A stretch of 64,000 nucleotides of DNA, from NCBI GenBank assembly GCA_028284385.1, contig JANQRT010000045.1, forward strand, positions 62,001 to 126,000, in the 5' to 3' direction. This document shows, piece after piece, positions 1-64,000 of this stretch (position 1 is the stretch's first letter; every line of letters starts with the position of its first letter). The notes below the pieces were generated by a model. That model was not told where the DNA came from. It saw only the letters and a program-made list of their open reading frames with translations, and made no database searches. Made by a program: the position numbers and the translations under genes. Source of the stretch: Opitutaceae bacterium. Lineage in GTDB: Bacteria; Verrucomicrobiota; Verrucomicrobiia; Opitutales; Opitutaceae.

Positions 1-246
1 ATTGCGAAAACCTGCCCGATCCTCCTCACTCATGGAGGAAACTTCCTGATCAGCGATCTCGATCGAGCCACTCGATGGCGTATCCAACGTTCCCAGCAAG
101 TTGAGCAACGTGGTCTTGCCGGATCCCGAAGGGCCTGTGATGGCAACTGAATCTCCCGCCTGAACCTCAAGATCGAGATCATTCAATACCACGATATCCT
201 CACCAGGTCCTTGATATACCTTTCTTAAATTTTGTATTTTGAGCAT
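1..246 (-). CDS. ABC transporter ATP-binding subunit, LolD/MacB type (partial)
   Basis: The frame starts at an ATG at 246 and leaves the window after 82 codons. A Walker A motif, GPSGSGKTT, sits at residues 38-46. The following LLNLLGTLDTPSSG has the spacing typical of LolD/MacB-type ATPases, which power lipoprotein release or MacB-like export at the inner membrane. Walker B and the LSGGQ signature lie beyond the edge, so the subfamily is not certain. It is on the same strand as the long operon to its right but separated from it by an inverted repeat pair, so it could be the last operon gene or an independent unit. Confidence 0.85.
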   Translation of the reverse strand, partial: MLKIQNLRKVYQGPGEDIVVLNDLDLEVQAGDSVAITGPSGSGKTTLLNLLGTLDTPSSGSIEIADQEVSSMSEEDRAGFRN

Positions 247-263
247 TGTGAGAGTGGGAATTT

Positions 264-394
264 TTAACCACGGAGGGCGCAGAGATTACAGAGGTCTTAT
301 GATCAGGTTCTTGTATGTTGTTAAACAATGGAGCAGAGAATTTCCATCTTAAGCGTTTTCGGATTTTAGCGTCTCCGTGCCCTCTGTGGTTAAT
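264..394. repeat. Inverted pair of a dispersed repeat (ACCACRGAGG family), no cargo
   Basis: The left copy at 264-294 reads TTAACCACGGAGGGCGCAGA and continues. The inverted right copy ends at 394 and reads TTAACCACAGAGGGCACGGA on the minus strand. The arms match over about 22 bases with three or four mismatches, and about 76 bases of unremarkable DNA lie between them. Related single copies occur near 33935, 39781 and 54095. The pair sits exactly between two co-directional genes, with the stop of the upstream ligase only two bases from the repeat. Confidence 0.75.
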
Positions 395-395
395 A

Positions 396-1646
396 TCATT
401 GTAGCATTTTCCATCTCTTGGCCTTCATCTCGAATTGGGGCAAGACACCTGGCTCCGAAATCTCTACCGGTATTCTCAGACTGAATACTTCCCTCAGTTT
501 TTTGTGTAGCGCGTCTTCAACTGACTTGGGATTGGACTGGGAAAGGCATTCGATCGACAAGGAAATTTCTGTCATCGAATCCTTGCTCCCGACAAGCACC
601 TGGTACTCGCCTATCCCATCGACAGAGCGAACTACCGCATCCACAGCGCTCGGATAGAGATTCACGCCTCGAACGATCACCATGTCGTCAGCTCTTCCGA
701 GAATGCCACCATCCAAAGCGAAAGCCTGTGGATCTTCGCCAGGCAGTGCCTTCCCTTTGACCAAATCGCCCGTTCGGTAGCGAAGCAATGGGCTGCCTGC
801 TCGTCCTAAAGTGGTCAATACAAGCTCTCCCACTTCCCCTAATTCAAGGCTAAGCCCCGTTTCAGGATCGACGATTTCCGCGAAATAGGCCTCGTGCAAA
901 ATCCTCAATAGACTCGGGTCCTCTCCATCCGAATAGGTCACGGGACCGACCTCGGTCATACCATGATGATCGAATAGCTTGGCTCCCCATCCCGACTCAA
1001 TACGTTCTCGTACCTCAGGAAGACTTCCGCCCGGTTCTCCTCCTACGATTAGTCGCTCAACTGAATTGGAACGCAAATCGACTCCTTCTCTTTTGGCTAC
1101 GTTAATCAGGTGGAGAGCGTAAGTTGGCGTACAACACAGCCAATCCGGAGCATAGCGATCAATCATCTTCAATCGCTCCAAGCTGGTCTGCCCTCCAAGA
1201 GGCACGCAACGCAAACCCAGCTGGGATCCCGCTTCGAAGGCAGCCCAAAAACCCAAAAAAGGTCCGAAAGAAAAGGGGAAAGCGGCGCATTCGCCAGCTT
1301 GAGCTCCGCATTCTCGCCAAACGGATTTCCAGTTATCAAGCACCCATTGCCAGCCTTCGGGCGTGTCTAGCCAAGGAAGCGGGCGACCTGAAGTGCCGCT
1401 AGTCTGATGGAGACGCGTGTATTTAGAAACCGGATAGGTAAGGTTTGTGCCATAAGGAGGATTGCTGGCATGGTCTTCAGCCAGTTCCTGCTTTGTAGTA
1501 AACGGCATTCGTGCAGAAAAATCCTCCAGGCTCTCGAATTCCTTTCCCTCCGCCTTAACCAGCTTACTAGCGTAAAAAGCGTTATCATTGGCAATCTCGG
1601 CGACGAGATCATTCAGTAAAGCGAGCTGGGTATCAGCAAGAGACAT
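396..1646 (-). CDS. PaaK-like acyl-CoA ligase (AMP-forming)
   Basis: The 416-residue protein belongs to the phenylacetate-CoA ligase branch of the ANL adenylating enzymes. The phosphate-binding loop TSGTSG is at residues 82-87. A GMTEVGP motif follows near the middle, and YRTGD with a C-terminal GRADDM hinge is visible. Enzymes of this branch activate aryl or acyl acids with ATP and join them to CoA in the cytoplasm. The length is close to the usual 430. It is the last clear member of the minus-strand operon and lies next to a thioesterase that could hydrolyse its product. The substrate cannot be read from sequence; an aromatic acid is my inference from the neighbouring chorismate-lyase-like and halogenase-like genes. 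Confidence 0.85.
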   Translation of the reverse strand: MSLADTQLALLNDLVAEIANDNAFYASKLVKAEGKEFESLEDFSARMPFTTKQELAEDHASNPPYGTNLTYPVSKYTRLHQTSGTSGRPLPWLDTPEGWQWVLDNWKSVWRECGAQAGECAAFPFSFGPFLGFWAAFEAGSQLGLRCVPLGGQTSLERLKMIDRYAPDWLCCTPTYALHLINVAKREGVDLRSNSVERLIVGGEPGGSLPEVRERIESGWGAKLFDHHGMTEVGPVTYSDGEDPSLLRILHEAYFAEIVDPETGLSLELGEVGELVLTTLGRAGSPLLRYRTGDLVKGKALPGEDPQAFALDGGILGRADDMVIVRGVNLYPSAVDAVVRSVDGIGEYQVLVGSKDSMTEISLSIECLSQSNPKSVEDALHKKLREVFSLRIPVEISEPGVLPQFEMKAKRWKMLQ

Positions 1647-1660
1647 TCTTGGATTGACAG

Positions 1661-1690
1661 GTAGCGGCTAGCGTCTCGCTAGCCGTCACG
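1661..1690. repeat. Short palindromic repeat (GGCTAGCG-TCT-CGCTAGCC family)
   Basis: CGGCTAGCG (1665-1673) and its reverse complement CGCTAGCCG (1677-1685) flank a TCT loop, giving a perfect 9-bp stem preceded by GTAG. A two-hairpin version of the same element occurs at 48627-48690. It lies between the stop of the membrane-protein gene and the start of the ligase, as REP-type elements usually do. Confidence 0.8.
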
Positions 1691-2207
1691 ACGACTGATC
1701 TGAAACCTGAGCGACGGGTGCAGGAGGGGCCTTCGGAGCGGGAGCGGGCTTGTACAAGGCAACCAGGCATCCACCAACAGCCGCCAACACCACGCCAATC
1801 ATAAAGGGAATCGGGATACCGGAAAAACCGCCCCTAGGAGGATGCATACTCATGGAAACAAAGGCATTCACGATAGGCGCGCCCGCAAAGACAATCGACA
1901 TGACCGCGCTTGGCGTTCCCTTGGCCCCGAAAGCCATGATAATGAAAAAGGCTCCCAAGGCTCCGGCCAGTCCAGCCACAAAGGACCAGCTCCACCCCTT
2001 GACCGGGAAATGAAAACTCGCTCCTTGCACTTTGAGCAGTATCAAAGGAACCACTACCGCTATGACTAGGTAGGCGATTCCTACGAAAAGAAACGCCTTA
2101 TAACGTCCCGCCTCAGGATCCTTCATCCCGATTGATCCAGAATGGAGAGCGACGCCATAAACGCCGAAGAAGAATGCGGTCATGAGTGAGTAAACAAGCC
2201 AGTTCAT
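1686..2207 (-). CDS. Small EamA/DMT-like membrane protein
   Basis: This 173-residue protein has about five hydrophobic segments and a Pro/Ala-rich hydrophilic tail (PAPAPKAPPAP). The N-terminal WLVYSLMTAFFFGVYGV and the later pattern with GxPxxVxSIVF resemble one half of an EamA-type drug/metabolite transporter. Half-size members usually act as dimers in the inner membrane and move small metabolites. It sits between the thioesterase and the PaaK-like ligase genes, 12 bases after the thioesterase, so it may export or import the pathway compound. The assignment to EamA rests on general pattern only. Confidence 0.6.
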   Translation of the reverse strand: MNWLVYSLMTAFFFGVYGVALHSGSIGMKDPEAGRYKAFLFVGIAYLVIAVVVPLILLKVQGASFHFPVKGWSWSFVAGLAGALGAFFIIMAFGAKGTPSAVMSIVFAGAPIVNAFVSMSMHPPRGGFSGIPIPFMIGVVLAAVGGCLVALYKPAPAPKAPPAPVAQVSDQSS

Positions 2208-2219
2208 AAAGTGTATTCG

Positions 2220-2675
2220 CTATTCGCTTTTAGAATTTTCGACCGCAGTTTCCAAGGCATCTTTTAAAGCTGGCGGAATTTCGATCGATTCTATTTTTCC
2301 ATCGTTTTTGGACAATCGAACGCAAGCCGTAGTCATTCGCCCGGTGGCCACACGCTCTTCGCCCAAATAGAATTCGTGAATGTATCGAACCGAGCGTCGG
2401 CGTATTTCCTCGATGGACAAACGAATGGTGACAGTATCATCGAACCTCACCGGTTTAAAAAATTCGCAAGAAGCCTTCACTCGAGGCCAACCAATATCCT
2501 CCCCGTCAAGCTTCTCGTGCACCTTATGGCCAATCGAGCGGAAAAAGGCGTGCTCAGTCGTCTCCATAAATTTATAGAAATTGGAAAAGTGCATAATCCC
2601 AGCCATATCCGTATCCGCAAATTCGACACGTTTTTGGCATTCGAAAACGCATGGACTATTGGTTGATTGAGTCAT
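2220..2675 (-). CDS. Acyl-CoA thioesterase, 4-hydroxybenzoyl-CoA thioesterase/YbgC type
   Basis: The 151-residue hot-dog-fold protein carries the family signature near its N-terminus: VEFADTDMAGIMHFSNFYKF, with the catalytic aspartate in the DTDMAGIMHF segment. Enzymes of this type hydrolyse aryl- or short acyl-CoA esters in the cytoplasm. Its ATG overlaps the stop of the glycosyltransferase gene (ATGA at 2672-2675), implying translational coupling. Together with the two ligase-like genes of the operon it points to a CoA-thioester intermediate. The exact acyl group is unknown. Confidence 0.88.
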   Translation of the reverse strand: MTQSTNSPCVFECQKRVEFADTDMAGIMHFSNFYKFMETTEHAFFRSIGHKVHEKLDGEDIGWPRVKASCEFFKPVRFDDTVTIRLSIEEIRRRSVRYIHEFYLGEERVATGRMTTACVRLSKNDGKIESIEIPPALKDALETAVENSKSE

Positions 2676-3979
2676 GATCTTGCGGGAGATGGCGCAAGAG
2701 AATCAACCACGCTTAGAAATTGGTTTCGCATAGCTTCGAGACTGTAGAACTTCTCCACGCCTAGTCGACCCCGTTCTCCCATTTCTTTGAGTTTATCGGG
2801 TTTGCGCAAGAGACCACTCCAAGCTTCAGCCAAGGAAGACGGATCTTCGATTCCGACGCAGATTCCTCCCGAGGTTTTCTCCGTAATCTCGGGGAAAGAA
2901 GAGGTTTCCGGCTGAACGACAGGTACACCCGCGGCCATGGCTTCGAGAACGTACAGTCCAAAGGCCTCCTCGTAGACTACCGGAACCGAAAAGAGCGAAA
3001 GACTCTTAAGAAAATCGATCTTCTCGCTACGTGGCAAATTGGGCACCCAATCCACAAAGGAGGAAAGGTTATTGTCCTCCAGCTTTTGCTTCAAGGAAGC
3101 GACAAGCGGTTCATCGCCAGCAGTCATGGCTCCTCCGATTCTCAAACGACAATCCTCGTGACCGATTTTCTCCCTAAGATGAATAAACGCGTCCACCAGG
3201 AGTGGCAGTCCTTTTACTTCACACATGCGAGCCAGGTATCCGATAGTCGGCGTATCCGGGACTTCTCTTCGGGCTTCGAAACCGGCTAGACTGATTCCGT
3301 TTGGCTGAACGACGATCGATCCTTCAGGCATGTCGAGACGATTTTCCATGAGTCGAGCATAGGACTGGCTAGGGGCTAGCAAGAGGTCCGCGCCTCGACA
3401 TCGTTCTGCCATGAGCTTCCAACAACGATCCTTGTACTCGCTAGGCAGGCTGTCTAAAAATGTATCCTCCCCCTGGAAACAGCAGATCACAGGAACATTC
3501 CATTGCTTTTTAACGTTCTCGGCAAATCCCGCCATCAGGGAAGTCGATAGGCAGATAACATCAGGAACTCCATGATCATTGATCCATGAATACAGCTTGC
3601 TCAGCTCCTTTTTAAACTGGGCCGTATCCAGCTTCAGCATCTCGTAGGTCATGGCTCCATGCTCGCGAGCAGACGTCATGTGACTTCGCTTAGCGACGGA
3701 GCGCAAGAGATCCGGCTTGTTCAATAGGCTATCCATCCATTGCGGCGTATGGCGAAACAGCGAGAATTTCTGCTGCAAGTAGATGTTGATCCCTCCAAAG
3801 AAAATCGGGACATCGTCCGCCAAGCCGTCTGAAGATTCATCCAACATTAGCGGAAGGTACATGGGCAGCAGCTCAGCATCATGACCCGCCTCTATCAACG
3901 CATTGGCAAGGGCATTGTCGCGCATGCAGGCGCCACAATAGTAGCTGCCGGTACCAGGCGTTAGGAAGGTGATCTTCAT
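2672..3979 (-). CDS. Glycosyltransferase family 4
   Basis: The 435-residue GT-B protein opens with the glycine-rich donor-side loop found in GT4 enzymes (ITFLTPGTGSYYCGACMRDN). Its C-terminal half has the nucleotide-sugar binding signature VVYEEAFGLYVLEAMAAGVPVV with the E-x7-E motif. GT4 enzymes transfer a sugar from a nucleotide donor to a lipid, sugar or small-molecule acceptor in the cytoplasm. The gene follows a repeat-flanked island and overlaps the thioesterase start, so it is co-transcribed with the enzymatic genes rather than with a polysaccharide locus. A role in glycosylating the pathway product is an inference. Confidence 0.88.
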   Translation of the reverse strand: MKITFLTPGTGSYYCGACMRDNALANALIEAGHDAELLPMYLPLMLDESSDGLADDVPIFFGGINIYLQQKFSLFRHTPQWMDSLLNKPDLLRSVAKRSHMTSAREHGAMTYEMLKLDTAQFKKELSKLYSWINDHGVPDVICLSTSLMAGFAENVKKQWNVPVICCFQGEDTFLDSLPSEYKDRCWKLMAERCRGADLLLAPSQSYARLMENRLDMPEGSIVVQPNGISLAGFEARREVPDTPTIGYLARMCEVKGLPLLVDAFIHLREKIGHEDCRLRIGGAMTAGDEPLVASLKQKLEDNNLSSFVDWVPNLPRSEKIDFLKSLSLFSVPVVYEEAFGLYVLEAMAAGVPVVQPETSSFPEITEKTSGGICVGIEDPSSLAEAWSGLLRKPDKLKEMGERGRLGVEKFYSLEAMRNQFLSVVDSLAPSPARS

Positions 3980-3986
3980 GGGTTAG

Positions 3987-4460
3987 TTTTAACCGCGAAT
4001 GAATGCGAATAGATGCGAATTTCTAGTTAAGATAAACTAAATACTTTCAACAGATTCGGATGCAAAATGAGTTGCTAACTGATTAATGACCGAAAAAACC
4101 AAAGATCCTCCATGCCTCGAAATTGTGTCCACTATTTTTTCCCAAACCTTCTCATCCCTAATTTTACCCAAAAACTCATGTCCATTCCAAGTGAGTTCAA
4201 AAGGTATAACATAAATAATACGGTCACTAGTACTTGATTTTACCGGCTCACATCTCAATAGACCAGCATCATGTAAGAGGACTAGATGATACTTTATAGT
4301 CGACTCATCATATCCTTCAATTGGAGGAACTTTGACATGTTTAGGAGATTCTTTTTCTTCAAAGAATAAAAGAAGTTTCCGAATAAGCTCAAAATCTCTC
4401 CTCATTACATATTATCAATATATGTCATTTGTGTTCATTCGCATTCATTCGCGGTTCTAA
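3987..4460. mobile_element. Inverted-repeat-flanked island carrying a DUF2513 gene
   Basis: A dispersed repeat, TTTTAACCGCGAATGAATGC and continuing, occupies 3987-4020. An inverted copy lies at 4433-4460 (AGAACCGCGAATGAATGCGA on the minus strand). About 22 bases match almost perfectly. Between the copies is one AT-rich gene on the minus strand. The whole unit splits two operon genes that are otherwise tightly packed. No transposase, terminal target duplication or recombinase is visible, so mobility is inferred from layout only. Confidence 0.55.
4037..4405 (-). CDS. DUF2513-like winged-helix protein
   Basis: The 122-residue protein starts MRRDFELIRKLLLFFEEK and continues with a segment, IEGYDESTIKYHLVLLHDAGL, that reads as a winged helix-turn-helix. 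The ending ELTWNGHEFLGKIRDEKVWE is typical of DUF2513. Members are found in phages, plasmids and accessory regions, and their function is not established. The gene is clearly more AT-rich than the neighbouring operon genes and is enclosed by inverted repeats, so it is probably a late arrival that does not belong to the operon's pathway. Confidence 0.75.
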   Translation of the reverse strand: MRRDFELIRKLLLFFEEKESPKHVKVPPIEGYDESTIKYHLVLLHDAGLLRCEPVKSSTSDRIIYVIPFELTWNGHEFLGKIRDEKVWEKIVDTISRHGGSLVFSVINQLATHFASESVESI

Positions 4461-4472
4461 AAACAATCTTGT

Positions 4473-5738
4473 CTAGGCCGACGAAGCGGCTTCCGTTCGA
4501 CCGTAAGACAGCGGTTCCGGAATGTCGGCGAATTCGCCGACCGCTTCCATAAGGCGAGTGTAATCCTTGTCTACGAGGTCTCCAATCAGACAATCGGTAA
4601 GCTTTCCTCTCAAATCTCCATACTTTCGCACTAGGTCGCCGAAACTGAAATTGTCGTCGTAAAACGCATACACCAGCTTTCTCATGTTTTCAATCGCCAG
4701 GCAGAGTCGCTCTCCGTATTCATTAAACGATGACGAAGAGAAATCGTTTTGAGCGAAAGCTTGGTCGATCGCGTCGGCAGCCATCTCTCCGCTTTTCAAA
4801 GCCAGGAAGACGCCAGACGAGAAAACTGGATCCAGAAAAGCGAAGGCGTCACCGATGAGAACCACCCCATCCGCCGCGCAACGCTCAGAGCGGTAGGAAT
4901 ATTCCCCGGTCACCCAGTATTCGCCAAATTGTTCGCCTTCCGAGAGGTGATCCTTAATCCAAAGATTGTTTTCTATCTCCCTTTCGAAAATCTCTCTCGG
5001 ATCCCGCGTACCACTGTACAGATAATCTCTTTCAGCAACGATACCCGAGCTGACGATATCATCCTTCATTGGAATATTCCAGAACCAGCCTTTGCCATCG
5101 AGATAGGCTACCGTCGTCGCTCCTTCGTCGAGTCCAGGATCCCGTTTCGCTCCTTTATACAGGGTCCATATAGCGATCTTATTGAGCTTCGGATCCCGCT
5201 TTCTCGTTCTGCTTTTGACCTGGTAGAGAGCATCTCGACCCGAGGCGTCCACCGTGATCGGCGCCCTCAATTCGTAGTCGATGCCATCCGATCCGGCGGC
5301 CTTGACGCCAACCACCTTTCCTTGCTCGTAAATGAAATCCTTAACCTGAGTCTCTTCGCGAACTTCCGCTCCCTTTGCTCGAGCATTGTCCAAAAGGAGC
5401 TCGTCGAATTCAGAACGCTTGACCTGCCAAGTGGTAGCTGCCGGGTGATCAAAGTGCTGGAAGAAATAAAACGGAGCCGAGATGTTACCATCCCTGGTAA
5501 CGAACTGAACACTGTGCTTTTTGGTATACCCTCGTCGATTGAGTTCATCCACCACCCCGAGGCGTTCGAAAGTGAAGTAGCAAAACGGCATCAAAGACTC
5601 TCCCACGTGATAGCGGGGAAATTTCTCTTTCTCCAAAACAACGACCTTTCGACCTTTTTCGGCAAGCAGGGCGCCGGCAGTAGAGCCCGATGGGCCCCCA
5701 CCAATAACAATGACATCGTATTCTAAATTCTTGGACAT
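4473..5738 (-). CDS. FAD-dependent oxidoreductase of the flavin halogenase/monooxygenase family
   Basis: The 421-residue protein has the FAD-binding motif GGGPSG at residues 13-18 and HVGES at 44-48. WFWNIP at 218-223 fits the WxWxIP signature described for flavin-dependent halogenases, and GDAFAFLDPVFSSGVFLAL appears in the second FAD motif. Known relatives include phenolic and CmlS-like halogenases, but non-halogenating oxidoreductases share much of the pattern. It lies 22 bases downstream of the possible chorismate-lyase-like gene. That pairing would fit modification of a hydroxybenzoate-like compound. No flavin reductase is next to it. Family membership is strong; halogenation itself is uncertain. 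Confidence 0.8.
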   Translation of the reverse strand: MSKNLEYDVIVIGGGPSGSTAGALLAEKGRKVVVLEKEKFPRYHVGESLMPFCYFTFERLGVVDELNRRGYTKKHSVQFVTRDGNISAPFYFFQHFDHPAATTWQVKRSEFDELLLDNARAKGAEVREETQVKDFIYEQGKVVGVKAAGSDGIDYELRAPITVDASGRDALYQVKSRTRKRDPKLNKIAIWTLYKGAKRDPGLDEGATTVAYLDGKGWFWNIPMKDDIVSSGIVAERDYLYSGTRDPREIFEREIENNLWIKDHLSEGEQFGEYWVTGEYSYRSERCAADGVVLIGDAFAFLDPVFSSGVFLALKSGEMAADAIDQAFAQNDFSSSSFNEYGERLCLAIENMRKLVYAFYDDNFSFGDLVRKYGDLRGKLTDCLIGDLVDKDYTRLMEAVGEFADIPEPLSYGRTEAASSA

Positions 5739-5760
5739 TTTAATTTGCTAGTTGTGAAGG

Positions 5761-6297
5761 CTATACCGGCGGCAATATCTCGATGATCGATGCCAGCGTC
5801 TCATCCTTCGCGTTAAGAAGTTGATTATAGCGTCCAAAAAGCTCCTGCGTTTCCCCGCATCGAAACCGCCCTTGGCAGATCCGTGGCGCCAGCAACGAAA
5901 AGAACCCTTTCGGACGACTAAAATATGGATGCTCCATTTGATTCATTATACCGCCCAAAGGTTCGTTTCCCGAGACGATAGCCTGCTTTTCGGGCAAAGG
6001 AAAATGATCCAAAACTATGTCGATAGCCCCGTACTCCACCGGCTCTCCTGTACTCCGCTTGTTCAAAATGACTTCACGCACATAATCTCCCTCCTCATGG
6101 CTAACCTGCAAAACTTCCAGTCCAATGGGCGATTGGTGGTATTTTTCCAGCGTACTGGTCATATCGTTTTCGTGTACCAGCAAATCTCGGAATGGCTGAG
6201 GCATTGACGATCCCTCCAGCCAGCGAAAATCGGGAGGACTGATCCCTCTTTGATCAAGGATTTCCTGAAGATATTCGGAAAACTGATACGATGGCAT
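5761..6297 (-). CDS. Uncharacterised protein, possibly chorismate-lyase (UbiC)-like
   Basis: The 178-residue cytoplasmic protein has no signal peptide. The segment NDMTSTLEKYHQSPIGLEVL, followed by VREVILN, GEPVEYGAIDI and NEPLGGIM, follows the order of motifs seen in the UbiC/DUF98 chorismate-lyase fold (a loop of the DGSMTxxLE kind, a central R-x-V-x-L strand and a final PLG). UbiC turns chorismate into 4-hydroxybenzoate plus pyruvate. I could not confirm the catalytic glutamate, and the C-terminal 50 residues are unlike UbiC. It lies between the radical SAM and FAD-oxidoreductase genes in the operon. A profile search would decide this. Confidence 0.5.
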   Translation of the reverse strand: MPSYQFSEYLQEILDQRGISPPDFRWLEGSSMPQPFRDLLVHENDMTSTLEKYHQSPIGLEVLQVSHEEGDYVREVILNKRSTGEPVEYGAIDIVLDHFPLPEKQAIVSGNEPLGGIMNQMEHPYFSRPKGFFSLLAPRICQGRFRCGETQELFGRYNQLLNAKDETLASIIEILPPV

Positions 6298-6308
6298 GGC
6301 TTCGGCGA

Positions 6309-7640
6309 TCAGACAATTCGATCCGTAACGTGCTGAGGAAGGAAGAACTTGAAAAGGAGATTGTCGACGCAGAGCAATCCGCGACGTGTCAGTCGAATGC
6401 CAGTCTCGTCGTATTCAAGAAGTTCTTCCTCTGCCAATTCCTTCAGTTGTTCAGCATAGCGTGCAGCCAAGTCTATTGAAAACTTGGTGGCGAAGTATGA
6501 GAAGGAAACCTTGCCAAGCTTCATCTGCAAAAGGAATTCACGGATCATGCGCTCCTCGTCGTTTATTCTCAAAGCGCGATGAATAGGGAGACCTCCATTG
6601 TCGACAGTTTCGATGTACTTATAGATGTCATTAATATTCTGGTAGTGCACTCCCGCTATGTGGGAGATCGACGCGACCCCAAGGCCCAGCAAATCAGCCC
6701 CACTCCACAATTCGTCCCGATACACGAATTTCGTTTTTTCAGGATCAAGCACTGCGGTGTAACCGCTACCTATGTGATAACCTTCTTTCTCAAGCGCTTC
6801 GAAGGCCTCTCTCACCCAACGCCGCTTCACTTCCCAATCAGCCACCGGAGCAGTCAGTGATCCGCTTTCCTTCATCTCCTTGTAAATCGTAGTATTATAA
6901 GGAATCTCCATCTGGTAGATGGTCACGCTGTCCGGTCGAAGCTTCAGCGTTTCCTCTATGTTTCGCTGCCAGTTCTCATCGGTCTCCTCAACCATACCGG
7001 CAATGAGATCGATATTGATCTGATCGAAATTCGCCGCTTTGGCTGCTTCGTAAGCCTTGTACACTTCAGGAGCTCGGTGGGCGCGACCGTTTATGTCGAG
7101 TATCCTATCGTCGAAATTCTCTACTCCCAAGCTGAGCCGGGTTACTCCAACGTCTTTGATAACTTGAATCTTGCGCGGATTGAGAGTGCCAGGTTCTCCC
7201 TCAAAGGCGATTTCATCAGCTTCATCCCACGGCAGGATGGCCTTCATACGATCGGTTAAATCGGTGAGTTGGGAAGCCGAAAGATAAGAGGGTGTCCCCC
7301 CTCCAAAGTAGACGAAGCGTGGCTTGCGACCAGCGATGCGGGGCTGCCTGGCAAAGTGTTCTAGCTCGTTGATGGTCGAATCGAGATAGCCTTTGATTTC
7401 ATTGGCATTCTTGTCGGTGTAGACACGAAAATAACAGAAGTGGCAACGCTTGCGGCAAAACGGAATATGATGATAGACCCCGAGCGACGCTCCATCGTCT
7501 TGAGGTTCCAAAAAGGCGTCATCAACGTCCTTCTTATTCTCCGGTTTCCAGAATGAGAAAGGCGGGTAGTTCGAAATGAAATAATTGCCCGCTTCCGTGG
7601 GCTTTTTCTTTGGCTCTTCGGCCTCTGTAGTTGAGCTCAT
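6309..7640 (-). CDS. Radical SAM protein of the HemN/HemW family
   Basis: The 443-residue protein has the 4Fe-4S motif with cysteines at 62, 66 and 69 (CRKRCHFC). It also has the SAM-binding GGGTPS near residue 115 and a C-terminal HemN-type domain ending LTRRGLLCVDNLLFKFFLP. HemN makes protoporphyrinogen, HemW is a heme chaperone, and many relatives in biosynthetic loci do other chemistry. It starts with about 20 charged residues and is about 60 residues longer than HemW at the N-terminus. Its place inside a substrate-specific operon, 11 bases from its downstream neighbour, argues against a housekeeping heme role. Confidence 0.85.
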   Translation of the reverse strand: MSSTTEAEEPKKKPTEAGNYFISNYPPFSFWKPENKKDVDDAFLEPQDDGASLGVYHHIPFCRKRCHFCYFRVYTDKNANEIKGYLDSTINELEHFARQPRIAGRKPRFVYFGGGTPSYLSASQLTDLTDRMKAILPWDEADEIAFEGEPGTLNPRKIQVIKDVGVTRLSLGVENFDDRILDINGRAHRAPEVYKAYEAAKAANFDQINIDLIAGMVEETDENWQRNIEETLKLRPDSVTIYQMEIPYNTTIYKEMKESGSLTAPVADWEVKRRWVREAFEALEKEGYHIGSGYTAVLDPEKTKFVYRDELWSGADLLGLGVASISHIAGVHYQNINDIYKYIETVDNGGLPIHRALRINDEERMIREFLLQMKLGKVSFSYFATKFSIDLAARYAEQLKELAEEELLEYDETGIRLTRRGLLCVDNLLFKFFLPQHVTDRIV

Positions 7641-7644
7641 AAAT

Positions 7645-8835
7645 TTAGGTGTTGTTTCGTGGGCCTGATTCTAAAGCGAAAAGCGTGCCTCCTTGGCTTC
7701 CAATAAGCAACTTGCCTGAAGCGAATATCGGGGAGGCAATCAAGGAGCCTCCCAGTTCGATCTTCCAGAGCTCCTGGCCATCGGTTTGGTTTACCGCATA
7801 GAGCCAACCATCAGTCGAACCGAAAACGACCGCATCGCTAAAGGCCAGAGGAGAACTGTCAACCCGACCCTGGGTAGTATACGCCCATACTCCTTCGCCG
7901 GTTTCGCGATCGATGGCATGGAGTCGTTTGTCGCGCGAACCAATGAAAACGAATTTCTCATTTACGGCTGGTGAACTGAAAAACGGAAAGGAGCGGTCAA
8001 TGTAAGTCCACAGTTCGCCATAGTCCTGGTAATCGAAAGCGAAAACCTGATTCGCATAGTTACCTCCGTAACCAATTCCCTGGTACACCGCCACAGAAGA
8101 GGGAATGTAGGCTTCCGTTTCGTATCGCTCTACGGCCTCGCCGTTTGAAGCATTCAGTACATGCAAATTCGCGTCGCAACCTCCGAAGATAATATGCTCA
8201 TCGTCAATAAGGGCTGGTGTTCCATTTATAAAGTTATCGGTCTGGTAGCTCCAGATTTCAGACCCATCCTCCATGCTTAGGCAACGGAGCATGCCATCAT
8301 TGCCAGCTACCAAAAGTCTGGTTTCCTCACCAGAAGGGTCACGAACGATATTGGCGCCTGCTGTGATTTTATCGTCAAGTTCGATGCTCCAATTCTCCTG
8401 TCCTGTCTCTCGGTCGAGGGAGAAGAACTTGCCGTTATTCGATCCAAAGAAAATCGAGTTTCTGAATACCGTTGGTTCTGACTCGATCACATCGCCACTT
8501 TCGAATCTCCAGATTTCGGCGCCGTCCTTCAGATTCAATGCAAAGAGCTGGCCCATATCGTTTCCAATGTAAGCCACTCCCTGATAAACGGCTGCATCAA
8601 CGGAAATGGGAAAACCCGCGTCGAAAGTCCATGAGATCCGAGGAGCCTGGATCACTACGTCTTCGATCGACCCGCTCAGTTGAGGATTCCCTCGAGTGAT
8701 TGGCCAATCGCGAGTAATATAACCTGGCTTGGAAGGATTTTCCACTGTATCCGAAATCTCACCACTCTTCGAGCTACACCCGACTAACCAAATCGAAATG
8801 GTCATCCATACCAGCGCGACGAAGCGAGAGTCCAT
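7645..8835 (-). CDS. PQQ-like beta-propeller lipoprotein
   Basis: From the ATG at 8835 the protein begins MDSRFVALVWMTISIWLVGCSS, a lipoprotein signal with LVGC as lipobox. It then has repeated blades with DGAEIWRF, TGQENWSIE, DGSEIWSYQ and TGEGVWAYT, the W-containing PQQ_2/BamB-type repeats. It is about 396 residues, enough for seven or eight blades. An in-frame ATG at 8889 overlaps the upstream stop but would put 18 hydrophilic residues before the signal, so I prefer 8835. The protein should sit on a membrane facing the periplasm. No catalytic residues are evident, so a scaffold, sensor or binding role is as likely as redox chemistry. Confidence 0.82.
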   Translation of the reverse strand: MDSRFVALVWMTISIWLVGCSSKSGEISDTVENPSKPGYITRDWPITRGNPQLSGSIEDVVIQAPRISWTFDAGFPISVDAAVYQGVAYIGNDMGQLFALNLKDGAEIWRFESGDVIESEPTVFRNSIFFGSNNGKFFSLDRETGQENWSIELDDKITAGANIVRDPSGEETRLLVAGNDGMLRCLSMEDGSEIWSYQTDNFINGTPALIDDEHIIFGGCDANLHVLNASNGEAVERYETEAYIPSSVAVYQGIGYGGNYANQVFAFDYQDYGELWTYIDRSFPFFSSPAVNEKFVFIGSRDKRLHAIDRETGEGVWAYTTQGRVDSSPLAFSDAVVFGSTDGWLYAVNQTDGQELWKIELGGSLIASPIFASGKLLIGSQGGTLFALESGPRNNT

Positions 8836-8885
8836 GATCTCGAGATCTTGGCAAGATAGACTCCCCCACCTGTGCTTCTGTTTCA

Positions 8886-10040
8886 TCAAGCGCTTTTAGC
8901 CATGCGCTGCAAAACATCAGCGTATAGCGATTTGAAATCCTCTTCACTGGCAGGCCGGGGATTGAATTTCCCAGTCCATTGTTGCGACGCGTCGAATGCC
9001 AAGTCGTCAATATTTCCGTTTTCGATTCCAAATGAAGGCAGACTCGCTAGATTGGCTTTAACAACAAGACCATCAAGCCAATCGATTATATCCAAATATT
9101 CACTACTATTCGATGGAATCAGCTTTTGCAAATCCTCGTAGATGGTATTGGCAGCAGGATCGTCTTGATTAAATCCAACCACCTGCGGCAGCATTAAGGC
9201 CACCGCGTGTCCATGGGTTACATCGAATCGAGCGGTCAAGGGATTGGCCATAGCATGAGCCGCTCCCAACATGCTATTCTCGATAGCCAGACCAGCCATA
9301 GCCGCGCCCAATTGCATATTGCTCCTGTCCTCAAGAGATGGATTCCCTTCGATAACCTTCTCTATCGATCCAGAAAGCAGTCGAAAGGCTTGCCGAGAAT
9401 GAATCTGCGAAATGGGATTGCGCGGCAGACAAACGGCTGACTCCAAGGCATGCGCCAGAGCGTCCAAACCGGTTAGCACGGCAACGCGAACAGGCTGAGA
9501 GGTCGTCAATTCCGGATCGAGCAAGGCGATTTTAGCCAAGGCCTTGCCATCGCCGCAGGCCATTTTCACATGAGTCTTATCGTCGCTAACCAGCGCGTAC
9601 GACTGGCATTCGCTACCAGTGCCAGAGGTGGTTGGAACGGCAACAAAGGGTAGCATTGGCTTCGAAGCCTTTCCGTAGCCATGGTAGTCTTTCATCTCTC
9701 CACCATTGGTCAGCAGGAAGTTGCAGCCCTTGGCTGTATCCATACTACTACCACCACCAAAGCCGATAATCGAATCAACCTCGGCTTGCCTAGCGAAATC
9801 ACGACAGGCCTCAATCGAAGAGCTGGTCGGGTTCTCTTGGGCCTTGCTGTAGATGGCCGTGTGGATTCCGGCGCTCTCAAGAGCATCAAGGGCTCGCTGA
9901 ACGTGACCAGTCGCCATCACCCCCTCGTCGGTGACCAGCAAAGGGCAAGCCACTCCGAGTTCTTCAATGAATTCAGGCAGCTTGGCTAGCATTCCCGCAC
10001 CGAAGGCGATACGAGGACTTGGTCTAGTAATGAAATTCAC
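8886..10040 (-). CDS. Iron-containing alcohol dehydrogenase
   Basis: The 384-residue group III alcohol dehydrogenase has the NAD-binding GGGSSMD at residues 95-101. It also has the metal-binding region ENSMLGAAHAMANPLTARFDVTHGHAVALMLP with the conserved histidines. These enzymes interconvert alcohols and aldehydes in the cytoplasm with NAD(P). It starts with GTG two bases after the stop of the LuxC-like gene, so the two are coupled. Together they could carry an acyl group through aldehyde to alcohol, or the reverse. The substrate is unknown. Confidence 0.92.
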   Translation of the reverse strand: MNFITRPSPRIAFGAGMLAKLPEFIEELGVACPLLVTDEGVMATGHVQRALDALESAGIHTAIYSKAQENPTSSSIEACRDFARQAEVDSIIGFGGGSSMDTAKGCNFLLTNGGEMKDYHGYGKASKPMLPFVAVPTTSGTGSECQSYALVSDDKTHVKMACGDGKALAKIALLDPELTTSQPVRVAVLTGLDALAHALESAVCLPRNPISQIHSRQAFRLLSGSIEKVIEGNPSLEDRSNMQLGAAMAGLAIENSMLGAAHAMANPLTARFDVTHGHAVALMLPQVVGFNQDDPAANTIYEDLQKLIPSNSSEYLDIIDWLDGLVVKANLASLPSFGIENGNIDDLAFDASQQWTGKFNPRPASEEDFKSLYADVLQRMAKSA

Positions 10041-10042
10041 GG

Positions 10043-11494
10043 CTAGGCAGTTATTTGCGACTTCGACTGAATAGCTCGACGATGATAAAGAAACTCGAAG
10101 AGATTTCCTTCATGCGGCTGCTCCCATTGTACCCAATTCGTGGGGACAATTCCCAAATTGAGGCGATCGATATGAGGACTGCCCATAAGATCTCTTTTCC
10201 AAGATTCGCTCTCGGTGATTGCCGACACCACCAACGTAGGACCAATTCGCCCCAGCATCTCCGATTCTGGAATCTGGACGACGCTGGCGAAGGGAAACAT
10301 GTATTCAGTATTCGCCAACGGATGGTCCGGATCGGAGCAGGCGATAAGCGTTGGACAAAGAAAAGTCTGTCCGAATTTCTCTACGAGGCGTGGACCGTTT
10401 CGATACTTCGCCGTCAAATCAACGGCGCCCGGCGTTTTCAGTTCATCATCTATAGCATCGTTAATCGCCTTCGCGAAATCGGGATTTGCAAAACCGCACA
10501 AGAGAGCGTCATCGTCATCGCGAGCTCTTGGTTCGATGGCAGCCAGGCGTTTTGCCATGGCATTGGATATTTCGTCGAAGCGAGAGGGCAGCAGCACAGA
10601 TGAAGCGTTGATACAGCTACGTCCCCCATTTGCGGATACAGATTCGACAAGGACATCCAGAAATTCTTCCCATTGATCGACTTGATCTTCGCCTACGAGA
10701 ACCTTACTGCGACCAGAACCGTGTACCTGAATATTCGGATACTTGGCGTATTTCTTGACCGTTGCATCACTGCCGAAAACGATCCCTCTCCCACAGCCAA
10801 GCACGATCGCATCTCCACCCTCATGAGTGGTGGGATAGAAACTAAAAGCTTCTTTTGGAAATCCAGCGGCAATCATGGCCTGAATAATACGGTAGGGTGT
10901 GAGCGGATCTTCTCGTCCCGGCTTCAGGAAAACAGGCGTCTTCATCACGAGAGCAGGCAACCAAAGCGAATTCACCCCTGGAGAGTTGCTAGGAAGCGTC
11001 ACACCCAGGCTATTCGCCGTGGAGAAATAATTAATGTCAATGTCTCCCAAGCGGGCGCAACCACTGTCGAACAAGGAAGGCGGAAGCCCTCGAGTCAGAC
11101 CTGAAATCACCGCTCGCATGTTTTTCAGAGCCGCCGCCACCTTAAACATGTTTCCTCGGCAAAGGGAGTGAGGCAGTCCCGTAAGTCGCGAAAGCGTGGA
11201 TACGTAGTCGGAAACAGTTTGAACTTCCCCATCCATGCCAAAGGGCAATTCGCCATCAAGATAGATCTCAGAAGCCTTTTCCGCATACTCAAGCAGCTTT
11301 TCCGTGGGCACGGCGAAAAGCGCATTTCGAGCCTTGTCTATCGAGAGCAGATCGCGCCGGATCAGTCCAGCATTAGCAACGCTCACCTCCAAGTCATTGC
11401 CGGACGAAAGCACCTTGCCTAGATCGGTCGTATCCAAACTCTTGTAGACTTCACCAAAGCGAAGTACTGGTATATGTGTTGCTCCTTTTTCCAT
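10043..11494 (-). CDS. LuxC-like acyl-CoA/acyl-protein reductase (aldehyde dehydrogenase fold)
   Basis: The protein of about 483 residues has the aldehyde dehydrogenase superfamily core, with the nucleophile cysteine in NGGRSCINASS near residue 295. The front part, LPSNSPGVNSLWLPALVMKTPVFLKPGREDPLTPYR, is the LuxC-type cofactor loop. LuxC reduces activated acyl groups to aldehydes. The next gene upstream (beyond a repeat island) is a LuxE-like adenylating enzyme and the next gene downstream is an alcohol dehydrogenase, so an acid to aldehyde to alcohol route is plausible. ATG at 11494 was chosen over the adjacent GTG at 11497. Confidence 0.82.
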   Translation of the reverse strand: MEKGATHIPVLRFGEVYKSLDTTDLGKVLSSGNDLEVSVANAGLIRRDLLSIDKARNALFAVPTEKLLEYAEKASEIYLDGELPFGMDGEVQTVSDYVSTLSRLTGLPHSLCRGNMFKVAAALKNMRAVISGLTRGLPPSLFDSGCARLGDIDINYFSTANSLGVTLPSNSPGVNSLWLPALVMKTPVFLKPGREDPLTPYRIIQAMIAAGFPKEAFSFYPTTHEGGDAIVLGCGRGIVFGSDATVKKYAKYPNIQVHGSGRSKVLVGEDQVDQWEEFLDVLVESVSANGGRSCINASSVLLPSRFDEISNAMAKRLAAIEPRARDDDDALLCGFANPDFAKAINDAIDDELKTPGAVDLTAKYRNGPRLVEKFGQTFLCPTLIACSDPDHPLANTEYMFPFASVVQIPESEMLGRIGPTLVVSAITESESWKRDLMGSPHIDRLNLGIVPTNWVQWEQPHEGNLFEFLYHRRAIQSKSQITA

Positions 11495-11513
11495 CACCTA
11501 TATGTTTTTGATA

Positions 11514-11960
11514 AACAACGAAACACGCTAAACAAACGAAAGATTATCTAATTAATTTAAAAGCCTCTCGTGTTCGACTTTTGGGAAATGTCCGAAATTG
11601 ACTAGCAAACCCAATTTATTGTCTGTCGATTTCAAATAATTAATGACTTGGGCTCTATGCTCATCCGTCACCGCTTTGACTGCCTTAAGCTCGACTATTA
11701 TATTATCGAAGCAAAGAAAGTCTGGCTCGTAGTATTGCTCCAACAAATCTCCTTTGTAAAATAAACTTAGCCTGGGTTTTTCCTGAAATGGTACTTTCTG
11801 CGATTCAAATTCTTTTCTTAAGCATTCCTGATAGACCGATTCTAAAAACCCGTTGCCCTTATCCTTATATACTTCAAAACAACAGCCGATTATTTTATAG
11901 CTTTCTTCCTTAAAGAGTAGATTCTGATTCATTTTCGTGTATTTAGTGTGTTTCGTTGTT
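11514..11960. mobile_element. Inverted-repeat-flanked island carrying a GxxExxY gene
   Basis: The left arm (11514-11540) begins AACAACGAAACACGCTAAAC. The inverted right arm (11935-11960) reads AACAACGAAACACACTAAAT on the minus strand. The first 19 bases agree at all but one position and the similarity continues for about 26 bases. The arms enclose a single AT-rich gene and break the run between the LuxE-like and LuxC-like genes. The right arm is ten bases from the upstream stop and the left arm about twenty bases from the next start. No transposase is present. Confidence 0.6.
11552..11932 (-). CDS. GxxExxY protein (PDDEXK_3 nuclease-like)
   Basis: The 126-residue protein shows the motif that names this family, GNGFLESVYQ, and then a PD-(D/E)xK-type core: EPDFLCFDNIIVELKAVKAV, with D, E and K in register, and HRAQVINYLK. 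It also ends in the family's LGLLVNFG. The fold is that of restriction-type nucleases, but no biochemical role is established for the family to my knowledge. It is AT-rich compared with its neighbours and lies in a pair of inverted repeats inside an operon, which suggests it is cargo, or agent, of a repeat-based mobile unit. Confidence 0.92.
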   Translation of the reverse strand: MNQNLLFKEESYKIIGCCFEVYKDKGNGFLESVYQECLRKEFESQKVPFQEKPRLSLFYKGDLLEQYYEPDFLCFDNIIVELKAVKAVTDEHRAQVINYLKSTDNKLGLLVNFGHFPKVEHERLLN

Positions 11961-11969
11961 ACAATAAAA

Positions 11970-13055
11970 CTAATACACGCCTTCTATGACATTTTTCTTC
12001 TCAGACTGGAAGGGACGTACGTCTCCTACACCATCCCAGGGAAACTCTTCGCAAGGCTTTCTGCGAATCGCCTCGTCACGCTCGAGGAATCGCGGCATGA
12101 AAAACTCCTTGGTCATGGTGGTTAGCTCTACCCTACCGTATTCATCGTAATCCATCAATTCATCGGGGTTGTCCGGATTCACAATGCGAAGAACCGCTCT
12201 TGGCTGAGGAGCGTAGTAGGTAAGGCTGTAGTTGTCCTCTGGAGTCAATTTCCGACTTATGGCTAGCCCCATAAGTGTGTTTCCATAAGTCGGTGCGAAA
12301 TTCACCTGGTTTTCCAAAACCTCCTCGATCAGGAACCGTACGTACTGCGGCGTCATGGTAGTTCCGCCCACGAATACACCTTTGATGCCAGCCTTGGGCA
12401 AAGAAATACGCTCGGCAATGGCTTCCAGGATGGTGGGCGTGGTAAACATGCAGGCGATGTTTCGATTCTTCAGTATGGTGATGGCTTGGTCGACAACATG
12501 CTCCTTGTATTTGCGAGCCATGTCGAATTCGCCATCTCTGATGAGCCGCTTGACCCACCGAGGATCGAGATCGATGAAGTAGCACGCGCCTCCTCGGACA
12601 TTGGCCAGATGCTCGATAGCCAGCCTAAGCCTGCGCGGACCCGTAGGCCCGACCATGAGCCAGTTCGTTCCCTTCTGGAAAAAATCTTCGTCGTAATTAT
12701 CGCTAAACTCCGAGTAGTCTACCTTGTAGTCCTCCCAGCCAATACGCTGCTTGGGCATTCCCGTCGTCCCACCCGTTTCGAAAACGTTGTAAGGCTTACC
12801 TGCATACGCGTTAGGGATAAATCGAGCTGGATCGGTATCACGCAGAACCGCATCGTCGAACGCCTCGAATTTCAGCATATCATCGAATCCCTTGACTTCC
12901 TCCAACGGATTCCAGCCAGCATTCTTGGCCCAATCCAGCCAATAAGGACAACCTGTATCCGCAGAAAAATGCCAGGCGATCATCTCTCGCGTGTAGCGAT
13001 CTAGCTCTGCCCTAGCAGTTTCAATAGGATTCGTTTGAGTCACAGTCTGGGTCAT
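11970..13055 (-). CDS. LuxE/PaaK-like acyl-adenylating enzyme
   Basis: The 361-residue protein has a nucleotide loop FETGGTTGMPK (residues 92-102) of the ANL type and a GTTM...APTYGNTLMG region in the position of the adenylate-binding motif. It is shorter than PaaK (about 430 residues) and appears to lack most of the C-terminal lid domain, as LuxE-type acyl-protein synthetases do. It would activate a carboxylic acid as an acyl-adenylate and pass it to the LuxC-like reductase encoded next. It lies six bases from the symporter gene, suggesting the substrate may be imported. Confidence 0.75.
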   Translation of the reverse strand: MTQTVTQTNPIETARAELDRYTREMIAWHFSADTGCPYWLDWAKNAGWNPLEEVKGFDDMLKFEAFDDAVLRDTDPARFIPNAYAGKPYNVFETGGTTGMPKQRIGWEDYKVDYSEFSDNYDEDFFQKGTNWLMVGPTGPRRLRLAIEHLANVRGGACYFIDLDPRWVKRLIRDGEFDMARKYKEHVVDQAITILKNRNIACMFTTPTILEAIAERISLPKAGIKGVFVGGTTMTPQYVRFLIEEVLENQVNFAPTYGNTLMGLAISRKLTPEDNYSLTYYAPQPRAVLRIVNPDNPDELMDYDEYGRVELTTMTKEFFMPRFLERDEAIRRKPCEEFPWDGVGDVRPFQSEKKNVIEGVY

Positions 13056-13060
13056 CGAAG

Positions 13061-14575
13061 TTAGGATTTATTGGGAAAGAATTTAGCCATGGTCGTCTCC
13101 GACGGCGGCTTCGTCATAAGCGACACGATAATCATGCCCGCAGCGCAGGCCAAGAAAATGAATACAACCGGCATGGCTCCGCCGATTAGAAAAGATCGAT
13201 TGGCTCCGTAGCCCGAGGCTTGAAAAAGAAGAAACCAAGTTATGCCTCCCGCCAGCACAGCCGCGTAGGCTCCTGCTTTAGTCGCTCGCTTCCAGTAGAC
13301 CGCCGCGAAGACTAGCGGAAAGAGCCCGGCGAATCCGCTGAAACACCATATGCCTAGTGAGAAAACCTGCCTGGGCTCAACGAGAGTGAACAGATAAGTC
13401 ACCACTACAATGGTAGTCACAAAACCTCGCGCGATCCAAAGCATTTGCTTCTCCGAAAATCGATCTGCCCCAAAGGAATGAACCACGATATCTTTGGTAA
13501 ACATGGTTCCAACGGCAACAAACTGCGAGTCGAGCGAGGACATGATAGCAGCCAGGATACCGGCTGTAACGAGTCCTCCGATCACTGGCGAGGTCAGCTT
13601 GCCAACCATGATGCCTAAAACCGAATTGGGGTTTGTTCCCTCTGGAATAATGCGCGTCACGCCGTCAGGCATCACGGCACCGGTTGCCCAAAGACCAATC
13701 AGAATACATGGTATCCATGTAAGCATGATGGCAAGCGGATGAGCCACGAAAGTCAGACGAAAGGTTTTGGAGGACTTAGCCGTCAGGCAGTTTTGAAACA
13801 AATGCGGAAACATGCCGACCGACAAGGGGATCAGAAAATAGGAGAAGAACTGGAGCTCGCCTATATTTCCCGCTCTCACAGCCTTCTCGGCATCGGCCAT
13901 GGCTGAAGCGGCTTCCAGACCACCGAGCTTCGAAGAGATCATGTAGAATGCAAGAAATCCCATGATCATGAATACAATGGTCTGGAAAGTATTGGCCCAT
14001 GCCGCGCTACGAACGCCGCCGGCAAAAATATAGTAGAGAACGACTCCAGCGATGACCAAGGAAGTAAGCCAAGCGGGTACCGCTCCATTGGTTTCTGGAA
14101 AGAGCTCGGGGAAAGCTCCGCGCGTTACTCCCTGCATGGCCGATCCCGCGCCCATCAATCCAATTAGTAAATAGGGAATGAGCAGACCAATCAGAATGGG
14201 AAACAGAATATATCCGAATTTAGAGCTCTCAAAGCGGGCTCTGAAGAATTCGATTTGCGTATGGAATCCGTTCCGCTTGCCCAACGACCAAAGCGGCAGC
14301 CCAATGAGGAAAAAGCATGCCGTATGGATAAGAGCCGACCAGGAGGCGATTTTCCCGTAAGTTCCAATCCCAACCCGGTACGCCTCGCCAGTACTCCCGA
14401 TCAAAGCGAAGGCCGTCATGGTCGTACCGAAGATCGACATGAAAAGGACAACGGGACCAATCGAGCGGCTTGCTACGAAATAGTCGTTCGAGCTTCCGCG
14501 AAAGAAGCGGCTACTAACATAGCCTAACGCCAACAGTAGGCAGAGGTACCCGATAACGATATAGGTCTGGGTCAT
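13061..14575 (-). CDS. Sodium:solute symporter (SSS family)
   Basis: The 504-residue inner-membrane protein has about 13 hydrophobic helices and the SSS core motifs: SIFGTTMTAFALIGSTGEAY in the sodium-binding helix, FAGGVRSAAWANTFQT, and GILAAIMSSLDSQFVAVGTMFTKDI. It resembles the PanF/acetate-permease branch. Its start overlaps the stop of a DUF3311-type gene (ATGA), an arrangement also seen for YhdT-PanF, so the two likely work together. The imported substrate is probably an organic acid, given the acyl-activating enzymes encoded downstream. Confidence 0.92.
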   Translation of the reverse strand: MTQTYIVIGYLCLLLALGYVSSRFFRGSSNDYFVASRSIGPVVLFMSIFGTTMTAFALIGSTGEAYRVGIGTYGKIASWSALIHTACFFLIGLPLWSLGKRNGFHTQIEFFRARFESSKFGYILFPILIGLLIPYLLIGLMGAGSAMQGVTRGAFPELFPETNGAVPAWLTSLVIAGVVLYYIFAGGVRSAAWANTFQTIVFMIMGFLAFYMISSKLGGLEAASAMADAEKAVRAGNIGELQFFSYFLIPLSVGMFPHLFQNCLTAKSSKTFRLTFVAHPLAIMLTWIPCILIGLWATGAVMPDGVTRIIPEGTNPNSVLGIMVGKLTSPVIGGLVTAGILAAIMSSLDSQFVAVGTMFTKDIVVHSFGADRFSEKQMLWIARGFVTTIVVVTYLFTLVEPRQVFSLGIWCFSGFAGLFPLVFAAVYWKRATKAGAYAAVLAGGITWFLLFQASGYGANRSFLIGGAMPVVFIFLACAAGMIIVSLMTKPPSETTMAKFFPNKS

Positions 14576-14799
14576 TGCTTGGCAGCCTCCTCGCTAGCTT
14601 CTCCCTGCTCTTCAGCAAACTTAGGCCAGGCGAACTTTACGACCATGAACCAGCCAAAGGCAGCCAAGACCGTAAAGACCATATGGTAGGCCAAGCTCGA
14701 AGGAAGAAATCCAAAAAGCAATGACGCGTCGTCTTTAAGCCAGAAATCCTGATGCAGGATAAACAGAGCAATCATGTAGAGGAGGATAACAATTCTCAT
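14572..14799 (-). CDS. DUF3311/YhdT-like small membrane protein
   Basis: This 75-residue protein has two hydrophobic helices (residues 2-16 and about 36-56) and a charged tail (EEQGEASEEAAKQ). Such small proteins are commonly encoded directly before SSS symporters and are thought to be accessory subunits. Both ends overlap neighbours: its ATG shares bases with the stop of the propeller gene (TAATG) and its stop overlaps the symporter ATG, so it is translationally coupled on both sides. Confidence 0.75.
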   Translation of the reverse strand: MRIVILLYMIALFILHQDFWLKDDASLLFGFLPSSLAYHMVFTVLAAFGWFMVVKFAWPKFAEEQGEASEEAAKQ

Positions 14800-16358
14800 T
14801 ATTCGCCGGTTTCCTTGATAGCGTACAGATGGGTTTGAGTAGCGACATAGAGGACGTCGTTGGCAACGATGGGACTACTATAGATTGGAGTTTCGAACTC
14901 GATTGTCGCTAAATGCTTTTTCTCCTTGGTAGCGGCCAGAATCACCAGCTGACCATCCTCGTTAGCGAGGAAAACCTTGTCGTCAGCCACCAAGCTCGAT
15001 CCCCAAATTCTGCTGTTGGTAGCGTAAACCCAATTAACTTTTCCCGTATCTATATCCAAACAATGGATATCGCCATCGTACTCGGCGGCGAAAATCATGC
15101 CATTGTAAATACTGGGTGTCGAGACCGTCCTACCGATATCCTTGTAGGTCCAGACCGCGCCCTTGCCGGTGATGTCTCCTTCAAGCGAAGCGTCGATTGC
15201 GCTCAGCATCCCAACGCCATCCCCGTGCTCAGGATCCTGACCGATCAATGCATAGGCTCGATCTTCGTGGACAACAACGGTACTGATAACTTCGCTTGGA
15301 CCGCCATACGTAGCGTATTTAATCGGTCTGCCGTCCTTTTCGCGATACTCGGGAGGATTGCAATCGTAACGCCAGACTTCCTTGAGAATTTCGAATCCCT
15401 CGGGACCAACGACCGGTTTTGGCTCGAAAGCGTAGCAGAGTCCATCGCCGCCACCCCAAATGAGTAGAGGCTTGCCCTTGATTTCCCCATAAGCAGCTGA
15501 GCTCCAGCTGGCGTGTAGTACTCGTTCGGATACTTGGGAAACTTCCTCGCCAAGGAGTCGCCCAGTATTCTTGTCGATGGCGACCAGGGCCGGAGAGAAA
15601 GGCGAGGGAATGTTGTTGTGCGACCAATCGACACCGTTGGAAGTGGATACGTAAAGAATGTCGCCAACGACTAGCGGAGAACAACTGGACACATTGTGCG
15701 GGAAGACGCCCAGGTCCTCGATCATATCATAGATCCAGATGATGTCGGCGTGCTGGTCGGTAAGTTCTACGGGGTTGCCGTCAGCCGACATGTATTTCGC
15801 CTCGTCCTGATAGGGTCCGTCATTTCCATCGGCCAATCCATCTACATCCAGACACATGGCCTGACCTCGGTTAGTGACAATCCAAAGATAATCGCCTTCA
15901 ACGGCGGGAGACGAGCAGAGACCGACGTATTCCCAGTCGCTAACCTTGCCCGCTCCCAGCTTGGGGATGAGCAACTGCCATTCGAACTCGCCGGTCTTTT
16001 CGTCAAAGGCCATGAGCACTCCCCTATCCCCTAGCTGCTTAGGATCGCGAGGCGACTCGTTGTTGGTGCCGACATAGACCTTACCTCCGGCGACGGTGGT
16101 ATTTCCGTAGGTTTGCGAACCTAGCTTGGCTATCCAAAGGACGTTCTTCGTCGTTGATTCGTCAATACTATCGTCCTCGCGAGATCGTTCTCCCGCCTCG
16201 ATTTCCAAGGGCAGATTCTTGGCAGGTCCCACCATGTTTCGGCTCTCGGTGTTTCCCCACATCGGCCAGTCGGAACCATGGCCTCCATGGGCGTGAGCAT
16301 GAACGCTCGCCGTGAAAATCGACGAAGCAATTAAAAGACTCTGTATAGGTAGATTCAT
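14799..16358 (-). CDS. Secreted PQQ-like beta-propeller protein
   Basis: The 519-residue protein starts with a signal peptide (MNLPIQSLLIASSIFTASVHAHA) followed by a His/Gly-rich stretch, HAHGGHGSDWPMWG. Blades with TGEFEWQL, TGRLLGEE, KGAVWTYKDIG and TGKVNWVYA belong to the PQQ_2 repeat type. Full quinoprotein dehydrogenases are usually nearer 600 residues and carry a vicinal disulfide, which I cannot see, so catalytic use of PQQ is doubtful. It is six bases downstream of the larger propeller gene and overlaps the DUF3311 gene, so it belongs to the transport end of the operon. Confidence 0.85.
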   Translation of the reverse strand: MNLPIQSLLIASSIFTASVHAHAHGGHGSDWPMWGNTESRNMVGPAKNLPLEIEAGERSREDDSIDESTTKNVLWIAKLGSQTYGNTTVAGGKVYVGTNNESPRDPKQLGDRGVLMAFDEKTGEFEWQLLIPKLGAGKVSDWEYVGLCSSPAVEGDYLWIVTNRGQAMCLDVDGLADGNDGPYQDEAKYMSADGNPVELTDQHADIIWIYDMIEDLGVFPHNVSSCSPLVVGDILYVSTSNGVDWSHNNIPSPFSPALVAIDKNTGRLLGEEVSQVSERVLHASWSSAAYGEIKGKPLLIWGGGDGLCYAFEPKPVVGPEGFEILKEVWRYDCNPPEYREKDGRPIKYATYGGPSEVISTVVVHEDRAYALIGQDPEHGDGVGMLSAIDASLEGDITGKGAVWTYKDIGRTVSTPSIYNGMIFAAEYDGDIHCLDIDTGKVNWVYATNSRIWGSSLVADDKVFLANEDGQLVILAATKEKKHLATIEFETPIYSSPIVANDVLYVATQTHLYAIKETGE

Positions 16359-16364
16359 GATTCT

Positions 16365-18656
16365 CTATTCGTTGGGAGTAATTTTGATGTTGTCTATAAA
16401 CACGCGTTTCTTGGCTTGAGGCGAAAGCGCATAAATGGCCGGAGCCCCTTCTTGATGCAATTTGTCGACCGGCACTTCGATGGTCCAGGCCTCTGGTTCC
16501 GGCTCGTCTCGCAACCAGGCCTTAGCCTGAACGATGCCACTACCGTCGCCATTGTCATGAACCTTTGTCTTGAGACGGTACCACGTATCAACTTGGACAT
16601 CGAATGGCACCGAAACCTTGAGCCTGTCATAATTACTGGAAACTTCAATCGTCTTCCAGTTGCCCACCAACGCAATCAAGTAGCGCTGATTGACAAGACC
16701 TACACTGGATACCGCCCGACGTGCTCTGGTTGTCAGAACGTCTGCCGAAAACGTGTAATCGGAGAGATCATGATGGCCAATGAAGCTGACCGATCGTTGC
16801 TTGATCACCCTATCCAAAACATTGGTAGCGACTTTTTCCCCATCACGCTCGATTACGCTCCAGTTGACTCGAGCCCCCAGCCAGTGACCTGGAGGAAAGG
16901 CGACGTCTTCGCCGAGATGATTCTTCCTGGTAAGCTCGAAGCCGTTAAAGTCTTCCTCATAATGGGCTCCGGGAACGATGCGTCCTCGAACACTAGCAGT
17001 GACGTCTTCGACAGTGGCTTTTAGAAATCCAGGTCCAAAGGAAGCATCGCCATTGGCCGTGAAAACTCCCTTTCCGGAGAAAGAGCCCGGCACTTTGCCC
17101 GCATCCCACTCCACATTATCCAGTTTCCGAATACGTTGACCAACGGAATTCAAGCCCCAGACTGTAAAATCGACTGAATCGCCAGGAGTGATCGCAAACT
17201 CGGCGGGAACGATTTGAAGATCGGCAATCTTCTTGTCCGCAATTCTCTTCCGAGGCGCTTTAACGCCCACAAACTTCCCCTTGCCGCTGCCGAAACAATG
17301 GAGAGCTTCCTTGGTCTGGATAAAAACCTTTCCTGCGTAGACTGAAGGAGCTGCCAGACAATTGGCGTGCATCTCGGCTTCGCTCAAAATCTCTCCGTGA
17401 TCCTCATGCGGCTTAACCACAAATACCTTTCCATCGAACATAGGAACGTAGAGCTTGCCGTCCGCCATGAGGGGGGAGGCATGCAATTGGTCGGGGCCGA
17501 GCTTCAGGCTCCACAATGTCTCTCCCGTATCGGCATCGACACAAAGAAGCTCGCCCTTGGCTATGGTAGTGTAGACTTTTCCGTCATGGAGAACTGGGGA
17601 CGAACTGAAGGCGGCGTGATCATCGTTCCTCCAGACTTCGTCTTCCGCCGTTAGAAGGATCGGCTTGTCACCCTCAGGATACTTGTCGGGCAGATTATAG
17701 CAGACCAAACGGCCCTTGGAGGTCGTATCTAGATTTTCCTTACCGTGAACAGCGATAAGCTTTCCATCATGAAGCAGGACCGACCCATTCACCCCGCCTT
17801 GAGAAATGGCCACCCGCCAAATTGGCTCCCCGGTGCGAGCATTGGAACAGATCACACTACCCGACCCGGTACCGGCCATGAATACGCGGCGCCCATTGAA
17901 GTCGGCAAAATAGGGAGACGAGTTTGAACTATCGACTGGCCTAACGTCAGGGGAAGAAAACCAGGCCAGCTCGCCCGTCTGCTTTTCAAAACCGTAAAAA
18001 CGATCCCCCGGAGGACCAGTCGTCCCCCAGTTTTTCGTGATCCCGCGGAAAATAACAAAATCGCCGTCAATGACAGGCCCTCCCGTCCGGCCATTGGGAA
18101 ACGTAAGTCTCCAAAATTGCTCCAGCATGGAATGTTCCCAGAGCTTGTTACCATCTCGATCGAAAGCCATGGCCAAACCGGAAGTCGCCATAAAGTAGAC
18201 ATTTCCAGTGTCCGGGTCCACGCAGGGAGAGCCAATGCCGTAACGATTATAAATGTTGTCGCTCAGAAAATCTCGCGAGCGATAGTCCCACAGTTTCTCG
18301 CCCGTCTCTGCGTCCAGACAAAGGAGAACTTCCTCGACCAGCTGCCCTTCGTTTTCCTCGTAGTAGCCAAACACGTAGACGCGACCATCCGCGATAACCG
18401 GAGCTCCACCCCCTTTTACGGGATAACTCCACAGATGATTCTCTCCTTCCAAGTTGAGATTATCCGGAAGATTCTTCTCCAGAGAAACTCCCGTTTGAAG
18501 GGGACCTCTCCAGGAAAGCCAGCCATCCACCTTTTTAGCATGAGCCGATGGCGAAAGCGCCAGCTGCCCAAAGAACACGAGAGAGAAAGCGACAGCCAGG
18601 CAACGACGCCAAGGCACAACGCTGTTCGGCTTTTCGCCAGTCAATTTCTTATACAT
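16365..18656 (-). CDS. Secreted PQQ-like propeller with C-terminal lectin-like domain
   Basis: The 763-residue protein has a signal peptide ending at SPSAHA. A PQQ-type propeller covers residues 45 to about 470 (blades with TGEKLWDYRS, DGNKLWEHS, TGELAWFS, TGEPIWRVA, TGETLWSLK). A linker with an Ig-like strand pattern follows, then a C-terminal domain of about 200 residues (YEEDFNGFEL to FIDNIKITP) with the beta-sandwich look of concanavalin/3-keto-disaccharide domains. It is first in the operon, 88 bases from a perfect palindrome. A substrate-capturing role in the periplasm is plausible, and no catalytic motif is clear. Confidence 0.82.
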   Translation of the reverse strand: MYKKLTGEKPNSVVPWRRCLAVAFSLVFFGQLALSPSAHAKKVDGWLSWRGPLQTGVSLEKNLPDNLNLEGENHLWSYPVKGGGAPVIADGRVYVFGYYEENEGQLVEEVLLCLDAETGEKLWDYRSRDFLSDNIYNRYGIGSPCVDPDTGNVYFMATSGLAMAFDRDGNKLWEHSMLEQFWRLTFPNGRTGGPVIDGDFVIFRGITKNWGTTGPPGDRFYGFEKQTGELAWFSSPDVRPVDSSNSSPYFADFNGRRVFMAGTGSGSVICSNARTGEPIWRVAISQGGVNGSVLLHDGKLIAVHGKENLDTTSKGRLVCYNLPDKYPEGDKPILLTAEDEVWRNDDHAAFSSSPVLHDGKVYTTIAKGELLCVDADTGETLWSLKLGPDQLHASPLMADGKLYVPMFDGKVFVVKPHEDHGEILSEAEMHANCLAAPSVYAGKVFIQTKEALHCFGSGKGKFVGVKAPRKRIADKKIADLQIVPAEFAITPGDSVDFTVWGLNSVGQRIRKLDNVEWDAGKVPGSFSGKGVFTANGDASFGPGFLKATVEDVTASVRGRIVPGAHYEEDFNGFELTRKNHLGEDVAFPPGHWLGARVNWSVIERDGEKVATNVLDRVIKQRSVSFIGHHDLSDYTFSADVLTTRARRAVSSVGLVNQRYLIALVGNWKTIEVSSNYDRLKVSVPFDVQVDTWYRLKTKVHDNGDGSGIVQAKAWLRDEPEPEAWTIEVPVDKLHQEGAPAIYALSPQAKKRVFIDNIKITPNE

Positions 18657-18743
18657 TTCGATGTGAGATCAGCAGACAAAACGCCCAATGCTTATTGAGC
18701 GTTTCATAAATTTTAGTTCATAAGAAGTTATCAATAGCCCCTG

Positions 18744-18763
18744 TCAACTACATATGTAGTTGA
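18744..18763. promoter_or_regulatory. Perfect 20-bp palindrome, candidate BlaI/CopY-type operator
   Basis: The half-site TCAACTACAT is followed directly by its exact reverse complement. The centre TACATATGTA fits the TACAnnTGTA core bound by BlaI/MecI/CopY repressors. It lies in the 366-base divergent region between the 18-kb minus-strand operon (start 18656) and the dehydrogenase on the plus strand. The rest of that region shows no gene. No repressor gene of this family is in the window, so the regulator is unknown. Confidence 0.6.
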
Positions 18764-19022
18764 TCCGTCTTGAGTGTCGATAGGGGGAAATTGGTTCCGT
18801 CATGCAAATCGATATTAATTCGTCGCTTCTTCTAAAAGAGAATTGGGAAGCAATGACAACCTGTATTCGATGAATAAGTTCCGTTTCGGGACGGATTTTC
18901 GTAGCCTGCGCCAGAATCTAAATCGAAATCAATTTTTCGGACGCGACTCGCCTTTAATTGAGGGCCCTCTTGGGGGAACCCGGGATTTACAATCTATCTT
19001 ATCCTCACTATCCGTTAGTCTA

Positions 19023-19913
19023 ATGAAACATATCATTGGATACATTGGCTTAGGCCAAATGGGTGGAGCGATGGCGGCCAACCTGCTGGAAAACGGATTT
19101 CAACTCAACGTCTACGACTGCAACGCGAAGGCAGCCGAACCGCTGAAAGCAATGGGAGCCGAAGTGAAGGCATCGGTTCAGCAAGTCGTGGCCGATTCCG
19201 ATGTCGTGATTACGTCGTTGCCCAATCCGATGATTGTAGAGGAGGTGGCTCTCGGCCCCGAGGGAATTATCGACGCCTTGAACTCCGGCAAGATCTACAT
19301 CGATATGAGTACTATAGATCCGGATACATCGCGAAAGGTGGGCAAGGCGGTGAAAGCAAAGGGAGCCTCCATGCTCGACGTTCCGGTGGGCAGGGGCCCA
19401 GACGCAGCAAGATCGGGAAAGCTGATTCTCTTGATTGGAGGAGAAAAGAATACGGTCGCCGAATGCCAGGAGGCGCTCGACGTGCTGGGAGAGAAACAGT
19501 TCCATTGTGGCGAACAAGGCATGGGCGCCACAGTGAAACTCATAAACAATTTGGTATCCTGCTCGATCAACGCTCTGAACTGCGAAGCCTTTGCCTTGGG
19601 TGCCGCCGCTGGAACGGACCCTCAATTGCTAGCCGATGTGCTAACCAGCACGGCGGCGGACAATTTCCATTTGCGAGAGAATCTTATCAAAAAGGCCCTC
19701 AAGCGCGACTTCAGCTCGGTTTTCCAGCTTCAACTGGCCCAAAAGGATCTGAGATTAGCCAGCCAACTTGCGCAGTCTCTCCACTTTCCCAATTTGATTA
19801 GCTCTTCAGCTCAGGAATCCTACACCTTCGGACTAGCCCAAGGCCTTGGTAGCGAAGACCAATGTTCACTGGTAAAGATGTATGAAAGCGTAACCGGAAA
19901 TCCGGTACAATAA
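19023..19913 (+). CDS. NAD(P)-dependent beta-hydroxyacid dehydrogenase (3-hydroxyisobutyrate dehydrogenase-like)
   Basis: From ATG 19023 the protein (296 residues) begins MKHIIGYIGLGQMGGAMA, the family Rossmann GxGxMG motif. It continues with MLDVPVGRGPDAARSGKLILLIGG and has the catalytic lysine region GATVKLINNLV. The family oxidises 3-hydroxy acids such as 3-hydroxyisobutyrate, tartronate semialdehyde or gulonate-type acids. The open frame extends 60 codons upstream, but that part has no family similarity and ATG 19023 puts the Rossmann fold at the terminus. The stop is seven bases from the convergent rhodanese gene. Confidence 0.9.
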   Translation: MKHIIGYIGLGQMGGAMAANLLENGFQLNVYDCNAKAAEPLKAMGAEVKASVQQVVADSDVVITSLPNPMIVEEVALGPEGIIDALNSGKIYIDMSTIDPDTSRKVGKAVKAKGASMLDVPVGRGPDAARSGKLILLIGGEKNTVAECQEALDVLGEKQFHCGEQGMGATVKLINNLVSCSINALNCEAFALGAAAGTDPQLLADVLTSTAADNFHLRENLIKKALKRDFSSVFQLQLAQKDLRLASQLAQSLHFPNLISSSAQESYTFGLAQGLGSEDQCSLVKMYESVTGNPVQ

Positions 19914-19920
19914 AAGGCTA

Positions 19921-20637
19921 TCAAGAACCTTCCAGCAAGGTTTCCTTCAATTTCTCGAGAGACACGATGCCATTCAAGCGAGCTATTTCCTGGCCTCCCT
20001 TGATAATTACGAACACCGGAACTCCAACCACGTTGAAAGCGCTGGCGACTTCAGGACTGGCATCCGCATCGACGCGAAGCACCCTCGCCCTCCCCGCCAC
20101 ATCGTCTTCCAGTTGATCGATTACCGGCCTCATCCGTCGGCAAGGAACACACCAATTGGTGTGAAAATCCACCAGGACGGAATCGCTTTCGGCAATGGCC
20201 TCCTTGAAGCTGCCCAACGACATACCTTCGGCAGACTTGGCGGGAGCAATCGCGGATTTGCTGAGCGGCAACCCCTTTCCTTCCCAAGCCTTGATACCCC
20301 CACTAAGATTGTACACCTTCTCAAAGCCCATCTGCTCCATCATCTCAGCCGTTCGACCGCTCCTGCCTCCAGAGCGACAATAAACAAAAATAGGCGTGGC
20401 TCTATTCATAAGACCAAGTTTTCGTTGGAAATCGTCGGCATAGAAGTCGATCACACTGGCCTCGCCGATCTGCCCTTGCGCCACTTCATCAGGCGTTCTG
20501 ACGTCGAGTACAATCCCCTCCCCCGAATCGATTAGCTTCTGGAAAGCGAGCGGATCGACATTCTCGACAGCCGAGCTCGCAAAGCTCGAGACGGAAAAGG
20601 CGACTGGTAACAGAAAAATGGATATGAAGCGCTTCAT
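19921..20637 (-). CDS. Periplasmic rhodanese-thioredoxin fusion
   Basis: The 238-residue protein begins with a signal peptide (cleavage likely after VSSFASS). A rhodanese domain occupies about residues 25-125 with the active-site loop VYCRSGGRSG. A thioredoxin domain occupies about 140-238 with WCVPC as the redox motif. Rhodanese uses a cysteine persulfide and thioredoxin a dithiol, so the fusion could reduce or transfer sulfane sulfur or maintain thiols outside the cytoplasm. It stands alone between a convergent dehydrogenase gene and a propeller gene. Confidence 0.9.
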   Translation of the reverse strand: MKRFISIFLLPVAFSVSSFASSAVENVDPLAFQKLIDSGEGIVLDVRTPDEVAQGQIGEASVIDFYADDFQRKLGLMNRATPIFVYCRSGGRSGRTAEMMEQMGFEKVYNLSGGIKAWEGKGLPLSKSAIAPAKSAEGMSLGSFKEAIAESDSVLVDFHTNWCVPCRRMRPVIDQLEDDVAGRARVLRVDADASPEVASAFNVVGVPVFVIIKGGQEIARLNGIVSLEKLKETLLEGS

Positions 20638-20683
20638 AAACGCAATGAGTCATCCGAAAAATTAAAGACCCCCTTCTTTACAC

Positions 20684-22072
20684 CTAATAGGAACTCGCAG
20701 CCAAGTCCACTCGTACCAATTCCTTGTCGTTTCGAGCGAACAGCGATTTCGCGGCAAACGCCGGGTGGCTCCACACCAGCGAGCGACCCATTGAGCTGCT
20801 GGTCGTTTCCAGAACCTTGAATCGACCCAGCTCCTCATATTTGGAATCGGTCAAATTCGCCAAGATCAAGTGACCCGTTTCGCTGAAAATGAAAAACCGA
20901 TCCGTATCGCGGACGCGAGCAAGGAACGCTGTTCCATGGCGACCTTTCTGATCTTCGCCAATGGTGGGAACCTTGGTTTGCCAAACCCGGCTTCCATCGG
21001 CGACGCTCACTCCGATAAGAGCGCTAGTCTCTACATCACAGCCGAAAATCATGGTCTCGGTCATAACGGGCGTGGAATTAACCGGGTAAACCGCATCGTT
21101 TTGACCGCCTTTCCAAATCACTTCGACACTCGGATCCTCGCCATTCAATTGCATCATCACGCCAATGTTGCCAACCGCGCTAGCGAAGAGCTTTCCGTCA
21201 CGAGATCTTGGAGACACGCTAGGAAGCTTGAAAGCCGGCCTCAAGGGCATGGACCAATTCAAAGCTCCTGAATCCGGATTCAAACTATTCAAATTTTCTG
21301 GTTCCCAGATGAGCAGTTGCCTCACCCCCTTATACTCAACCAAGGTAGGTGGGCAATAGCCGGGTTCCGTCGCTGACAGAGCTCTCCAACGCTCCTCGCC
21401 GGTATCCTTGTCGAAAGCCACTGCAAGACTGCCTTCCCCGCCAACGACGCAGTAAAGCGTGTCTCCGTCAATGAGCGGATGGCCAGAATAGCCCCAATGG
21501 GGGGTAACCGCTCCGTAATCGTCGGCAAACGATTTGCTCCAGATAACGTTCCCATTATCGGCATCCAAACAAAGCAGGTCTCCTTCGGCTCCCAAAGCAT
21601 AGACTTTCCCGTCGACAATAGTGGGCGTGCAACGTGGCCCACCGCTGTAGGAAAGATTATAGGGTCTATCGTATTCATGTTTCCACAACAGTTCGCCTGT
21701 TTCTGCAGAGAAGCACAGCACTCGCTCCTTGCCTTCAAGCTGGTCCTTCCAGCCAGCCCGATTCGAAATGTCGCCAGACGTCTTTGCATAATCCATCAGA
21801 TAGACTTTTCCGTTGGCGACGGCTGGGCCCGAATAGCCAAGCTCCACGGGAACACGCCACTTTACCTTCAACCCATCGTCGGGAATCTCCTTTATGAGGC
21901 CCGATTCATTCCAAACGGAATCACCCGTAGGCCCCAGCCAACGAGGCCATTCGTCGGCCTTGGAAATGGGAAGAAGACTAAAGGAGAGAAAAAGTCCTAG
22001 AACAGCCTGGTTTAAAAGGCGATTGGACCGAAAAGAAGTCGTTGTAGAATTTTCGTAGAGTTTCACTTTCAT
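20684..22072 (-). CDS. Secreted PQQ-like beta-propeller protein
   Basis: The 462-residue protein has a long N-terminal hydrophilic stretch of about 25 residues, then a hydrophobic signal core (AVLGLFLSFSLLPISKA) and DEWPRWLGPTGDSVWNESGL. That last segment is the typical start of verrucomicrobial and planctomycetal outer-membrane biogenesis BamB-like propellers. Blades contain TGELLWKHE, NGNVIWSKS, TGEERWRAL and DSGALNWSM. It is the fourth propeller of this type in the window but lies outside the operon. The function is unknown. Confidence 0.85.
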   Translation of the reverse strand: MKVKLYENSTTTSFRSNRLLNQAVLGLFLSFSLLPISKADEWPRWLGPTGDSVWNESGLIKEIPDDGLKVKWRVPVELGYSGPAVANGKVYLMDYAKTSGDISNRAGWKDQLEGKERVLCFSAETGELLWKHEYDRPYNLSYSGGPRCTPTIVDGKVYALGAEGDLLCLDADNGNVIWSKSFADDYGAVTPHWGYSGHPLIDGDTLYCVVGGEGSLAVAFDKDTGEERWRALSATEPGYCPPTLVEYKGVRQLLIWEPENLNSLNPDSGALNWSMPLRPAFKLPSVSPRSRDGKLFASAVGNIGVMMQLNGEDPSVEVIWKGGQNDAVYPVNSTPVMTETMIFGCDVETSALIGVSVADGSRVWQTKVPTIGEDQKGRHGTAFLARVRDTDRFFIFSETGHLILANLTDSKYEELGRFKVLETTSSSMGRSLVWSHPAFAAKSLFARNDKELVRVDLAASSY

Positions 22073-22176
22073 AGTGCAGCAAGGCCAAGGAAAGCGTCTG
22101 AAGAAAAAAGTTCAATGGATTAAGCCGCAATCCGACCGAAAGTCGCCCATTTATAAATCTATACAAACGATCAAAG

Positions 22177-22803
22177 CTAACCGATGGCTTCTTGAACTAA
22201 GGCGAGAGCGGAGGCATCCAAATCCAAGCCTAGAGCAGCCTTCCGTCCCTGTTCGCTCATCTTGGCCCATGTTTTCCTTAGAATTCCGATCATCTTTTCG
22301 CGATCGGTTTTTTGAGAAAAAGAGGCGAACTGCTTTTCCAGAAAAACCAGACACAACGCGTCTTCAAGAACCTGGCACTCGGGATCCTTCTTGAGATTCA
22401 GTTTTAGATTCAAGGAACGAACGCGTTCGCGAAAGGCGTCCGGGTAGTCGAAGGTCTTTAGGACTCCACTCGTTATCTCCGCATGGAAGCGCTTTAATTC
22501 GGAGCGCCACTTTAGATAGCCAGCGCGATTCATAGGATAGTCTTTTCGTGGGATTTTCCAGCGACAGATATGCTGGCCTCTGCCAGCGACCAGCAAAGCT
22601 TCCGACGCTTCAGGATCAAGGGCGAGAATCCAAGCGGTCAACTGCTTGCTGAAAAAGAGCTCATAGCCTTCGTCTATATTCGCGGAAGCGTATCGATTGG
22701 GGTCCTCGTTATTGAGTCGATCGATTTCGCCAATCGTCGCTAGAAATCGTTTTGGATCTTCGAAACGATCCGCGACCCTATCCAAACTCTTACCATCGTT
22801 CAT
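22177..22803 (-). CDS. DUF4202 family protein
   Basis: The protein of about 208 residues matches DUF4202 in its opening IGEIDRLNNEDPNRY and in LEDALCLVFLEKQFASF, which supplies the conserved acidic residues, plus HICRWKIPRKDYP. The family is cytoplasmic and uncharacterised. The frame is open to 22821, and ATG 22803 (MNDGKSLDRV) is an equally likely start. It is divergent from the PhoD-like gene. Confidence 0.8.
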   Translation of the reverse strand: MNDGKSLDRVADRFEDPKRFLATIGEIDRLNNEDPNRYASANIDEGYELFFSKQLTAWILALDPEASEALLVAGRGQHICRWKIPRKDYPMNRAGYLKWRSELKRFHAEITSGVLKTFDYPDAFRERVRSLNLKLNLKKDPECQVLEDALCLVFLEKQFASFSQKTDREKMIGILRKTWAKMSEQGRKAALGLDLDASALALVQEAIG

Positions 22804-22968
22804 GAAGCAGGTAGATTGCAACGGCGGCCATCGGGTTCAATCCCACACTCTCCAAAGTACCCTAATCTTATCCCCCACTCGTTTTTGGCGGGACCGCAAG
22901 AGCTTATAGACTTTCCATATACTTCGTTTTCGTTGACAATTTTTTCACAAATCGAAGCCGACGAATTG

Positions 22969-24336
22969 ATGGAATTAAAGAAGACGACCAGACTCTTGGC
23001 TATTGCTGCCGCCCTATTGCTATTGTCAAACGGGGTTTCCGCTGCTCCCAAACTGATGCAGGGACCGATGTTGGGCGTAGTTAATCACAACAGCGCCAAG
23101 ATTTGGGCCCGAGTGGGCGGAGAATACGAATTGTCCATCCGCTACAGCGAATCTCCAAAATTTGAAAACGCCATCACCACGAAGGCCATCAAGGCGTCCC
23201 CGGAAAACGACTACTGCGTGGAGACCACGCTTAACCATTTGAAATACGGCTCCTTCTACTACTATCAAGTCTTGCTAGACGGCCAACCGCTTCAAGCTCC
23301 TGGGGAAAGGGATGGCTATCCGATTCTCACCGCTCCCGCTCCCGAATCGCTCGTCAAATTTACCATCGCTTTTGGATCTGGGGCGAAAGCCGACACGGAT
23401 GGCTTGCAGGCCATATGGCTTCAGGTGCAGAACGCTCGACCGCACGCGTTTTTCTGGGTTGGCGAAAACGAATCCTTGCTCGACTTGAGCCCCAGCCTGC
23501 AGGCGGAACAGTATCGCAAGCAACGCGATGTCCCCTTTCTTCAACCTCTTCTCCGCTCCATCCCTCAATTGGCCACCTGGGATGCTCCCGCTTCCATGGA
23601 AGACCAGAGGTCCACCATGGAATCTCTCGACGTATTCAAGCGCTATTGGGCCAATCCTGGATACGGTACAGCCGAAGCTCCAGGATCGTATTTTATCTAT
23701 AACTACGGAGGAGTGGATTTCTATTTTCTCGATACGTTCACCTATCGAGACGAAAAGGAAGACCAGACCCTGCTCGGCCAGAAGCAGCTGGAATGGCTTC
23801 AGAAAGGGCTCGCCGAGAGCGAGGCCCAGTTTAAAGTGCTCCTGAGCGGTAGCAGCTGGACTAATGAAACCTCGGGCAACAAGAACTCGTGGGTAGCCTA
23901 TCAAAGCGAACGCGAGAAGCTTTTCGACTTCATCAAGGCCGAAAAGATAAATGGGGTGGTACTCGTTTCCGGAGATGACGATGAAGCTGAAATAAAGGCT
24001 ATTCCCATGTCACGAAAAGGAGGATACGATCTCTACGAATTCGTCAGCAGTCCTTTGGCCCAGGAGCCGGAAAGCGACTATCGAGAGGATTCCGAATCGG
24101 TCATCTCAATTGAGGAGCCTTACGCGGACTCCATGAATTTCGGTATGATGACCTTCGACATGTCCGAAAACGACGCGCTGATCAGTTTCGAAATTATAAA
24201 CGTTTTCGGCGAAAGCGTATTTCCTACCTTCGAACTGAGAGCCAGCGAATTGGCTAATGGCATCATTTCCTGGAAGGAAAAGGTATCGTCGGACTCGATC
24301 GCCTATATCGAGGCCGAGCTGGACGCGGTGAACTAG
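22969..24336 (+). CDS. PhoD-like metallophosphatase family protein with altered active site
   Basis: Starting at ATG 22969 the protein (455 residues) has a signal peptide (LAIAAALLLLSNGVSA). A PhoD N-terminal domain follows (MQGPMLGVVNHNSAKIWARV, the usual opening of secreted PhoD-like enzymes), then the metallophosphatase domain. The metal motifs are changed: the expected GDNxY-type segment reads VGENESLL and the expected SGDRH segment reads SGDDDEAE. Loss of these metal ligands suggests reduced or altered catalysis. The fold remains recognisable (TWDAPASMEDQRS, YFLDTFTYRDEKE). Periplasmic location is expected. Confidence 0.78.
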   Translation: MELKKTTRLLAIAAALLLLSNGVSAAPKLMQGPMLGVVNHNSAKIWARVGGEYELSIRYSESPKFENAITTKAIKASPENDYCVETTLNHLKYGSFYYYQVLLDGQPLQAPGERDGYPILTAPAPESLVKFTIAFGSGAKADTDGLQAIWLQVQNARPHAFFWVGENESLLDLSPSLQAEQYRKQRDVPFLQPLLRSIPQLATWDAPASMEDQRSTMESLDVFKRYWANPGYGTAEAPGSYFIYNYGGVDFYFLDTFTYRDEKEDQTLLGQKQLEWLQKGLAESEAQFKVLLSGSSWTNETSGNKNSWVAYQSEREKLFDFIKAEKINGVVLVSGDDDEAEIKAIPMSRKGGYDLYEFVSSPLAQEPESDYREDSESVISIEEPYADSMNFGMMTFDMSENDALISFEIINVFGESVFPTFELRASELANGIISWKEKVSSDSIAYIEAELDAVN

Positions 24337-24398
24337 AACTGGTAGCAACCATAGAATTCCTCATTGCCTTGCCACGAGGCGTAGCCGATAAGGTCTTC

Positions 24399-24875
24399 AT
24401 GAGTAGGCGGACGTCCGCGAACCGATTCGTTTTTCTTCTGCTAGCGTTCCTCGTTGGCAGCGCATGTTCTCAAGAAACCGGGGATTCTGGATCCACGGGA
24501 CTGGTGGAGCTTTCTCTTGGAGAGGCGGAAATCAAAGTGGAACTAGCGATCGAGCGATCCGAGCAAACCCGCGGCCTCATGCATCGCAGAAGCATGCCCG
24601 CTGATCAGGGAATGCTATTCGTCTACGCGAGCCCCACCAGGATGTCCTTCTGGATGCGCAACACCTACATTCCACTGGATATCGGATTCTTTACCAAAGA
24701 CGGCGTATTGCGAGAAGTGCATAAGATGTATCCGCATGACGAGAATCCGGTAAAGTCGCTTCGCCAGGACATCCTCTACGCTTTGGAGATGAATCAAGGC
24801 TGGTTCCAGGAACATGGCATCAAGCCAGGGACAAGCTTTGACCTGGACGAATTGCTGAACGCGATAAATCGCTAA
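24399..24875 (+). CDS. DUF192 lipoprotein
   Basis: The protein of about 158 residues begins with a lipoprotein signal (FVFLLLAFLVGSACSQ) and continues with the DUF192 core: ERSEQTRGLMHRRSMPADQGMLF, then FWMRNTYIPLDIGFF and SLRQDILYALEMNQGW. DUF192 proteins are small beta-barrel domains of unknown function, often exported. ATG 24399 gives the shorter, cleaner signal; the frame is open to 24369. It ends in a convergent gap of about 200 bases before the GspF gene. Confidence 0.88.
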   Translation: MSRRTSANRFVFLLLAFLVGSACSQETGDSGSTGLVELSLGEAEIKVELAIERSEQTRGLMHRRSMPADQGMLFVYASPTRMSFWMRNTYIPLDIGFFTKDGVLREVHKMYPHDENPVKSLRQDILYALEMNQGWFQEHGIKPGTSFDLDELLNAINR

Positions 24876-24945
24876 ACGTATCCTAAAATTCGGTACATAG
24901 GCAAAATTGACGGATAGCATCTTCGACAAAGCAATGACCCATGTA

Positions 24946-25030
24946 CGCGTATCCTGAGGCTACGCGCCACCAAACATCTACCGGACGGATCAACTCCAAT
25001 ACCCCGGGTGAATCGTGGCCTCCGGACGCG
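24946..25030. repeat. Imperfect palindromic repeat (CGTCCGGAGGCCACG family)
   Basis: The left arm (24946-24971) and the right arm (about 25007-25030, ending GTGGCCTCCGGACGCG) pair with several mismatches. The right arm matches the arm of a better palindrome at 33806-33859. The element fills the convergent gap between the DUF192 and GspF genes, a common place for REP-like repeats. The rest of the gap shows no gene. Confidence 0.55.
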
Positions 25031-25075
25031 ATCGAATTGCGTCAAGAACAGACAGTAGAGCTTATTGAGAACTGC

Positions 25076-26353
25076 CTAACTGGCGATCGATTGCATGATC
25101 TTGATGAACGGCAAGAACAAGGCAATCGCGATGACCATTACAAAAAGGGCTAGCAAAATAATGAGAAAAGGCTCGATGACGGAGGTGACGCTACTGATAG
25201 AGGAATCGACCTCGTCATCGTAAATGTCCGCAATCTGATCCAGCATTTCGGGCAGTTCGCCAGACTCCTCGCCCACCTCAACCATACTTGAAACCATAGG
25301 AGGAAAGACGCCTACGGAAGCCACCGGTTTGGCAAGAGGCTCGCCGTCCTTGACGCGATTTCGAACCTTGTCGATCGCCCGCATGACGAAATGGTTGCCA
25401 ATCGCGTCTCTCGAAAAATTCAGAGCCTCCAATATGGGTACTCCTCCCTCCAAAAGGGTACCAAAGGTGCGGCAGAAGCGAGAAATATAGATTTTGCGAA
25501 ACAAGTCTCCTATCAAGGGAGCCCTTAGCTTCACAAACGACAGGACCGTCATTCCGAATTGCGAGGATTTCAGTACCATCAATCCCAATACGAATGCCCC
25601 GATTCCCACAATCATAGGAAGCCAATGGGCCGTCATAGCCTGGCTCAAGCCAAGTATCATCTGCGTCAGCTGAGGCAATTCCTGGCCGCTCATCTGCTTT
25701 TCGAACACGTCTTCGAATCGCGGCACAATGAAGACCATCAGGAACAGCATAATAACAGCTGATATGCAGAAAACCACTACAGGATAGATGGACGCTTGGG
25801 AAATCTTTTGCCGAATCTGCCTCGTCTTGATCAAGTAGAGGGCTAGCCTTCCCAGAGTAACATCAAGCGTACCGCTAGCTTCCCCCGCTTTAATCATGTT
25901 CACGTAAAGCGGATCGAATTCCTTTGGGAACTTGCTCAGACCTTCGGAAAAGGTATTGCCGGAGCGAATGTTGTCTACCTGCTGCCGCAGAAGCCATTTG
26001 AAGGCCACGTTTCGTTCCTGGGCAATGAGTGTCTCCAAACTATGGAGAAGTGAAAGACCGCTTTGCAGAAGCGTCGCCAATTGGCGAGTAAACATGCTGA
26101 GGGCTTTGGGCCCAATCGCCGCGCCGATGTAGGTGGGCTTGGACATGGGAGCATCCATCCCGCCAGCCGTCGTTGTATCGTTCTGGCTGTCGGCAGAAGA
26201 TCGCTTGCTGCCGGCTTTCATAGGAGTCACCCGAGCTGGCAGCAGACCATAGCTTCGAATCTGGGTCGCCGCTAATTCCCGGGAGGGAGCATCGACCATT
26301 CCGCGTCGCTCCTTTCCTGAATTATCCAACGCTACGAATTGAAATTGGGCCAT
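25076..26353 (-). CDS. Type II secretion / type IV pilus inner-membrane protein GspF/PilC
   Basis: The 425-residue protein has two T2SSF domains (about residues 85-205 and 285-410) and three hydrophobic helices. It starts with the standard GspF opening MAQFQFVALDNSGKERRG and LPARVTP. Typical motifs such as LLQSGLSLLHSLETL and FGTLLEGGVPILEALNFSRDAI are present. GspF anchors the assembly ATPase in the inner membrane. It lies 60 bases downstream of the ATPase gene, but the other secretion or pilus genes are not in the window. Confidence 0.95.
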   Translation of the reverse strand: MAQFQFVALDNSGKERRGMVDAPSRELAATQIRSYGLLPARVTPMKAGSKRSSADSQNDTTTAGGMDAPMSKPTYIGAAIGPKALSMFTRQLATLLQSGLSLLHSLETLIAQERNVAFKWLLRQQVDNIRSGNTFSEGLSKFPKEFDPLYVNMIKAGEASGTLDVTLGRLALYLIKTRQIRQKISQASIYPVVVFCISAVIMLFLMVFIVPRFEDVFEKQMSGQELPQLTQMILGLSQAMTAHWLPMIVGIGAFVLGLMVLKSSQFGMTVLSFVKLRAPLIGDLFRKIYISRFCRTFGTLLEGGVPILEALNFSRDAIGNHFVMRAIDKVRNRVKDGEPLAKPVASVGVFPPMVSSMVEVGEESGELPEMLDQIADIYDDEVDSSISSVTSVIEPFLIILLALFVMVIAIALFLPFIKIMQSIAS

Positions 26354-26413
26354 GGGATTGGGAACAGCTTCTTTAAGCGGATTTTATGAAAACACAGTAT
26401 GGAGAGGCGATAA

Positions 26414-28102
26414 TCAGCTATATCGTACGACCTCGTCAATAGTTGTCGATCCCACGAAAATGTTGCGCAGCCCATCCTCTCGCAGGGTTCGCATTCCGAG
26501 TTGAAGAGCTTGCTCGCGTACGGCCATGGCGGGTTTGCCCTCGCTGATCAGCTCTCGGATGGATTCGCTCACCTCGAGCATCTCGAAAATGCCCAGGCGC
26601 CCACGATATCCCGTTCTCGCGCACGAAGCGCACCCTGAACCGGTATAGAATTCCTTGTCAGCCACCACGGAGGGATCCAGATCCAGCTGAGCCAACAAAG
26701 CGCTGTTCGGCAAATAGGACTTTCGACACTCAACGCAGATCCGCCGCAATAGACGTTGAGCCAGAATCGCCTCAAGCGAGGAAGCGATAAGGAATTCTTC
26801 AATGCCCATATCCATCAAGCGGGTCACCGCCCCAGCCGCGTCATTCGTATGTAGCGTGGTGAGGACCAGATGACCAGTCAGAGAAGCTTGAATGGAAATC
26901 TGAGCTGTCTCCAAATCGCGAATTTCCCCAACCATAATGATATCGGGATCCTGGCGAAGAAAGGCCTTCAAAGCGTTGGCGAAGGTCAGGCTGATCGTCG
27001 AATTAACAGCCAGCTGCATGATTCCGTTGATCTCGTATTCGATCGGATCTTCGGCAGTCATGAGCTTGGCTTCGACCGAGTTCAGACGTTTCAGACAGCT
27101 GTAGAGGGTTGTCGTTTTACCGGAGCCGGTAGGTCCGGTGACGATGAAAATTCCGTTTGGTTTCGAAATGGCTTTTTCAACGGATTCCAGCACGTCCTGA
27201 GGCATCCCAATGTTCTCAAGCTCGAGGGAAGTAGAGCTTTGGTCGAGGACGCGAAGTACGACGCTTTCGCCGAATTGAGTCGGCAAAGTGGAAATGCGCA
27301 AATCCACAGGGCGTCCGGAAATCGTCAATCTCACCTTTCCGTCCTGAGGCACCCGTCGCTCGGCGATGTTGAGATTGCCGATGACTTTTATTCGGGAAAT
27401 GATAGGAACGGCCAGCTCCCGCGGAGGAGGCGACATTTCATAAAGAGCCCCATCGATTCGATAGCGGATCTTAAACTGGTCTTCAAATGGCTCGAAATGG
27501 ATGTCAGAAGCCTTGTCCTTGATGGCCTGAGCCAGAACCAGGTTGACGAACCGAATGATGGGCGTTTCGCCCGCCATGTTGAGAAGGTCTTCCGGCGTAA
27601 GATTCTCGTCGATGTCGCCGGGACGATTCTCCACTTCCTCCAGAATTCCCTGATAGTCGGCATCGCTAGTTCGATAGTAGACGTCGAGTAGTTCGTCGAC
27701 CACGACCGGATCGGCCACTTGAGCCCTAGCTTCTTTACCAAGAGCAAAGGTAAGGTCATCCGTCACCTGAGCGTTGAAAGGGTCGATCACGATGAAAACC
27801 ACCTTGTCCTTTTCGGCCTCGATTGGAACCGCGCCATAAATTCGAGCCAAAGGCGTGTCGATTAGGCTGATGACTTCGCTGGGAATATCGGGCGGCACTT
27901 GTTCACGCCTTTCCAGACCCAGATATTTAGCGACGGAATCCAGCAGAACCCCCTTTTTCACATGCCCCTGCTCGAGAAGCAGATTGGCCAACGAGCGGCC
28001 CAAGTCGCCGGAGGACTTTCGTAAATTGGCAAGCGTACCCTCGTCAACCAGCTTGTAAGTCTGGCACACGTCTGCGACGCTAGCATTCTGCGAGTCGAAC
28101 AT
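26414..28102 (-). CDS. Type II secretion / type IV pilus ATPase GspE/PilB
   Basis: The 562-residue protein has the T2SSE N-terminal domain (about residues 60-160). Its ATPase domain contains GPTGSGKTT (Walker A, about residue 315), the aspartate box, DPDIIMVGEIRDLETA (Walker B) and TLHTNDAAGAVTRL (His box). The zinc-binding tetracysteine motif is CVECRKSY...GSGCASCARTGYRGR. The protein powers pseudopilin or pilin assembly from the cytoplasmic face. It forms a two-gene unit with the GspF gene, which suggests the machine's parts are spread over the genome. Confidence 0.96.
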   Translation of the reverse strand: MFDSQNASVADVCQTYKLVDEGTLANLRKSSGDLGRSLANLLLEQGHVKKGVLLDSVAKYLGLERREQVPPDIPSEVISLIDTPLARIYGAVPIEAEKDKVVFIVIDPFNAQVTDDLTFALGKEARAQVADPVVVDELLDVYYRTSDADYQGILEEVENRPGDIDENLTPEDLLNMAGETPIIRFVNLVLAQAIKDKASDIHFEPFEDQFKIRYRIDGALYEMSPPPRELAVPIISRIKVIGNLNIAERRVPQDGKVRLTISGRPVDLRISTLPTQFGESVVLRVLDQSSTSLELENIGMPQDVLESVEKAISKPNGIFIVTGPTGSGKTTTLYSCLKRLNSVEAKLMTAEDPIEYEINGIMQLAVNSTISLTFANALKAFLRQDPDIIMVGEIRDLETAQISIQASLTGHLVLTTLHTNDAAGAVTRLMDMGIEEFLIASSLEAILAQRLLRRICVECRKSYLPNSALLAQLDLDPSVVADKEFYTGSGCASCARTGYRGRLGIFEMLEVSESIRELISEGKPAMAVREQALQLGMRTLREDGLRNIFVGSTTIDEVVRYS

Positions 28103-28230
28103 GGTAGCCTATCTTAATGGCTTACAACGCTTTGTTGGCAAGCCCATAGGCAAGGTCGACGACTGACGAGAATGGACGGTCTAACGCTCGCCTCCAATCT
28201 TGGTGTGCTTGAAATTTCGATACGAGGCAA

Positions 28231-28752
28231 CTAGTTAGCCAGTTTTCCAACCAGTGTAGCGAAATCGTCGGCAAACTGTTTCATGCGCTCGCTTACCGTC
28301 TCATTCAATTCATCGCCGTTCCAGTCGCCACCCGTTGCGTAGACTACCCGCGGAAGAATAATCATGCGGAAGTCCAGCATCACGCTGTTCATGAATCCCG
28401 TCGTCGACATGTAGCTAAGAGCTCCTCCAGCGGAACAGAGAAATCCACCCACCTTGCCTTCCATCGACCGCCCAACTAGTTCGAGATAGTTCTTCAAAGC
28501 GGCATTGATGCTGAAATTGTATATGGGCGTGGCGAATACGAAACCGTCCGCCGACTCTACGATCTTCTGGATACGAGCCACTTCAGGATGTCCATAGGCC
28601 GACCCTCCATCGCACAGGGGCAGTTCCGCTTCCCTCAAATCGATCAGCTCCACTTCAAAGGATTCTTCGCTCCAAAGGCCTTGCAGAATTCGAGCCATCA
28701 ATTGGCTGCGACTATCGGGGTTAAGCGAGGAGGAAACGATTACGATTTTCAT
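28231..28752 (-). CDS. NADPH-dependent FMN reductase family protein
   Basis: The 173-residue flavodoxin-fold protein shows the FMN phosphate loop in SSSLNPDSRSQLMA and the family motif DGFVFATPIYNFSINAALKNYLE. The family uses NAD(P)H to reduce FMN or quinones. It could supply reduced flavin to a flavin-dependent oxidoreductase, but it is 22 kb from the halogenase-like gene and there is no direct link. It stands alone between the GspE gene and an acetyltransferase. Confidence 0.9.
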   Translation of the reverse strand: MKIVIVSSSLNPDSRSQLMARILQGLWSEESFEVELIDLREAELPLCDGGSAYGHPEVARIQKIVESADGFVFATPIYNFSINAALKNYLELVGRSMEGKVGGFLCSAGGALSYMSTTGFMNSVMLDFRMIILPRVVYATGGDWNGDELNETVSERMKQFADDFATLVGKLAN

Positions 28753-28838
28753 AATTTAAGAAGAATAATCTTAATTAAGAAACGAGGCTCCAGGTATAAA
28801 GCAAGAATTTCCTTTAAATATTTTAGAGACGCTCGCCT

Positions 28839-29630
28839 CTACTTCGATTCAATGTATTGAATCACCTTTAGAAGTCCGTAAGGGCGATAGCCAGCGGTCT
28901 CGGCGCATCTGCCAGAAAGCTCGTTATCCGTGTAGTGACTCCAAAAGATACGCTTTCCGCTCTTGAGTAGCGACTGAGTATAGGCCTGTGTAATCATTTT
29001 TCCAATACCTTGTCCTCGATACGGTTCATCGACGGTCACGTGAGGCTCATGGAGGTCGCCAGCGTAGAGGCAGGTGTAGCAAACGCCTTTGACCTTTCCA
29101 TTTTCAATGAAGGCCTTAGCCATTCCCTGGCCTAGGAGCTTTGATTTATCAGGCCAGTAGATCGGGAGCATCGGAATGAACTGGCTAGCTTGCTCAAAAC
29201 CGGCGGAATCCAGCTCTTGAATTCGATTATCGGATACAGGCGGAAGCTTATTTTCGCGAGAGGCCATTAACACACGCATCTCTCGCTCCACTGATTTACC
29301 TTTAGCAGGAAAGCTTAATTCTAGATGGCGCCCTACCATAGCCACACGCGAAACACGAATGTTGTAGAAATCATTCTCCATCATTCCCGCTCGGCCAAAT
29401 GACAGTTCGCTAATCTGCGGCAGCATAGCGTTTTCAAAATGACCAATAGCCACATGCCAGCCAGAGGAAGATAAAACGAAGGCGCATTTCGGCTCGATCG
29501 AATCATCGACAAAGACGCGTCCTGCTCGAATGCCTTTTAAAATGGGCAACGCCATCATGAATCCAGGAGGTTCCCCAGAAAGCAAAGGCAGCGCTTTCTT
29601 GAATTTCGAAGATTCTATTTCCAATAGCAT
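28839..29630 (-). CDS. GNAT-family N-acetyltransferase
   Basis: The 263-residue protein has a C-terminal GNAT domain of about 130 residues, with acetyl-CoA loop EPYRGQGIGKMITQAYTQSLLKSG and ending AGYRPYGLLKVI. The first 130 residues form a separate domain without motifs I can name. It probably acetylates a small molecule or protein in the cytoplasm; the substrate cannot be read. The downstream gap of 86 bases to the FMN reductase shows no repeat. Confidence 0.82.
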   Translation of the reverse strand: MLLEIESSKFKKALPLLSGEPPGFMMALPILKGIRAGRVFVDDSIEPKCAFVLSSSGWHVAIGHFENAMLPQISELSFGRAGMMENDFYNIRVSRVAMVGRHLELSFPAKGKSVEREMRVLMASRENKLPPVSDNRIQELDSAGFEQASQFIPMLPIYWPDKSKLLGQGMAKAFIENGKVKGVCYTCLYAGDLHEPHVTVDEPYRGQGIGKMITQAYTQSLLKSGKRIFWSHYTDNELSGRCAETAGYRPYGLLKVIQYIESK

Positions 29631-29718
29631 AATGCTCCCTGATGAAATGGGTTCCGTATTGTTTTTAAATTACAGCTTGTAGTATAGCCGAATGGGGTGA
29701 ACGCTGATTTCTTTCTTG

Positions 29719-30969
29719 ATGGCTATGTCGAACAGGCAACCAGAAAACGAATCGAGCGCTAGTAATAGAGAATATAAAGAGACCAGAGCGAAACTCACTT
29801 ACCGTTGGGATCGAATCAGGGGAATCGGGGCGGGCATCAACGAAGCGGTGGTGGGCACCTTCATCCTATATATCGCCATCAAGGTCTATGAAGCCCCCAA
29901 CGCTTCAAAGGCCTTTTTGATGTCGGCCGGGTCGATCGGCATGCTCATGACGCCGATCTTTCTGTGGTTCGCCACGCGTCTGAACGTTTTCTGCAATCGA
30001 GCTTGCGCCTTCTATACTGCATTCACCGCTTTCACGCTCACTGTCACCCTCTTCACCAATAATTTGGAGACGTATCTGATCTGCGCCATGATTGCTCTCT
30101 TCCTGTCTCCCCAGGGCGCGGTGATGATGATGCAGATCTACGCCAAGAACTATGAGTCAGGGGAACGCGGCAGACGCCTCTCTTCGTTCCAGATGATTTC
30201 CCATGCCTCGGTGATCCTAACCGTCTACTTCTGCGGCAAGGCTCTGGACGCCGATCTGGCCTACTACAAATGGGTATTGTTCTGCAGCGTTCTCGGATTC
30301 GCTTTGGCTTCTCTCAGCTACTCGCGAATGCCATCCGATCGACTCTCGATGCCTGCCGGCCATCGTCCTTGGCATAATTTCAGTCTCCTTTGGAAAGACA
30401 AGACCTTCGGTCTGCTGCTCGTCATTTGGCTGACCATCGAAATGGGGAACTTCATGACCATGCCCATTCGAATGGAGTACTTGGTCAACTCTCAATACGG
30501 TATCAATTTATCGGGTACACAAGCGGGTATGCTTCTCAAGTCTATCCCGCTGATCCTCTCGTTTATTACGGTGAAGTTCTGGGGAGCTTTTTTCGACCGC
30601 TTTAATTACATAAAGACCCGCCTGCTAGCCAGTTGCTGCATGGCGGTTTCGATTGGCCTCTTCTTCGCCTCGGAAAGCCTGACTTGGCTGATCATTTCGT
30701 CCGTTCTTTTTGGGATAGCCGAAGGCGGAGGCCGCCTCGTCGCCTCCCTTTGGATCACCAAGGTCGCTCCGAATGACAAAGTCGCCAACTACCTCAGCGT
30801 TTACACGGCAGCCAGCGGAATTAGAGGAATCATCGCTCCATTTTCCGGATACGCCTTGCTTTCAGCGACATCGCCTCAAGTGGTTGGCGTGGCGGCCATC
30901 GCGATCATTGCGATAGCCTCCCTATTCCTAGCCTTTAAATCGAAGGGTTTCGAACAAAGAGATCACTAG
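29719..30969 (+). CDS. MFS transporter
   Basis: The 416-residue protein has about 12 hydrophobic helices, with a charged N-terminal tail of about 30 residues before the first helix (IRGIGAGINEAVVGTFILYI). The loop between helices 2 and 3 has a basic LWFATRLNVFCNR segment in the place of the MFS A-motif. The substrate is unknown. ATG 29719 is chosen over the in-frame TTG just before it. The last four bases overlap the end of the convergent gene. Confidence 0.85.
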   Translation: MAMSNRQPENESSASNREYKETRAKLTYRWDRIRGIGAGINEAVVGTFILYIAIKVYEAPNASKAFLMSAGSIGMLMTPIFLWFATRLNVFCNRACAFYTAFTAFTLTVTLFTNNLETYLICAMIALFLSPQGAVMMMQIYAKNYESGERGRRLSSFQMISHASVILTVYFCGKALDADLAYYKWVLFCSVLGFALASLSYSRMPSDRLSMPAGHRPWHNFSLLWKDKTFGLLLVIWLTIEMGNFMTMPIRMEYLVNSQYGINLSGTQAGMLLKSIPLILSFITVKFWGAFFDRFNYIKTRLLASCCMAVSIGLFFASESLTWLIISSVLFGIAEGGGRLVASLWITKVAPNDKVANYLSVYTAASGIRGIIAPFSGYALLSATSPQVVGVAAIAIIAIASLFLAFKSKGFEQRDH

Positions 30970-31490
30970 AACGGAAGCCCTATTTCGTCGACAGGCAGGA
31001 CTTCGTATTCGATTTTCTTATAAAGGTCGCCGTCGATATAGATTTCCATGATGTAGGTTCCCGTCGGGTCCGACTCAGAAAAGCTGAAATGCTCCGTATA
31101 AACAGCTCGATGCATTTTCTCCGGAGACTCGATTACGCGACCGTTTTCTGTAATGGTATAGTACTGACGCATGGAATCGGTAATCTCTTTAAGCGGCGCC
31201 GGAAAACGGACTTTGTAGTAGGCCATGAATTGCCCTCGATCTCTTCTCGCCACGCTGAATCCATGGACGTAGCTGGGATCGATATGCTTTTCGACATACC
31301 GCGTTTCGGTGTAGACCATGGGTTTCCCGTCCCCGCCCATCATCATGAGGCCAAACTTAAGCTCGTAGGGGCCTTTCTTTTTGGCAAGCGAAGCTGGCTG
31401 GACCACTAATAGCCCCAGGCCGAGAACAGCGAATAGGAAGATGCGACCAGCCACCCATACTCCTCCATTAACACGTTTCATAGAAGGCAT
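30966..31490 (-). CDS. Secreted protein of unknown function
   Basis: The 174-residue protein has an N-terminal signal (IFLFAVLGLGLLVVQPASLA) and then about 135 residues rich in beta strands (VHGFSVARRDRGQFMAYYKVRFPAP, TENGRVIESPEKMHRAVYTE, DPTGTYIMEIYIDGDLYKKIEYEVL). The final part, with a GTYIMEIYIDG turn, looks like an Ig-like sandwich. I do not recognise the family. It overlaps the end of the convergent MFS gene. A second ATG at 31481 would shorten it by three residues. Confidence 0.7.
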   Translation of the reverse strand: MPSMKRVNGGVWVAGRIFLFAVLGLGLLVVQPASLAKKKGPYELKFGLMMMGGDGKPMVYTETRYVEKHIDPSYVHGFSVARRDRGQFMAYYKVRFPAPLKEITDSMRQYYTITENGRVIESPEKMHRAVYTEHFSFSESDPTGTYIMEIYIDGDLYKKIEYEVLPVDEIGLPF

Positions 31491-31550
31491 TATCTAAAAA
31501 ATCCGGGTTTCGTCAATAATCGCGGACCAGGGAAGCTCGCGAGTCCGCCT

Positions 31551-32999
31551 TTAAAGGGGCAGAATCGTCGAGAGGATAAGCACCTCGATCAACCCGAAAA
31601 CCCCAATAGCCGCCAGGAGAACGGTCCAGGTTTTCAAGGTTTCGGCCTCGGTGAATCCGCTCAATTTGCAGACGATCCAGAAGCCACTATCGTTCATCCA
31701 GGAACCCATTTTCGAGCCAAAGGCGATGGCCGCGAAAATATAGACGTGATTGTATCCAAGATCCATGACAGCTTCCGGAGGACCACCAACGCCCAAGATC
31801 GCCGCCATGATCCCAGAGGTGGTGATCATGGAGACCGTTCCCGAACCTTGAGCCACCTTCATGACCGCGGCAATGAGCCAGGCGAGCAGGATGAAAGAGA
31901 AACCGGTCCCTTCCGTGGCCGCCTTCACCGCATCGCCAACGCCGGCATAGCGAATCATCGCTCCAAAAGCTCCGCCCGCCGAGGTAATGAGGATAATCGT
32001 ACCCGCCGTAGCAATGGGCTCCTCCATCGTCTTCCAGAGCGGTCCCATCTTCAGCTTGCGCTGGCTAGCCATCAAGTACAAGGCGATCACCGTTCCCAAA
32101 GACATGGCCAGGTTCTTATTGCCTAGGACCTCGATCGTCGAAAGGACGCCGCTTGGCAGCCCACCTCCCCAAACCTTAACACTGGAGGCGAAGGAGATCA
32201 AAAAGACCGGCAACACCACCGGCATCATCGAGACGAAGAAAGACGGTAGTTCCTTGTCGTCCTTATTAACGATGGATTCCAAGTCCGCTATTTTGATGCC
32301 TGCGCTTTCTCGAAGAGAAAAATTGTACTTCTTGTCCATCCAATTGGCCACGTACAGGCCGAAAACGCCAACTGGCAAACCCATGACAATGCCGGCAACC
32401 ATAGCAAAACCGAGATCCAGCTGCAGCGTTTCAATCATCACTAGCGGTCCCGGAGTCGGCGGAACGAGACCGTGAGTAATCACTCCTCCCGCGCACATCG
32501 CCAACACGAAATACAGGTAGCGCTTGCCAAGGCGAAAGGCCAAGGCTTGAGCCAATGGTATCAGCAAAAAGAAAACGGTATCGAAGAAAACGGGAATCGA
32601 GAGAAAGAAGGAGCACAGCATCATGGCCCAGCCCGCTCGCTTTTCTCCCAAAGCTCTGACCATGCTTCGCACGATCCTATCCGCGGCCCCGCTTTCCATC
32701 AGGCAGAGCCCGATTATCGAGGCCAAGCCGATAACCCAGGCTATTTTTCCGGCCGTCACTCCGAATTCCGTCATCGAAAGGTTGATGGCCTTGATAACGT
32801 GATTGCCATCGCCCGGCAAGGCGCTGGATAGAATGCCCACCAGAATGGCGGCTAGGATTAAGGCGATAAAGGCGTGAAAACGAAATACGGCGATCGCCAA
32901 TACGATAAAAAGTATTCCCGCGGCCAATACAAAGAAAGGCCAAGCGGTCGAAGCTCCAAGCATACTGAGATTGAGCAAAGAAAGAGAACTATCTAGCAT
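31551..32999 (-). CDS. GntP-family gluconate:H+ symporter
   Basis: The 482-residue inner-membrane protein has about 12 to 14 helices and GntP signatures, including GGVITHGLVPPTPGPLVMIE and the helix VAQGSGTVSMITTSGIMAAIL. The family imports gluconate, fructuronate or similar sugar acids with protons. ATG 32999 was chosen because the frame before it is hydrophilic. The sugar-acid enzymes encoded at 45-50 kb would be natural users of such a substrate, although they are not adjacent. Confidence 0.93.
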   Translation of the reverse strand: MLDSSLSLLNLSMLGASTAWPFFVLAAGILFIVLAIAVFRFHAFIALILAAILVGILSSALPGDGNHVIKAINLSMTEFGVTAGKIAWVIGLASIIGLCLMESGAADRIVRSMVRALGEKRAGWAMMLCSFFLSIPVFFDTVFFLLIPLAQALAFRLGKRYLYFVLAMCAGGVITHGLVPPTPGPLVMIETLQLDLGFAMVAGIVMGLPVGVFGLYVANWMDKKYNFSLRESAGIKIADLESIVNKDDKELPSFFVSMMPVVLPVFLISFASSVKVWGGGLPSGVLSTIEVLGNKNLAMSLGTVIALYLMASQRKLKMGPLWKTMEEPIATAGTIILITSAGGAFGAMIRYAGVGDAVKAATEGTGFSFILLAWLIAAVMKVAQGSGTVSMITTSGIMAAILGVGGPPEAVMDLGYNHVYIFAAIAFGSKMGSWMNDSGFWIVCKLSGFTEAETLKTWTVLLAAIGVFGLIEVLILSTILPL

Positions 33000-33201
33000 A
33001 AGGCAAGAGACTGAGGTAGAGGGATTAAAGGGTTTACGCGACAAGGCTGGTCATTAAGCGTAAAGTATTCCAGCCAATTTTTTTAACGCGTCGCCATTAC
33101 CCCCTCATTATTCGCAGAAAAACGCAGCCAGGCCCCTGACCCCTTCAGATGGATGCCCTCCGCTATTTTCTGCCCTCATCGGCTAGCAGACGTTGCTGCA
33201 A

Positions 33202-33274
33202 CGCTAACTGGCATCTAATTCTCGAAGAATAGTCGTAACCAGTTTTTGGTGGCGCTAACTGAAAAATGTTAGGC
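33202..33274 (-). other. attC-like element at the end of the VOC gene (possible relic)
   Basis: On the minus strand the VOC stop codon TAA (33269-33271) lies inside GCCTAAC, the layout of many gene cassettes. A matching CGCTAAC occurs at 33202-33208, which gives a 73-base span close to the 68-73 bases of the confirmed sites. An AACTGG...CCAGTT stem lies between them, but the pairing is not symmetric as in good attC sites. Confidence 0.35.
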
Positions 33275-33760
33275 TCGGTGTTCTGCTAGCCATTCTTTCC
33301 GATATTGCTGATACCCTTCAGTATAGACAAATTCGAATTTCAGTCCGTCTGGATCGAAGAAAAACGTAGCATAGTATCCATCGTAGTATTCAACACAATT
33401 AACGGGAGGGTCTTCGACCTCGCAAAGTCCTTCTTCTTCGAGCGGCTTTAACACGTTCTCGTACAAACCGTCGACATCCGCTCTATCGGAAGCGCAAAAA
33501 GCAATGTGATTGTGCCGCCCCACCGCTCTTCTTTTTTTCTTTTCGTACGGATCGTTCCCGTGAGCTTGCACGATGCTGATTTCGTGCGGCGTTCCTTCAA
33601 GCCAGCGTTTCCAATCCTCGAAGCCCCATTCACCCTCGTGTTCGTAATCCACTCGAGCGTATCCAAGATAGGAAAACAAAGGGCCGTAGAATCGTGAAGA
33701 ACGCTTCAAGTCCGAAACGTTGATATTCATGTGATGGAGAAGTCCTCGATGTGGATTCAT
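33269..33760 (-). CDS. VOC (glyoxalase/dioxygenase) family protein
   Basis: The 163-residue protein has the paired beta-alpha-beta-beta-beta modules of the VOC superfamily, from HHMNINVSDLKRSSRFYGPLFSYLGY to GRHNHIAFCASDRADVDGLYENV and ATFFFDPDGLKFEFVYTE. The residues in metal positions (H10 area, H80 area, E in KFEFVY) fit a metalloenzyme. Its stop codon lies inside a GCCTAAC motif, as in integron cassettes. Substrate unknown. Confidence 0.85.
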   Translation of the reverse strand: MNPHRGLLHHMNINVSDLKRSSRFYGPLFSYLGYARVDYEHEGEWGFEDWKRWLEGTPHEISIVQAHGNDPYEKKKRRAVGRHNHIAFCASDRADVDGLYENVLKPLEEEGLCEVEDPPVNCVEYYDGYYATFFFDPDGLKFEFVYTEGYQQYRKEWLAEHRA

Positions 33761-33805
33761 GATTGTTTATTCCAGACATCACGCGATATGGCGAATATTA
33801 ATCAC

Positions 33806-33859
33806 GTCCGGAGGCCGCGATCCACCCGATAAAATACAGGTGGCGCGTGGCCTCCGGAC
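33806..33859. repeat. Palindromic repeat (GTCCGGAGGCC family)
   Basis: GTCCGGAGGCC (33806-33816) and its exact complement (33849-33859) enclose a second stem, CCACC (33822-33826) with GGTGG (33839-33843), so the element folds into a strong hairpin. A diverged relative is at 24946-25030. It lies in the 262-base gap between the VOC and the P-loop genes, with a single copy of the CCTCTGTGG repeat further on. Confidence 0.75.
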
Positions 33860-33934
33860 ACGCGGGATTGAGCCCCAAATGAATCACTGATCGTCTTCAT
33901 TCGCTATACCATTAAAATTCTAGTATCGATAATC

Positions 33935-33964
33935 CTCTGTGCACTCCGTGTCCTCTGTGGTTAA
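33935..33964 (-). repeat. Single copy of the ACCACRGAGG dispersed repeat
   Basis: CTCTGTGCACTCCGTGTCCT followed by CTGTGGTTAA is the minus-strand form of the repeat seen at 264-394 and 54095. Only one copy is visible here, with no partner in inverted orientation within about 1 kb. Confidence 0.65.
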
Positions 33965-34022
33965 CGTTTCTACCCAAACAGCCCGATCATCTCTTCCAGA
34001 TGGTCTTCATAAAATCGCCATT

Positions 34023-34688
34023 TCAAATCCGCCGATGCTTGTATCCATAATTCTCGATGCGACTCACCAGAACCCTAACCTCTGCCGGCGAAATACATCT
34101 TATACATGAAAAATCCGCCTCATCGCTTTTGAGCCCGGAAATCCCTTTCTCTCGCCAACCTTCTCGATTCGCTTTGCCGTGCAAGTAGACGATCCGGCAC
34201 CAATCCTTGATCGCCATCTCCCAAACATGATGTCGAAACGCCTTCCAGCCAAACCGCTCCTCTCTCCATCGTTGAAATCCGCGACACAATAGTCGCACAT
34301 AGTTGACCGCGTTATCAAAGTCCATAAAGACCACGATCTTCACCATCCGGAAAACTTCCGCCGGAATCTGCCAAGGGTTCGCTTCCCCGATCCAGACCTC
34401 CGAAGGATTCTGTTTCGAGAAAAAATCGACAGTCTCTTCCTTGGACGGAAAATCATCGATTTCTATATGTTCCAGGCCAAGCGCATGCGAAAGCGATCCA
34501 GCGAGAAACGTTTTACCTGAGCCCATCATACCACAAACTACCCAGTTAACTTCATTCATCTTGCCGACGGCTTCAAGCCTTTGTTCGATGGTAATCGAAA
34601 AGTCGGCACGCGTCTTGTTGAAAGATCGCCAAACGCGAACCGACACGGTCAGCAATCCGAGACAAATGATGATGACCGCCGCAATCAT
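34023..34688 (-). CDS. Membrane-anchored P-loop ATPase of unknown function
   Basis: The protein has an N-terminal transmembrane helix (MIAAVIIICLGLLTVSVRV) and, about 50 residues later, a Walker A motif in WVVCGMMGSGKTFLAGSL. The rest resembles small kinases related to adenylate kinase and topology-modulation proteins (IEIDDFPSK, RWREERFGWKAFRHHVWEM). The membrane start at 34688 is uncertain: ATG 34559 would give a soluble kinase-like protein of about 180 residues. It overlaps no annotated neighbour from 34688 and lies 16 bases after the acetyltransferase gene, so the two may be co-transcribed. Confidence 0.6.
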   Translation of the reverse strand: MIAAVIIICLGLLTVSVRVWRSFNKTRADFSITIEQRLEAVGKMNEVNWVVCGMMGSGKTFLAGSLSHALGLEHIEIDDFPSKEETVDFFSKQNPSEVWIGEANPWQIPAEVFRMVKIVVFMDFDNAVNYVRLLCRGFQRWREERFGWKAFRHHVWEMAIKDWCRIVYLHGKANREGWREKGISGLKSDEADFSCIRCISPAEVRVLVSRIENYGYKHRRI

Positions 34689-34704
34689 GGGAATAGTATA
34701 AAGA

Positions 34705-35193
34705 CTAGGAAGCCGAATTGGAAACGCCAGTTGTCCCTCCTGGCTTCTCAAAACGTAGTTTTTTCATAAAGACAACTTGCCTTTCGACTTCTTCAAATCC
34801 GATCCGCTCATGAAAAGCGATGCTTTCGTTATTATCTAGCGATGCATCGGAACCGACTTCCGAGCATCCCTTTCCAAGCATCCATTCATAGCCTCGCTCG
34901 ATGAGAAGCTTGCCGATTCCTCTTTTTCGATACCTCTCTTCAACAAACACGCCTTCAACGTATCCAACTGGAGACGACGAACAGCCATCCACATAATCGC
35001 GTGTCGAAATTTCCACAAAGCCAACCACCGCATTCTGGTCCTCATCAGCAACAAAAAGAAAGCACGCCTCTCTCTTGGATTCCAGAATCTCGAGCGCCTC
35101 GCTTCGAGATGCTTCGCTTGAACAATCAGGCCAGAGCTTGATGCGCAGAGCAGCCCAAGCATCTAAATCGTCGACTGTGGCTTGTTTGATCAT
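34705..35193 (-). CDS. Aminoglycoside 6'-N-acetyltransferase-like (AAC(6')-I type GNAT)
   Basis: The 162-residue protein follows the AAC(6')-I family in order. WAALRIKLWPD is at residues 13-23. RDYVDGCSSSPVGYVEGVFV runs from about 65 to 84, RKRGIG at 89-94 is the acetyl-CoA loop, and GCSEVGSDASLDNNESIAFHERIGFEEVER runs from about 109 to 138. Members acetylate the 6'-amino group of aminoglycosides. Chromosomal homologues may have other natural substrates. A C-terminal addition of about 16 residues (RFEKPGGTTGVSNSAS) is unusual. It lies near an integron, but no attC is adjacent. Family assignment is strong; drug resistance is not shown. Confidence 0.85.
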   Translation of the reverse strand: MIKQATVDDLDAWAALRIKLWPDCSSEASRSEALEILESKREACFLFVADEDQNAVVGFVEISTRDYVDGCSSSPVGYVEGVFVEERYRKRGIGKLLIERGYEWMLGKGCSEVGSDASLDNNESIAFHERIGFEEVERQVVFMKKLRFEKPGGTTGVSNSAS

Positions 35194-35256
35194 TGAGCGA
35201 AAATATCAAAAACATAAACCGCACTCTCCTAGCAGCGGAGTCGATTTAGGGCAGAA

Positions 35257-35688
35257 TTAGATTTTGACCCATTTGAGAAGCAAGACAATCGCGAAACTTG
35301 ACCACGCCATTTGCAAGAGAACTGGTAGGAACAAAGCCATTATATTTGTTGGGCGAATCCAGACCTGCCATTTCTTTTTCCCCAAGGTTGCATAAACCAG
35401 ATCGTCAATAGAATCGTCAGGAACCAACTCAAAATATTTCAGAGTAAGCGCCCGAATCACAAGCCACGACTGAATCCCGCAAACCATCCACAAGGTATTC
35501 ATTCCAATGATCGCCAAGCAAAAGGCGACCTGAGCCGAGTGATGATCAGAGGTCAGTCCTAATGCAACTGCGCCCAAGCCATTCAATACGAGAAATAGAT
35601 TCGATCGCGAATTGAGCAAACCGTCTTCATACTCCCTGCGTGCCCGGCATCGCACTGGTTCTTCATCTGATGGGTTGTGAGTTGGCAT
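35257..35688 (-). CDS. Membrane protein of unknown function
   Basis: This 143-residue protein has a basic, acidic-rich N-terminal tail of 25 residues and about four hydrophobic helices (NLFLVLNGLGAVALGL, VAFCLAIIGMNTLWMVCGIQSWLVI, NIMALFLPVLLQMAWSSFAIVLLL). The short hydrophilic stretch between helices contains FELVPDDSIDDLVYATLGKKK. I do not recognise the family. It precedes the GNAT gene and follows an ExbB-like gene on the same strand, 14 bases away, so they may form a unit. Confidence 0.6.
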   Translation of the reverse strand: MPTHNPSDEEPVRCRARREYEDGLLNSRSNLFLVLNGLGAVALGLTSDHHSAQVAFCLAIIGMNTLWMVCGIQSWLVIRALTLKYFELVPDDSIDDLVYATLGKKKWQVWIRPTNIMALFLPVLLQMAWSSFAIVLLLKWVKI

Positions 35689-35702
35689 GAACGATGATCC
35701 TT

Positions 35703-36104
35703 TTAATGAATAAGAGGTTGAGGACTGTCAGCTTCGAGGAATTCCTGCTTTCGCTTCAAAACATATACCAAAAGCGCGATTCCCAAGATAGTGCCAATGG
35801 GAAAGCCTAGGATGGAAAAGGCCGAATACACTATCAAGAACCAGAAAAACCACTTGGCTCGGTATTTATAGCCGAACAACGCGATCGCTAGTAATATCAT
35901 TCCCACAAAACCGAAAACAAATCCGATCTGGGTGCTCACTAATGCGGCACTAATGCCGGCGGACAAGTCCTCGGCTTCGCCCGTTCCCTCGACCGTAATC
36001 ACACGAAAGGTTTCCAGCATTCCAAAAATCGTTCCAATCAATCCGAAGATAGGACCTATCTGAAGAATCGCGCCAGTAAGTGCCGTTGTTTTTCCTTTGT
36101 TCAT
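35703..36104 (-). CDS. ExbB/TolQ/MotA-like membrane protein
   Basis: The 133-residue protein contains GPIFGLIGTIFGMLETFRVI and SAGISAALVSTQIGFVFGFVG, the proton-channel helices of ExbB/TolQ. Two further hydrophobic helices follow. It is shorter than ExbB (about 240 residues), with no N-terminal helix and loop. No ExbD partner gene lies nearby. It may be a truncated or minimal version of the channel. Confidence 0.6.
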   Translation of the reverse strand: MNKGKTTALTGAILQIGPIFGLIGTIFGMLETFRVITVEGTGEAEDLSAGISAALVSTQIGFVFGFVGMILLAIALFGYKYRAKWFFWFLIVYSAFSILGFPIGTILGIALLVYVLKRKQEFLEADSPQPLIH

Positions 36105-36146
36105 TTTGTATCTACTCGATTGTTACAAATAATGCTTCCCAAGAAG

Positions 36147-37121
36147 CTAAGAGTCGGAGTCGGAAACCGATGCTTCGCTCGTCCTATTGAAGCTTGGTTT
36201 GATTTCTTCCAGTATGTTCAACAGAGTTCTCGTTTTGCCGGCCGCTAGACCGAACGCTTCCGCATACTTTAAAATCGCTCCCGCGAACAGATCCCGCTCG
36301 TCCGGCTTGTCGGCTATTTCGAAATCGCGCTGGAAGGACGTCTTGGTCTCGTAGGGGAAGGCCGCTCCTTTTTGCATCACCACCTCCACGGTGTCCTTAG
36401 GAAGAGCAATACCGATCTTTTCGGCAATCAAAAGGATCTCATCGATCACGAGAGAAACTTCATTCCTTAGACTGGGATCTTCCAAGACTTGGCCAATCGT
36501 CTTTTGGCGAGCGGCCGTCACCAGACTGAAGGAGGCGATAAATATGAATTTCTCCCAAATGCAGGTCTGAATATCAGTCCTCCAATCATGCAAAATGTCC
36601 GCCTCTCGCAAGAGCTGCAACAACGGCTCGGAGTCGAAATCCGGACGCTTGGGATCCGGTCCGAGCAAAATGCGGCAAGCTCCCCCATTCTGGGAAACGA
36701 CGCCTGGCTCTTCAATGTGGGTGCCGACATACACGCAGGCTGGCAGAACTATACTATCCTCGATCACAGAACGAATTCGCGAATAGATATCCGCTCCGTT
36801 CAACAGAGGAAGGATAACGGTATTTTTGGATACGTAGTTCTTAAGCCGAGACAGAAGCGGGATCAAATCGAATCCTTTTACGCAGAGAATACACAGATCC
36901 AACTCTGGCAGAGCATTCCAGTCGCTTGTAGCCAGATCTGGCCTACAGAGGCGCTCTCCCTCCTTCTCCATCTTGAGCAAGAGACCGTCTTCTCGGATTC
37001 TCTCCAGATGCTCTCCCCGGGCGAAGAAGGTGACATGCGTATCGCTTTTCTGGTTAAGGCAGAGTTTGCCTCCAAAGAAGCCACCCACTCCTCCAACGCC
37101 AAATATGCAAACGTTCTTCAT
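36147..37121 (-). CDS. Ketopantoate reductase family (ApbA/PanE-like)
   Basis: The 324-residue protein begins with the NADP-binding motif FGVGGVGGFFGG (residues 7-18). It has the family's C-terminal domain with the catalytic lysine in QTCIWEKFIFIASFS and a later ETKTSFQRDFE helix. PanE reduces 2-dehydropantoate to pantoate in coenzyme A synthesis, but many relatives in genomes with another PanE act on other 2-oxo acids. It sits in the attC-poor part of the accessory region and shares the strand of its neighbours. Confidence 0.82.
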   Translation of the reverse strand: MKNVCIFGVGGVGGFFGGKLCLNQKSDTHVTFFARGEHLERIREDGLLLKMEKEGERLCRPDLATSDWNALPELDLCILCVKGFDLIPLLSRLKNYVSKNTVILPLLNGADIYSRIRSVIEDSIVLPACVYVGTHIEEPGVVSQNGGACRILLGPDPKRPDFDSEPLLQLLREADILHDWRTDIQTCIWEKFIFIASFSLVTAARQKTIGQVLEDPSLRNEVSLVIDEILLIAEKIGIALPKDTVEVVMQKGAAFPYETKTSFQRDFEIADKPDERDLFAGAILKYAEAFGLAAGKTRTLLNILEEIKPSFNRTSEASVSDSDS

Positions 37122-37189
37122 TTTATCCGATCATCAACGAGAGTGCCTAAAAGCGCTCTTCTTTAAGAATGGTCTGTTTGCGTTTGTTG

Positions 37190-37537
37190 CTAGACGAACC
37201 AGTGAGCGTATAAGTTGAATAACGCATAAACGAGCGTGATGATATAAATGAGGAATCCGATCCAATAGGCCGCGACATTCTTTACCGGCACCGCAAAACC
37301 AAAGAAAAGGTGATTTATCTGTGACAGAAACTCATCCACTTCATCGGAATTATCGTTTCTAGATTGGTCAGTATATTTTTTAATCTCCCTTGAGTGCCGG
37401 GAAATCTTCACGAAAAACAGCAGCGCCACCAACACCAGCAACGGGAATTGCAGATACCAAGGCGCGCTGTAAATAGCCAGAGAGCTAATTCCCAGGAATT
37501 CGCCATTCAGATTAATCGTCTCCTCAAGTTTTTCCAT
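37190..37537 (-). CDS. Small membrane protein of unknown function
   Basis: The protein of about 115 residues from ATG 37537 (MEKLEETIN) has two or three hydrophobic helices (WYLQFPLLVLVALLFFV, AAYWIGFLIYIITLVYALFNLYA) separated by a charged segment with HSREIKKYTDQSRNDNSDEVDEF. The frame is open to 37588. No family recognised. It is AT-rich and lies in the accessory region. Confidence 0.55.
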   Translation of the reverse strand: MEKLEETINLNGEFLGISSLAIYSAPWYLQFPLLVLVALLFFVKISRHSREIKKYTDQSRNDNSDEVDEFLSQINHLFFGFAVPVKNVAAYWIGFLIYIITLVYALFNLYAHWFV

Positions 37538-37615
37538 ACGGACAAGGTTAAGGCAATGCAGGAACACATACCATGGAATAGTAGACAAGCATCGAGTACA
37601 TTGATTGGCATGTAT

Positions 37616-37876
37616 TCATGTTTTCAATAAATCGATAAGCATCATAACTATCACATACAGACCAACGATCCAAAGGACGGTCCCGATAAAGATGAATATG
37701 AAAATGAAGAAACGACCATCAGCTCTATCGCTATTTATTTCTCTTCTTGCTTTTGGTGAAAAAATGTAGAACGGGGCAATCACGATACAAATGAAAGCGC
37801 CAAGGTAAGGCATTTCAATCAGATCGAACACATCGCGCCAACGAGGCCAAACCGCTTTTCCGTCCTTGTCTTTCAT
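37616..37876 (-). CDS. Small two-helix membrane protein of unknown function
   Basis: The 86-residue protein has helices near residues 25-40 (YLGAFICIVIAPFYIF) and 55-80 (FFIFIFIFIGTVLWIVGLYVIVMML), separated by a basic loop (KARREINSDRADGR). No known family. It lies between another small membrane protein and a VOC gene on the same strand, as if strung together by insertion. Confidence 0.55.
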   Translation of the reverse strand: MKDKDGKAVWPRWRDVFDLIEMPYLGAFICIVIAPFYIFSPKARREINSDRADGRFFIFIFIFIGTVLWIVGLYVIVMMLIDLLKT

Positions 37877-37898
37877 TTACATTGTCTCGCCCGAATTT

Positions 37899-38264
37899 TC
37901 AGACCCTTTGCCCCACAAAGAGCAAGGTTTTCGTTTCGGGTATATCGACGTGGAACTCTTTCATGCCGTACTCTCTTAGAAAAGGCTCTCTCACTCTTAT
38001 TTGATCAGTCAATTCCGCCTTGAGCCCCGTCCATATTTCGTCGAGATCGTCCACTTCCAGGTAAATGCTCATCTGTCCAACCTTGTCCCCGGCCGGACAA
38101 ATATGTAAGTCATAGTTATTCTTGGTCAGGATAACATATTCCGGAGTATCCATCGCGATCTCGAAGCCAAGAGCCTTGACAAGAAATCTTTTCGTCTCCG
38201 CGAGATTGGCGCTAGGTACCATCGGACTGAGACGAAGCGCTTTTGCTGAATTCGTTGTATTCAT
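37899..38264 (-). CDS. VOC family protein (glyoxalase-like)
   Basis: From ATG 38264 (MNTTNSAKALRLSPMVPSANLAETKRFLV) the 121-residue protein has the VOC fold with DLHICPAGDKVGQMSIYLEVDDLDEIW. The frame is open to 38378, but that extra part is the translated attC site and belongs to the neighbouring cassette. It is the last gene before the confirmed attC sites stop. No attC is visible after its own stop. Confidence 0.75.
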   Translation of the reverse strand: MNTTNSAKALRLSPMVPSANLAETKRFLVKALGFEIAMDTPEYVILTKNNYDLHICPAGDKVGQMSIYLEVDDLDEIWTGLKAELTDQIRVREPFLREYGMKEFHVDIPETKTLLFVGQRV

Positions 38265-38270
38265 AAATTT

Positions 38271-38329
38271 GATTAACCCTAAGACCTCACGATGGAGGCG
38301 GCGGAATCGCGACGACTCCCTTGTTGGGC
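38271..38329 (-). other. attC site 10 of the cassette array
   Basis: The core ends are GATTAAC (38271-38277) and GTTGGGC (38323-38329). The internal arms, with CCTCACGATGGAGG and GACGACTCCC, are shorter than in the other sites. The DUF5946 stop codon (38279-38281) lies inside the site, so the last residues of that protein are encoded by it. Confidence 0.65.
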
Positions 38330-38812
38330 AGGCAACCAGCTTCTGATAGTATCGTGATGCGAAGACCATGCGTCCCACGAACTCCTAGCCCATTCCAAAA
38401 CCAATTTCTTGTGCATGTCCTTTGTTGTCGTTTTCGCCACATCAGCGCAGGTAATCTCTCCCATGAAAGGAGGAGGCGCCAGCCAAATAAAAGTATGCTT
38501 ATATTTCCCAGCCTCTAGCATTACATCATTCGCCTTTTCCGCAACGAGATCGCGCTCAAGAAACATGCACAATCGAATCAGATGTAACGCGACTGACTGA
38601 ATGCTTTGCCTGTCCTTCGATCCTGGGTGCTGGACCGCGTAGGAGTCTACGGTGAGGCGGTGAACGGAAAAATATTCGGGATCGCTGTATTCTCGAGAAA
38701 GGACCTCTCCGAATGTGGCCCAGCATCCTGGAGAGCTTTTCATGTAGGGATGAACCGGACCATCTATTTCGGGAAACTCTCCTCCGCAACTGGAGCACTT
38801 CAGGGTCTTCAT
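38279..38812 (-). CDS. DUF5946 family protein (cassette 10)
   Basis: The 177-residue protein begins with a zinc-ribbon-like CSSCGGEFPEIDGPVHPYM and has the conserved HRLTVDSYAVQHPG segment, which I recall from DUF5946, then SVALHLIRLCMFLERDL and FIWLAPPPFMGEITCADVAK. Function unknown. The last residues (about SRRDSAASIVRS) are encoded by attC 10, a sign that the true protein ends nearby. It is the only large gene of its cassette. Confidence 0.8.
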   Translation of the reverse strand: MKTLKCSSCGGEFPEIDGPVHPYMKSSPGCWATFGEVLSREYSDPEYFSVHRLTVDSYAVQHPGSKDRQSIQSVALHLIRLCMFLERDLVAEKANDVMLEAGKYKHTFIWLAPPPFMGEITCADVAKTTTKDMHKKLVLEWARSSWDAWSSHHDTIRSWLPAQQGSRRDSAASIVRS

Positions 38813-38831
38813 TGTTTTGTGAATCTTGAAT

Positions 38832-38885
38832 GTCCAACGCTAAGAGGACGAATCGTGAGCAGCGAAGCTGCTAGCGACGTTTACT
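38832..38885 (-). other. attC site 9 (degenerate right end)
   Basis: GTCCAAC (38832-38838) is a good core. The opposite end, GTTTACT (38879-38885), departs from the GTTRRRY consensus. A stem AGCAGC-GAA-GCTGCT lies in the middle. The VapC stop codon (38871-38873) falls inside the site. Confidence 0.6.
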
Positions 38886-39239
38886 CCAACGACTGGCTAG
38901 TGCTCCAGCAAGCTTAGCTAAACTCCTATCTAAGGTCCAAAGAGGAATACCACTCAATACAGATGACGCCAGGATGTGCGCATCAAAATAGCCAATCCCT
39001 TTCCCATGTATCCTGTGTGCCTCGATAAAGTTCAGGACCTCCTCATGGCTGCACTCCTGAACTTGAGAGAGATCCCGGAGCAAACTGAGGAACTTCTTTC
39101 TATTCTGAATATTTCCGATAGAGAGTTCACCAAGGACTAACGGGTGCGTCGAGGCTTCCCCTTGTTCCAGCAAATCTTCGAGCAGTGAATTTCCTTTTCG
39201 CAGGAACTCGATCCAGACGGATGTATCGACGAGGACCAT
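38871..39239 (-). CDS. vapC: VapC-type PIN-domain toxin (cassette 9)
   Basis: The 122-residue PIN ribonuclease shows the metal-binding acidic residues D5 (VDTSVW), E38 (LGELS), D86 (GYFDAHILASS) and D104 (WTLDRSLAKLA). VapC toxins cleave tRNA or rRNA to stop translation until the antitoxin neutralises them. Its ATG overlaps the antitoxin stop (TAATG), typical of such pairs. The gene's end lies inside attC 9, so the pair is one cassette. The pair may stabilise the array. Confidence 0.93.
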   Translation of the reverse strand: MVLVDTSVWIEFLRKGNSLLEDLLEQGEASTHPLVLGELSIGNIQNRKKFLSLLRDLSQVQECSHEEVLNFIEAHRIHGKGIGYFDAHILASSVLSGIPLWTLDRSLAKLAGALASRWSKRR

Positions 39240-39421
39240 TATCTTCTCGGTACGGGAGATGCCTTAGGAGAACTACCCCCGAGCTTGGCCAACCTTCGAG
39301 AGCTCTCTAACTGGATAAGCGTTCTCAACCCTTCGTGGAGCAGGAGGGTCTTTTCTTTGATTCCTGTGAGTTTCGAGGCCTTTTCAAAGATCTCGTCATC
39401 AATATTAAGCGTCGTTCTCAT
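39239..39421 (-). CDS. vapB: VapB-type antitoxin (cassette 9)
   Basis: The 60-residue protein begins MRTTLNIDDEIFEKASKLTGI, the ribbon-helix-helix start of VapB, and has a helix KTLLLHEGLRTLIQLESSRR and a short C-terminal arm. VapB binds VapC and represses its own promoter. The upstream 40 bases hold an inverted TGCATA...TATGCA, which could be the operator. The cassette begins at attC 8 to the right. Confidence 0.88.
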   Translation of the reverse strand: MRTTLNIDDEIFEKASKLTGIKEKTLLLHEGLRTLIQLESSRRLAKLGGSSPKASPVPRR

Positions 39422-39459
39422 GCAGATATGTATGCATTATTCATATGCACGGTCAAATC

Positions 39460-39651
39460 TTATCCACTAACGTTAAGCTGTCGCAAGAGGGCCGTATCGA
39501 GCTTGCGACACCCAAAGGCATTGTGACCAGTGACTTGATATGACTCTATGTAACTGGAAACGTGAGACAATGTTGATCTGCTAAAATCCTCAAGTGGCTC
39601 GATCTTCCCTGTGATGAGCTTAGTCGAATCATATTTCCTCTGTCCGGTCAT
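39460..39651 (-). CDS. Small ORF in cassette 8 (doubtful)
   Basis: The 63-residue frame MTGQRKYDSTKLITGKIEPLEDF runs into attC 8, which encodes its last 20 residues. No family recognised. It could be a genuine small gene, or the remnant of an eroded one. The 190 bases to its right hold an ACCACRGAGG-type repeat copy and GC-rich palindromic DNA and no gene. Confidence 0.3.
   Translation of the reverse strand: MTGQRKYDSTKLITGKIEPLEDFSRSTLSHVSSYIESYQVTGHNAFGCRKLDTALLRQLNVSG
39465..39527 (-). other. attC-like site 8 (degenerate core)
   Basis: CACTAAC (39465-39471) is at the left end and a poor TTGTGAC at 39521-39527. The stem TCGCAAG (39481-39487) with CTTGCGA (39502-39508) is perfect. It separates cassette 8 from the VapBC cassette. 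The core ends are weaker than in the other sites. Confidence 0.5.
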
Positions 39652-39780
39652 ATTTTTTAGTTTTTAACATCGTTCTCCGGCAGCCGCCGGATCACTGGAT
39701 CGCCTTCCGTCTTCGCTCTACGAGCTACGCCGAGACAGGTCGGCGAACAGGATCCACAGCAAGCTGTGGGCAGGATTTCT

Positions 39781-39811
39781 TTTCTGTGTATTCTGTGCTT
39801 TCTGTGGTTAG
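39781..39811 (-). repeat. Copy of the ACCACRGAGG dispersed repeat inside the array
   Basis: TTTCTGTGTATTCTGTGCTT followed by TCTGTGGTTAGA is the minus-strand form of the repeat found at 264-394, 33935 and 54095. It sits in the gene-poor part of cassette 8, together with GC-rich imperfect palindromes at about 39680-39770. Confidence 0.55.
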
Positions 39812-39844
39812 ATCTTTAGAGCAACCCAATCATTCTAGTTCTTC

Positions 39845-39917
39845 ATCTCGTCGAGGCTATACAAGAGTGCTCGAAGCGGAGCGCAGGGTACGAATTGTAT
39901 ACGCCGATTGGTTGGTC
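39845..39917 (-). other. attC site 7
   Basis: The right core, GTTGGTC (39911-39917), is good and the left core is degenerate (around ATCTCGT). GCGGAGCG (39876-39883) matches the centre of sites 1, 3 and 6, and GGCTATACAA pairs with TTGTATACGCC. The stop codon of the 158-residue gene lies in the right core. Confidence 0.7.
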
Positions 39918-40392
39918 ATATCGATTTCTTCCAGGGTAGTTTTCTTCGAATCTTCTTATCTTTGAAAACACCATCTTCGAAGTAAAAGTGCACCACTTTT
40001 AGGATACGTCTTTTCTTCCCCAACGTAACATCACGGAGTTCGCCTGTGAACCAATCACAGAATACCCCGCTTTCATTGCTTAGTTCGATGGGTAGCTTTA
40101 CAAACTCTTCGTCTTCACGCCAATCAATGGACAAGTGCGTCAAGTATAGCTGATCATCTCTCAATTCTAGGTTTGCGTAGAAACCATCCCAATTCGCTGA
40201 ACTAGACACACGTGTTTTTTGCGTGCTTCTTTTCTCCTCTATCTTTTGTTTGAGCTCAGCGGACAGTTCAAACATGTAGACGGAGTGAGTCTCGTCGGCA
40301 GCAACGAAAATGTCACCGATCTGGGTCGTCGCATGAGAGAGGCTAACAAGTCCAAACAATGCTAAGACTATCACTACATGGTTTGATTTCAT
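39916..40392 (-). CDS. Secreted protein of unknown function (cassette 7)
   Basis: The 158-residue protein has a signal peptide (VVIVLALFGLVSLSHA) and a mature part starting TTQIGDIFVAADETHSVYMF, rich in charged residues and ending in KRRILKVVHFYFEDGVFKDKK. No family recognised. The stop codon overlaps attC 7 and the start is near attC 6, so the gene fills its cassette. Confidence 0.65.
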   Translation of the reverse strand: MKSNHVVIVLALFGLVSLSHATTQIGDIFVAADETHSVYMFELSAELKQKIEEKRSTQKTRVSSSANWDGFYANLELRDDQLYLTHLSIDWREDEEFVKLPIELSNESGVFCDWFTGELRDVTLGKKRRILKVVHFYFEDGVFKDKKIRRKLPWKKSI

Positions 40393-40400
40393 AATCTTTC

Positions 40401-40472
40401 GACCAACGTCAAGTGGTAGCGATGGACGCTGAGCGGAGCGAGGCGGGCATTGCTACACACGCCTTGTTGGCA
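40401..40472 (-). other. attC site 6
   Basis: GACCAAC (40401-40407) and GTTGGCA (40466-40472) are the cores, 72 bases apart end to end. The arms GTGGTAGCGATGGACGC and GCGGGCATTGCTACAC pair, with GCGGAGCG (40433-40440) in the loop. It is closely similar to attC 1 and attC 3. Confidence 0.88.
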
Positions 40473-40512
40473 TCTAGTAATTTCTTGTCTCCTACTGACT
40501 GATGCAAAATAC

Positions 40513-40731
40513 TCACTGTCCTATTTTATTCTTTTTCAGGAATTCGATCGTATCCGAGAGCTCGCAGATTCGAGTTTCGGCAATTCGTTTTTGTGAATCG
40601 TCGTAAAGTTCAATGAAGCTAGAAGTGTCAAAAACGATCTCGAAGCTTCCTTTAGAATAGCTTCCAGCGTTTTTCCTAATCCAGCCATTCTTTTCTAAAT
40701 GTGCAATGGAGTCTTCGTATGCTTTGTTCAT
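40513..40731 (-). CDS. Small protein of unknown function (cassette 6)
   Basis: From ATG 40731 (MNKAYEDSIAHLEKNGWIRKNAG) the 72-residue protein is cytoplasmic, with a beta region FEIVFDTSSFIELYDDSQ and an ending helix ETRICELSDTIEFLKKNKIGQ. The frame is open to 40770 only because it enters attC 5. The size and shape are like small immunity or antitoxin-type proteins, but there is no motif to support that. Confidence 0.6.
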   Translation of the reverse strand: MNKAYEDSIAHLEKNGWIRKNAGSYSKGSFEIVFDTSSFIELYDDSQKRIAETRICELSDTIEFLKKNKIGQ

Positions 40732-40739
40732 TTTTCTTC

Positions 40740-40866
40740 TGCCAACGTCGAGGTGAGGAATGCCGATCATGAGGCAGGTCGAGCCTGGGGCAAAGGTGAA
40801 ATCCGATTTAAGCGTTGAAATTGCCGAGAGCTCAACTCGGCATTTCTCTCGACCGTTTGGTTAGAA
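40740..40866 (-). other. attC site 5 (long form, 127 bases)
   Basis: The ends are TGCCAAC (40740-40746) and GTTAGAA (40860-40866). The arms CCAACGTCGAGGTGAGGAAT... and ...ATTTCTCTCGACCGTTTGG pair over about 30 bases with small bulges, and a long central region forms the hairpin tip. At 127 bases it is nearly twice the length of the other sites. Confidence 0.75.
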
Positions 40867-40888
40867 TCAAATGCTTTTTTCGATTCGC

Positions 40889-41185
40889 TCATAAATATAG
40901 AAATTCCTGTCCTGAAACATACCACCAAATATTGTATCCAGCAAAGAAACTGATCTCTACTGAATACAAGATACGCCAAACTTTAGCTATGCTCTCTTTG
41001 CGTGGCCAAAAAACAAATACAAAGGCTGCCCATACTGCCAGGTAGAATATGCCAGTGGTTGGGACGTAATAGTAGGAGAGAAGCGTTATGATCTGAAAGA
41101 AGGTGGCAATTGGACTAAGTATGAATGAAACGAGAATGATCGTCGGAGGGACAGCAAGCAGATGTACGACGGTTGATCGCTTCAT
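40889..41185 (-). CDS. Small membrane protein of unknown function (cassette 5)
   Basis: The 98-residue protein has three hydrophobic helices (HLLAVPPTIILVSFIL, PIATFFQIITLLSYYYV, FYLAVWAAFVFVFW) and a final segment, VEISFFAGYNIWWYV. No family recognised. It lies between attC 4 and attC 5, with little spare DNA. Confidence 0.65.
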   Translation of the reverse strand: MKRSTVVHLLAVPPTIILVSFILSPIATFFQIITLLSYYYVPTTGIFYLAVWAAFVFVFWPRKESIAKVWRILYSVEISFFAGYNIWWYVSGQEFLYL

Positions 41186-41197
41186 TTCGTATTTTTC

Positions 41198-41265
41198 ATC
41201 TAACGCTAAGTCCTCACGACGTAGGAGGCGTAGCCTTCGGAGTTGTGAGCGACGTTTGGTTGGGC
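41198..41265 (-). other. attC site 4
   Basis: ATCTAAC (41198-41204) and GTTGGGC (41259-41265) are well-matched cores. The arms AAGTCCTCACGACG and TTGTGAGCGACGTTT pair with a bulge. The P-loop kinase's last 17 or so residues and its stop (41214-41216) are encoded by this site. Confidence 0.85.
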
Positions 41266-41822
41266 TTTTCTATGTTTAGCCAATCGATGATGTTTTCGAT
41301 CGATGGGTTGTAGTCGCTCTCCGTGTCGACTTTGAGTGTAGGACAGTCAAAACTTGGAGGGTTATAATCGCTGGACCCAAGAATCTCGCCGCTCTCTCGA
41401 AAATGGCTGACTCTTAGATCTCCATGAAATCGCTCTCTAGCTGGATCTGCTAAGCCTCGTTCAAGATGCCGTTTCGCACAGATGTCGGCTTCAGGCTCGC
41501 AAATCACAATTCGCGTACGACTGAGTCCGATCCATTCAGGAATGACGATGCTCCATACTTTATGTTGAAAGGCTGCTTCGACTACAACTGACACCATTGA
41601 TTCTAGAAGTAGCCGAGTTGCTTTAAAGAATGCTTCCGTAGCTTTCCAGCTTGTCTCGTCAGGAAGATCCCTGTGTGTCGAACCAGTGGATACGACATAT
41701 CCCTCCTTCACCTCGTCTCGTGAAATTGCTGGAAGGTGTAATTCTCCAGCAAGTTTCTTCGAAAGCGTCGTTTTTCCAGAACCAGGTCTACCTGTCACGA
41801 TGATGCAGTATGGTTTCGTCAT
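41214..41822 (-). CDS. P-loop kinase, AAA_33 type (cassette 4)
   Basis: From ATG 41822 the 202-residue protein begins MTKPYCIIVTGRPGSGKTTLSKKL, with Walker A at residues 11-19. It has AISRDEVKEGYV and an arginine-rich RTRIVICEPEADICAKRHLERGL lid region. Such AAA_33 proteins phosphorylate small molecules or polynucleotides. The 22 codons open before this ATG are translated attC 3 and are not real. It is the cassette with the clearest enzymatic function besides VapC. Confidence 0.85.
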   Translation of the reverse strand: MTKPYCIIVTGRPGSGKTTLSKKLAGELHLPAISRDEVKEGYVVSTGSTHRDLPDETSWKATEAFFKATRLLLESMVSVVVEAAFQHKVWSIVIPEWIGLSRTRIVICEPEADICAKRHLERGLADPARERFHGDLRVSHFRESGEILGSSDYNPPSFDCPTLKVDTESDYNPSIENIIDWLNIEKPNQTSLTTPKATPPTS

Positions 41823-41830
41823 TTTGTTTC

Positions 41831-41902
41831 GCCCAACGTCAAATGGTGGCGATGGATGTTGAGCGGAGCGAAACACACATTGCCACACATGCCTGGTTAG
41901 AC
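41831..41902 (-). other. attC site 3
   Basis: GCCCAAC (41831-41837) and GTTAGAC (41896-41902) are the cores. The arms ATGGTGGCGATGGATGTT and AACACACATTGCCACAC pair, with GCGGAGCG (41863-41870) in the loop. It is 72 bases long and very close to attC 1 and attC 6. Confidence 0.9.
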
Positions 41903-42034
41903 ACTTTTTCTATCTGTAGTAAGTATTCCATTACTCTTTATCTGTTCTAGACCTCTTCCTTCAATAACTAGGCTGACATCTTCACCTGTTTTAGCGACTC
42001 TAAGCTGTGAGGATTTTGACAAAATCGAGATAAC

Positions 42035-42244
42035 TCAAGCGGAACCTATTCCTTTTTTCTTTCTGAAAAACACCGTCTGCGACAAACCGATCCACCCTTT
42101 GTTAACTCTGCCATGAACGCTGGCGCTTCCATTCCCACTTTCGATGCCTTCTACTGCGAACTCTAGTTTGTTTCGATGTTGACCGAAAATCAAATACAGA
42201 GCGATTCCGATTAGAATCAGAAGTATCCAGAGAGCGATTTCCAT
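42035..42244 (-). CDS. Small single-pass membrane protein (cassette 3)
   Basis: The 69-residue protein has a hydrophobic helix at the start (MEIALWILLILIGIALYLIF) and a beta-like tail (NKLEFAVEGIESGNGSASVHG). About 130 bases without a gene follow it before attC 3. No family recognised. Confidence 0.55.
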   Translation of the reverse strand: MEIALWILLILIGIALYLIFGQHRNKLEFAVEGIESGNGSASVHGRVNKGWIGLSQTVFFRKKKGIGSA

Positions 42245-42248
42245 TTTC

Positions 42249-42317
42249 GTCTAACGACTAGAGCACTCAAGAGGACCGGCGCAGCTGGTCCGAATTGAGT
42301 GCCTCGCCTTGTTAGTC
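42249..42317 (-). other. attC site 2
   Basis: GTCTAAC (42249-42255) and GTTAGTC (42311-42317) are perfect cores. GAGCACTCAA pairs with TTGAGTGCCTC and GGACC with GGTCC, giving a clean hairpin of 69 bases. The HNH-like gene's stop lies in the right core. Confidence 0.93.
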
Positions 42318-43001
42318 CCATTGTATTTCACAGGCAAGATAACCTCCAATCAATATCCGAACGAGGAATCCTCCGTCCTGAGACACGAAGTACTCATATC
42401 GATCCGATCGAATGCATCGCCAACTTTCGAATCCCGTCCTTTCAGGATTCTTGATAATGTTAATGAACGCTCGACTTCCGATCTCTGGCCATGTCCCGAT
42501 TGACGACGTTTCAAAGAAAGCATGCTGGTCTGCGTCGCTTAGGCATAGGAGGGGTGCGAATACTAGTGTGGAGGGATCACCATCCGGTTGGGTCGACAAC
42601 TCATAGTCAATGTGAGATATCGCGAGCTTCTGTAGGATCCGAGTCACTCTGTCATTTTCAGGTGCCCATAATTGTTCGCTACCATTACGAGTTTCTGATC
42701 TTGAAATGCGCTCCACCAACTTCGGTTGATCTCGCAGTTTTTTAGCGATCTTCGATCTTCTCATCTGATCCGGATCAGTGGAACCACATACGACACATTC
42801 TACAAAACAGGCTAAGTACTCCTCGTCTAGTGAGAAGCTCTCATTGCACTTACGACATGCGGCAACAACACCGCAGTTTTGTGGGTAGGGCTCATCCAAG
42901 AAAACTCTGGAAGGCGAGTGTTCTCTAGTCTCTGGATAACCGCCGCAATACACGCAATAGCCACGCAATCGTTCGTCGGCAAAGATGTGGTTCGGATCCA
43001 T
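42312..43001 (-). CDS. HNH-like zinc-finger protein (cassette 2)
   Basis: The 229-residue protein has CVYCGGYPETREHSPSR followed by CRKCNESFSLDEEYLACF and CVVCGST: two CxxC pairs with EH and N in the HNH order, as in zinc-bound HNH nucleases of mobile DNA. The rest (SRSETRNGSEQLWAPEND, FESWRCIRSDRYEYFVSQDGG) is unknown. The stop codon is in attC 2. Nuclease activity is likely by fold but not proven, because the final histidine of the HNH triad is not obvious. Confidence 0.65.
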   Translation of the reverse strand: MDPNHIFADERLRGYCVYCGGYPETREHSPSRVFLDEPYPQNCGVVAACRKCNESFSLDEEYLACFVECVVCGSTDPDQMRRSKIAKKLRDQPKLVERISRSETRNGSEQLWAPENDRVTRILQKLAISHIDYELSTQPDGDPSTLVFAPLLCLSDADQHAFFETSSIGTWPEIGSRAFINIIKNPERTGFESWRCIRSDRYEYFVSQDGGFLVRILIGGYLACEIQWD

Positions 43002-43007
43002 TTACTG

Positions 43008-43079
43008 GACTAACGTCGAGTGGTGGCGATGTCTGTGTAGCGGAGCGCAACAGACATTGCCACACACGATTTGTTAGGC
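43008..43079 (-). other. attC site 1
   Basis: GACTAAC (43008-43014) and GTTAGGC (43073-43079) are the cores. GTGGTGGCGATGTCTGTGTA and CAACAGACATTGCCACAC pair, with GCGGAGCG (43040-43047) between. It ends the first cassette, and the stop codon of the 125-residue gene is within its right core. Confidence 0.92.
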
Positions 43080-43451
43080 CAATTCCTTTCTTCTGAAGTG
43101 CGGCCAGAAATCGGCATCTTCCCAGACTTTATCATCGAACGCGTGGCTTATGTCGGACATCCACTTCATTAGCCTAGGGTTCGGTTTCTTTTCTTCGTAT
43201 CGCTTCATTGCTTCTTCCTTTATTTCCTTCCATCTCAGGTCTCGGGTGCAAAATGGAAGCAGGCTGTAAGGATGATCGATTCGTCCCCAGATCACATCAC
43301 AGAAGAATCTCATTCCTTCTTCCTTTTCGTCTTTCACAAGTTCGATGATTCGCAAGAAGTTGGGTTCGAGTTCAGTCTCATCGTCGGTATCCAAATCTTT
43401 GAGATAAGCTTCTTTGGCGATCTCTCGTAGCTGTTTTTGGATTCCATTCAT
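43074..43451 (-). CDS. Protein of unknown function (cassette 1)
   Basis: The 125-residue, highly charged helical protein (KQLREIAKEAYLKDLDTDDETELEP, LRWKEIKEEAMKRYEEKKPNPRLMKWMSD) has no recognisable family. It is the first cassette after the integrase, so it should be the one best expressed from any promoter in the integrase/attI region. Its start is nine bases from the junction core. Confidence 0.7.
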   Translation of the reverse strand: MNGIQKQLREIAKEAYLKDLDTDDETELEPNFLRIIELVKDEKEEGMRFFCDVIWGRIDHPYSLLPFCTRDLRWKEIKEEAMKRYEEKKPNPRLMKWMSDISHAFDDKVWEDADFWPHFRRKELA

Positions 43452-43735
43452 TTTTAAGTGCCTAACTATAAGTATACTTGATTTTTATCAAGTATATAAA
43501 ATTAATCTTTATTGGTTAAGTAGTTTATAAATAAAGAATTGCGCTTGATCATTGTTCTGACCATAAATCCGATGTTTCTTGTTAAATTGTCATGTATTTC
43601 GACTTGCCCATCTCTATGTCAATATATGAATTATTCTTATGTTCTCTTAAACCTCTCTAGATCAATGATTTTCCTCTGTCTATCTCCACCAAATTTCCGG
43701 GCGATTCTTGATATTTCGCCGATGGAAAGGGTCGT
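43452..43735. promoter_or_regulatory. attI-like junction and intI promoter region
   Basis: GCCTAAC at 43460-43466 (GTTAGGC on the cassette strand) is the recombination core where cassette 1 joins. A perfect 10-base inverted repeat, TATACTTGAT (43473-43482) and ATCAAGTATA (43487-43496) with a TTTT loop, lies seven bases inside. The 284 bases are strongly AT-rich and hold no gene. A promoter for the cassettes is expected here, but I cannot single out convincing hexamers. Confidence 0.6.
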
Positions 43736-43738
43736 TTG

Positions 43739-44938
43739 ATGATCGATTGGATCCGCAACTCGCTGGAGCAGGACAAGAGCCTGAGCGGCCGGGAGCGCGA
43801 GGCGTTCGGGATCACGCTCTCGTGGTACTTGGGCTATTGCCGCAAGAGAGAATGGGAACCGGTGGAGGATCGCAAGGTGGGGCGTCAATTCTACAAGGAG
43901 GTGGTGGATTCCAGGCGACCGGAGGATTGGCAGAAGAAGCAATGGGCGGCCGCGTTGAGTTGGTTTTTCGAATTTATAGAGCAAAAGGACAAGGCGGGTC
44001 AAGAGATGAGAAAAGCGTTAAGGCGACGCCATGTAGCCTATCGCACTGAGGTGTCTTATCTCGCTTGGCTAAGACGCTTCCAGAGGTTTATCGAAGAGAA
44101 GGATGCTCTAGAGTCGAAGGATTCGGATGTTGTGGATTTTCTCAGCGATCTAGCGGAAGAAGGAAAGGTATCGGCGGCGACTCAGACTCAGGCCTTCAAC
44201 GCGCTGCTGTTTTTCTTCCGACACGTCTTGCAAAGAGAAAATGCTAATTTCTCTGGAGTGACTCGGGCAAGGAAGAGCAAAAGGCTGCCCGTCGTTTTGA
44301 GCCAGGACGAAACAAAGCGCCTGATCGACGCTTTACCCGATTCGCTGCAGGTGCTAGCTCGCCTACAGTACGGAGCGGGCCTAAGGATTTCAGAACTGCT
44401 GCGGCTACGGGTAAAGGATATCGACTTCGATCGCGGCCAGATATCCGTACGGGCGTCGAAAGGCGACAAGGACCGCATGACAATCCTGCCCGAAATCCTT
44501 GAAGGGGAACTGAAGAGACAACTCGAGAAGGCTCGAGCCTTGCATGAATCCGATTTGGAATCTGGATACGATGGAGCTAGCATGAAGGATGGACTGGCCA
44601 GAAAGTATGGCTCCAGGCGCAAGGATTGGATCTGGCAATACCTATTCCCGGCAAGAAGGCTGGCGGAAGATCCGAGGACGGGATTGAACTTGCGGCATCA
44701 CGCTGTGGAGAACAGCTATCAAGTGGGCATAACGAGAGCGGCTCAAACGGCTGGTATCGATAAAAAGGTGACATCTCATGCTCTTCGTCATTCCTTCGCG
44801 ACTCATATGCTGGAAGCCGGAGCGGATATTCGAACGGTACAGGAGCTCCTTGGGCACGAAAGCGTGGAAACCACCCAGATATATACTCATGTGCTCAAGC
44901 GTCCTAGAGCTGCGATAAGTCCGCTCGATCGGTTGTAG
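43739..44938 (+). CDS. intI: Integron integrase IntI with N-terminal extension
   Basis: The 399-residue tyrosine recombinase has the catalytic set R216, K241, H347, R350, H373 and Y382 (GAGLRISELLRLR, KGDKDR, HALRHSFATHML, LLGHESVETTQIYTH). It also has the IntI-specific extra segment between about residues 285 and 330 (KYGSRRKDWIWQYLFPARR, DPRTGLNLRHH). It recombines attC with attI. IntI proteins are usually 320-340 residues; here about 80 residues precede the standard core-binding domain and look like a second copy of it (ITLSWYLGYCRKREWEP, QWAAALSWFFEFIE). ATG 43739 follows a GGAAAGGG ribosome site. Confidence 0.96.
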   Translation: MIDWIRNSLEQDKSLSGREREAFGITLSWYLGYCRKREWEPVEDRKVGRQFYKEVVDSRRPEDWQKKQWAAALSWFFEFIEQKDKAGQEMRKALRRRHVAYRTEVSYLAWLRRFQRFIEEKDALESKDSDVVDFLSDLAEEGKVSAATQTQAFNALLFFFRHVLQRENANFSGVTRARKSKRLPVVLSQDETKRLIDALPDSLQVLARLQYGAGLRISELLRLRVKDIDFDRGQISVRASKGDKDRMTILPEILEGELKRQLEKARALHESDLESGYDGASMKDGLARKYGSRRKDWIWQYLFPARRLAEDPRTGLNLRHHAVENSYQVGITRAAQTAGIDKKVTSHALRHSFATHMLEAGADIRTVQELLGHESVETTQIYTHVLKRPRAAISPLDRL

Positions 44939-44979
44939 CGCCTTATTGGATGCGCATGCAGGAAGTTTTTTTCGAAGGC

Positions 44980-46065
44980 CTAACTCTTCAAACCCAGATG
45001 TCTTTCGGAGTACTCTACTGAATCGAGGACGTTGGCCTCTTCGTAACGGTACAGGGCATCGCCTTCCTTGCCTTCGATGGAGGTGAGCTGATGGTTGGCG
45101 TTTTCTTTGACCATGGCCAAGGCTTTGGCTAGGCGATGACCGCGAACTTCGTCGAAGGTGGCCCAGTATTTATCAGTCAGGCAGGGCACTTTCAGAGGAT
45201 TGCGGGTGATCATTTCCAGATTAAACTGGATGTCGGGATTAGCCTTTTCGCAGATATCGAAAATGCGTTTCATATCCAAAAATCCCTGACCAACGGGGAC
45301 CTCGGACAAGAGAAATCCTTCCTCATAAGGAGCGACCGCCATATCCTTGATATGGGTGGTGAAAGCGTACTTGGCGAAGGCCTCTACCGTTTCGTTGGGA
45401 TGCTCTAGAAGCGATATGCTATTGCCGGTATCGATGCAAACGCCCACGTATTCGCTGCTCATGCCTACCACCAGTTGCAACATGTCCGGAATACGCCAGT
45501 CCTTGTGATTTTCGATAGCAATTTGGATACGGTGACGGCGGGCGATCGGCTCGGCCCAGCGTAGCGATTTCCAAGCTTCGTCTTTCATGGCTTCGAACCC
45601 TTCGGCCGTATCGAAATCCTCATAACGTCGATTCCCAATCGCTATACGAACCACCTTGGCTCCCGCTTCTTTGCTGAGACGAATCTCGTTTTCGAAACGC
45701 TCGATATCGGCTTCATCGGCGGGCAGCTTGACTTGTCCCTCGAAGAATAGTCCCAACTCCTCGCAGCGCTTCCGCACTTTTCGGGCAAAGGCTCGATCCC
45801 ATCCCGCGGCGGACGTCTGCAATCCTCCAGCGTCGTACGAATGAATGTGGTCCAGCAGCTCCAGGGCGTCCTCAAAAGCTGGATACTGAGTTTGCTCGGC
45901 TGAATTGCGACGGCGATGCGCGTAGGAAAAGACGACGATTCCCATACGCTTGCCCCGCGACTTGAGGGCGGCCTGCAGAGGGCTATTTAAGGCAAGGGTT
46001 CCGAGGGCGAGAGAAAACTGTTGCAGCATTTTCCTCCGAGTGATTGGGGCGGGGTTGCTATTCAT
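44980..46065 (-). CDS. Sugar phosphate isomerase/epimerase-like TIM-barrel protein with twin-arginine-type signal
   Basis: From ATG 46065 the 361-residue protein has an ITRRKMLQQFSLALGTLALNS export signal. An AP-endonuclease-2/xylose-isomerase-like TIM barrel follows, with CIDTGNSISLLEHPNE, HIKDM and FNLEMITRNPLKVP, which fit metal-binding positions. Family members act on sugars, inositols or sugar acids. It starts near the fumarylacetoacetase-like gene on the same strand, so it may be part of a sugar-acid route. The frame before ATG 46065 lacks family similarity. Confidence 0.82.
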   Translation of the reverse strand: MNSNPAPITRRKMLQQFSLALGTLALNSPLQAALKSRGKRMGIVVFSYAHRRRNSAEQTQYPAFEDALELLDHIHSYDAGGLQTSAAGWDRAFARKVRKRCEELGLFFEGQVKLPADEADIERFENEIRLSKEAGAKVVRIAIGNRRYEDFDTAEGFEAMKDEAWKSLRWAEPIARRHRIQIAIENHKDWRIPDMLQLVVGMSSEYVGVCIDTGNSISLLEHPNETVEAFAKYAFTTHIKDMAVAPYEEGFLLSEVPVGQGFLDMKRIFDICEKANPDIQFNLEMITRNPLKVPCLTDKYWATFDEVRGHRLAKALAMVKENANHQLTSIEGKEGDALYRYEEANVLDSVEYSERHLGLKS

Positions 46066-46191
46066 AAAAATGTCGACGCAGTTCAGGTCGCGGAGTGAAG
46101 GGCTAAAAAATTGTAGGCAAACCCGACTCGTCACAAGCGGAAATCGCCTCTCGGTCCAAAGCGAGGCCTCAGCCGATTTCCAAATCGCGCC

Positions 46192-47019
46192 CTACTCTAC
46201 GGTTTGGATGAGCTGCCCAACGTCATCGATGGCGATTGAAATCGTGTCGCCCGATAAAAGCGTGAAATCGCTCTCTGGGATGATGCCGGTACCGGTCATC
46301 ACAAAGGCTCCTTGCGGAAAGACGAGCTCGCGATTGAGATAGTCGACTAGATCCTGCAGCGATCGTTTCATGTCGGAGAGCTTCGCCCCTCCATCGAAAA
46401 CCGTTTTTCCCGCACGAGTGATCGCCAGCGAGATCCGCGTCTCCTCGCTAAGGGGGTTTTCAGGGACATACAAACCAGGGCCCAGACCCGCGCATTTCTC
46501 GTAGGTCTTGGCCTGGGGCAGGTAGAGCGGGTTTTCGCCTTCGATGCTGCGAGAGCTCATGTCGTTGCCCACCGTATAGCCGATAACTTGGCCTGAAGTC
46601 GACAAGGCCAAGGCCAGTTCCGGTTCGGGAACATTCCAAGTCGAGTCACGGCGGATCCGAACAGACTGCCTATGACCTGCTACGCGAGAAGCCGTGGCCT
46701 TGAAGAAAATCTCGGGACGATCCGCATTGTAGACGCGAGAATAGAAATCTCCCCCACCCGCTTCCTTCGACTCCTCCATCCGCGCCAGTCGACTGGAGAA
46801 ATAGGTCACTCCACAAGCCCAGACCTCCTGGCTTTCAACCGGCGGAAGCAAACACTCCGAAACCGCAGCAGCCGCCTCGTCGCTGGGAGCAAAGGGCTGC
46901 TCCTTGGCCCAGCCTGCCAGGTCTTCGAGAGCAAACAGCTCGTCCCAATTCGCATCGATAAACGAGCACTGTTCCTCCCGCTGCAAAACGACACCTTTGC
47001 TTGTACGATAAAAATGCAT
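46192..47019 (-). CDS. Fumarylacetoacetate hydrolase family protein
   Basis: The 275-residue protein has the family's metal site and mobile-loop pattern in PEPELALALSTSGQVIGYTVGNDMSSRSIEGENPLYLPQAKTYEKCAGLGP. It probably acts as a 2-keto-3-deoxy sugar-acid hydratase or dehydratase, as in the FAH proteins of sugar-acid catabolism (GguC-like). It lacks a signal peptide. Its upstream end faces the enolase-superfamily gene across a divergent region with an inverted repeat, and its likely product would be used by the same pathway. Confidence 0.88.
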   Translation of the reverse strand: MHFYRTSKGVVLQREEQCSFIDANWDELFALEDLAGWAKEQPFAPSDEAAAAVSECLLPPVESQEVWACGVTYFSSRLARMEESKEAGGGDFYSRVYNADRPEIFFKATASRVAGHRQSVRIRRDSTWNVPEPELALALSTSGQVIGYTVGNDMSSRSIEGENPLYLPQAKTYEKCAGLGPGLYVPENPLSEETRISLAITRAGKTVFDGGAKLSDMKRSLQDLVDYLNRELVFPQGAFVMTGTGIIPESDFTLLSGDTISIAIDDVGQLIQTVE

Positions 47020-47083
47020 ACGAAAAACGAAAGCTTTGGATTACAACCCAAAGACCGAATCAAAAGCAACCCCCCTTCCCAAT

Positions 47084-47203
47084 AATCTGCTTCTCCTTCC
47101 CTCTTCTACTTCTAAAATCTTCTTCCTCCGCAATTTGATAGAAGAAGGAGATGGGGAAGTAGAAGAAGATTAGATCGGAAGGTTAAAGAAGGAGAAGCAG
47201 ATT
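47084..47203. repeat. Purine/pyrimidine-rich inverted repeat in a divergent promoter region
   Basis: AATCTGCTTCTCCTTC (47084-47099) is the exact complement of GAAGGAGAAGCAGATT (47188-47203), and CTTCTACTTC (47103-47112) is the exact complement of GAAGTAGAAG (47156-47165). The arms are almost purely C/T on one side and A/G on the other. It fills the gap between divergent genes at 47019 and 47305, where promoters are expected. The remaining bases show no gene. Confidence 0.8.
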
Positions 47204-47304
47204 GATGAGAAGAAGAGGAACACTTGCTTTTTACGAATCGACACAGGGTTTCCTGATTTCTACAAGTAGGAAAAGGTAGAGCAACCACTAACCCCTGCAG
47301 AACT

Positions 47305-48606
47305 ATGAAGCCGACCCGACGAAAATTTATTTCCAACGCCGCTCTAGCCAGCGGAGCCACCGCCATGACCCAGCTTCCTCCATTGAAAGCCGCCCATCAT
47401 TCAGGTTCGGGATATCCGGATTACTCCGCTCTCGACGAAGCTCGCAAACGACCCGTTTTGAAACGCGAACTGTTTCCCGATCCGGTCATCCTGGAAACCA
47501 TCGAGCTGCTACAGGATCGCAACAACTTCATCTGCCGCGTTCGCTCGAAAGACGGAGCCGAAGGGATATCGGTTGGCCATCCGTTTATCTCGCACCAAGG
47601 CTACCCTATGTTCGACAAGGCGGTGCGGAATCACTTTCTAGGCAAGGATGCCCGCGATTTGGATACGCTGGTGTTCAATGCCGCTCAGCGAAATATCAAA
47701 AGACAAGGCATTCCTCTCTGCGTGCAAATCGCTACCATGGAGTTCGCGGTTCTCGATCTGCTGGGCAATATCGCCGACAAACCCGCAGGGCTGCTAATCG
47801 GCGATCTTCTAAACCCGAACGTATCCATTTATTTGGGGCATCACTACTCCAATCTTCGCAAGCTGGAGCCGGAAGTCTCGCTTGAATTGATGAGGAAGGA
47901 CCAAATAGAAACCTCTGCTAGGGCCATCAAACTAAGAGCTGGAAGCGGGAACCAGTTGGGAGACGACATCGATAACGCACCGGGTCGAACCGAGAAACTG
48001 ATTCGCATGGCTCGCGAGGAAGTCTTTGGCGACGACATGGTTCTGATGATCGACGGCAATGGCTCGTACTCAGTCAAGGAGGCCATCCGCATTGGCAAGA
48101 TTCTGGAAGAATACGACTACTATTTCTACGAAGAGCCGGTTCCCTGGGATTGGTACCAGGAGCAAAAGCTCGTCGAAAAGGCCCTCGATATTCCGATGGC
48201 CGGTGGTGAAGAGGAGTTTGGCTTGCACGCGTTTCGCTATTTGATCGGCAATGAAGTGTTTCAAATTCTGCAGCCAGATCTTTTCTATTTCGGAGGTATG
48301 ATCAGGACCATGCAAGTCGCTCGCATGGTCGAGGCGGCCGGTCTTCAAATAACGCCGCACATATCGGGCGGAGGACTGGGCTATGTCTACATGCTGCAGA
48401 TGGTTTCGGTCTGCCCCGCAGCTGCCGAGTACCATGAATTCAAGCTATTCGCCACTAAGGACGCCAACGGTACTCCCATGCCCGTCGAGAGCAAAGCCGA
48501 AAAGTTCGAGAGCATCGATGGCGTCATCAAAGTGCCGACCGGTTCCGGCCTGGGCGTCCGCATCGACCCTGACTACATCAAGACCCACAAGGTCTTGTAT
48601 GGATAG
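47305..48606 (+). CDS. Mandelate racemase/enolase-superfamily dehydratase with Tat signal
   Basis: The 433-residue protein has a Tat-like signal (TRRKFISNAALASGATAM). An enolase-superfamily N-cap and barrel follow. IKLRAGSGN supplies the catalytic lysine region, and the metal ligands appear in MIDGNGSY (D), YEEPVPWDW (E) and GGEEEFG (E). HISGGGLGY provides the histidine. Such enzymes dehydrate sugar acids (galactonate, mannonate and similar). With the FAH-family and TIM-barrel genes it forms a plausible sugar-acid catabolic cluster. Export by Tat suggests a periplasmic first step. Confidence 0.88.
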   Translation: MKPTRRKFISNAALASGATAMTQLPPLKAAHHSGSGYPDYSALDEARKRPVLKRELFPDPVILETIELLQDRNNFICRVRSKDGAEGISVGHPFISHQGYPMFDKAVRNHFLGKDARDLDTLVFNAAQRNIKRQGIPLCVQIATMEFAVLDLLGNIADKPAGLLIGDLLNPNVSIYLGHHYSNLRKLEPEVSLELMRKDQIETSARAIKLRAGSGNQLGDDIDNAPGRTEKLIRMAREEVFGDDMVLMIDGNGSYSVKEAIRIGKILEEYDYYFYEEPVPWDWYQEQKLVEKALDIPMAGGEEEFGLHAFRYLIGNEVFQILQPDLFYFGGMIRTMQVARMVEAAGLQITPHISGGGLGYVYMLQMVSVCPAAAEYHEFKLFATKDANGTPMPVESKAEKFESIDGVIKVPTGSGLGVRIDPDYIKTHKVLYG

Positions 48607-48626
48607 ATGGATACGCCTAACTATGG

Positions 48627-48690
48627 GTAGCGGTCAGCGTCTCGCTGACCATCCCATCAAGAAATGGCTAGCGGGACGCTAGCCGCTACC
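48627..48690. repeat. Double hairpin of the GGTAGCGGYYAGCG family
   Basis: The element has two tandem stems: GGTCAGCG-TCT-CGCTGACC (48632-48650) and GGCTAGCG-GGA-CGCTAGCC (48666-48684). It is bracketed by GGTAGCGG and its complement CCGCTACC, so a long outer stem is also possible. It lies after the enolase-superfamily gene in a convergent gap and matches the palindrome at 1665-1685. Confidence 0.85.
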
Positions 48691-48834
48691 ACGTTCAATT
48701 GCTTTACAAGCGATGAAATGATCCAATGCGACTGATGGGAATGGTGGCTCGAGGCGTCTCCGACTCGAGATGTTATGCATGCGAACGCGCCGAGTCATCC
48801 GCATTCATCTTATACAAATCCTGGCAATCATCGA

Positions 48835-49674
48835 TTAGCTAAGCGTCAAATCCGGCAGATGCTCTTTTAGCCAATCGAGAGAACGGCGAACCTCGTCATC
48901 GAAGTCCGGCTTGTCGTGCCCAGGAATGTGATACTCGATTATTCCGACTGGAGGCTGCCCGCGCTTCTTGGCGTTTTCCTCCCAACCGCCTTCTTGTAGA
49001 GCCCGAACGTAGCCTACATTGTCGGTATTGCCATCCCCAAGGGCCCAGCTTTGGTGCTTCTTGCCGTCGTTGTCGGTCAGATGCATTTGCACGACCATCT
49101 CGGCGTATTTGCGAAGCCAGCGAGCCTTGAACTTCCAGAGAGTGAAATGACCCGTATCGATATTCATGAAGAAATTCGGCATATCGACATGCTCGATCCA
49201 GGCTACGGCATCCTTAAATTGGCAGGTGATGAAGTCACGCTCAGGCTCGATTTCGCAACTGACGGCCGCTCCACGCTCCTGGCATAGTTCGGCATACTTT
49301 CGGGTGTATTCAATGGAAGTGCCCCAGGAAACTTCAAGGGGGAGATCTTCGTTCCACTTCGGAGGGAGCAAGCAAAACTGGGTGTTGCCGACTTCAACGT
49401 TCTTGTCCAACCAAGACTTGCAGGCGTCTAGCTGCTGGTCCGCCTCAGAAGGATCGAAGGTTCCCCAAAGTTTTAGACCGGAGCCGCACTGAACGGGAAC
49501 GACGCCATTATCAGCAACGGCCTGCTTCATGTCCTTCACTTCTTGGTCGGAAGCTTCATGGGTGACGCGAACGCCGTTCAGATATTTGAAACCCATCTTG
49601 GCCAGCTTCTCGATCTTCTGGATGCGATCCAGACCTTCGCATTTGTAATGGCCCACGCAAATTCCTACATACAT
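48835..49674 (-). CDS. Sugar phosphate isomerase/epimerase (TIM barrel)
   Basis: The 279-residue protein is of the AP-endonuclease-2/IolE-like family. Metal and substrate residues appear in NTQFCLLPPKWNEDLP, CEIEPERDFI, NIDTGHFTLW and VVQMHLTDNDGKKHQSWALGDG. These enzymes isomerise or epimerise sugars and inositols. It has no signal peptide. It lies near the enolase-superfamily gene but on the other strand; a common sugar-acid pathway is plausible. Confidence 0.88.
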   Translation of the reverse strand: MYVGICVGHYKCEGLDRIQKIEKLAKMGFKYLNGVRVTHEASDQEVKDMKQAVADNGVVPVQCGSGLKLWGTFDPSEADQQLDACKSWLDKNVEVGNTQFCLLPPKWNEDLPLEVSWGTSIEYTRKYAELCQERGAAVSCEIEPERDFITCQFKDAVAWIEHVDMPNFFMNIDTGHFTLWKFKARWLRKYAEMVVQMHLTDNDGKKHQSWALGDGNTDNVGYVRALQEGGWEENAKKRGQPPVGIIEYHIPGHDKPDFDDEVRRSLDWLKEHLPDLTLS

Positions 49675-49790
49675 AATCGATTGGGGTAGTGTAATGTTAG
49701 ATACAGAAAGGAAGACAGTACGATAGGAAGGGCTCAGCTCTTCTCAAGAAGAAGAGCTCCAACCATGCTGCCAACTCCGTCAACCGGAGC

Positions 49791-50000
49791 CTATTGCGTG
49801 AAGAAATCGAAGACGTTGCCCAACTTGCTGGTCTGGGATCTGTAGATCTCCGTGTACTGGCAACGAGTGCAGGTAACCGTGCTAAACTTCTTATTCTGAA
49901 TATCGAAGACTTTGCTCAATCCGCCACCGGTGGCCGCGAACTGATCGGCTTCGAACTCCTTGTGGCCGCATTTCGGACAAACCCATTTTTCGTGCTGCAT
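49791..50000 (-). CDS. Zinc-ribbon protein (COG3478/YpzJ-like)
   Basis: The 69-residue protein has two zinc knuckles, CPKCGHKEFEAD and CTRCQYTEIY, with a central TGGGLSKVFDIQNKKF. This order matches the small zinc-ribbon family with members such as YpzJ. Function unknown. It stands 80 bases upstream of a VOC gene on the same strand. Confidence 0.88.
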   Translation of the reverse strand: MQHEKWVCPKCGHKEFEADQFAATGGGLSKVFDIQNKKFSTVTCTRCQYTEIYRSQTSKLGNVFDFFTQ

Positions 50001-50080
50001 AACTGTTTCCCTTTCTATGATTAAATGACTGCCTAAAGAGAAAGGGCGTGGCGGGCGCGAAGCGAGACAATCTTGGCAAG

Positions 50081-50476
50081 CTACAAAGGCTGCTCGATGT
50101 GGACCAGATTTCCACTTGGGTCCTTTAAATCGAATCCGCGAGCCGGCCAGTTCTCCTCCTTCAGTTCCCTCGCCAAAGGAATGCCTTTCGATTTAGCCGA
50201 TTCGTAGAGCCCATCGACATCCGCCACCACCAAGTGAAGAGCGCCTGTTCCCGATCGCGTCCAGACTGGGCCTCCTTCGTCGAGAATGAACTCTATCTTT
50301 AGGTCGTCCCGCTCGGTTATGGCGAAGTTGGCAAAATCTTCCGCTTCGCCGCGTCGTCCTTCCCCATGTATGAAAACCGACTTCAGCCCAAGAGCCTTTT
50401 CATACCATTCCAGAGTATCGTATATATCGCTAACCGGAATGATGGTCTTCGTTCTGACAAATAGTTTTTCGCTCAT
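50081..50476 (-). CDS. VOC family protein (bleomycin-resistance-like)
   Basis: The 131-residue protein has a beta-alpha-beta-beta-beta pattern with TKTIIPVSDIYDTLEWYEKALGL, and ALHLVVADVDGLYESAKSKGIP and GFDLKDPSGNLVHIEQP at the end. It probably binds or degrades a small molecule. It is followed by the zinc-ribbon gene and preceded by the RluA gene. Confidence 0.85.
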   Translation of the reverse strand: MSEKLFVRTKTIIPVSDIYDTLEWYEKALGLKSVFIHGEGRRGEAEDFANFAITERDDLKIEFILDEGGPVWTRSGTGALHLVVADVDGLYESAKSKGIPLARELKEENWPARGFDLKDPSGNLVHIEQPL

Positions 50477-50498
50477 AAAGCGAGTAAAGAGACAGACG

Positions 50499-51233
50499 CT
50501 AAAATGGGCACTTCGAAAATGCCTCGAACTTGCAGATCTTTCCCTTGTAGCTATACTTTAGCTTAACGCTTTCACAATGGAGACAGAGACGCTGGAGCTT
50601 TTTTGAAGTAATGAAAGACTTGTTCTTCTGGAAGTTTCCGTAGGTCCGGTCTCCCACAATCGGCATGCCGCGCTTGGAAGTTTGGATACGAAGCTGATGA
50701 GTCCGGCCGGTGATGGGCTGAAGCGTGAGCAGACTTAAGAGTGGCGGACCGGGAATACGCTTCGCGTTCACCAGTCGCGTTTCGGCCAGCAATCCACCGC
50801 CACTAGAGGCTCGCGCTTTGCTGCCGTCCCGCTTGATAGTCAGTTTGTCGCGCCATTGAGGAGAAGCTCCGCGAGGGGCTCCAAAAACGAGAGCTTTGTA
50901 GAGCTTTTCAACCCGCTTCTTTTCGAAAGCCGCCTTGACCTCAGTAACGATCTCCTCGTTTAGGCTGAGAAGCACAATCCCTGAGGTCGCGGAATCCAGA
51001 CGATTCAAAAGATAGACCAGCGTTTCCTCTCCCTCGTCATCGATAACTTGATACGCTTGCTTCTGCGTATCGTAGTGGGCTCGGAGCAAGGCCTTTCCCA
51101 AATCGCTCTTGCGATTCGGATGGGACATCACCCCACTTGGCTTTTCAATCGCGCAAAGTCCATTCGGATCGACTTTGGCCAGGGCTACCCCACGAACCCA
51201 GGGGAGACTTCTCGCCTTGTCGGCATAGTTCAT
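50499..51233 (-). CDS. RluA-family RNA pseudouridine synthase
   Basis: From ATG 51233 the protein (about 244 residues) has the catalytic aspartate in LLNRLDSATSGIVLLSL, the RluA motif II. ITGRTHQLRIQTSKRGMPIVGDRTYG is motif III. The N-terminal part lacks a clear S4 domain, as in single-domain RluA enzymes. It modifies uridines in rRNA or tRNA. Its upstream neighbour encodes a cyclophilin that starts in the same direction, 30 bases away. Confidence 0.9.
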   Translation of the reverse strand: MNYADKARSLPWVRGVALAKVDPNGLCAIEKPSGVMSHPNRKSDLGKALLRAHYDTQKQAYQVIDDEGEETLVYLLNRLDSATSGIVLLSLNEEIVTEVKAAFEKKRVEKLYKALVFGAPRGASPQWRDKLTIKRDGSKARASSGGGLLAETRLVNAKRIPGPPLLSLLTLQPITGRTHQLRIQTSKRGMPIVGDRTYGNFQKNKSFITSKKLQRLCLHCESVKLKYSYKGKICKFEAFSKCPF

Positions 51234-51262
51234 AACCAAACGAGAATAGGCGAGGCTGGCAG

Positions 51263-52510
51263 CTAGGGAATTTGGAAAGTACCCGAAAGGTTGAAGCCGT
51301 TGTTGGCGCCTGGAGAGGTCTCCCGAGCTCTGGCGAAAACCGATCCCGACACCGCATTGGGATCGAAGTAGAACTGGATTTGACTCGGGCTCAAACCGTC
51401 AAGCGTTACGAAGAGCTGGATCAATTTGCCAACCTCGAACCATTCGTAACTTGAAATAGCCCCGTTAGTGGCGTCGAAGACGTAAGTTCCTTGGGTTGGC
51501 GAAGTGAAAGTGAAGTCGAACTGAGGGTTAGTCCCAAGCGTAATCAGGATGCGTGTACCCGATTTATCGATACCATTTGGAACAACGAATCTCCGATCGA
51601 ACTGGTCGATTTCAACCGTTCCAGCCGTGCGAGCGACCTGAAAGAAGCGTTTCCCAACCGAATCGAGGGAACCCGTAAAATCGAGAGCCACCGGGAGTTG
51701 TTGGGTTGGTTCGGGAGCGTATTGGGCAGTCTTATTCCAGCTCGCCAGGTCTAAGCTGTCGAAAACGTGGTACTCCGTATTCAAATTTCTCTCGAATACG
51801 AGCCTCCTAGAATCCTCGGCAAAGACGAATTGGGAGGGCGCGGTTTCAAGGGAAGGCACTTTCCAAGCCGTCGGATCGAAAGCCTCGGCAGCAGGGCCTT
51901 CCCGCACGATCGTCACGCTGTTGATGACGACATCGACTACCGGCTTGTTGGGATTCTGGGGGTTTTGAGGGTCCGTTTGAACCGGTACGGCTTCGATGGC
52001 GTTGACTACATCCAGGCCCTCTATTACCTGGCCAAACACGGAATGCTTTCCATCCAGGGCGTTGGCGCTTGCAAGCGTAATGAAAAACTGGCTACCATTT
52101 GTATTGGCGCCGCTATTGGCCATGGACAGAACCCCCTCGCCAGTGTGGGGAAGCGAAATATCAATTTCATCCGGAAAGCGGTAACCCGGTCCGCCAGTGC
52201 CGGTACCCAGCGGGTCGCCTCCCTGTATCACGAAATTATTGACCACACGATGAAAGATAATTCCGTCGAAATATTTGCTTAGCTTCGGTTCATTGGTTTC
52301 CAGATCAAACGAAGCAATCGTTCCCTCGGCAAGACCCACAAAACTAGCTACCGTCATGGGCACTTTTTCGAATTCGAGCTTCGCCGTGAACTCGCCTAAA
52401 CTCGTATTGAAAACGGCGTAAAGCCCTGGCTCCGAAGGGGTAAAAGCGGCTGCTCGACAAAGCAGTAGCCAGGCGGCAAAACCGCCGCAGAGGATCATTC
52501 TCAGTCGCAT
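51263..52510 (-). CDS. Peptidyl-prolyl isomerase (cyclophilin) with C-terminal beta-rich domain
   Basis: From ATG 52510 (415 residues) a signal peptide (MILCGGFAAWLLLCRAAA) leads to a cyclophilin domain. It includes the active-site arginine in FHRVVNNFVIQGGDP and the motif SQFFITLASANALDGKHSVFGQVIEG. The last 200 residues form a beta-rich extension, perhaps adhesive or substrate-binding, with no motif I know. It catalyses prolyl isomerisation, here probably outside the cytoplasm. Start 52510 gives a better signal than the open frame from 52558. Confidence 0.88.
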   Translation of the reverse strand: MRLRMILCGGFAAWLLLCRAAAFTPSEPGLYAVFNTSLGEFTAKLEFEKVPMTVASFVGLAEGTIASFDLETNEPKLSKYFDGIIFHRVVNNFVIQGGDPLGTGTGGPGYRFPDEIDISLPHTGEGVLSMANSGANTNGSQFFITLASANALDGKHSVFGQVIEGLDVVNAIEAVPVQTDPQNPQNPNKPVVDVVINSVTIVREGPAAEAFDPTAWKVPSLETAPSQFVFAEDSRRLVFERNLNTEYHVFDSLDLASWNKTAQYAPEPTQQLPVALDFTGSLDSVGKRFFQVARTAGTVEIDQFDRRFVVPNGIDKSGTRILITLGTNPQFDFTFTSPTQGTYVFDATNGAISSYEWFEVGKLIQLFVTLDGLSPSQIQFYFDPNAVSGSVFARARETSPGANNGFNLSGTFQIP

Positions 52511-52679
52511 AGATTGATAATTTAGCCGGGTGTTACAGAAATTAAACAAGGCGCACAAGTTCCAATTTGTTTCCAGCGATCCGCAAAACGAAGGCTGTCC
52601 ATGGGAATCAGACGTTCATGGGGCTAGACTTATCCGCAAGCGCTCGGCTCAGTCGGAGCGATCGTCATTCCTCAACCTT

Positions 52680-53114
52680 TCAAATCGAGACCTTCTCTAG
52701 CAAACCCTGCGGATAGAGAAGGTGCTTTGAATCCGTAATCGATTCGATCTCAAACCACTGCAAAGTCTTCCGCTTTCCGTTGTCTTCCACAATCTCGCGG
52801 CTTGAGAAGGCAAACTCGGCGGTAGAGCTGGGTCGCGCCCGGTACACGAACGAAATCTCATGTTCCTCCATGCCATTGACCGAATGGAAGCTTTCGAAGG
52901 AGCCGATCAGGCTTTCTACCAAGATACTCCAACCTAACTCTTCCCGAATCTCTCTTTCGAGCGCCTGAAAGCTGGATTCGCCATACCTAAGGCCGCCACC
53001 TGGAGGAATCAGCCAAACTTTTCCGTCATCACGGTTTTCGACAACATGAACCAGTATCTTTCCTTGATGGATGAAAACAGCCGAAGCGCGAACCCTGATG
53101 GAATTTGTATTCAC
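52680..53114 (-). CDS. Nudix hydrolase
   Basis: The 144-residue protein has the Nudix box GGGLRYGESSFQALEREIREELGW with the REIREE core, preceded by VWLIPPGG. It hydrolyses a nucleoside diphosphate linked to another group; the substrate is unknown. The start is GTG at 53114, and the codons upstream give no family match. Confidence 0.9.
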   Translation of the reverse strand: MNTNSIRVRASAVFIHQGKILVHVVENRDDGKVWLIPPGGGLRYGESSFQALEREIREELGWSILVESLIGSFESFHSVNGMEEHEISFVYRARPSSTAEFAFSSREIVEDNGKRKTLQWFEIESITDSKHLLYPQGLLEKVSI

Positions 53115-53138
53115 GTACTGCTGTCTCGTCGAAATCGA

Positions 53139-53999
53139 CTAGCGACCGAAGAATACACTCACGCCATGCCCCTGTCCTTCTCGCATCTCCAGGAATTGCT
53201 CTAGCTGACTAGGGGTGAGAAACTTTTCGGCTTCCTGGTTGGTAAACGCGCGAGCTTGCTTCAGTTGATCCTGATCGATAGCGCCGCCCGAGAAATTCGA
53301 GGCCTCGTTAAAGAAAAGGGAAAACAGAGCGTCTTTCTGATCGGAATCGAGTCCCAGCATAGGCGCCATCTGACTGAGCTGGGCTGTAGCCATCATTTCA
53401 TTACGCGAATTGATCTCCTCCTCCTTGATGGCATTGAACTCCGCCAGCTGCTCGTCGCTTAGAATTTCCGCAGCCAAATCGACCAGATCTTGCTCAGTGA
53501 TGTGAGCGTCGTCATTGATCGTAAAATCGCCTGAACCGTTTCGCAAGTTCTCGACCCTGTCCTGAATTCGCTGGAAACGAAGCGTCAGCAAGTCCTCAAA
53601 GGCTTGAGCCTGCTCGTCAGTCAATCCCAAGCGTCTTCGATACATGGATACTTGTCGTTCCACTTGCCGCTTCATTTGCTCCTGAAACCCTTGAGCCATA
53701 AACACGCTGGAACTGTTGACGCTAGCAGGCGTCTTGATCTCCAGACGCTGTAAGTTCGGAACCTGCTGAGAAGCGCTGGCGAGAGAAACGCTTTCCGTCG
53801 AGGAAGATACTTGGGAGCTGTTCGATTCAGCCAAGTCCAGAGCTTCTTCGAGTTGAGCGATTTTCGTCTTCAATGAATCGAGTTCCGCATCATCGGGCTC
53901 TGGAAAATCAGCATAGCTCTCGCTTTCCCTGTTCAAAACCATCGAGAGAACAGCCCCCACAAGGCAACCCAGCACAAAAACAAGCCATTTGGATTTCAT
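53139..53999 (-). CDS. Periplasmic protein with LTxxQ-like repeats, membrane-anchored
   Basis: The 286-residue protein has an N-terminal transmembrane anchor (WLVFVLGCLVGAVLSMVL) and a coiled-coil (residues about 40-60: DSLKTKIAQLEEALDLAES). Then three LTxxQ-like motifs appear: GLTDEQAQAFEDLL, GLDSDQKDALFSLF and LTPSQLEQFLEM. These resemble Spy/CpxP-type stress sensors and chaperones. The last residues are GHGVSVFFGR. It faces the periplasm. No partner regulator is nearby. Confidence 0.7.
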   Translation of the reverse strand: MKSKWLVFVLGCLVGAVLSMVLNRESESYADFPEPDDAELDSLKTKIAQLEEALDLAESNSSQVSSSTESVSLASASQQVPNLQRLEIKTPASVNSSSVFMAQGFQEQMKRQVERQVSMYRRRLGLTDEQAQAFEDLLTLRFQRIQDRVENLRNGSGDFTINDDAHITEQDLVDLAAEILSDEQLAEFNAIKEEEINSRNEMMATAQLSQMAPMLGLDSDQKDALFSLFFNEASNFSGGAIDQDQLKQARAFTNQEAEKFLTPSQLEQFLEMREGQGHGVSVFFGR

Positions 54000-54094
54000 A
54001 GCGACGAATAGAATGTATTAAAGGAGTACTTTTCCAGATCAGTCAACGCCACGAAACACTCTGATTGTCTAAGAGACTGTCTAATAATTGAATG

Positions 54095-54123
54095 TACCAC
54101 GGAGGACACAGAGATACGGAGGG
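54095..54123 (+). repeat. Single copy of the ACCACRGAGG dispersed repeat
   Basis: TACCACGGAGGACACAGAGA followed by TACGGAGGG is the plus-strand form of the repeat at 264-294. It lies in a 266-base gap between the LTxxQ protein gene and the epimerase gene, whose only other content is an imperfect GC-rich palindrome (CTCCGCGTGCTCC area). Confidence 0.65.
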
Positions 54124-54265
54124 AGCTTCATGTCCTTCTCACACGACTCCGCGTGCTCCAGCCGCTATAAGAGGCGGGGCGGCAACTCGTCTGACCTCGG
54201 TAGAAATTAACGGAAAAGCACGTAAGCTATCGAGCAACTGTCTAAACTGCGTTACGAGAGAAATT

Positions 54266-55087
54266 CTAGCTCGATTGGTGAAATCGGCTATCATCATCGT
54301 CTGGAACATAGCCCACAATTTTTCTCGCGTTTTCTATATCCGTCCAAAGGTAGCGATTCCTAGACATGCCATAGAAAATTTCGCATCGTACCGTATCCGG
54401 CGCTTTTATACAGCACTCGACAAGTTTGGCTATATCTCCCTGGCTGCAGAAGAGGTGAGAGCTGTTCTTCGACGGAAGCTCGTCTCCGCTGGCAACCCAA
54501 CCGATGCGAATGCCAATACAGGAAGGTCCATTTTCGTAGCTAGAATAAACGCGCCCGAGCGATTCCGCGAAAACCTTGGTCGCCGCATAAAGATTAATTG
54601 GCCACGACGGCTGATCTACCGTAACGGCGGGAATTTCGTCGATGAGCCGCTCGCCATCTCCATTCCTTATCGATCGATAAGGTTCTTGAAATCTAAGATA
54701 GCCGCTCGAAACCTGTATGGTACTGGCGTACACAATTCGCTTCACGCCAGCCTTGTGAGCCGCTTCGAAAACGTTATGGCAACCAACGATGTTAACTTTT
54801 TCAAGGCTCTCCCAATCCGCATCTCCGCTAGGATTGGCAGCCATATGCACGACCGTTTCCACACCCTTGAAAGCATCGACCAAGACGTCTAGATCCGAGA
54901 GATCAGACTGGAAGAATTTCTCTTCCGGAACCGCAATACGTTCATGATCCGCAACTCGATCCGAGGCCTTATTGCGCCTCGATAAGCCATAGACATCGTA
55001 GCGGTTATCGCTGTTAATCAAGCGTTTGTAGATAGCTCCACCGACGAGTCCGTAAACTCCGGTTATCAGTACTGGATGCTTTGCCAT
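54266..55087 (-). CDS. NAD-dependent epimerase/dehydratase (extended SDR)
   Basis: From ATG 55087 the 273-residue protein begins AKHPVLITGVYGLVGGAIYKRL, with the GxxGxxG motif. It has the active-site tyrosine in NLYAATKVFAESLGRVY (YxxxK) and VVHMAANPSGDAD. The family acts on nucleotide sugars or related ketols, so it may serve surface polysaccharide or sugar catabolism. It is followed 134 bases upstream by the cupin gene. The frame before ATG 55087 is not family-like. Confidence 0.88.
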   Translation of the reverse strand: MAKHPVLITGVYGLVGGAIYKRLINSDNRYDVYGLSRRNKASDRVADHERIAVPEEKFFQSDLSDLDVLVDAFKGVETVVHMAANPSGDADWESLEKVNIVGCHNVFEAAHKAGVKRIVYASTIQVSSGYLRFQEPYRSIRNGDGERLIDEIPAVTVDQPSWPINLYAATKVFAESLGRVYSSYENGPSCIGIRIGWVASGDELPSKNSSHLFCSQGDIAKLVECCIKAPDTVRCEIFYGMSRNRYLWTDIENARKIVGYVPDDDDSRFHQSS

Positions 55088-55221
55088 GTAAAACTCCTTG
55101 CTGGCAAGCGGGAAGCTCGAAAGCAAGCTTTTGAGAGACTGAAGCAAGGAATTATTCGATAGCTCAGCAGGAGTAAGGGCAATCCAAGATCCTATCCTGG
55201 CAAGCGATTCGAGAAAGGAAT

Positions 55222-55701
55222 CTATTCCTCTCCTGAAAAATAGTCGACTTCCTTGTATTCAATAATTTTATACTCAGGCTTAATTTGCCGCTTTCCCGTA
55301 TTCGGATAGCTTGTAACATCGGCTTGATGATGGTCCGAAATCACATAGTAGGACAAATCGACATCGCCGCTATTCCAGATTTGATGAGCTAGTCCCGGGC
55401 GACAAACGACGTGATCGCCCTGAACGATGGGCTGCCATTCGCCCTTTTCATCAAGAAATCTTCCGCTTCCAGCAAGAATGATATAGTGCTCCCATTGAGC
55501 TGCGTGGGAATGGTAGGGATAATTCTTCTTTCCCGGCGGCAGCGTCGCCCGTTCAATATCGAAAGGGAAGCCACCGTCCCAGACGCCAACGTCACGCTTT
55601 CCTCCCAAAGCCAAGGAGATATGCTGTCTTTGCAACGCGAATACGCCTTTGGGAGATATTCGTTCCTCGACGTCAAGGTCGGCCTCGTTTATCTTTCTCA
55701 T
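55222..55701 (-). CDS. Cupin-domain protein
   Basis: From ATG 55701 the 159-residue protein has the cupin motifs: LPPGKKNYPYHSHAAQWEHYIILAGSGRFLDEKGEW (motif 1 with two His and the Glu) and GDHVVCRPGLAHQIWN (motif 2). Metal-binding sugar isomerases and dioxygenases share this fold. The open frame to 55791 adds 30 residues without support and would overlap the lipoprotein gene. It shares a strand with the epimerase downstream and may act on the same sugars. Confidence 0.8.
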   Translation of the reverse strand: MRKINEADLDVEERISPKGVFALQRQHISLALGGKRDVGVWDGGFPFDIERATLPPGKKNYPYHSHAAQWEHYIILAGSGRFLDEKGEWQPIVQGDHVVCRPGLAHQIWNSGDVDLSYYVISDHHQADVTSYPNTGKRQIKPEYKIIEYKEVDYFSGEE

Positions 55702-55732
55702 TAATCTAGCCAGAAAAATTGGATACGTATCC

Positions 55733-56248
55733 CTATTCCTTGATTTCCTGTCTGGCAAAGCGAGTCGATTTCTTGAAGAAAATCCAGCCATCTTCCAGAG
55801 CTACCTGGTACCTGAGCAGAGAGACCACACGATCATCGATCCCATTGATATCGATAAACTCGTCTTCCTGAACCGTTACCAAAGCTAAAGCTCCGGGCTC
55901 GAGCATTTCGATCTCCATGACCATTGTGTAGAGCTCGAGCTTTTTAGCCCGGCGAAAAACATCGTCGACAAGCGAAAAGTATTCCGAACGGGAAAGTGAA
56001 TTGTACGCCATCTGCGAATAGCCCGGAGAATCCTGAAGATCTTCAACCGTCGTATAGGTCGGTCCGAACAAGCTTTTATACGTTACCAGATCGCGCTCGT
56101 TAACGGCATTGTCCGCTTCCGCAAACAAGGCCTTGATCGATTCCTCGGTCAGCTCGCCGACGTAGTAGCCAAAACCTTCCGACGTGGTGCATGAACTCGT
56201 GAGAAGATAGACCGGCAAAAGGAAGAGTCCAAATCGGAGAGCGTTCAT
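55733..56248 (-). CDS. Lipoprotein of unknown function
   Basis: The 171-residue protein has a lipoprotein signal with LTSSC (residues 16-20). An alpha-helical mature part follows (LTEESIKALFAEADNAVNERDLVTYKSLFG), then beta strands (ALVTVQEDEFIDINGIDDRVVSLLRYQVA). The shape resembles SnoaL/NTF2-like folds. No partner gene is evident; the cupin gene starts 31 bases downstream. Confidence 0.65.
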   Translation of the reverse strand: MNALRFGLFLLPVYLLTSSCTTSEGFGYYVGELTEESIKALFAEADNAVNERDLVTYKSLFGPTYTTVEDLQDSPGYSQMAYNSLSRSEYFSLVDDVFRRAKKLELYTMVMEIEMLEPGALALVTVQEDEFIDINGIDDRVVSLLRYQVALEDGWIFFKKSTRFARQEIKE

Positions 56249-56373
56249 CTGGCCAACTACCTATGCCCTTTCCCTGCTTTAGAGCAACGCTAATTTATGG
56301 ACCGACTACCTGCTTCTTCAGCTTGCTAACTTTACTGTAACGAATATTTGATTACACTAAATCGACTTCAGCT

Positions 56374-56940
56374 CTAGTAGAACACCAAGTCCATAAAAAT
56401 GATTGAAAGCATGATGATGCAGACGATCAGTCTCCCAAGGGTCGAGATTCCGAATCCCACACCTGCTCCGACGCCCGCTCGAGCGGCTTCCTTGGGATGA
56501 CTTTTGGCCCAGATAATCTCGAAGACTATAGCTCCAATAACCGGACCGATGATTATCCCGATGATGCCAAGGAAGAGTCCTACGAATCCGCCAACCAGGG
56601 CTCCGATGATCCCCCACTTCGTTCCGCCAAACCATTTGGCTCCTAGAGCGGTACCAAGGAAATCGACCACCCTATCCACAATCACCAGCAGGCCCAAGCC
56701 GCCGATCGTCCACCAGTCAAGATACTCCGGGAGCATCCACTTGTGAATCAAAGCTCCAAGAAAAAGGACGATCGCCCCCGGGATGACGGGCACCACGACT
56801 CCCGCCAGGCCAGCCGCCGAACTAAGCGAAAGAATCAGCCAAGCCAGTCCGGCGAAGGCGAAACTCCCCACAGGTTTCATCCACTCTCCAACTGTACTTA
56901 ACCAATCCCACATATGCTTAACCGATTCGAATGGCAGCAT
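56374..56940 (-). CDS. DUF456 family membrane protein
   Basis: The 188-residue protein has four to five glycine-rich hydrophobic helices of the DUF456 type: GLAGVVVPVIPGAIVLFLGAL, then GAKWFGGTKWGIIGALVGGFVGLFLG and IGPVIGAIVFEIIW. Function unknown. It is divergent from the following plus-strand gene by eight bases, so their promoters would overlap the coding starts. Confidence 0.88.
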   Translation of the reverse strand: MLPFESVKHMWDWLSTVGEWMKPVGSFAFAGLAWLILSLSSAAGLAGVVVPVIPGAIVLFLGALIHKWMLPEYLDWWTIGGLGLLVIVDRVVDFLGTALGAKWFGGTKWGIIGALVGGFVGLFLGIIGIIIGPVIGAIVFEIIWAKSHPKEAARAGVGAGVGFGISTLGRLIVCIIMLSIIFMDLVFY

Positions 56941-56948
56941 AACACGGC

Positions 56949-57308
56949 ATGGTCGATGTTTGTTTCACCTCGAATGCCAAAATCCGTCTGCCCGCCCAGC
57001 AATTTGAGAAAAGAGTAGCCGAAGGCTCTATCCTCCCTAATCTGAATCCTTCTCTTCTCATTATGCCAAGGCCAATTGGATGGACCAAAACCGACCAGGA
57101 ACTGGGAAAGCTGAAAGTGGAAGCTCGATTCTTTGGAAATCGGCTTAGTTTCCATCACCAGGCCGCTCGATTCGACAACTGGGAGGAATTCGAGCCGAAC
57201 GAGGAGGACTGGGACACGCTTCAAAGGCTATCCGAAAACAAGTTCCAACGAGGAAAGATGAGCCAGAAGCACATGAACCTGGTGAAAGCGCGGGGTCGGA
57301 AGGTGTGA
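56949..57308 (+). CDS. Cytoplasmic protein of unknown function
   Basis: The 119-residue, hydrophilic protein contains LPAQQFEKRVAEGSILPNLNPSLLIMPR, KTDQELGKLKVEARFF and FDNWEEFEPNEEDWDTLQRL, and ends KARGRKV. I do not recognise it. A minus-strand frame (56898-57224) covers the same DNA but lacks the composition of a real protein. The last base abuts the convergent gene at 57309. Confidence 0.55.
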   Translation: MVDVCFTSNAKIRLPAQQFEKRVAEGSILPNLNPSLLIMPRPIGWTKTDQELGKLKVEARFFGNRLSFHHQAARFDNWEEFEPNEEDWDTLQRLSENKFQRGKMSQKHMNLVKARGRKV

Positions 57309-57824
57309 TCAAGAAGTCCGCTTAAGCTTGGCGTGATGGAGATAGTAAAACGCTGTCGATCCGCATCCAAGCCAGGCCACTAGAATGACCAGCAGGTAGA
57401 AAATCGTGATGATGCGCGGCAGGGCATTGAAAAGATGGATCCGAAACTCGACAGGATAGAGATTCAAAGCGGATTGAACGAGTGGTCGGTTCAAAAGGTC
57501 GCGAAGCAAATCGGGATCGGCCGTAAGCATATGCCAGAGAGAATATAGGCTGATGCTGGCCGCGAGAGCCAACTGATTCCAGGCCATTTTCCTGACCTGA
57601 ATCCACCGGCCTTGATTCAACGCCTGCTTTCGAAATCGGACTTCAAGAAACCCATGGATAAATACGGCAAGGGAAACGAACAGGCCTGAGAGTGACCAAA
57701 ACCAAAGCGAGATGATCAGAGAAATGAAGCCAAAGCCGACCAGGCTGAACCCGCTGGCACCCGAAACGAGCGAAAAATAGCCCTTTCCTTTTTCTTCTTC
57801 TTTCTGTCCGCTCACCTCGTTCAA
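57309..57824 (-). CDS. Multi-pass membrane protein of unknown function
   Basis: The protein of about 171 residues has four hydrophobic helices (ISLWFWSLSGLFVSLAVFI, QLALAASISLYSLWHML, IITIFYLLVILVAWLG) and basic loops. The start at 57824 is TTG, and an internal GTG at 57815 is possible. No family recognised; the TM pattern does not match a transporter. Confidence 0.6.
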   Translation of the reverse strand: MNEVSGQKEEEKGKGYFSLVSGASGFSLVGFGFISLIISLWFWSLSGLFVSLAVFIHGFLEVRFRKQALNQGRWIQVRKMAWNQLALAASISLYSLWHMLTADPDLLRDLLNRPLVQSALNLYPVEFRIHLFNALPRIITIFYLLVILVAWLGCGSTAFYYLHHAKLKRTS

Positions 57825-58049
57825 ACTCGGGAATCTCTCTGCTTCTCAACGCAAAGCAAGAAAGCGGCGACAAAGCAAGGCTCGCCTGCCGCTCTCCAGG
57901 TCATCTTCCATCCACGCGCTTCAGGTCTTCAGGAGAGGAATTCATGACAATTTTTAAACATATTATTCGATGATTAAACCTACAGGAGGGCCAAAACGAA
58001 TCCGTTTATTAAGATCTGTCCAATCAACCTTTCACGATTCGTTTGCTCA

Positions 58050-58901
58050 ATGAACACGCTCGAGCCAGCAAAGCTCAAAGAAGCCGCTAAGCTCCTCCCT
58101 CCCTCTCCCCAGATTTTCGGCAAGCTCAGCAAGCTTCTGAAAGACACCAATACCGGTTTGGGAGACATCACCGAACTAGTGAATACGGACTCGTCGCTGA
58201 CCACCCAAGTCCTGCGTCTTAGCAACAGCGCTTTCTTCAATCAAGGCTCCTCGGTTGACACGCTAGATGAAGCCATTAACCGCATCGGGTTTCGCGAGCT
58301 GTTCAAACTGGTTGGCATGGCGGCGGCCTCCCAAGTCTTTTCGCAACGAAACGTCACTTACGATGTCGATGGCAGCCTCCTGTGGGAGAATTCTCTGGCG
58401 GTCGGTCTGGCCATGGAAATCCTGGCCAACACCATCGGCGAAGACGAGCAGGAAGCCTACACGCTTGGTCTGCTTCGCTCCATGGGGAAAATGGTTATCG
58501 ATCTCTGCGCCAAGGAAGAAGGAACCTATCCGAGCTATCCTAAAGAAGGAGAAGGCTCTCTGCCTCTGATCGAATGGGAGGAAAATAATTTCGGAATTAC
58601 CAACCCAATTGTCTCAGGCTTTTTGCTAAACTCCTGGAATTTCCCAGGGGAAACAGCTCAGACCATACAATTCCAATACGATCCCGCATCGAGCACTCAT
58701 TCGAGTCCGAACATCCGTCTGCTCAACATTGCAAACGGAGTCGCTGAAAAAATCGATCGCGCCCTTCCGGGCGAATCAAGCTACTGGGACCTGACGGAGG
58801 ACACCCTAGCCAGCATGAGCTTGACTGCCGATAATATTGAAGACACTTGCGAACGGGTTAAGGACGGTTTAGAACAAGTCGTTTCTTCGGTCGCGGCCTA
58901 G
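58050..58901 (+). CDS. HDOD-domain protein
   Basis: The 283-residue protein has the HDOD fold throughout: LPPSPQIFGKLSKLLKDTNT, LVNTDSSLTTQVLRLSNSAFF, DEAINRIGFRELFKLVGMAAA and NSLAVGLAMEILA. HDOD proteins take part in signalling and regulation, often linked to stress, motility or cell-cycle switches, and lack the phosphohydrolase residues of HD-GYP domains. The gene stands alone after a 225-base gap in which I see no other features. Confidence 0.9.
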   Translation: MNTLEPAKLKEAAKLLPPSPQIFGKLSKLLKDTNTGLGDITELVNTDSSLTTQVLRLSNSAFFNQGSSVDTLDEAINRIGFRELFKLVGMAAASQVFSQRNVTYDVDGSLLWENSLAVGLAMEILANTIGEDEQEAYTLGLLRSMGKMVIDLCAKEEGTYPSYPKEGEGSLPLIEWEENNFGITNPIVSGFLLNSWNFPGETAQTIQFQYDPASSTHSSPNIRLLNIANGVAEKIDRALPGESSYWDLTEDTLASMSLTADNIEDTCERVKDGLEQVVSSVAA

Positions 58902-58927
58902 GTTTAAGAAAAACGGTCCCTGCCGAC

Positions 58928-59590
58928 TTACTCCTTTATCACGTCCTCAGGATTGAAGTCGGAATCTTCTTCTTTCGGTTCAGCCTCTTCTTCCTTCGGC
59001 TCTTCGGGCTTTTCTTGATCTGACTCTTCCGATTCCTCAGCCACGGCCTTCAAGATATCTTCAGGATTAATATCCGTTCCCGAATCGTCATCGTCCGAAG
59101 CGACAATTCCAGAAAGGTCCACACCCTCTAGTTCATCTTCTTCGTCCTCTTCTTGAGCTGGAGACCCGCCAGGAAGATCCGTAGAGGATTCTGGCAGACT
59201 GTTCGGATCGCCCCCCTCCAAGGCCCCACCACCTTCATTGATTTTCGCTAGAAGATCGGCTTTCACGCTTTGAAGGATGCGATCCGTCAACGCTGGTAGC
59301 TTCCAGATTTCGGGAGAAACGAGGACATCGTCCATCGTCTTGTTCAAAGAGGGAATGCTCACGAAGTACTGCATGCACTCGCCTTGATCGCTTTTGAAAA
59401 CGGATTTGACTCGAATGATCATCCAGGGAGGAGCGCTTGGATCTTGAGGATAGATGTATAGGTCGACCTGCTTTCCCCCTAAATCGATGAAGCGAGTAAA
59501 TCGCATCTGATAGCCTCCGCCCCAATCCTTTAGAAACGCGGAGAATTCCTTCTCAATCGCTTCGGCAATTTCAATAGTGTAGACTTTCAT
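58928..59590 (-). CDS. Protein of unknown function with acidic C-terminal tail
   Basis: The 220-residue protein has a folded N-terminal half (MKVYTIEIAEAIEKEFSAFLKDWGGGYQMRF, QVDLYIYPQDPSAPPWMIIRVKS) and a C-terminal half very rich in Glu, Asp, Ser and Pro (QEEDEEDELEGVDL, EESDQEKPEEPKEEEAE). The tail looks disordered. No family recognised. It is convergent with the HDOD gene. Confidence 0.65.
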   Translation of the reverse strand: MKVYTIEIAEAIEKEFSAFLKDWGGGYQMRFTRFIDLGGKQVDLYIYPQDPSAPPWMIIRVKSVFKSDQGECMQYFVSIPSLNKTMDDVLVSPEIWKLPALTDRILQSVKADLLAKINEGGGALEGGDPNSLPESSTDLPGGSPAQEEDEEDELEGVDLSGIVASDDDDSGTDINPEDILKAVAEESEESDQEKPEEPKEEEAEPKEEDSDFNPEDVIKE

Positions 59591-59671
59591 GAGGAGGGAG
59601 GGAGCCGAAAGCGGCTGAAATCAGAACGCTTTCAAAACCGGATTTAGCATTGGCACACCCAATCCACTAAA

Positions 59672-60052
59672 TCAAGGCTTTGCATTGGGATCTCGCTCGC
59701 GAGCGAAGGTCGCAACGATATCAGCGGTCAAACTCATGAGATCCACCTCATGCTCAAGCTGCGAAACGAGCCGCATTCTACCAGCGAAAGCGAAAATAAT
59801 GTTTCCCACTCCGAAAAACACGAGGAGTATCGACAAGGCCATATTGCCAATCGCTAGCTGAAAATAGACGCCTATCAGAAAAATCAATACGCCAAGAACG
59901 ATGTAGCTAATCTGCGCAGCGGGAGATAGTGTATTGATTTTCAATGACCGTATGTCTTCCGCGGTAATCGACGTACCCTTTTCTCGAATACGCTGCCGAC
60001 ACAGATTCAACCCAGCCTTGACGATTCTATTCTCGATATGCGGTCTGCCCAT
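59672..60052 (-). CDS. Small two-helix membrane protein of unknown function
   Basis: The 126-residue protein has two hydrophobic helices (AQISYIVLGVLIFLIGVYFQLAI, LSILLVFFGVGNIIFAFAG) between charged ends. No family recognised. It lies 10 bases downstream of a GNAT gene on the same strand, so the two may be one unit. Confidence 0.55.
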   Translation of the reverse strand: MGRPHIENRIVKAGLNLCRQRIREKGTSITAEDIRSLKINTLSPAAQISYIVLGVLIFLIGVYFQLAIGNMALSILLVFFGVGNIIFAFAGRMRLVSQLEHEVDLMSLTADIVATFARERDPNAKP

Positions 60053-60062
60053 AAGCTGCTAG

Positions 60063-60617
60063 TCAATAGCCTGGTCCCAATAAGTCAACAGAGCCCTCTT
60101 CCCAGGCAGCTTGGGCAGGATAAGTCATTACGAAATCGTTCCACCATGGATTGGCGTCAGAATCCTCTTCGCTCTTCGAGTTTACGAATCGATTCTCAAC
60201 CTTCTTGGCTCCCAGCTTCTCGTAGAACTGCGGCACTTCGGTCTGATAGAGAGAAAAAGGGAGTTTTTCCTCTCCAAGCCTCGCGAAAGCGTCCTTAACA
60301 ACGGCCGCTCCGTACCCATTTCCTCGATGCGATGGCGAAGAGCAGACTCCTGCGAGACCCAATTGAACCAAGCGCTTTTTCGAATTCAGGAACTCGATCT
60401 CTCGATGAAACGAGCTGCACTGGGCAACTACCTGTCCGTTAATCCAAAGCATATGCAGTCTATAACTCGAATGAATCGACTTAAACCGCTTGAGCCGTCT
60501 TTCCATCCGATCCTCGCTAATCGGATCGCTAGGTGGCCAAACCGCCGCCCAAAGCGATTCAGCCTTTTCGATCAGTTCCGCATTAATTTCTTCCTTCCCG
60601 AACCTGGCTACCCGCAT
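60063..60617 (-). CDS. GNAT-family N-acetyltransferase
   Basis: From ATG 60617 the 184-residue protein has the acetyl-CoA loop CSSPSHRGNGYGAAVVKDAF and the family's strand LAGVCSS, followed by LYQTEVPQFYEKLGAKKVE. The acceptor is unknown. The frame is open to 60653 from a TTG, but ATG 60617 (MRVARFGKEEINAELIEKAE) gives the better start. Confidence 0.85.
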   Translation of the reverse strand: MRVARFGKEEINAELIEKAESLWAAVWPPSDPISEDRMERRLKRFKSIHSSYRLHMLWINGQVVAQCSSFHREIEFLNSKKRLVQLGLAGVCSSPSHRGNGYGAAVVKDAFARLGEEKLPFSLYQTEVPQFYEKLGAKKVENRFVNSKSEEDSDANPWWNDFVMTYPAQAAWEEGSVDLLGPGY

Positions 60618-60692
60618 GAGAACTAGGCTTAGAGCTAATTCGACAACCGACAATCCTTAATCCTCGATTCCCAAGAAGGCTCTGAGCAGCTA

Positions 60693-61124
60693 TTAAATGT
60701 CGGAGATCAGCCGCTTTCCCATAACCACTACGGGATCTCGCTGGTAGCCAATTCGTTCGTAGAATGAGATTACTTCCGTATTCGATTCGCGAACCATTAG
60801 ATTTATCTTCGGACAGCCGCGCTCGATGAGCAGTCTTTCCGCCTCAGCCATCATTCCACGCCCAACGCCTAACCCCTGAAAGTCCGGATCCACTCCCAAA
60901 TAGTAAATCGATCCTCGATGCCCCTCGTACCCCGCCATGCAGCAGGCAACCAAATTTCCTCCGATTTCTCCCGCCAGGAAAAGCTCGGGTTGTTCGGCAA
61001 ACTTTCGATCAATGTCCTTCCATGGATCATTATGTGGGACGCGAAGTTCGCACCGCTCCCAAAGCCTAACCAGAGCTTCTTTGTCCGCCAAGCCGCATTG
61101 CCGTATTGAAAGAGAATTTTCCAT
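60693..61124 (-). CDS. GNAT-family N-acetyltransferase, YpeA-like
   Basis: The 143-residue protein follows YpeA in size and motifs: MENSLSIRQCGLADKEALVRLWERC, then GSIYYLGVDPDFQGLGVGRGMMAEAERLLIERGCPKINLMVRESN and YERIGYQRDPVVVMGKRL. The role is unknown in detail. It stands 76 bases upstream of the other GNAT gene on the same strand. Confidence 0.88.
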   Translation of the reverse strand: MENSLSIRQCGLADKEALVRLWERCELRVPHNDPWKDIDRKFAEQPELFLAGEIGGNLVACCMAGYEGHRGSIYYLGVDPDFQGLGVGRGMMAEAERLLIERGCPKINLMVRESNTEVISFYERIGYQRDPVVVMGKRLISDI

Positions 61125-61223
61125 AGCCCAAAACGATCAAAACGCAACGATGCGACAATCGATTAAGGACTTTGCTAAAGCGCTTGTTGAGAACGCGCAT
61201 CCAGCTCTCCACTACAAGCAGAC

Positions 61224-61259
61224 AAGCCGGAAAACTTCTTGCGAAGGTTTCCCGGCTTG
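61224..61259. other. Strong hairpin in the malQ upstream region
   Basis: AAGCCGGAAAACTTC and GAAGGTTTCCCGGCTT pair over 15 bases with one or two mismatches around a TTGC loop. There is no T-run on the plus strand after it, so it is not a typical terminator. The 400 bases between the GNAT and malQ genes hold nothing else I can name, although a small RNA or leader structure is possible. Confidence 0.35.
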
Positions 61260-61523
61260 AGCCAGCTCGAATGTTCTTCGTTTTACGAAGCTTATCGGTT
61301 TTCCGTTTATTTTTAGAGTGGAAGCTATCCGAGCTTGTATGCTTTTAATCGGCTTTATCTCGGTTTTCTTTAAGGATGAAGAGGCTGGTTTTCCACAGGC
61401 AGAGCTTCCTTTGGACGGATAAGAAATACCAACCTCTAACTCTTAGGTAGACTCCTTCAATTTGTAAGACTTGCTGTTTTCTAAGAGCCCGTTTTCCTAC
61501 AATCCATATTTTTAAATCATAAC

Positions 61524-63047
61524 GTGAGCAGACCACTATTCAACTGGCTAGAAAAACGAGCAAGCGGCGTCTTGCTGCATCCAACATCGCTGCCAAGCGA
61601 GTTTGGCATCGGAACCTTCAACGATCATTGTCGCGACTTTATAGATTTCCTGGCCGCTTCCGGATTCTCGTACTGGCAGGTATGCCCGATGGGGCCAACC
61701 GGATACGGTAATTCACCGTATCAATCCTTCTCGTCCTTTGCCGGCAATCCCTATCTCATTTCTCTAAACGAGCTCAATGCCCAGCAACTACTGTCGCAAT
61801 CCATCCTGGAGGACCTAAAAACGCTTCCCAGCAGTTTCGTTGATTACGGAGGCCTCTATCTTTCTAAATGGCCGGTGCTGAATGCGGTTTACCAGAGATT
61901 CGTGAATGAAAACGAATCCATCCGACCGTATGGAAGCTTCTCTTCATTTAAAGCAAAACACGCCGAATGGCTGGACTCCTTCGCCTATTTTCAAGCATTG
62001 AAGGAACATTTCAATGGAGCGTCCTGGATTGATTGGCCTAGCGAGATTCGAGACTTCGAGAAAGCCCAGAAGAACAAGCTGAGAACCGAACTGGCCGAAA
62101 AGATCGATGCTCAAAAATTCTACCAGTATCTGTTTTTCGGACAGTGGAAACAGATCCGTGAATACGCGAACACCCGTGGTATCCAAATTATTGGGGACGT
62201 TCCCATTTTCGTGGCTCTCGACAGCTCAGACGTTTGGCAAAACCGAAATCTTTTTCAATTCGAGACTAAAAAGACCAAGCCGAAAACGGTCGCCGGCTGT
62301 CCGCCTGACTACTTCTCCGAAGACGGCCAACTATGGGGGAATCCGCTCTATGATTGGGAGGCGATGGAAAAAGACGACTACGATTGGTGGGCGAAACGAC
62401 TTAAGGCCAATTTCGACTTGTACGACGTCGTTCGAATCGACCACTTTCGGGGATTCGATTCGTATTGGAGCATACCCTACGATTCGAAAACGGCGAAAAA
62501 AGGGGAATGGCTCGAAGGTCCGGGCCTAAACTTCTTCGAAACGCTCAAGCAAAAACTCGAGTCTTGCAAACTCATCGCCGAAGACCTGGGCGAACTGACG
62601 GACCGCGTCCGGGAACTTCGGGAAGATACGGGACTTCCCGGAATGGCTATCCTGCAATTCGCCTTCGACGGAGACTCAGAAAACTTGTATTTGCCTCACA
62701 ACCATGAAGCGAACACCGTATTGTACCCAGGGACTCATGACAATGACACCAGTCTTGGTTGGTACAAAAGCGCGGAGGAGAAAACACAAGATCAGGTGAG
62801 GCGCTATTACGGTGTCAGTGGTGAAGAACTGCCCTGGGACTTCATTCGCTCCGCCTATCGATCCGTTTCGAAGTTGGCCATTATTCCCTTCCAGGATATT
62901 CTAAGCCTTGGCAGCGAAGGACGTTTCAACACGCCAGGCAAAGCGGATGGAAACTGGGAATGGCGCTACAAGCCGGAACAGCTCGAGAACCTGAGAAGAG
63001 AAACCAGCCCCTACTTGATGAATTTGGCCGAGCTTTATAACCGATAA
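61524..63047 (+). CDS. malQ: 4-alpha-glucanotransferase
   Basis: The 507-residue GH77 enzyme has the standard start GVLLHPTSLPSEFGIGTFNDHCRDFIDFLA and the catalytic region with DVVRIDHFRGFDSYW (nucleophile Asp), LIAEDLGELTDRVRELRED (acid/base Glu in EDLG) and YPGTHDNDTSLGWY (third Asp). It moves glucan segments between alpha-1,4 chains and acts in glycogen or maltodextrin use in the cytoplasm. It starts with GTG at 61524. Confidence 0.97.
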   Translation: MSRPLFNWLEKRASGVLLHPTSLPSEFGIGTFNDHCRDFIDFLAASGFSYWQVCPMGPTGYGNSPYQSFSSFAGNPYLISLNELNAQQLLSQSILEDLKTLPSSFVDYGGLYLSKWPVLNAVYQRFVNENESIRPYGSFSSFKAKHAEWLDSFAYFQALKEHFNGASWIDWPSEIRDFEKAQKNKLRTELAEKIDAQKFYQYLFFGQWKQIREYANTRGIQIIGDVPIFVALDSSDVWQNRNLFQFETKKTKPKTVAGCPPDYFSEDGQLWGNPLYDWEAMEKDDYDWWAKRLKANFDLYDVVRIDHFRGFDSYWSIPYDSKTAKKGEWLEGPGLNFFETLKQKLESCKLIAEDLGELTDRVRELREDTGLPGMAILQFAFDGDSENLYLPHNHEANTVLYPGTHDNDTSLGWYKSAEEKTQDQVRRYYGVSGEELPWDFIRSAYRSVSKLAIIPFQDILSLGSEGRFNTPGKADGNWEWRYKPEQLENLRRETSPYLMNLAELYNR

Positions 63048-63056
63048 GTTCGTCTG

Positions 63057-63989
63057 CTAGGCAGTAAGATCCGTATTCGGAATGCCATCGTCATCGAAGG
63101 AGACAAACTGCTCGATAGCGTCGCAAACTTTCTCGGCCTCGTCCTCTATCAAGTAGTGCCCAGCATTCGGATACCGAATTTCCGTGGCTTGTGGCAGAAA
63201 TCGCTTCCAGCGAGATAGAAAATGATCGTTGAAGCAAAAATCCTTGCCTCCCCATAGGAGAACGACTGGCTTGTCTCGCAGTCCGATAAGTCCGTTTTCA
63301 ATCTCAACCAGACGATTAAAGCTCGGATGGGACACATGCATGGGAATGTCCTTAACGAATTCGTAGACCGCGCGGCGATCGTTCCAAGTTCGATAGGGAT
63401 ACAGGAAACCGGCCTTAACGCGACTGGATAGTTTCCTCTTATTGACAGCCATCTTCACGGCCTGACCGGCGAAAGCGTTCATCCCTTGCACGAGGAGTTT
63501 TCCTAAAATCGGCCAGCGACACATTTCGATCCTGGCTGGGATACGAGAATCCACAAAAGCCGCTGTATTCAGGATGACAAGACGACGTAGTTTTTCGAGA
63601 CGCTTTAGAGCCATACCAATCCCGATCGCTCCACCCCAATCATGAACGACCAAGTCAAAGCTTTCGAGATCGAGGGAATCAACGAGTTCACCCAGGTCGT
63701 TAATCCTCTGCTCTAAGCTAAAGGAATAGTCTCTTTGCGGCTTATCGGACAATCCGCATCCAATGTGATCGGGCGCGATGCAGCGATGGCTGTCACGAAG
63801 CTTCAGGATAACATTTCGATAGAAAAAGGACCAAGTGGGGTTCCCATGAACCATGACCACGGGATGGCCTTCGCCCTCGTCGATGTAGTTCATGGCATAG
63901 CCGCAGGCAAGCGTCCTGAAATTGGCCTCGAACGGATAAAGCGACGACCATTCCGGAGGCAGACTCTTCAGCGTATTCGTCATCACCAT
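63057..63989 (-). CDS. Alpha/beta hydrolase of the haloalkane dehalogenase/OleB type
   Basis: The 310-residue protein shows YIDEGEGHPVVMVHGNPTWSFFYRNVI, APDHIGCGLSDKP and VVHDWGGAIGIGMALK, with D as nucleophile in HDWGG and the late NAGHYLIEDE histidine. The pattern is close to OleB, which decarboxylates beta-lactones in bacterial long-chain olefin synthesis, and to haloalkane dehalogenases. It begins 11 bases from the window edge, so the rest of an ole operon could lie just outside. The OleB call rests on motif similarity. Confidence 0.82.
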   Translation of the reverse strand: MVMTNTLKSLPPEWSSLYPFEANFRTLACGYAMNYIDEGEGHPVVMVHGNPTWSFFYRNVILKLRDSHRCIAPDHIGCGLSDKPQRDYSFSLEQRINDLGELVDSLDLESFDLVVHDWGGAIGIGMALKRLEKLRRLVILNTAAFVDSRIPARIEMCRWPILGKLLVQGMNAFAGQAVKMAVNKRKLSSRVKAGFLYPYRTWNDRRAVYEFVKDIPMHVSHPSFNRLVEIENGLIGLRDKPVVLLWGGKDFCFNDHFLSRWKRFLPQATEIRYPNAGHYLIEDEAEKVCDAIEQFVSFDDDGIPNTDLTA

Positions 63990-64000
63990 TCGGCGGCTAG

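Follow-up and report, generated by a model that had tools for sequence, protein, structure and literature searches.

The IVS of the 23S rRNA gene of Coxiella burnetii is a 428-nt element with a 28-bp stem, which is cut by RNase III, and an ORF situated in the loop (PMC4990558). The elements described in this study resemble it in that they measure approximately 430 nt, end in inverted repeats that form a stem of about 28 bp, and carry a single small ORF within that loop. Both have short direct units near the arm (GACAGAT, three times, in Coxiella), and genes for S23, the rRNA-IVS protein, also occur in arm frames in the genome studied here. Unlike the IVS, these elements lie between protein genes and not in rRNA, and their cargo is DUF2513 or GxxExxY. 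By analogy, the DUF2513 element may be said to work like an IVS; because it is situated outside rRNA and contains no S23, it is not classed as one.

Other known systems share some of these features. MITEs with cargo also have inverted ends, many short gene-less copies and an occasional passenger gene, but the present elements have neither a target-site duplication nor a known parent transposase, and they occupy shared places with replaced contents. REPIN/RAYT systems likewise consist of paired inverted repeats that are intergenic and present in many copies; the arms here, however, are made of three direct units rather than of hairpin REPs, and the Y1 transposases have other repeats. Integron cassettes carry one small gene per unit, as here, and relatives of DUF2513 are found in cassette-like arrays, but at this locus no attC and no array were seen, and inverted arms are present on both sides.

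The features of the locus are listed in Table 1, with coordinates in the window (the whole stretch of 64,000 nt that was analysed). A preliminary description had reported inverted arms around one AT-rich gene encoding a winged helix, and this was borne out. The outer arms, AACCGCGAATGAATGCGAAT, at 3991–4010 and 4437–4456, are 100 % complementary (20/20) and 426 nt apart. Each full arm is approximately 30 nt long and comprises three units, the third of which differs between left (AGATGCGAAT) and right (GAACACAAAT); the internal period of the left arm is significant at p<0.001. The whole element measures 466 bp, and its loop holds the DUF2513 ORF alone, with approximately 16–20 nt left over per side. 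The predicted RNA hairpin has an MFE of -127.1 kcal/mol (z -3.9 against shuffles). No Rfam matches were obtained for window positions 1–14000, and a scan for promoters and terminators revealed no excess over shuffles. The element is not inside an rRNA helix; it is bordered by a glycosyltransferase gene and a halogenase-like one, and these neighbours are common to the congener G296 and to genomes G224 and G326.

Table 1. Coordinates, in the window, of the DUF2513 element, its neighbours and two sister elements
Feature	Position	Strand	Description
Gene-less sister element	266..391	.	CACGGAG-type arms; CACAGAT-type arms at the same place in G296
Flanking glycosyltransferase gene	2672..3979	-	Start codon 11 nt from left arm
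Predicted RNA hairpin	3985..4462	-	21-bp closing stem formed by the arms; ORF within the loop
Left arm	3991..4020	+	AAC plus three CGCGAAT-type units with a 10-nt period: AACCGCGAAT GAATGCGAAT AGATGCGAAT
DUF2513 ORF	4037..4405	-	Encodes 122 aa with a predicted winged helix; G+C 35.8 %
Right arm, inverted copy	4427..4456	-	AACCGCGAAT GAATGCGAAT GAACACAAAT; outer 20 nt complementary to left arm
Flanking FAD-dependent halogenase/reductase-like gene	4473..5738	-	Stop 16 nt from right arm
Sister element	11514..11960	-	GxxExxY (PDDEXK_3) gene at 11552–11932 between AACAACGAAA-type arms

The protein was identified as DUF2513 by its match to PF10711 (E 8.9e-28, 97 bits against a gathering score of 29.6), and it also matches phrog_585 (E 5.6e-27). 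An AlphaFold2 model (pLDDT 86) supports the prediction of a winged helix. The top Foldseek matches of that model were PadR-type regulators, with a probability of 0.99 but an E value of only 0.017, so the PadR likeness is taken as a fold-level lead only. A sequence search against solved structures returned nothing useful, and the PADLOC defence models gave no match for DUF2513 and weak ones for GxxExxY.

The G+C content of the DUF2513 gene is 35.8 %, as against 51–52 % in both neighbours and 50 % in the window. Within the phylum the gene is uncommon (present in 10 of 289 genomes), and its nearest relatives are found in Planctomycetota (69 % identity), Pseudomonas (63 %), Rhodocyclus (58 %), a genome of the same family (55 %) and Pirellulales (51 %); it occurs on plasmids and in phages too. 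Its low G+C content and distant relatives, some of them in integron-like arrays, plasmids and phages, support what would be a recent acquisition. In Pseudomonas sp. ZH-FAD (L033) and in the same-family genome (L036), DUF2513 stands alone in an integron-like cassette and has on its flanks repeated units of 71 nt and 130 nt, which are typical of integron arrays. The cassette reading rests on those repeated units, and at L032, L034, L041 and L043 largely on an attC-like appearance.

The arm belongs to a family that is dispersed in the genome, with 23 copies of the arm 20-mer at three or fewer mismatches. Most of the copies form gene-less inverted pairs of 60–250 bp between genes. The usual arm consists of three near-copies, each of 9–10 nt, of one unit; the unit types (CACGAAG, CACGGAT, CGCGGAG, CGCGAAT, CAGGAAA and others) agree within one element but vary from element to element, and internal periodicity was significant (p<0.01) in 22 of the 31 arms tested. 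Arms of the CGAAT type, as at the DUF2513 element, also flank a GxxExxY gene (C21:133422-133862) and form many gene-less pairs, so the type of arm is independent of the cargo. A search of the literature with the arm sequences returned only primer noise.

For such frames 1.54 Mb of the genome was scanned, of which 1.16 Mb (three contigs and the window) was unselected by local content and 0.38 Mb had mostly been picked for known elements. A gene-sized frame was defined as an inverted pair with a gap of 250–700 bp and a score of at least 17, and mirror repeats served as the control. Ten frames were found, and none in the mirror control, so the DUF2513 frame is not a product of chance; formation of the arms by chance was ruled out by this control together with the congener. 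Gene-sized frames are nearly confined to GxxExxY (six), S23 (one) and DUF2513; of the two others, one holds a Y1 transposase that has REPs of its own, and one is a gene-less cross-pair of nested arms.

Each of the seven GxxExxY genes of the genome lies in inverted arms, and no two of them share an arm sequence; one (L026) is weak by score. Class-wide, flanks were complementary at p<0.05 in 34 of 36 GxxExxY loci, and 24 of the 36 exceeded the 99 % point of the null; the loci outside this genome are the best match per genome and not a random sample. For the null, left and right flanks were taken from different loci; it is conservative, because it includes real arms. Three S23 genes (L055, L056 and L057), situated outside rRNA, are each framed by inverted arms of other types, and two more (L058 and L059) are unframed. 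The elements are 420–490 bp in length, with a stem of about 28 bp. The S23 gene at L055 has an internal stop, and its arms are made of GTGAAGG-like heptamers.

The preliminary description had held that both arms and cargo at the DUF2513 locus differ from those at 11514–11960. The cargo does differ, but the arms at 11514–11960 do not form a wholly separate family. They have the same build, AAC followed by repeated ACGAA-type units, with a period of 9 nt instead of 10 nt, and appear to be another unit type of the same architecture. It had also proposed a common mechanism that captures small genes in repeat pairs. The common layout held, for seven of seven GxxExxY genes, three S23 genes and DUF2513, with a gene-less pair in G296, but the arms are not specific to DUF2513. 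Nor did DUF2513 recur in such frames, which were present at none of nine other loci in the phylum and none of four further relatives (1 of 14 framed overall).

The same places were compared with G296, the one congener available (a 330-contig assembly). Between the same neighbours, G296 lacks DUF2513, of which a copy may lie elsewhere in that genome, and carries instead an arm pair of a different type that holds no gene, AACCGCGGATGAACGCGGATACACGCAAAT, the right arm of which has decayed to about 14 of 18 positions, as aligned by eye. Neither arms nor gene are present at this place in G224, from another genus, which has no arms at the sites read. Homology between the two congeners over -932 to 12056 (window coordinates) breaks at four elements, namely -522..-436, 274..378, 4020..4436 and 11481..11971. 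At all four G296 carries an arm pair, the arms and loop of which are wholly different. A fifth break, at 2212–2275, represents a GTAG-type REP in G296 and is outside the arm family.

Elsewhere, a GxxExxY gene at C21:133422 corresponds to a gene-less CACGAAG pair in G296; likewise, at C43:222047 and C43:224740 the place is shared and the contents are different. Both genomes carry GxxExxY in CACGGAG arms at C43:225059, and the site at C62:192469 is likewise conserved. At the S23 site C21:144602, G296 has a different small hairpin. Strong insertion preference, rather than descent, could account for some of the shared places. Precise empty sites, which the preliminary description had suggested looking for, were not found free of arms inside the genus, where G296 is occupied by other arms; only G224 lacks both arms and gene. 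Nor did the gene turn up without arms at a conserved place in relatives, as G296 and G224 lack it there.

At the 11514 site, the G296 assembly contains two alleles, on contigs C210 and C235, with flanks that are 99.4 % identical over 159 nt and 100 % over 88 nt. The C210 allele has ACGAAA-type arms around a GxxExxY gene that is a clear orthologue of the one at 11552–11932 in the window. The allele on the tail of C235 is a gene-less pair with CACGGAG arms. The difference extends about 15–30 nt past the arms, which may therefore not mark the precise limits of the replaced block, and it looks more like recombination than precise transposition. Both segments lie near contig ends, and the alleles could represent mixed strains or an assembly effect; a strain mixture in the G296 population would still mean a block difference with near-identical flanks.

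On balance, these results favour the view that DUF2513 is the loop content of an IVS-like intercistronic hairpin element whose contents are replaced at fixed sites. Such an element would consist of two inverted arms of approximately 30 nt, each of three 9–10 nt units, enclosing a short loop or, alternatively, a single ORF of about 120–140 codons. Many of these elements are present in the genome at places that the congener has as well. Arms and loop would be replaced together as a block, presumably by recombination at the fixed place, such that one place could be gene-less in one lineage and hold GxxExxY or DUF2513 in another. DUF2513 most likely arrived by replacing a gene-less pair after the species split, which would make the event a gain rather than a loss. 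At the RNA level the arms may pair and be cleaved, as in the 23S rRNA IVS of Coxiella, and GxxExxY, a PD-(D/E)XK protein, is a candidate driver of the exchange.

Mobility of a more conventional kind was also considered. The arms might be terminal inverted repeats of a MITE, moved in trans by a transposase, with arms and DUF2513 inserted as one unit. Their high copy number, mostly intergenic location and many short gene-less pairs are in keeping with this, but target-site duplications were absent in 21 elements (observed equalled expected), the place in G296 is occupied by other arms and not empty, and no transposase gene was seen with these arms, the Y1_Tnp genes searched carrying other repeats. 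A MITE is accordingly regarded as unlikely. Mobilization of the arms as REPs by a Y1 (TnpA-REP) transposase is disfavoured as highly improbable: inverted repeat pairs, gene-less copies and Y1_Tnp genes are all present in the genome, but the framed Y1_Tnp genes (L061 and L064, RAYT-like) have their own hairpin REPs, CGGAGGTTGGACTTTAGTCCGACC; GGTAGCGGCTAGCGTCC, and the present arms have no GTAG/CGTC tag and are repeats of direct units, not small palindromes. Equally disfavoured, with very little credence given to it, is an integron gene cassette lying by chance between two repeats. Close relatives of DUF2513 do reside in attC-like arrays (L033 and L036), but no attC-like direct repeat was seen by eye near the gene here. 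An R''/R' attC test was also negative at this locus (L024), although it was too strict to carry much weight, having missed L033 and matched exactly only L036 and L043.

A stationary origin deserves attention as well, in which the hairpins are conserved regulatory or processing signals of operons, the arms change together through slippage of units and correction by template switching, and DUF2513 entered one loop once. The places are indeed fixed in two species, complementarity is kept while the arm sequence changes, and the elements, which separate operon genes, lie near stop and start codons. Entire loops and genes differ as well, however, and the other genus (G224) has no hairpin at these places. 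Slow drift fits poorly, since two sharply different alleles with near-identical flanks occur in the one G296 assembly, and this origin is judged quite improbable. It is also doubtful whether there is a previously undescribed class of fixed-place hairpin cassettes, common throughout this bacterial class, in which arms and gene would be swapped together at the same intercistronic places. In that reading GxxExxY, with its PD-(D/E)XK nuclease fold, would be a swapper of a homing-like kind, the alternative contents being S23, DUF2513 or no gene.

If replacement at fixed sites is correct, the IVS type of element, a hairpin with one ORF in the loop, would be extended from rRNA to ordinary operons, and three orphan families (GxxExxY, S23 and DUF2513) would be tied to one type of carrier. 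The sites would also allow single-gene swapping to be watched within a population. The matter bears on why GxxExxY genes, which are common in this class, sit between short repeats; no paper describing such frames for GxxExxY or DUF2513 was found in the literature searched.

The spread of arms in the genome is uneven, with no two-unit AACC-type arms in C47:1-400000 (L101–L120), as against eight each in 340–360 kb of C43 and C72. At L205 and C32:286700-287850, several nested CACAGAAT/CACGGAG arms surround one GxxExxY gene, giving alternative inverted pairs.
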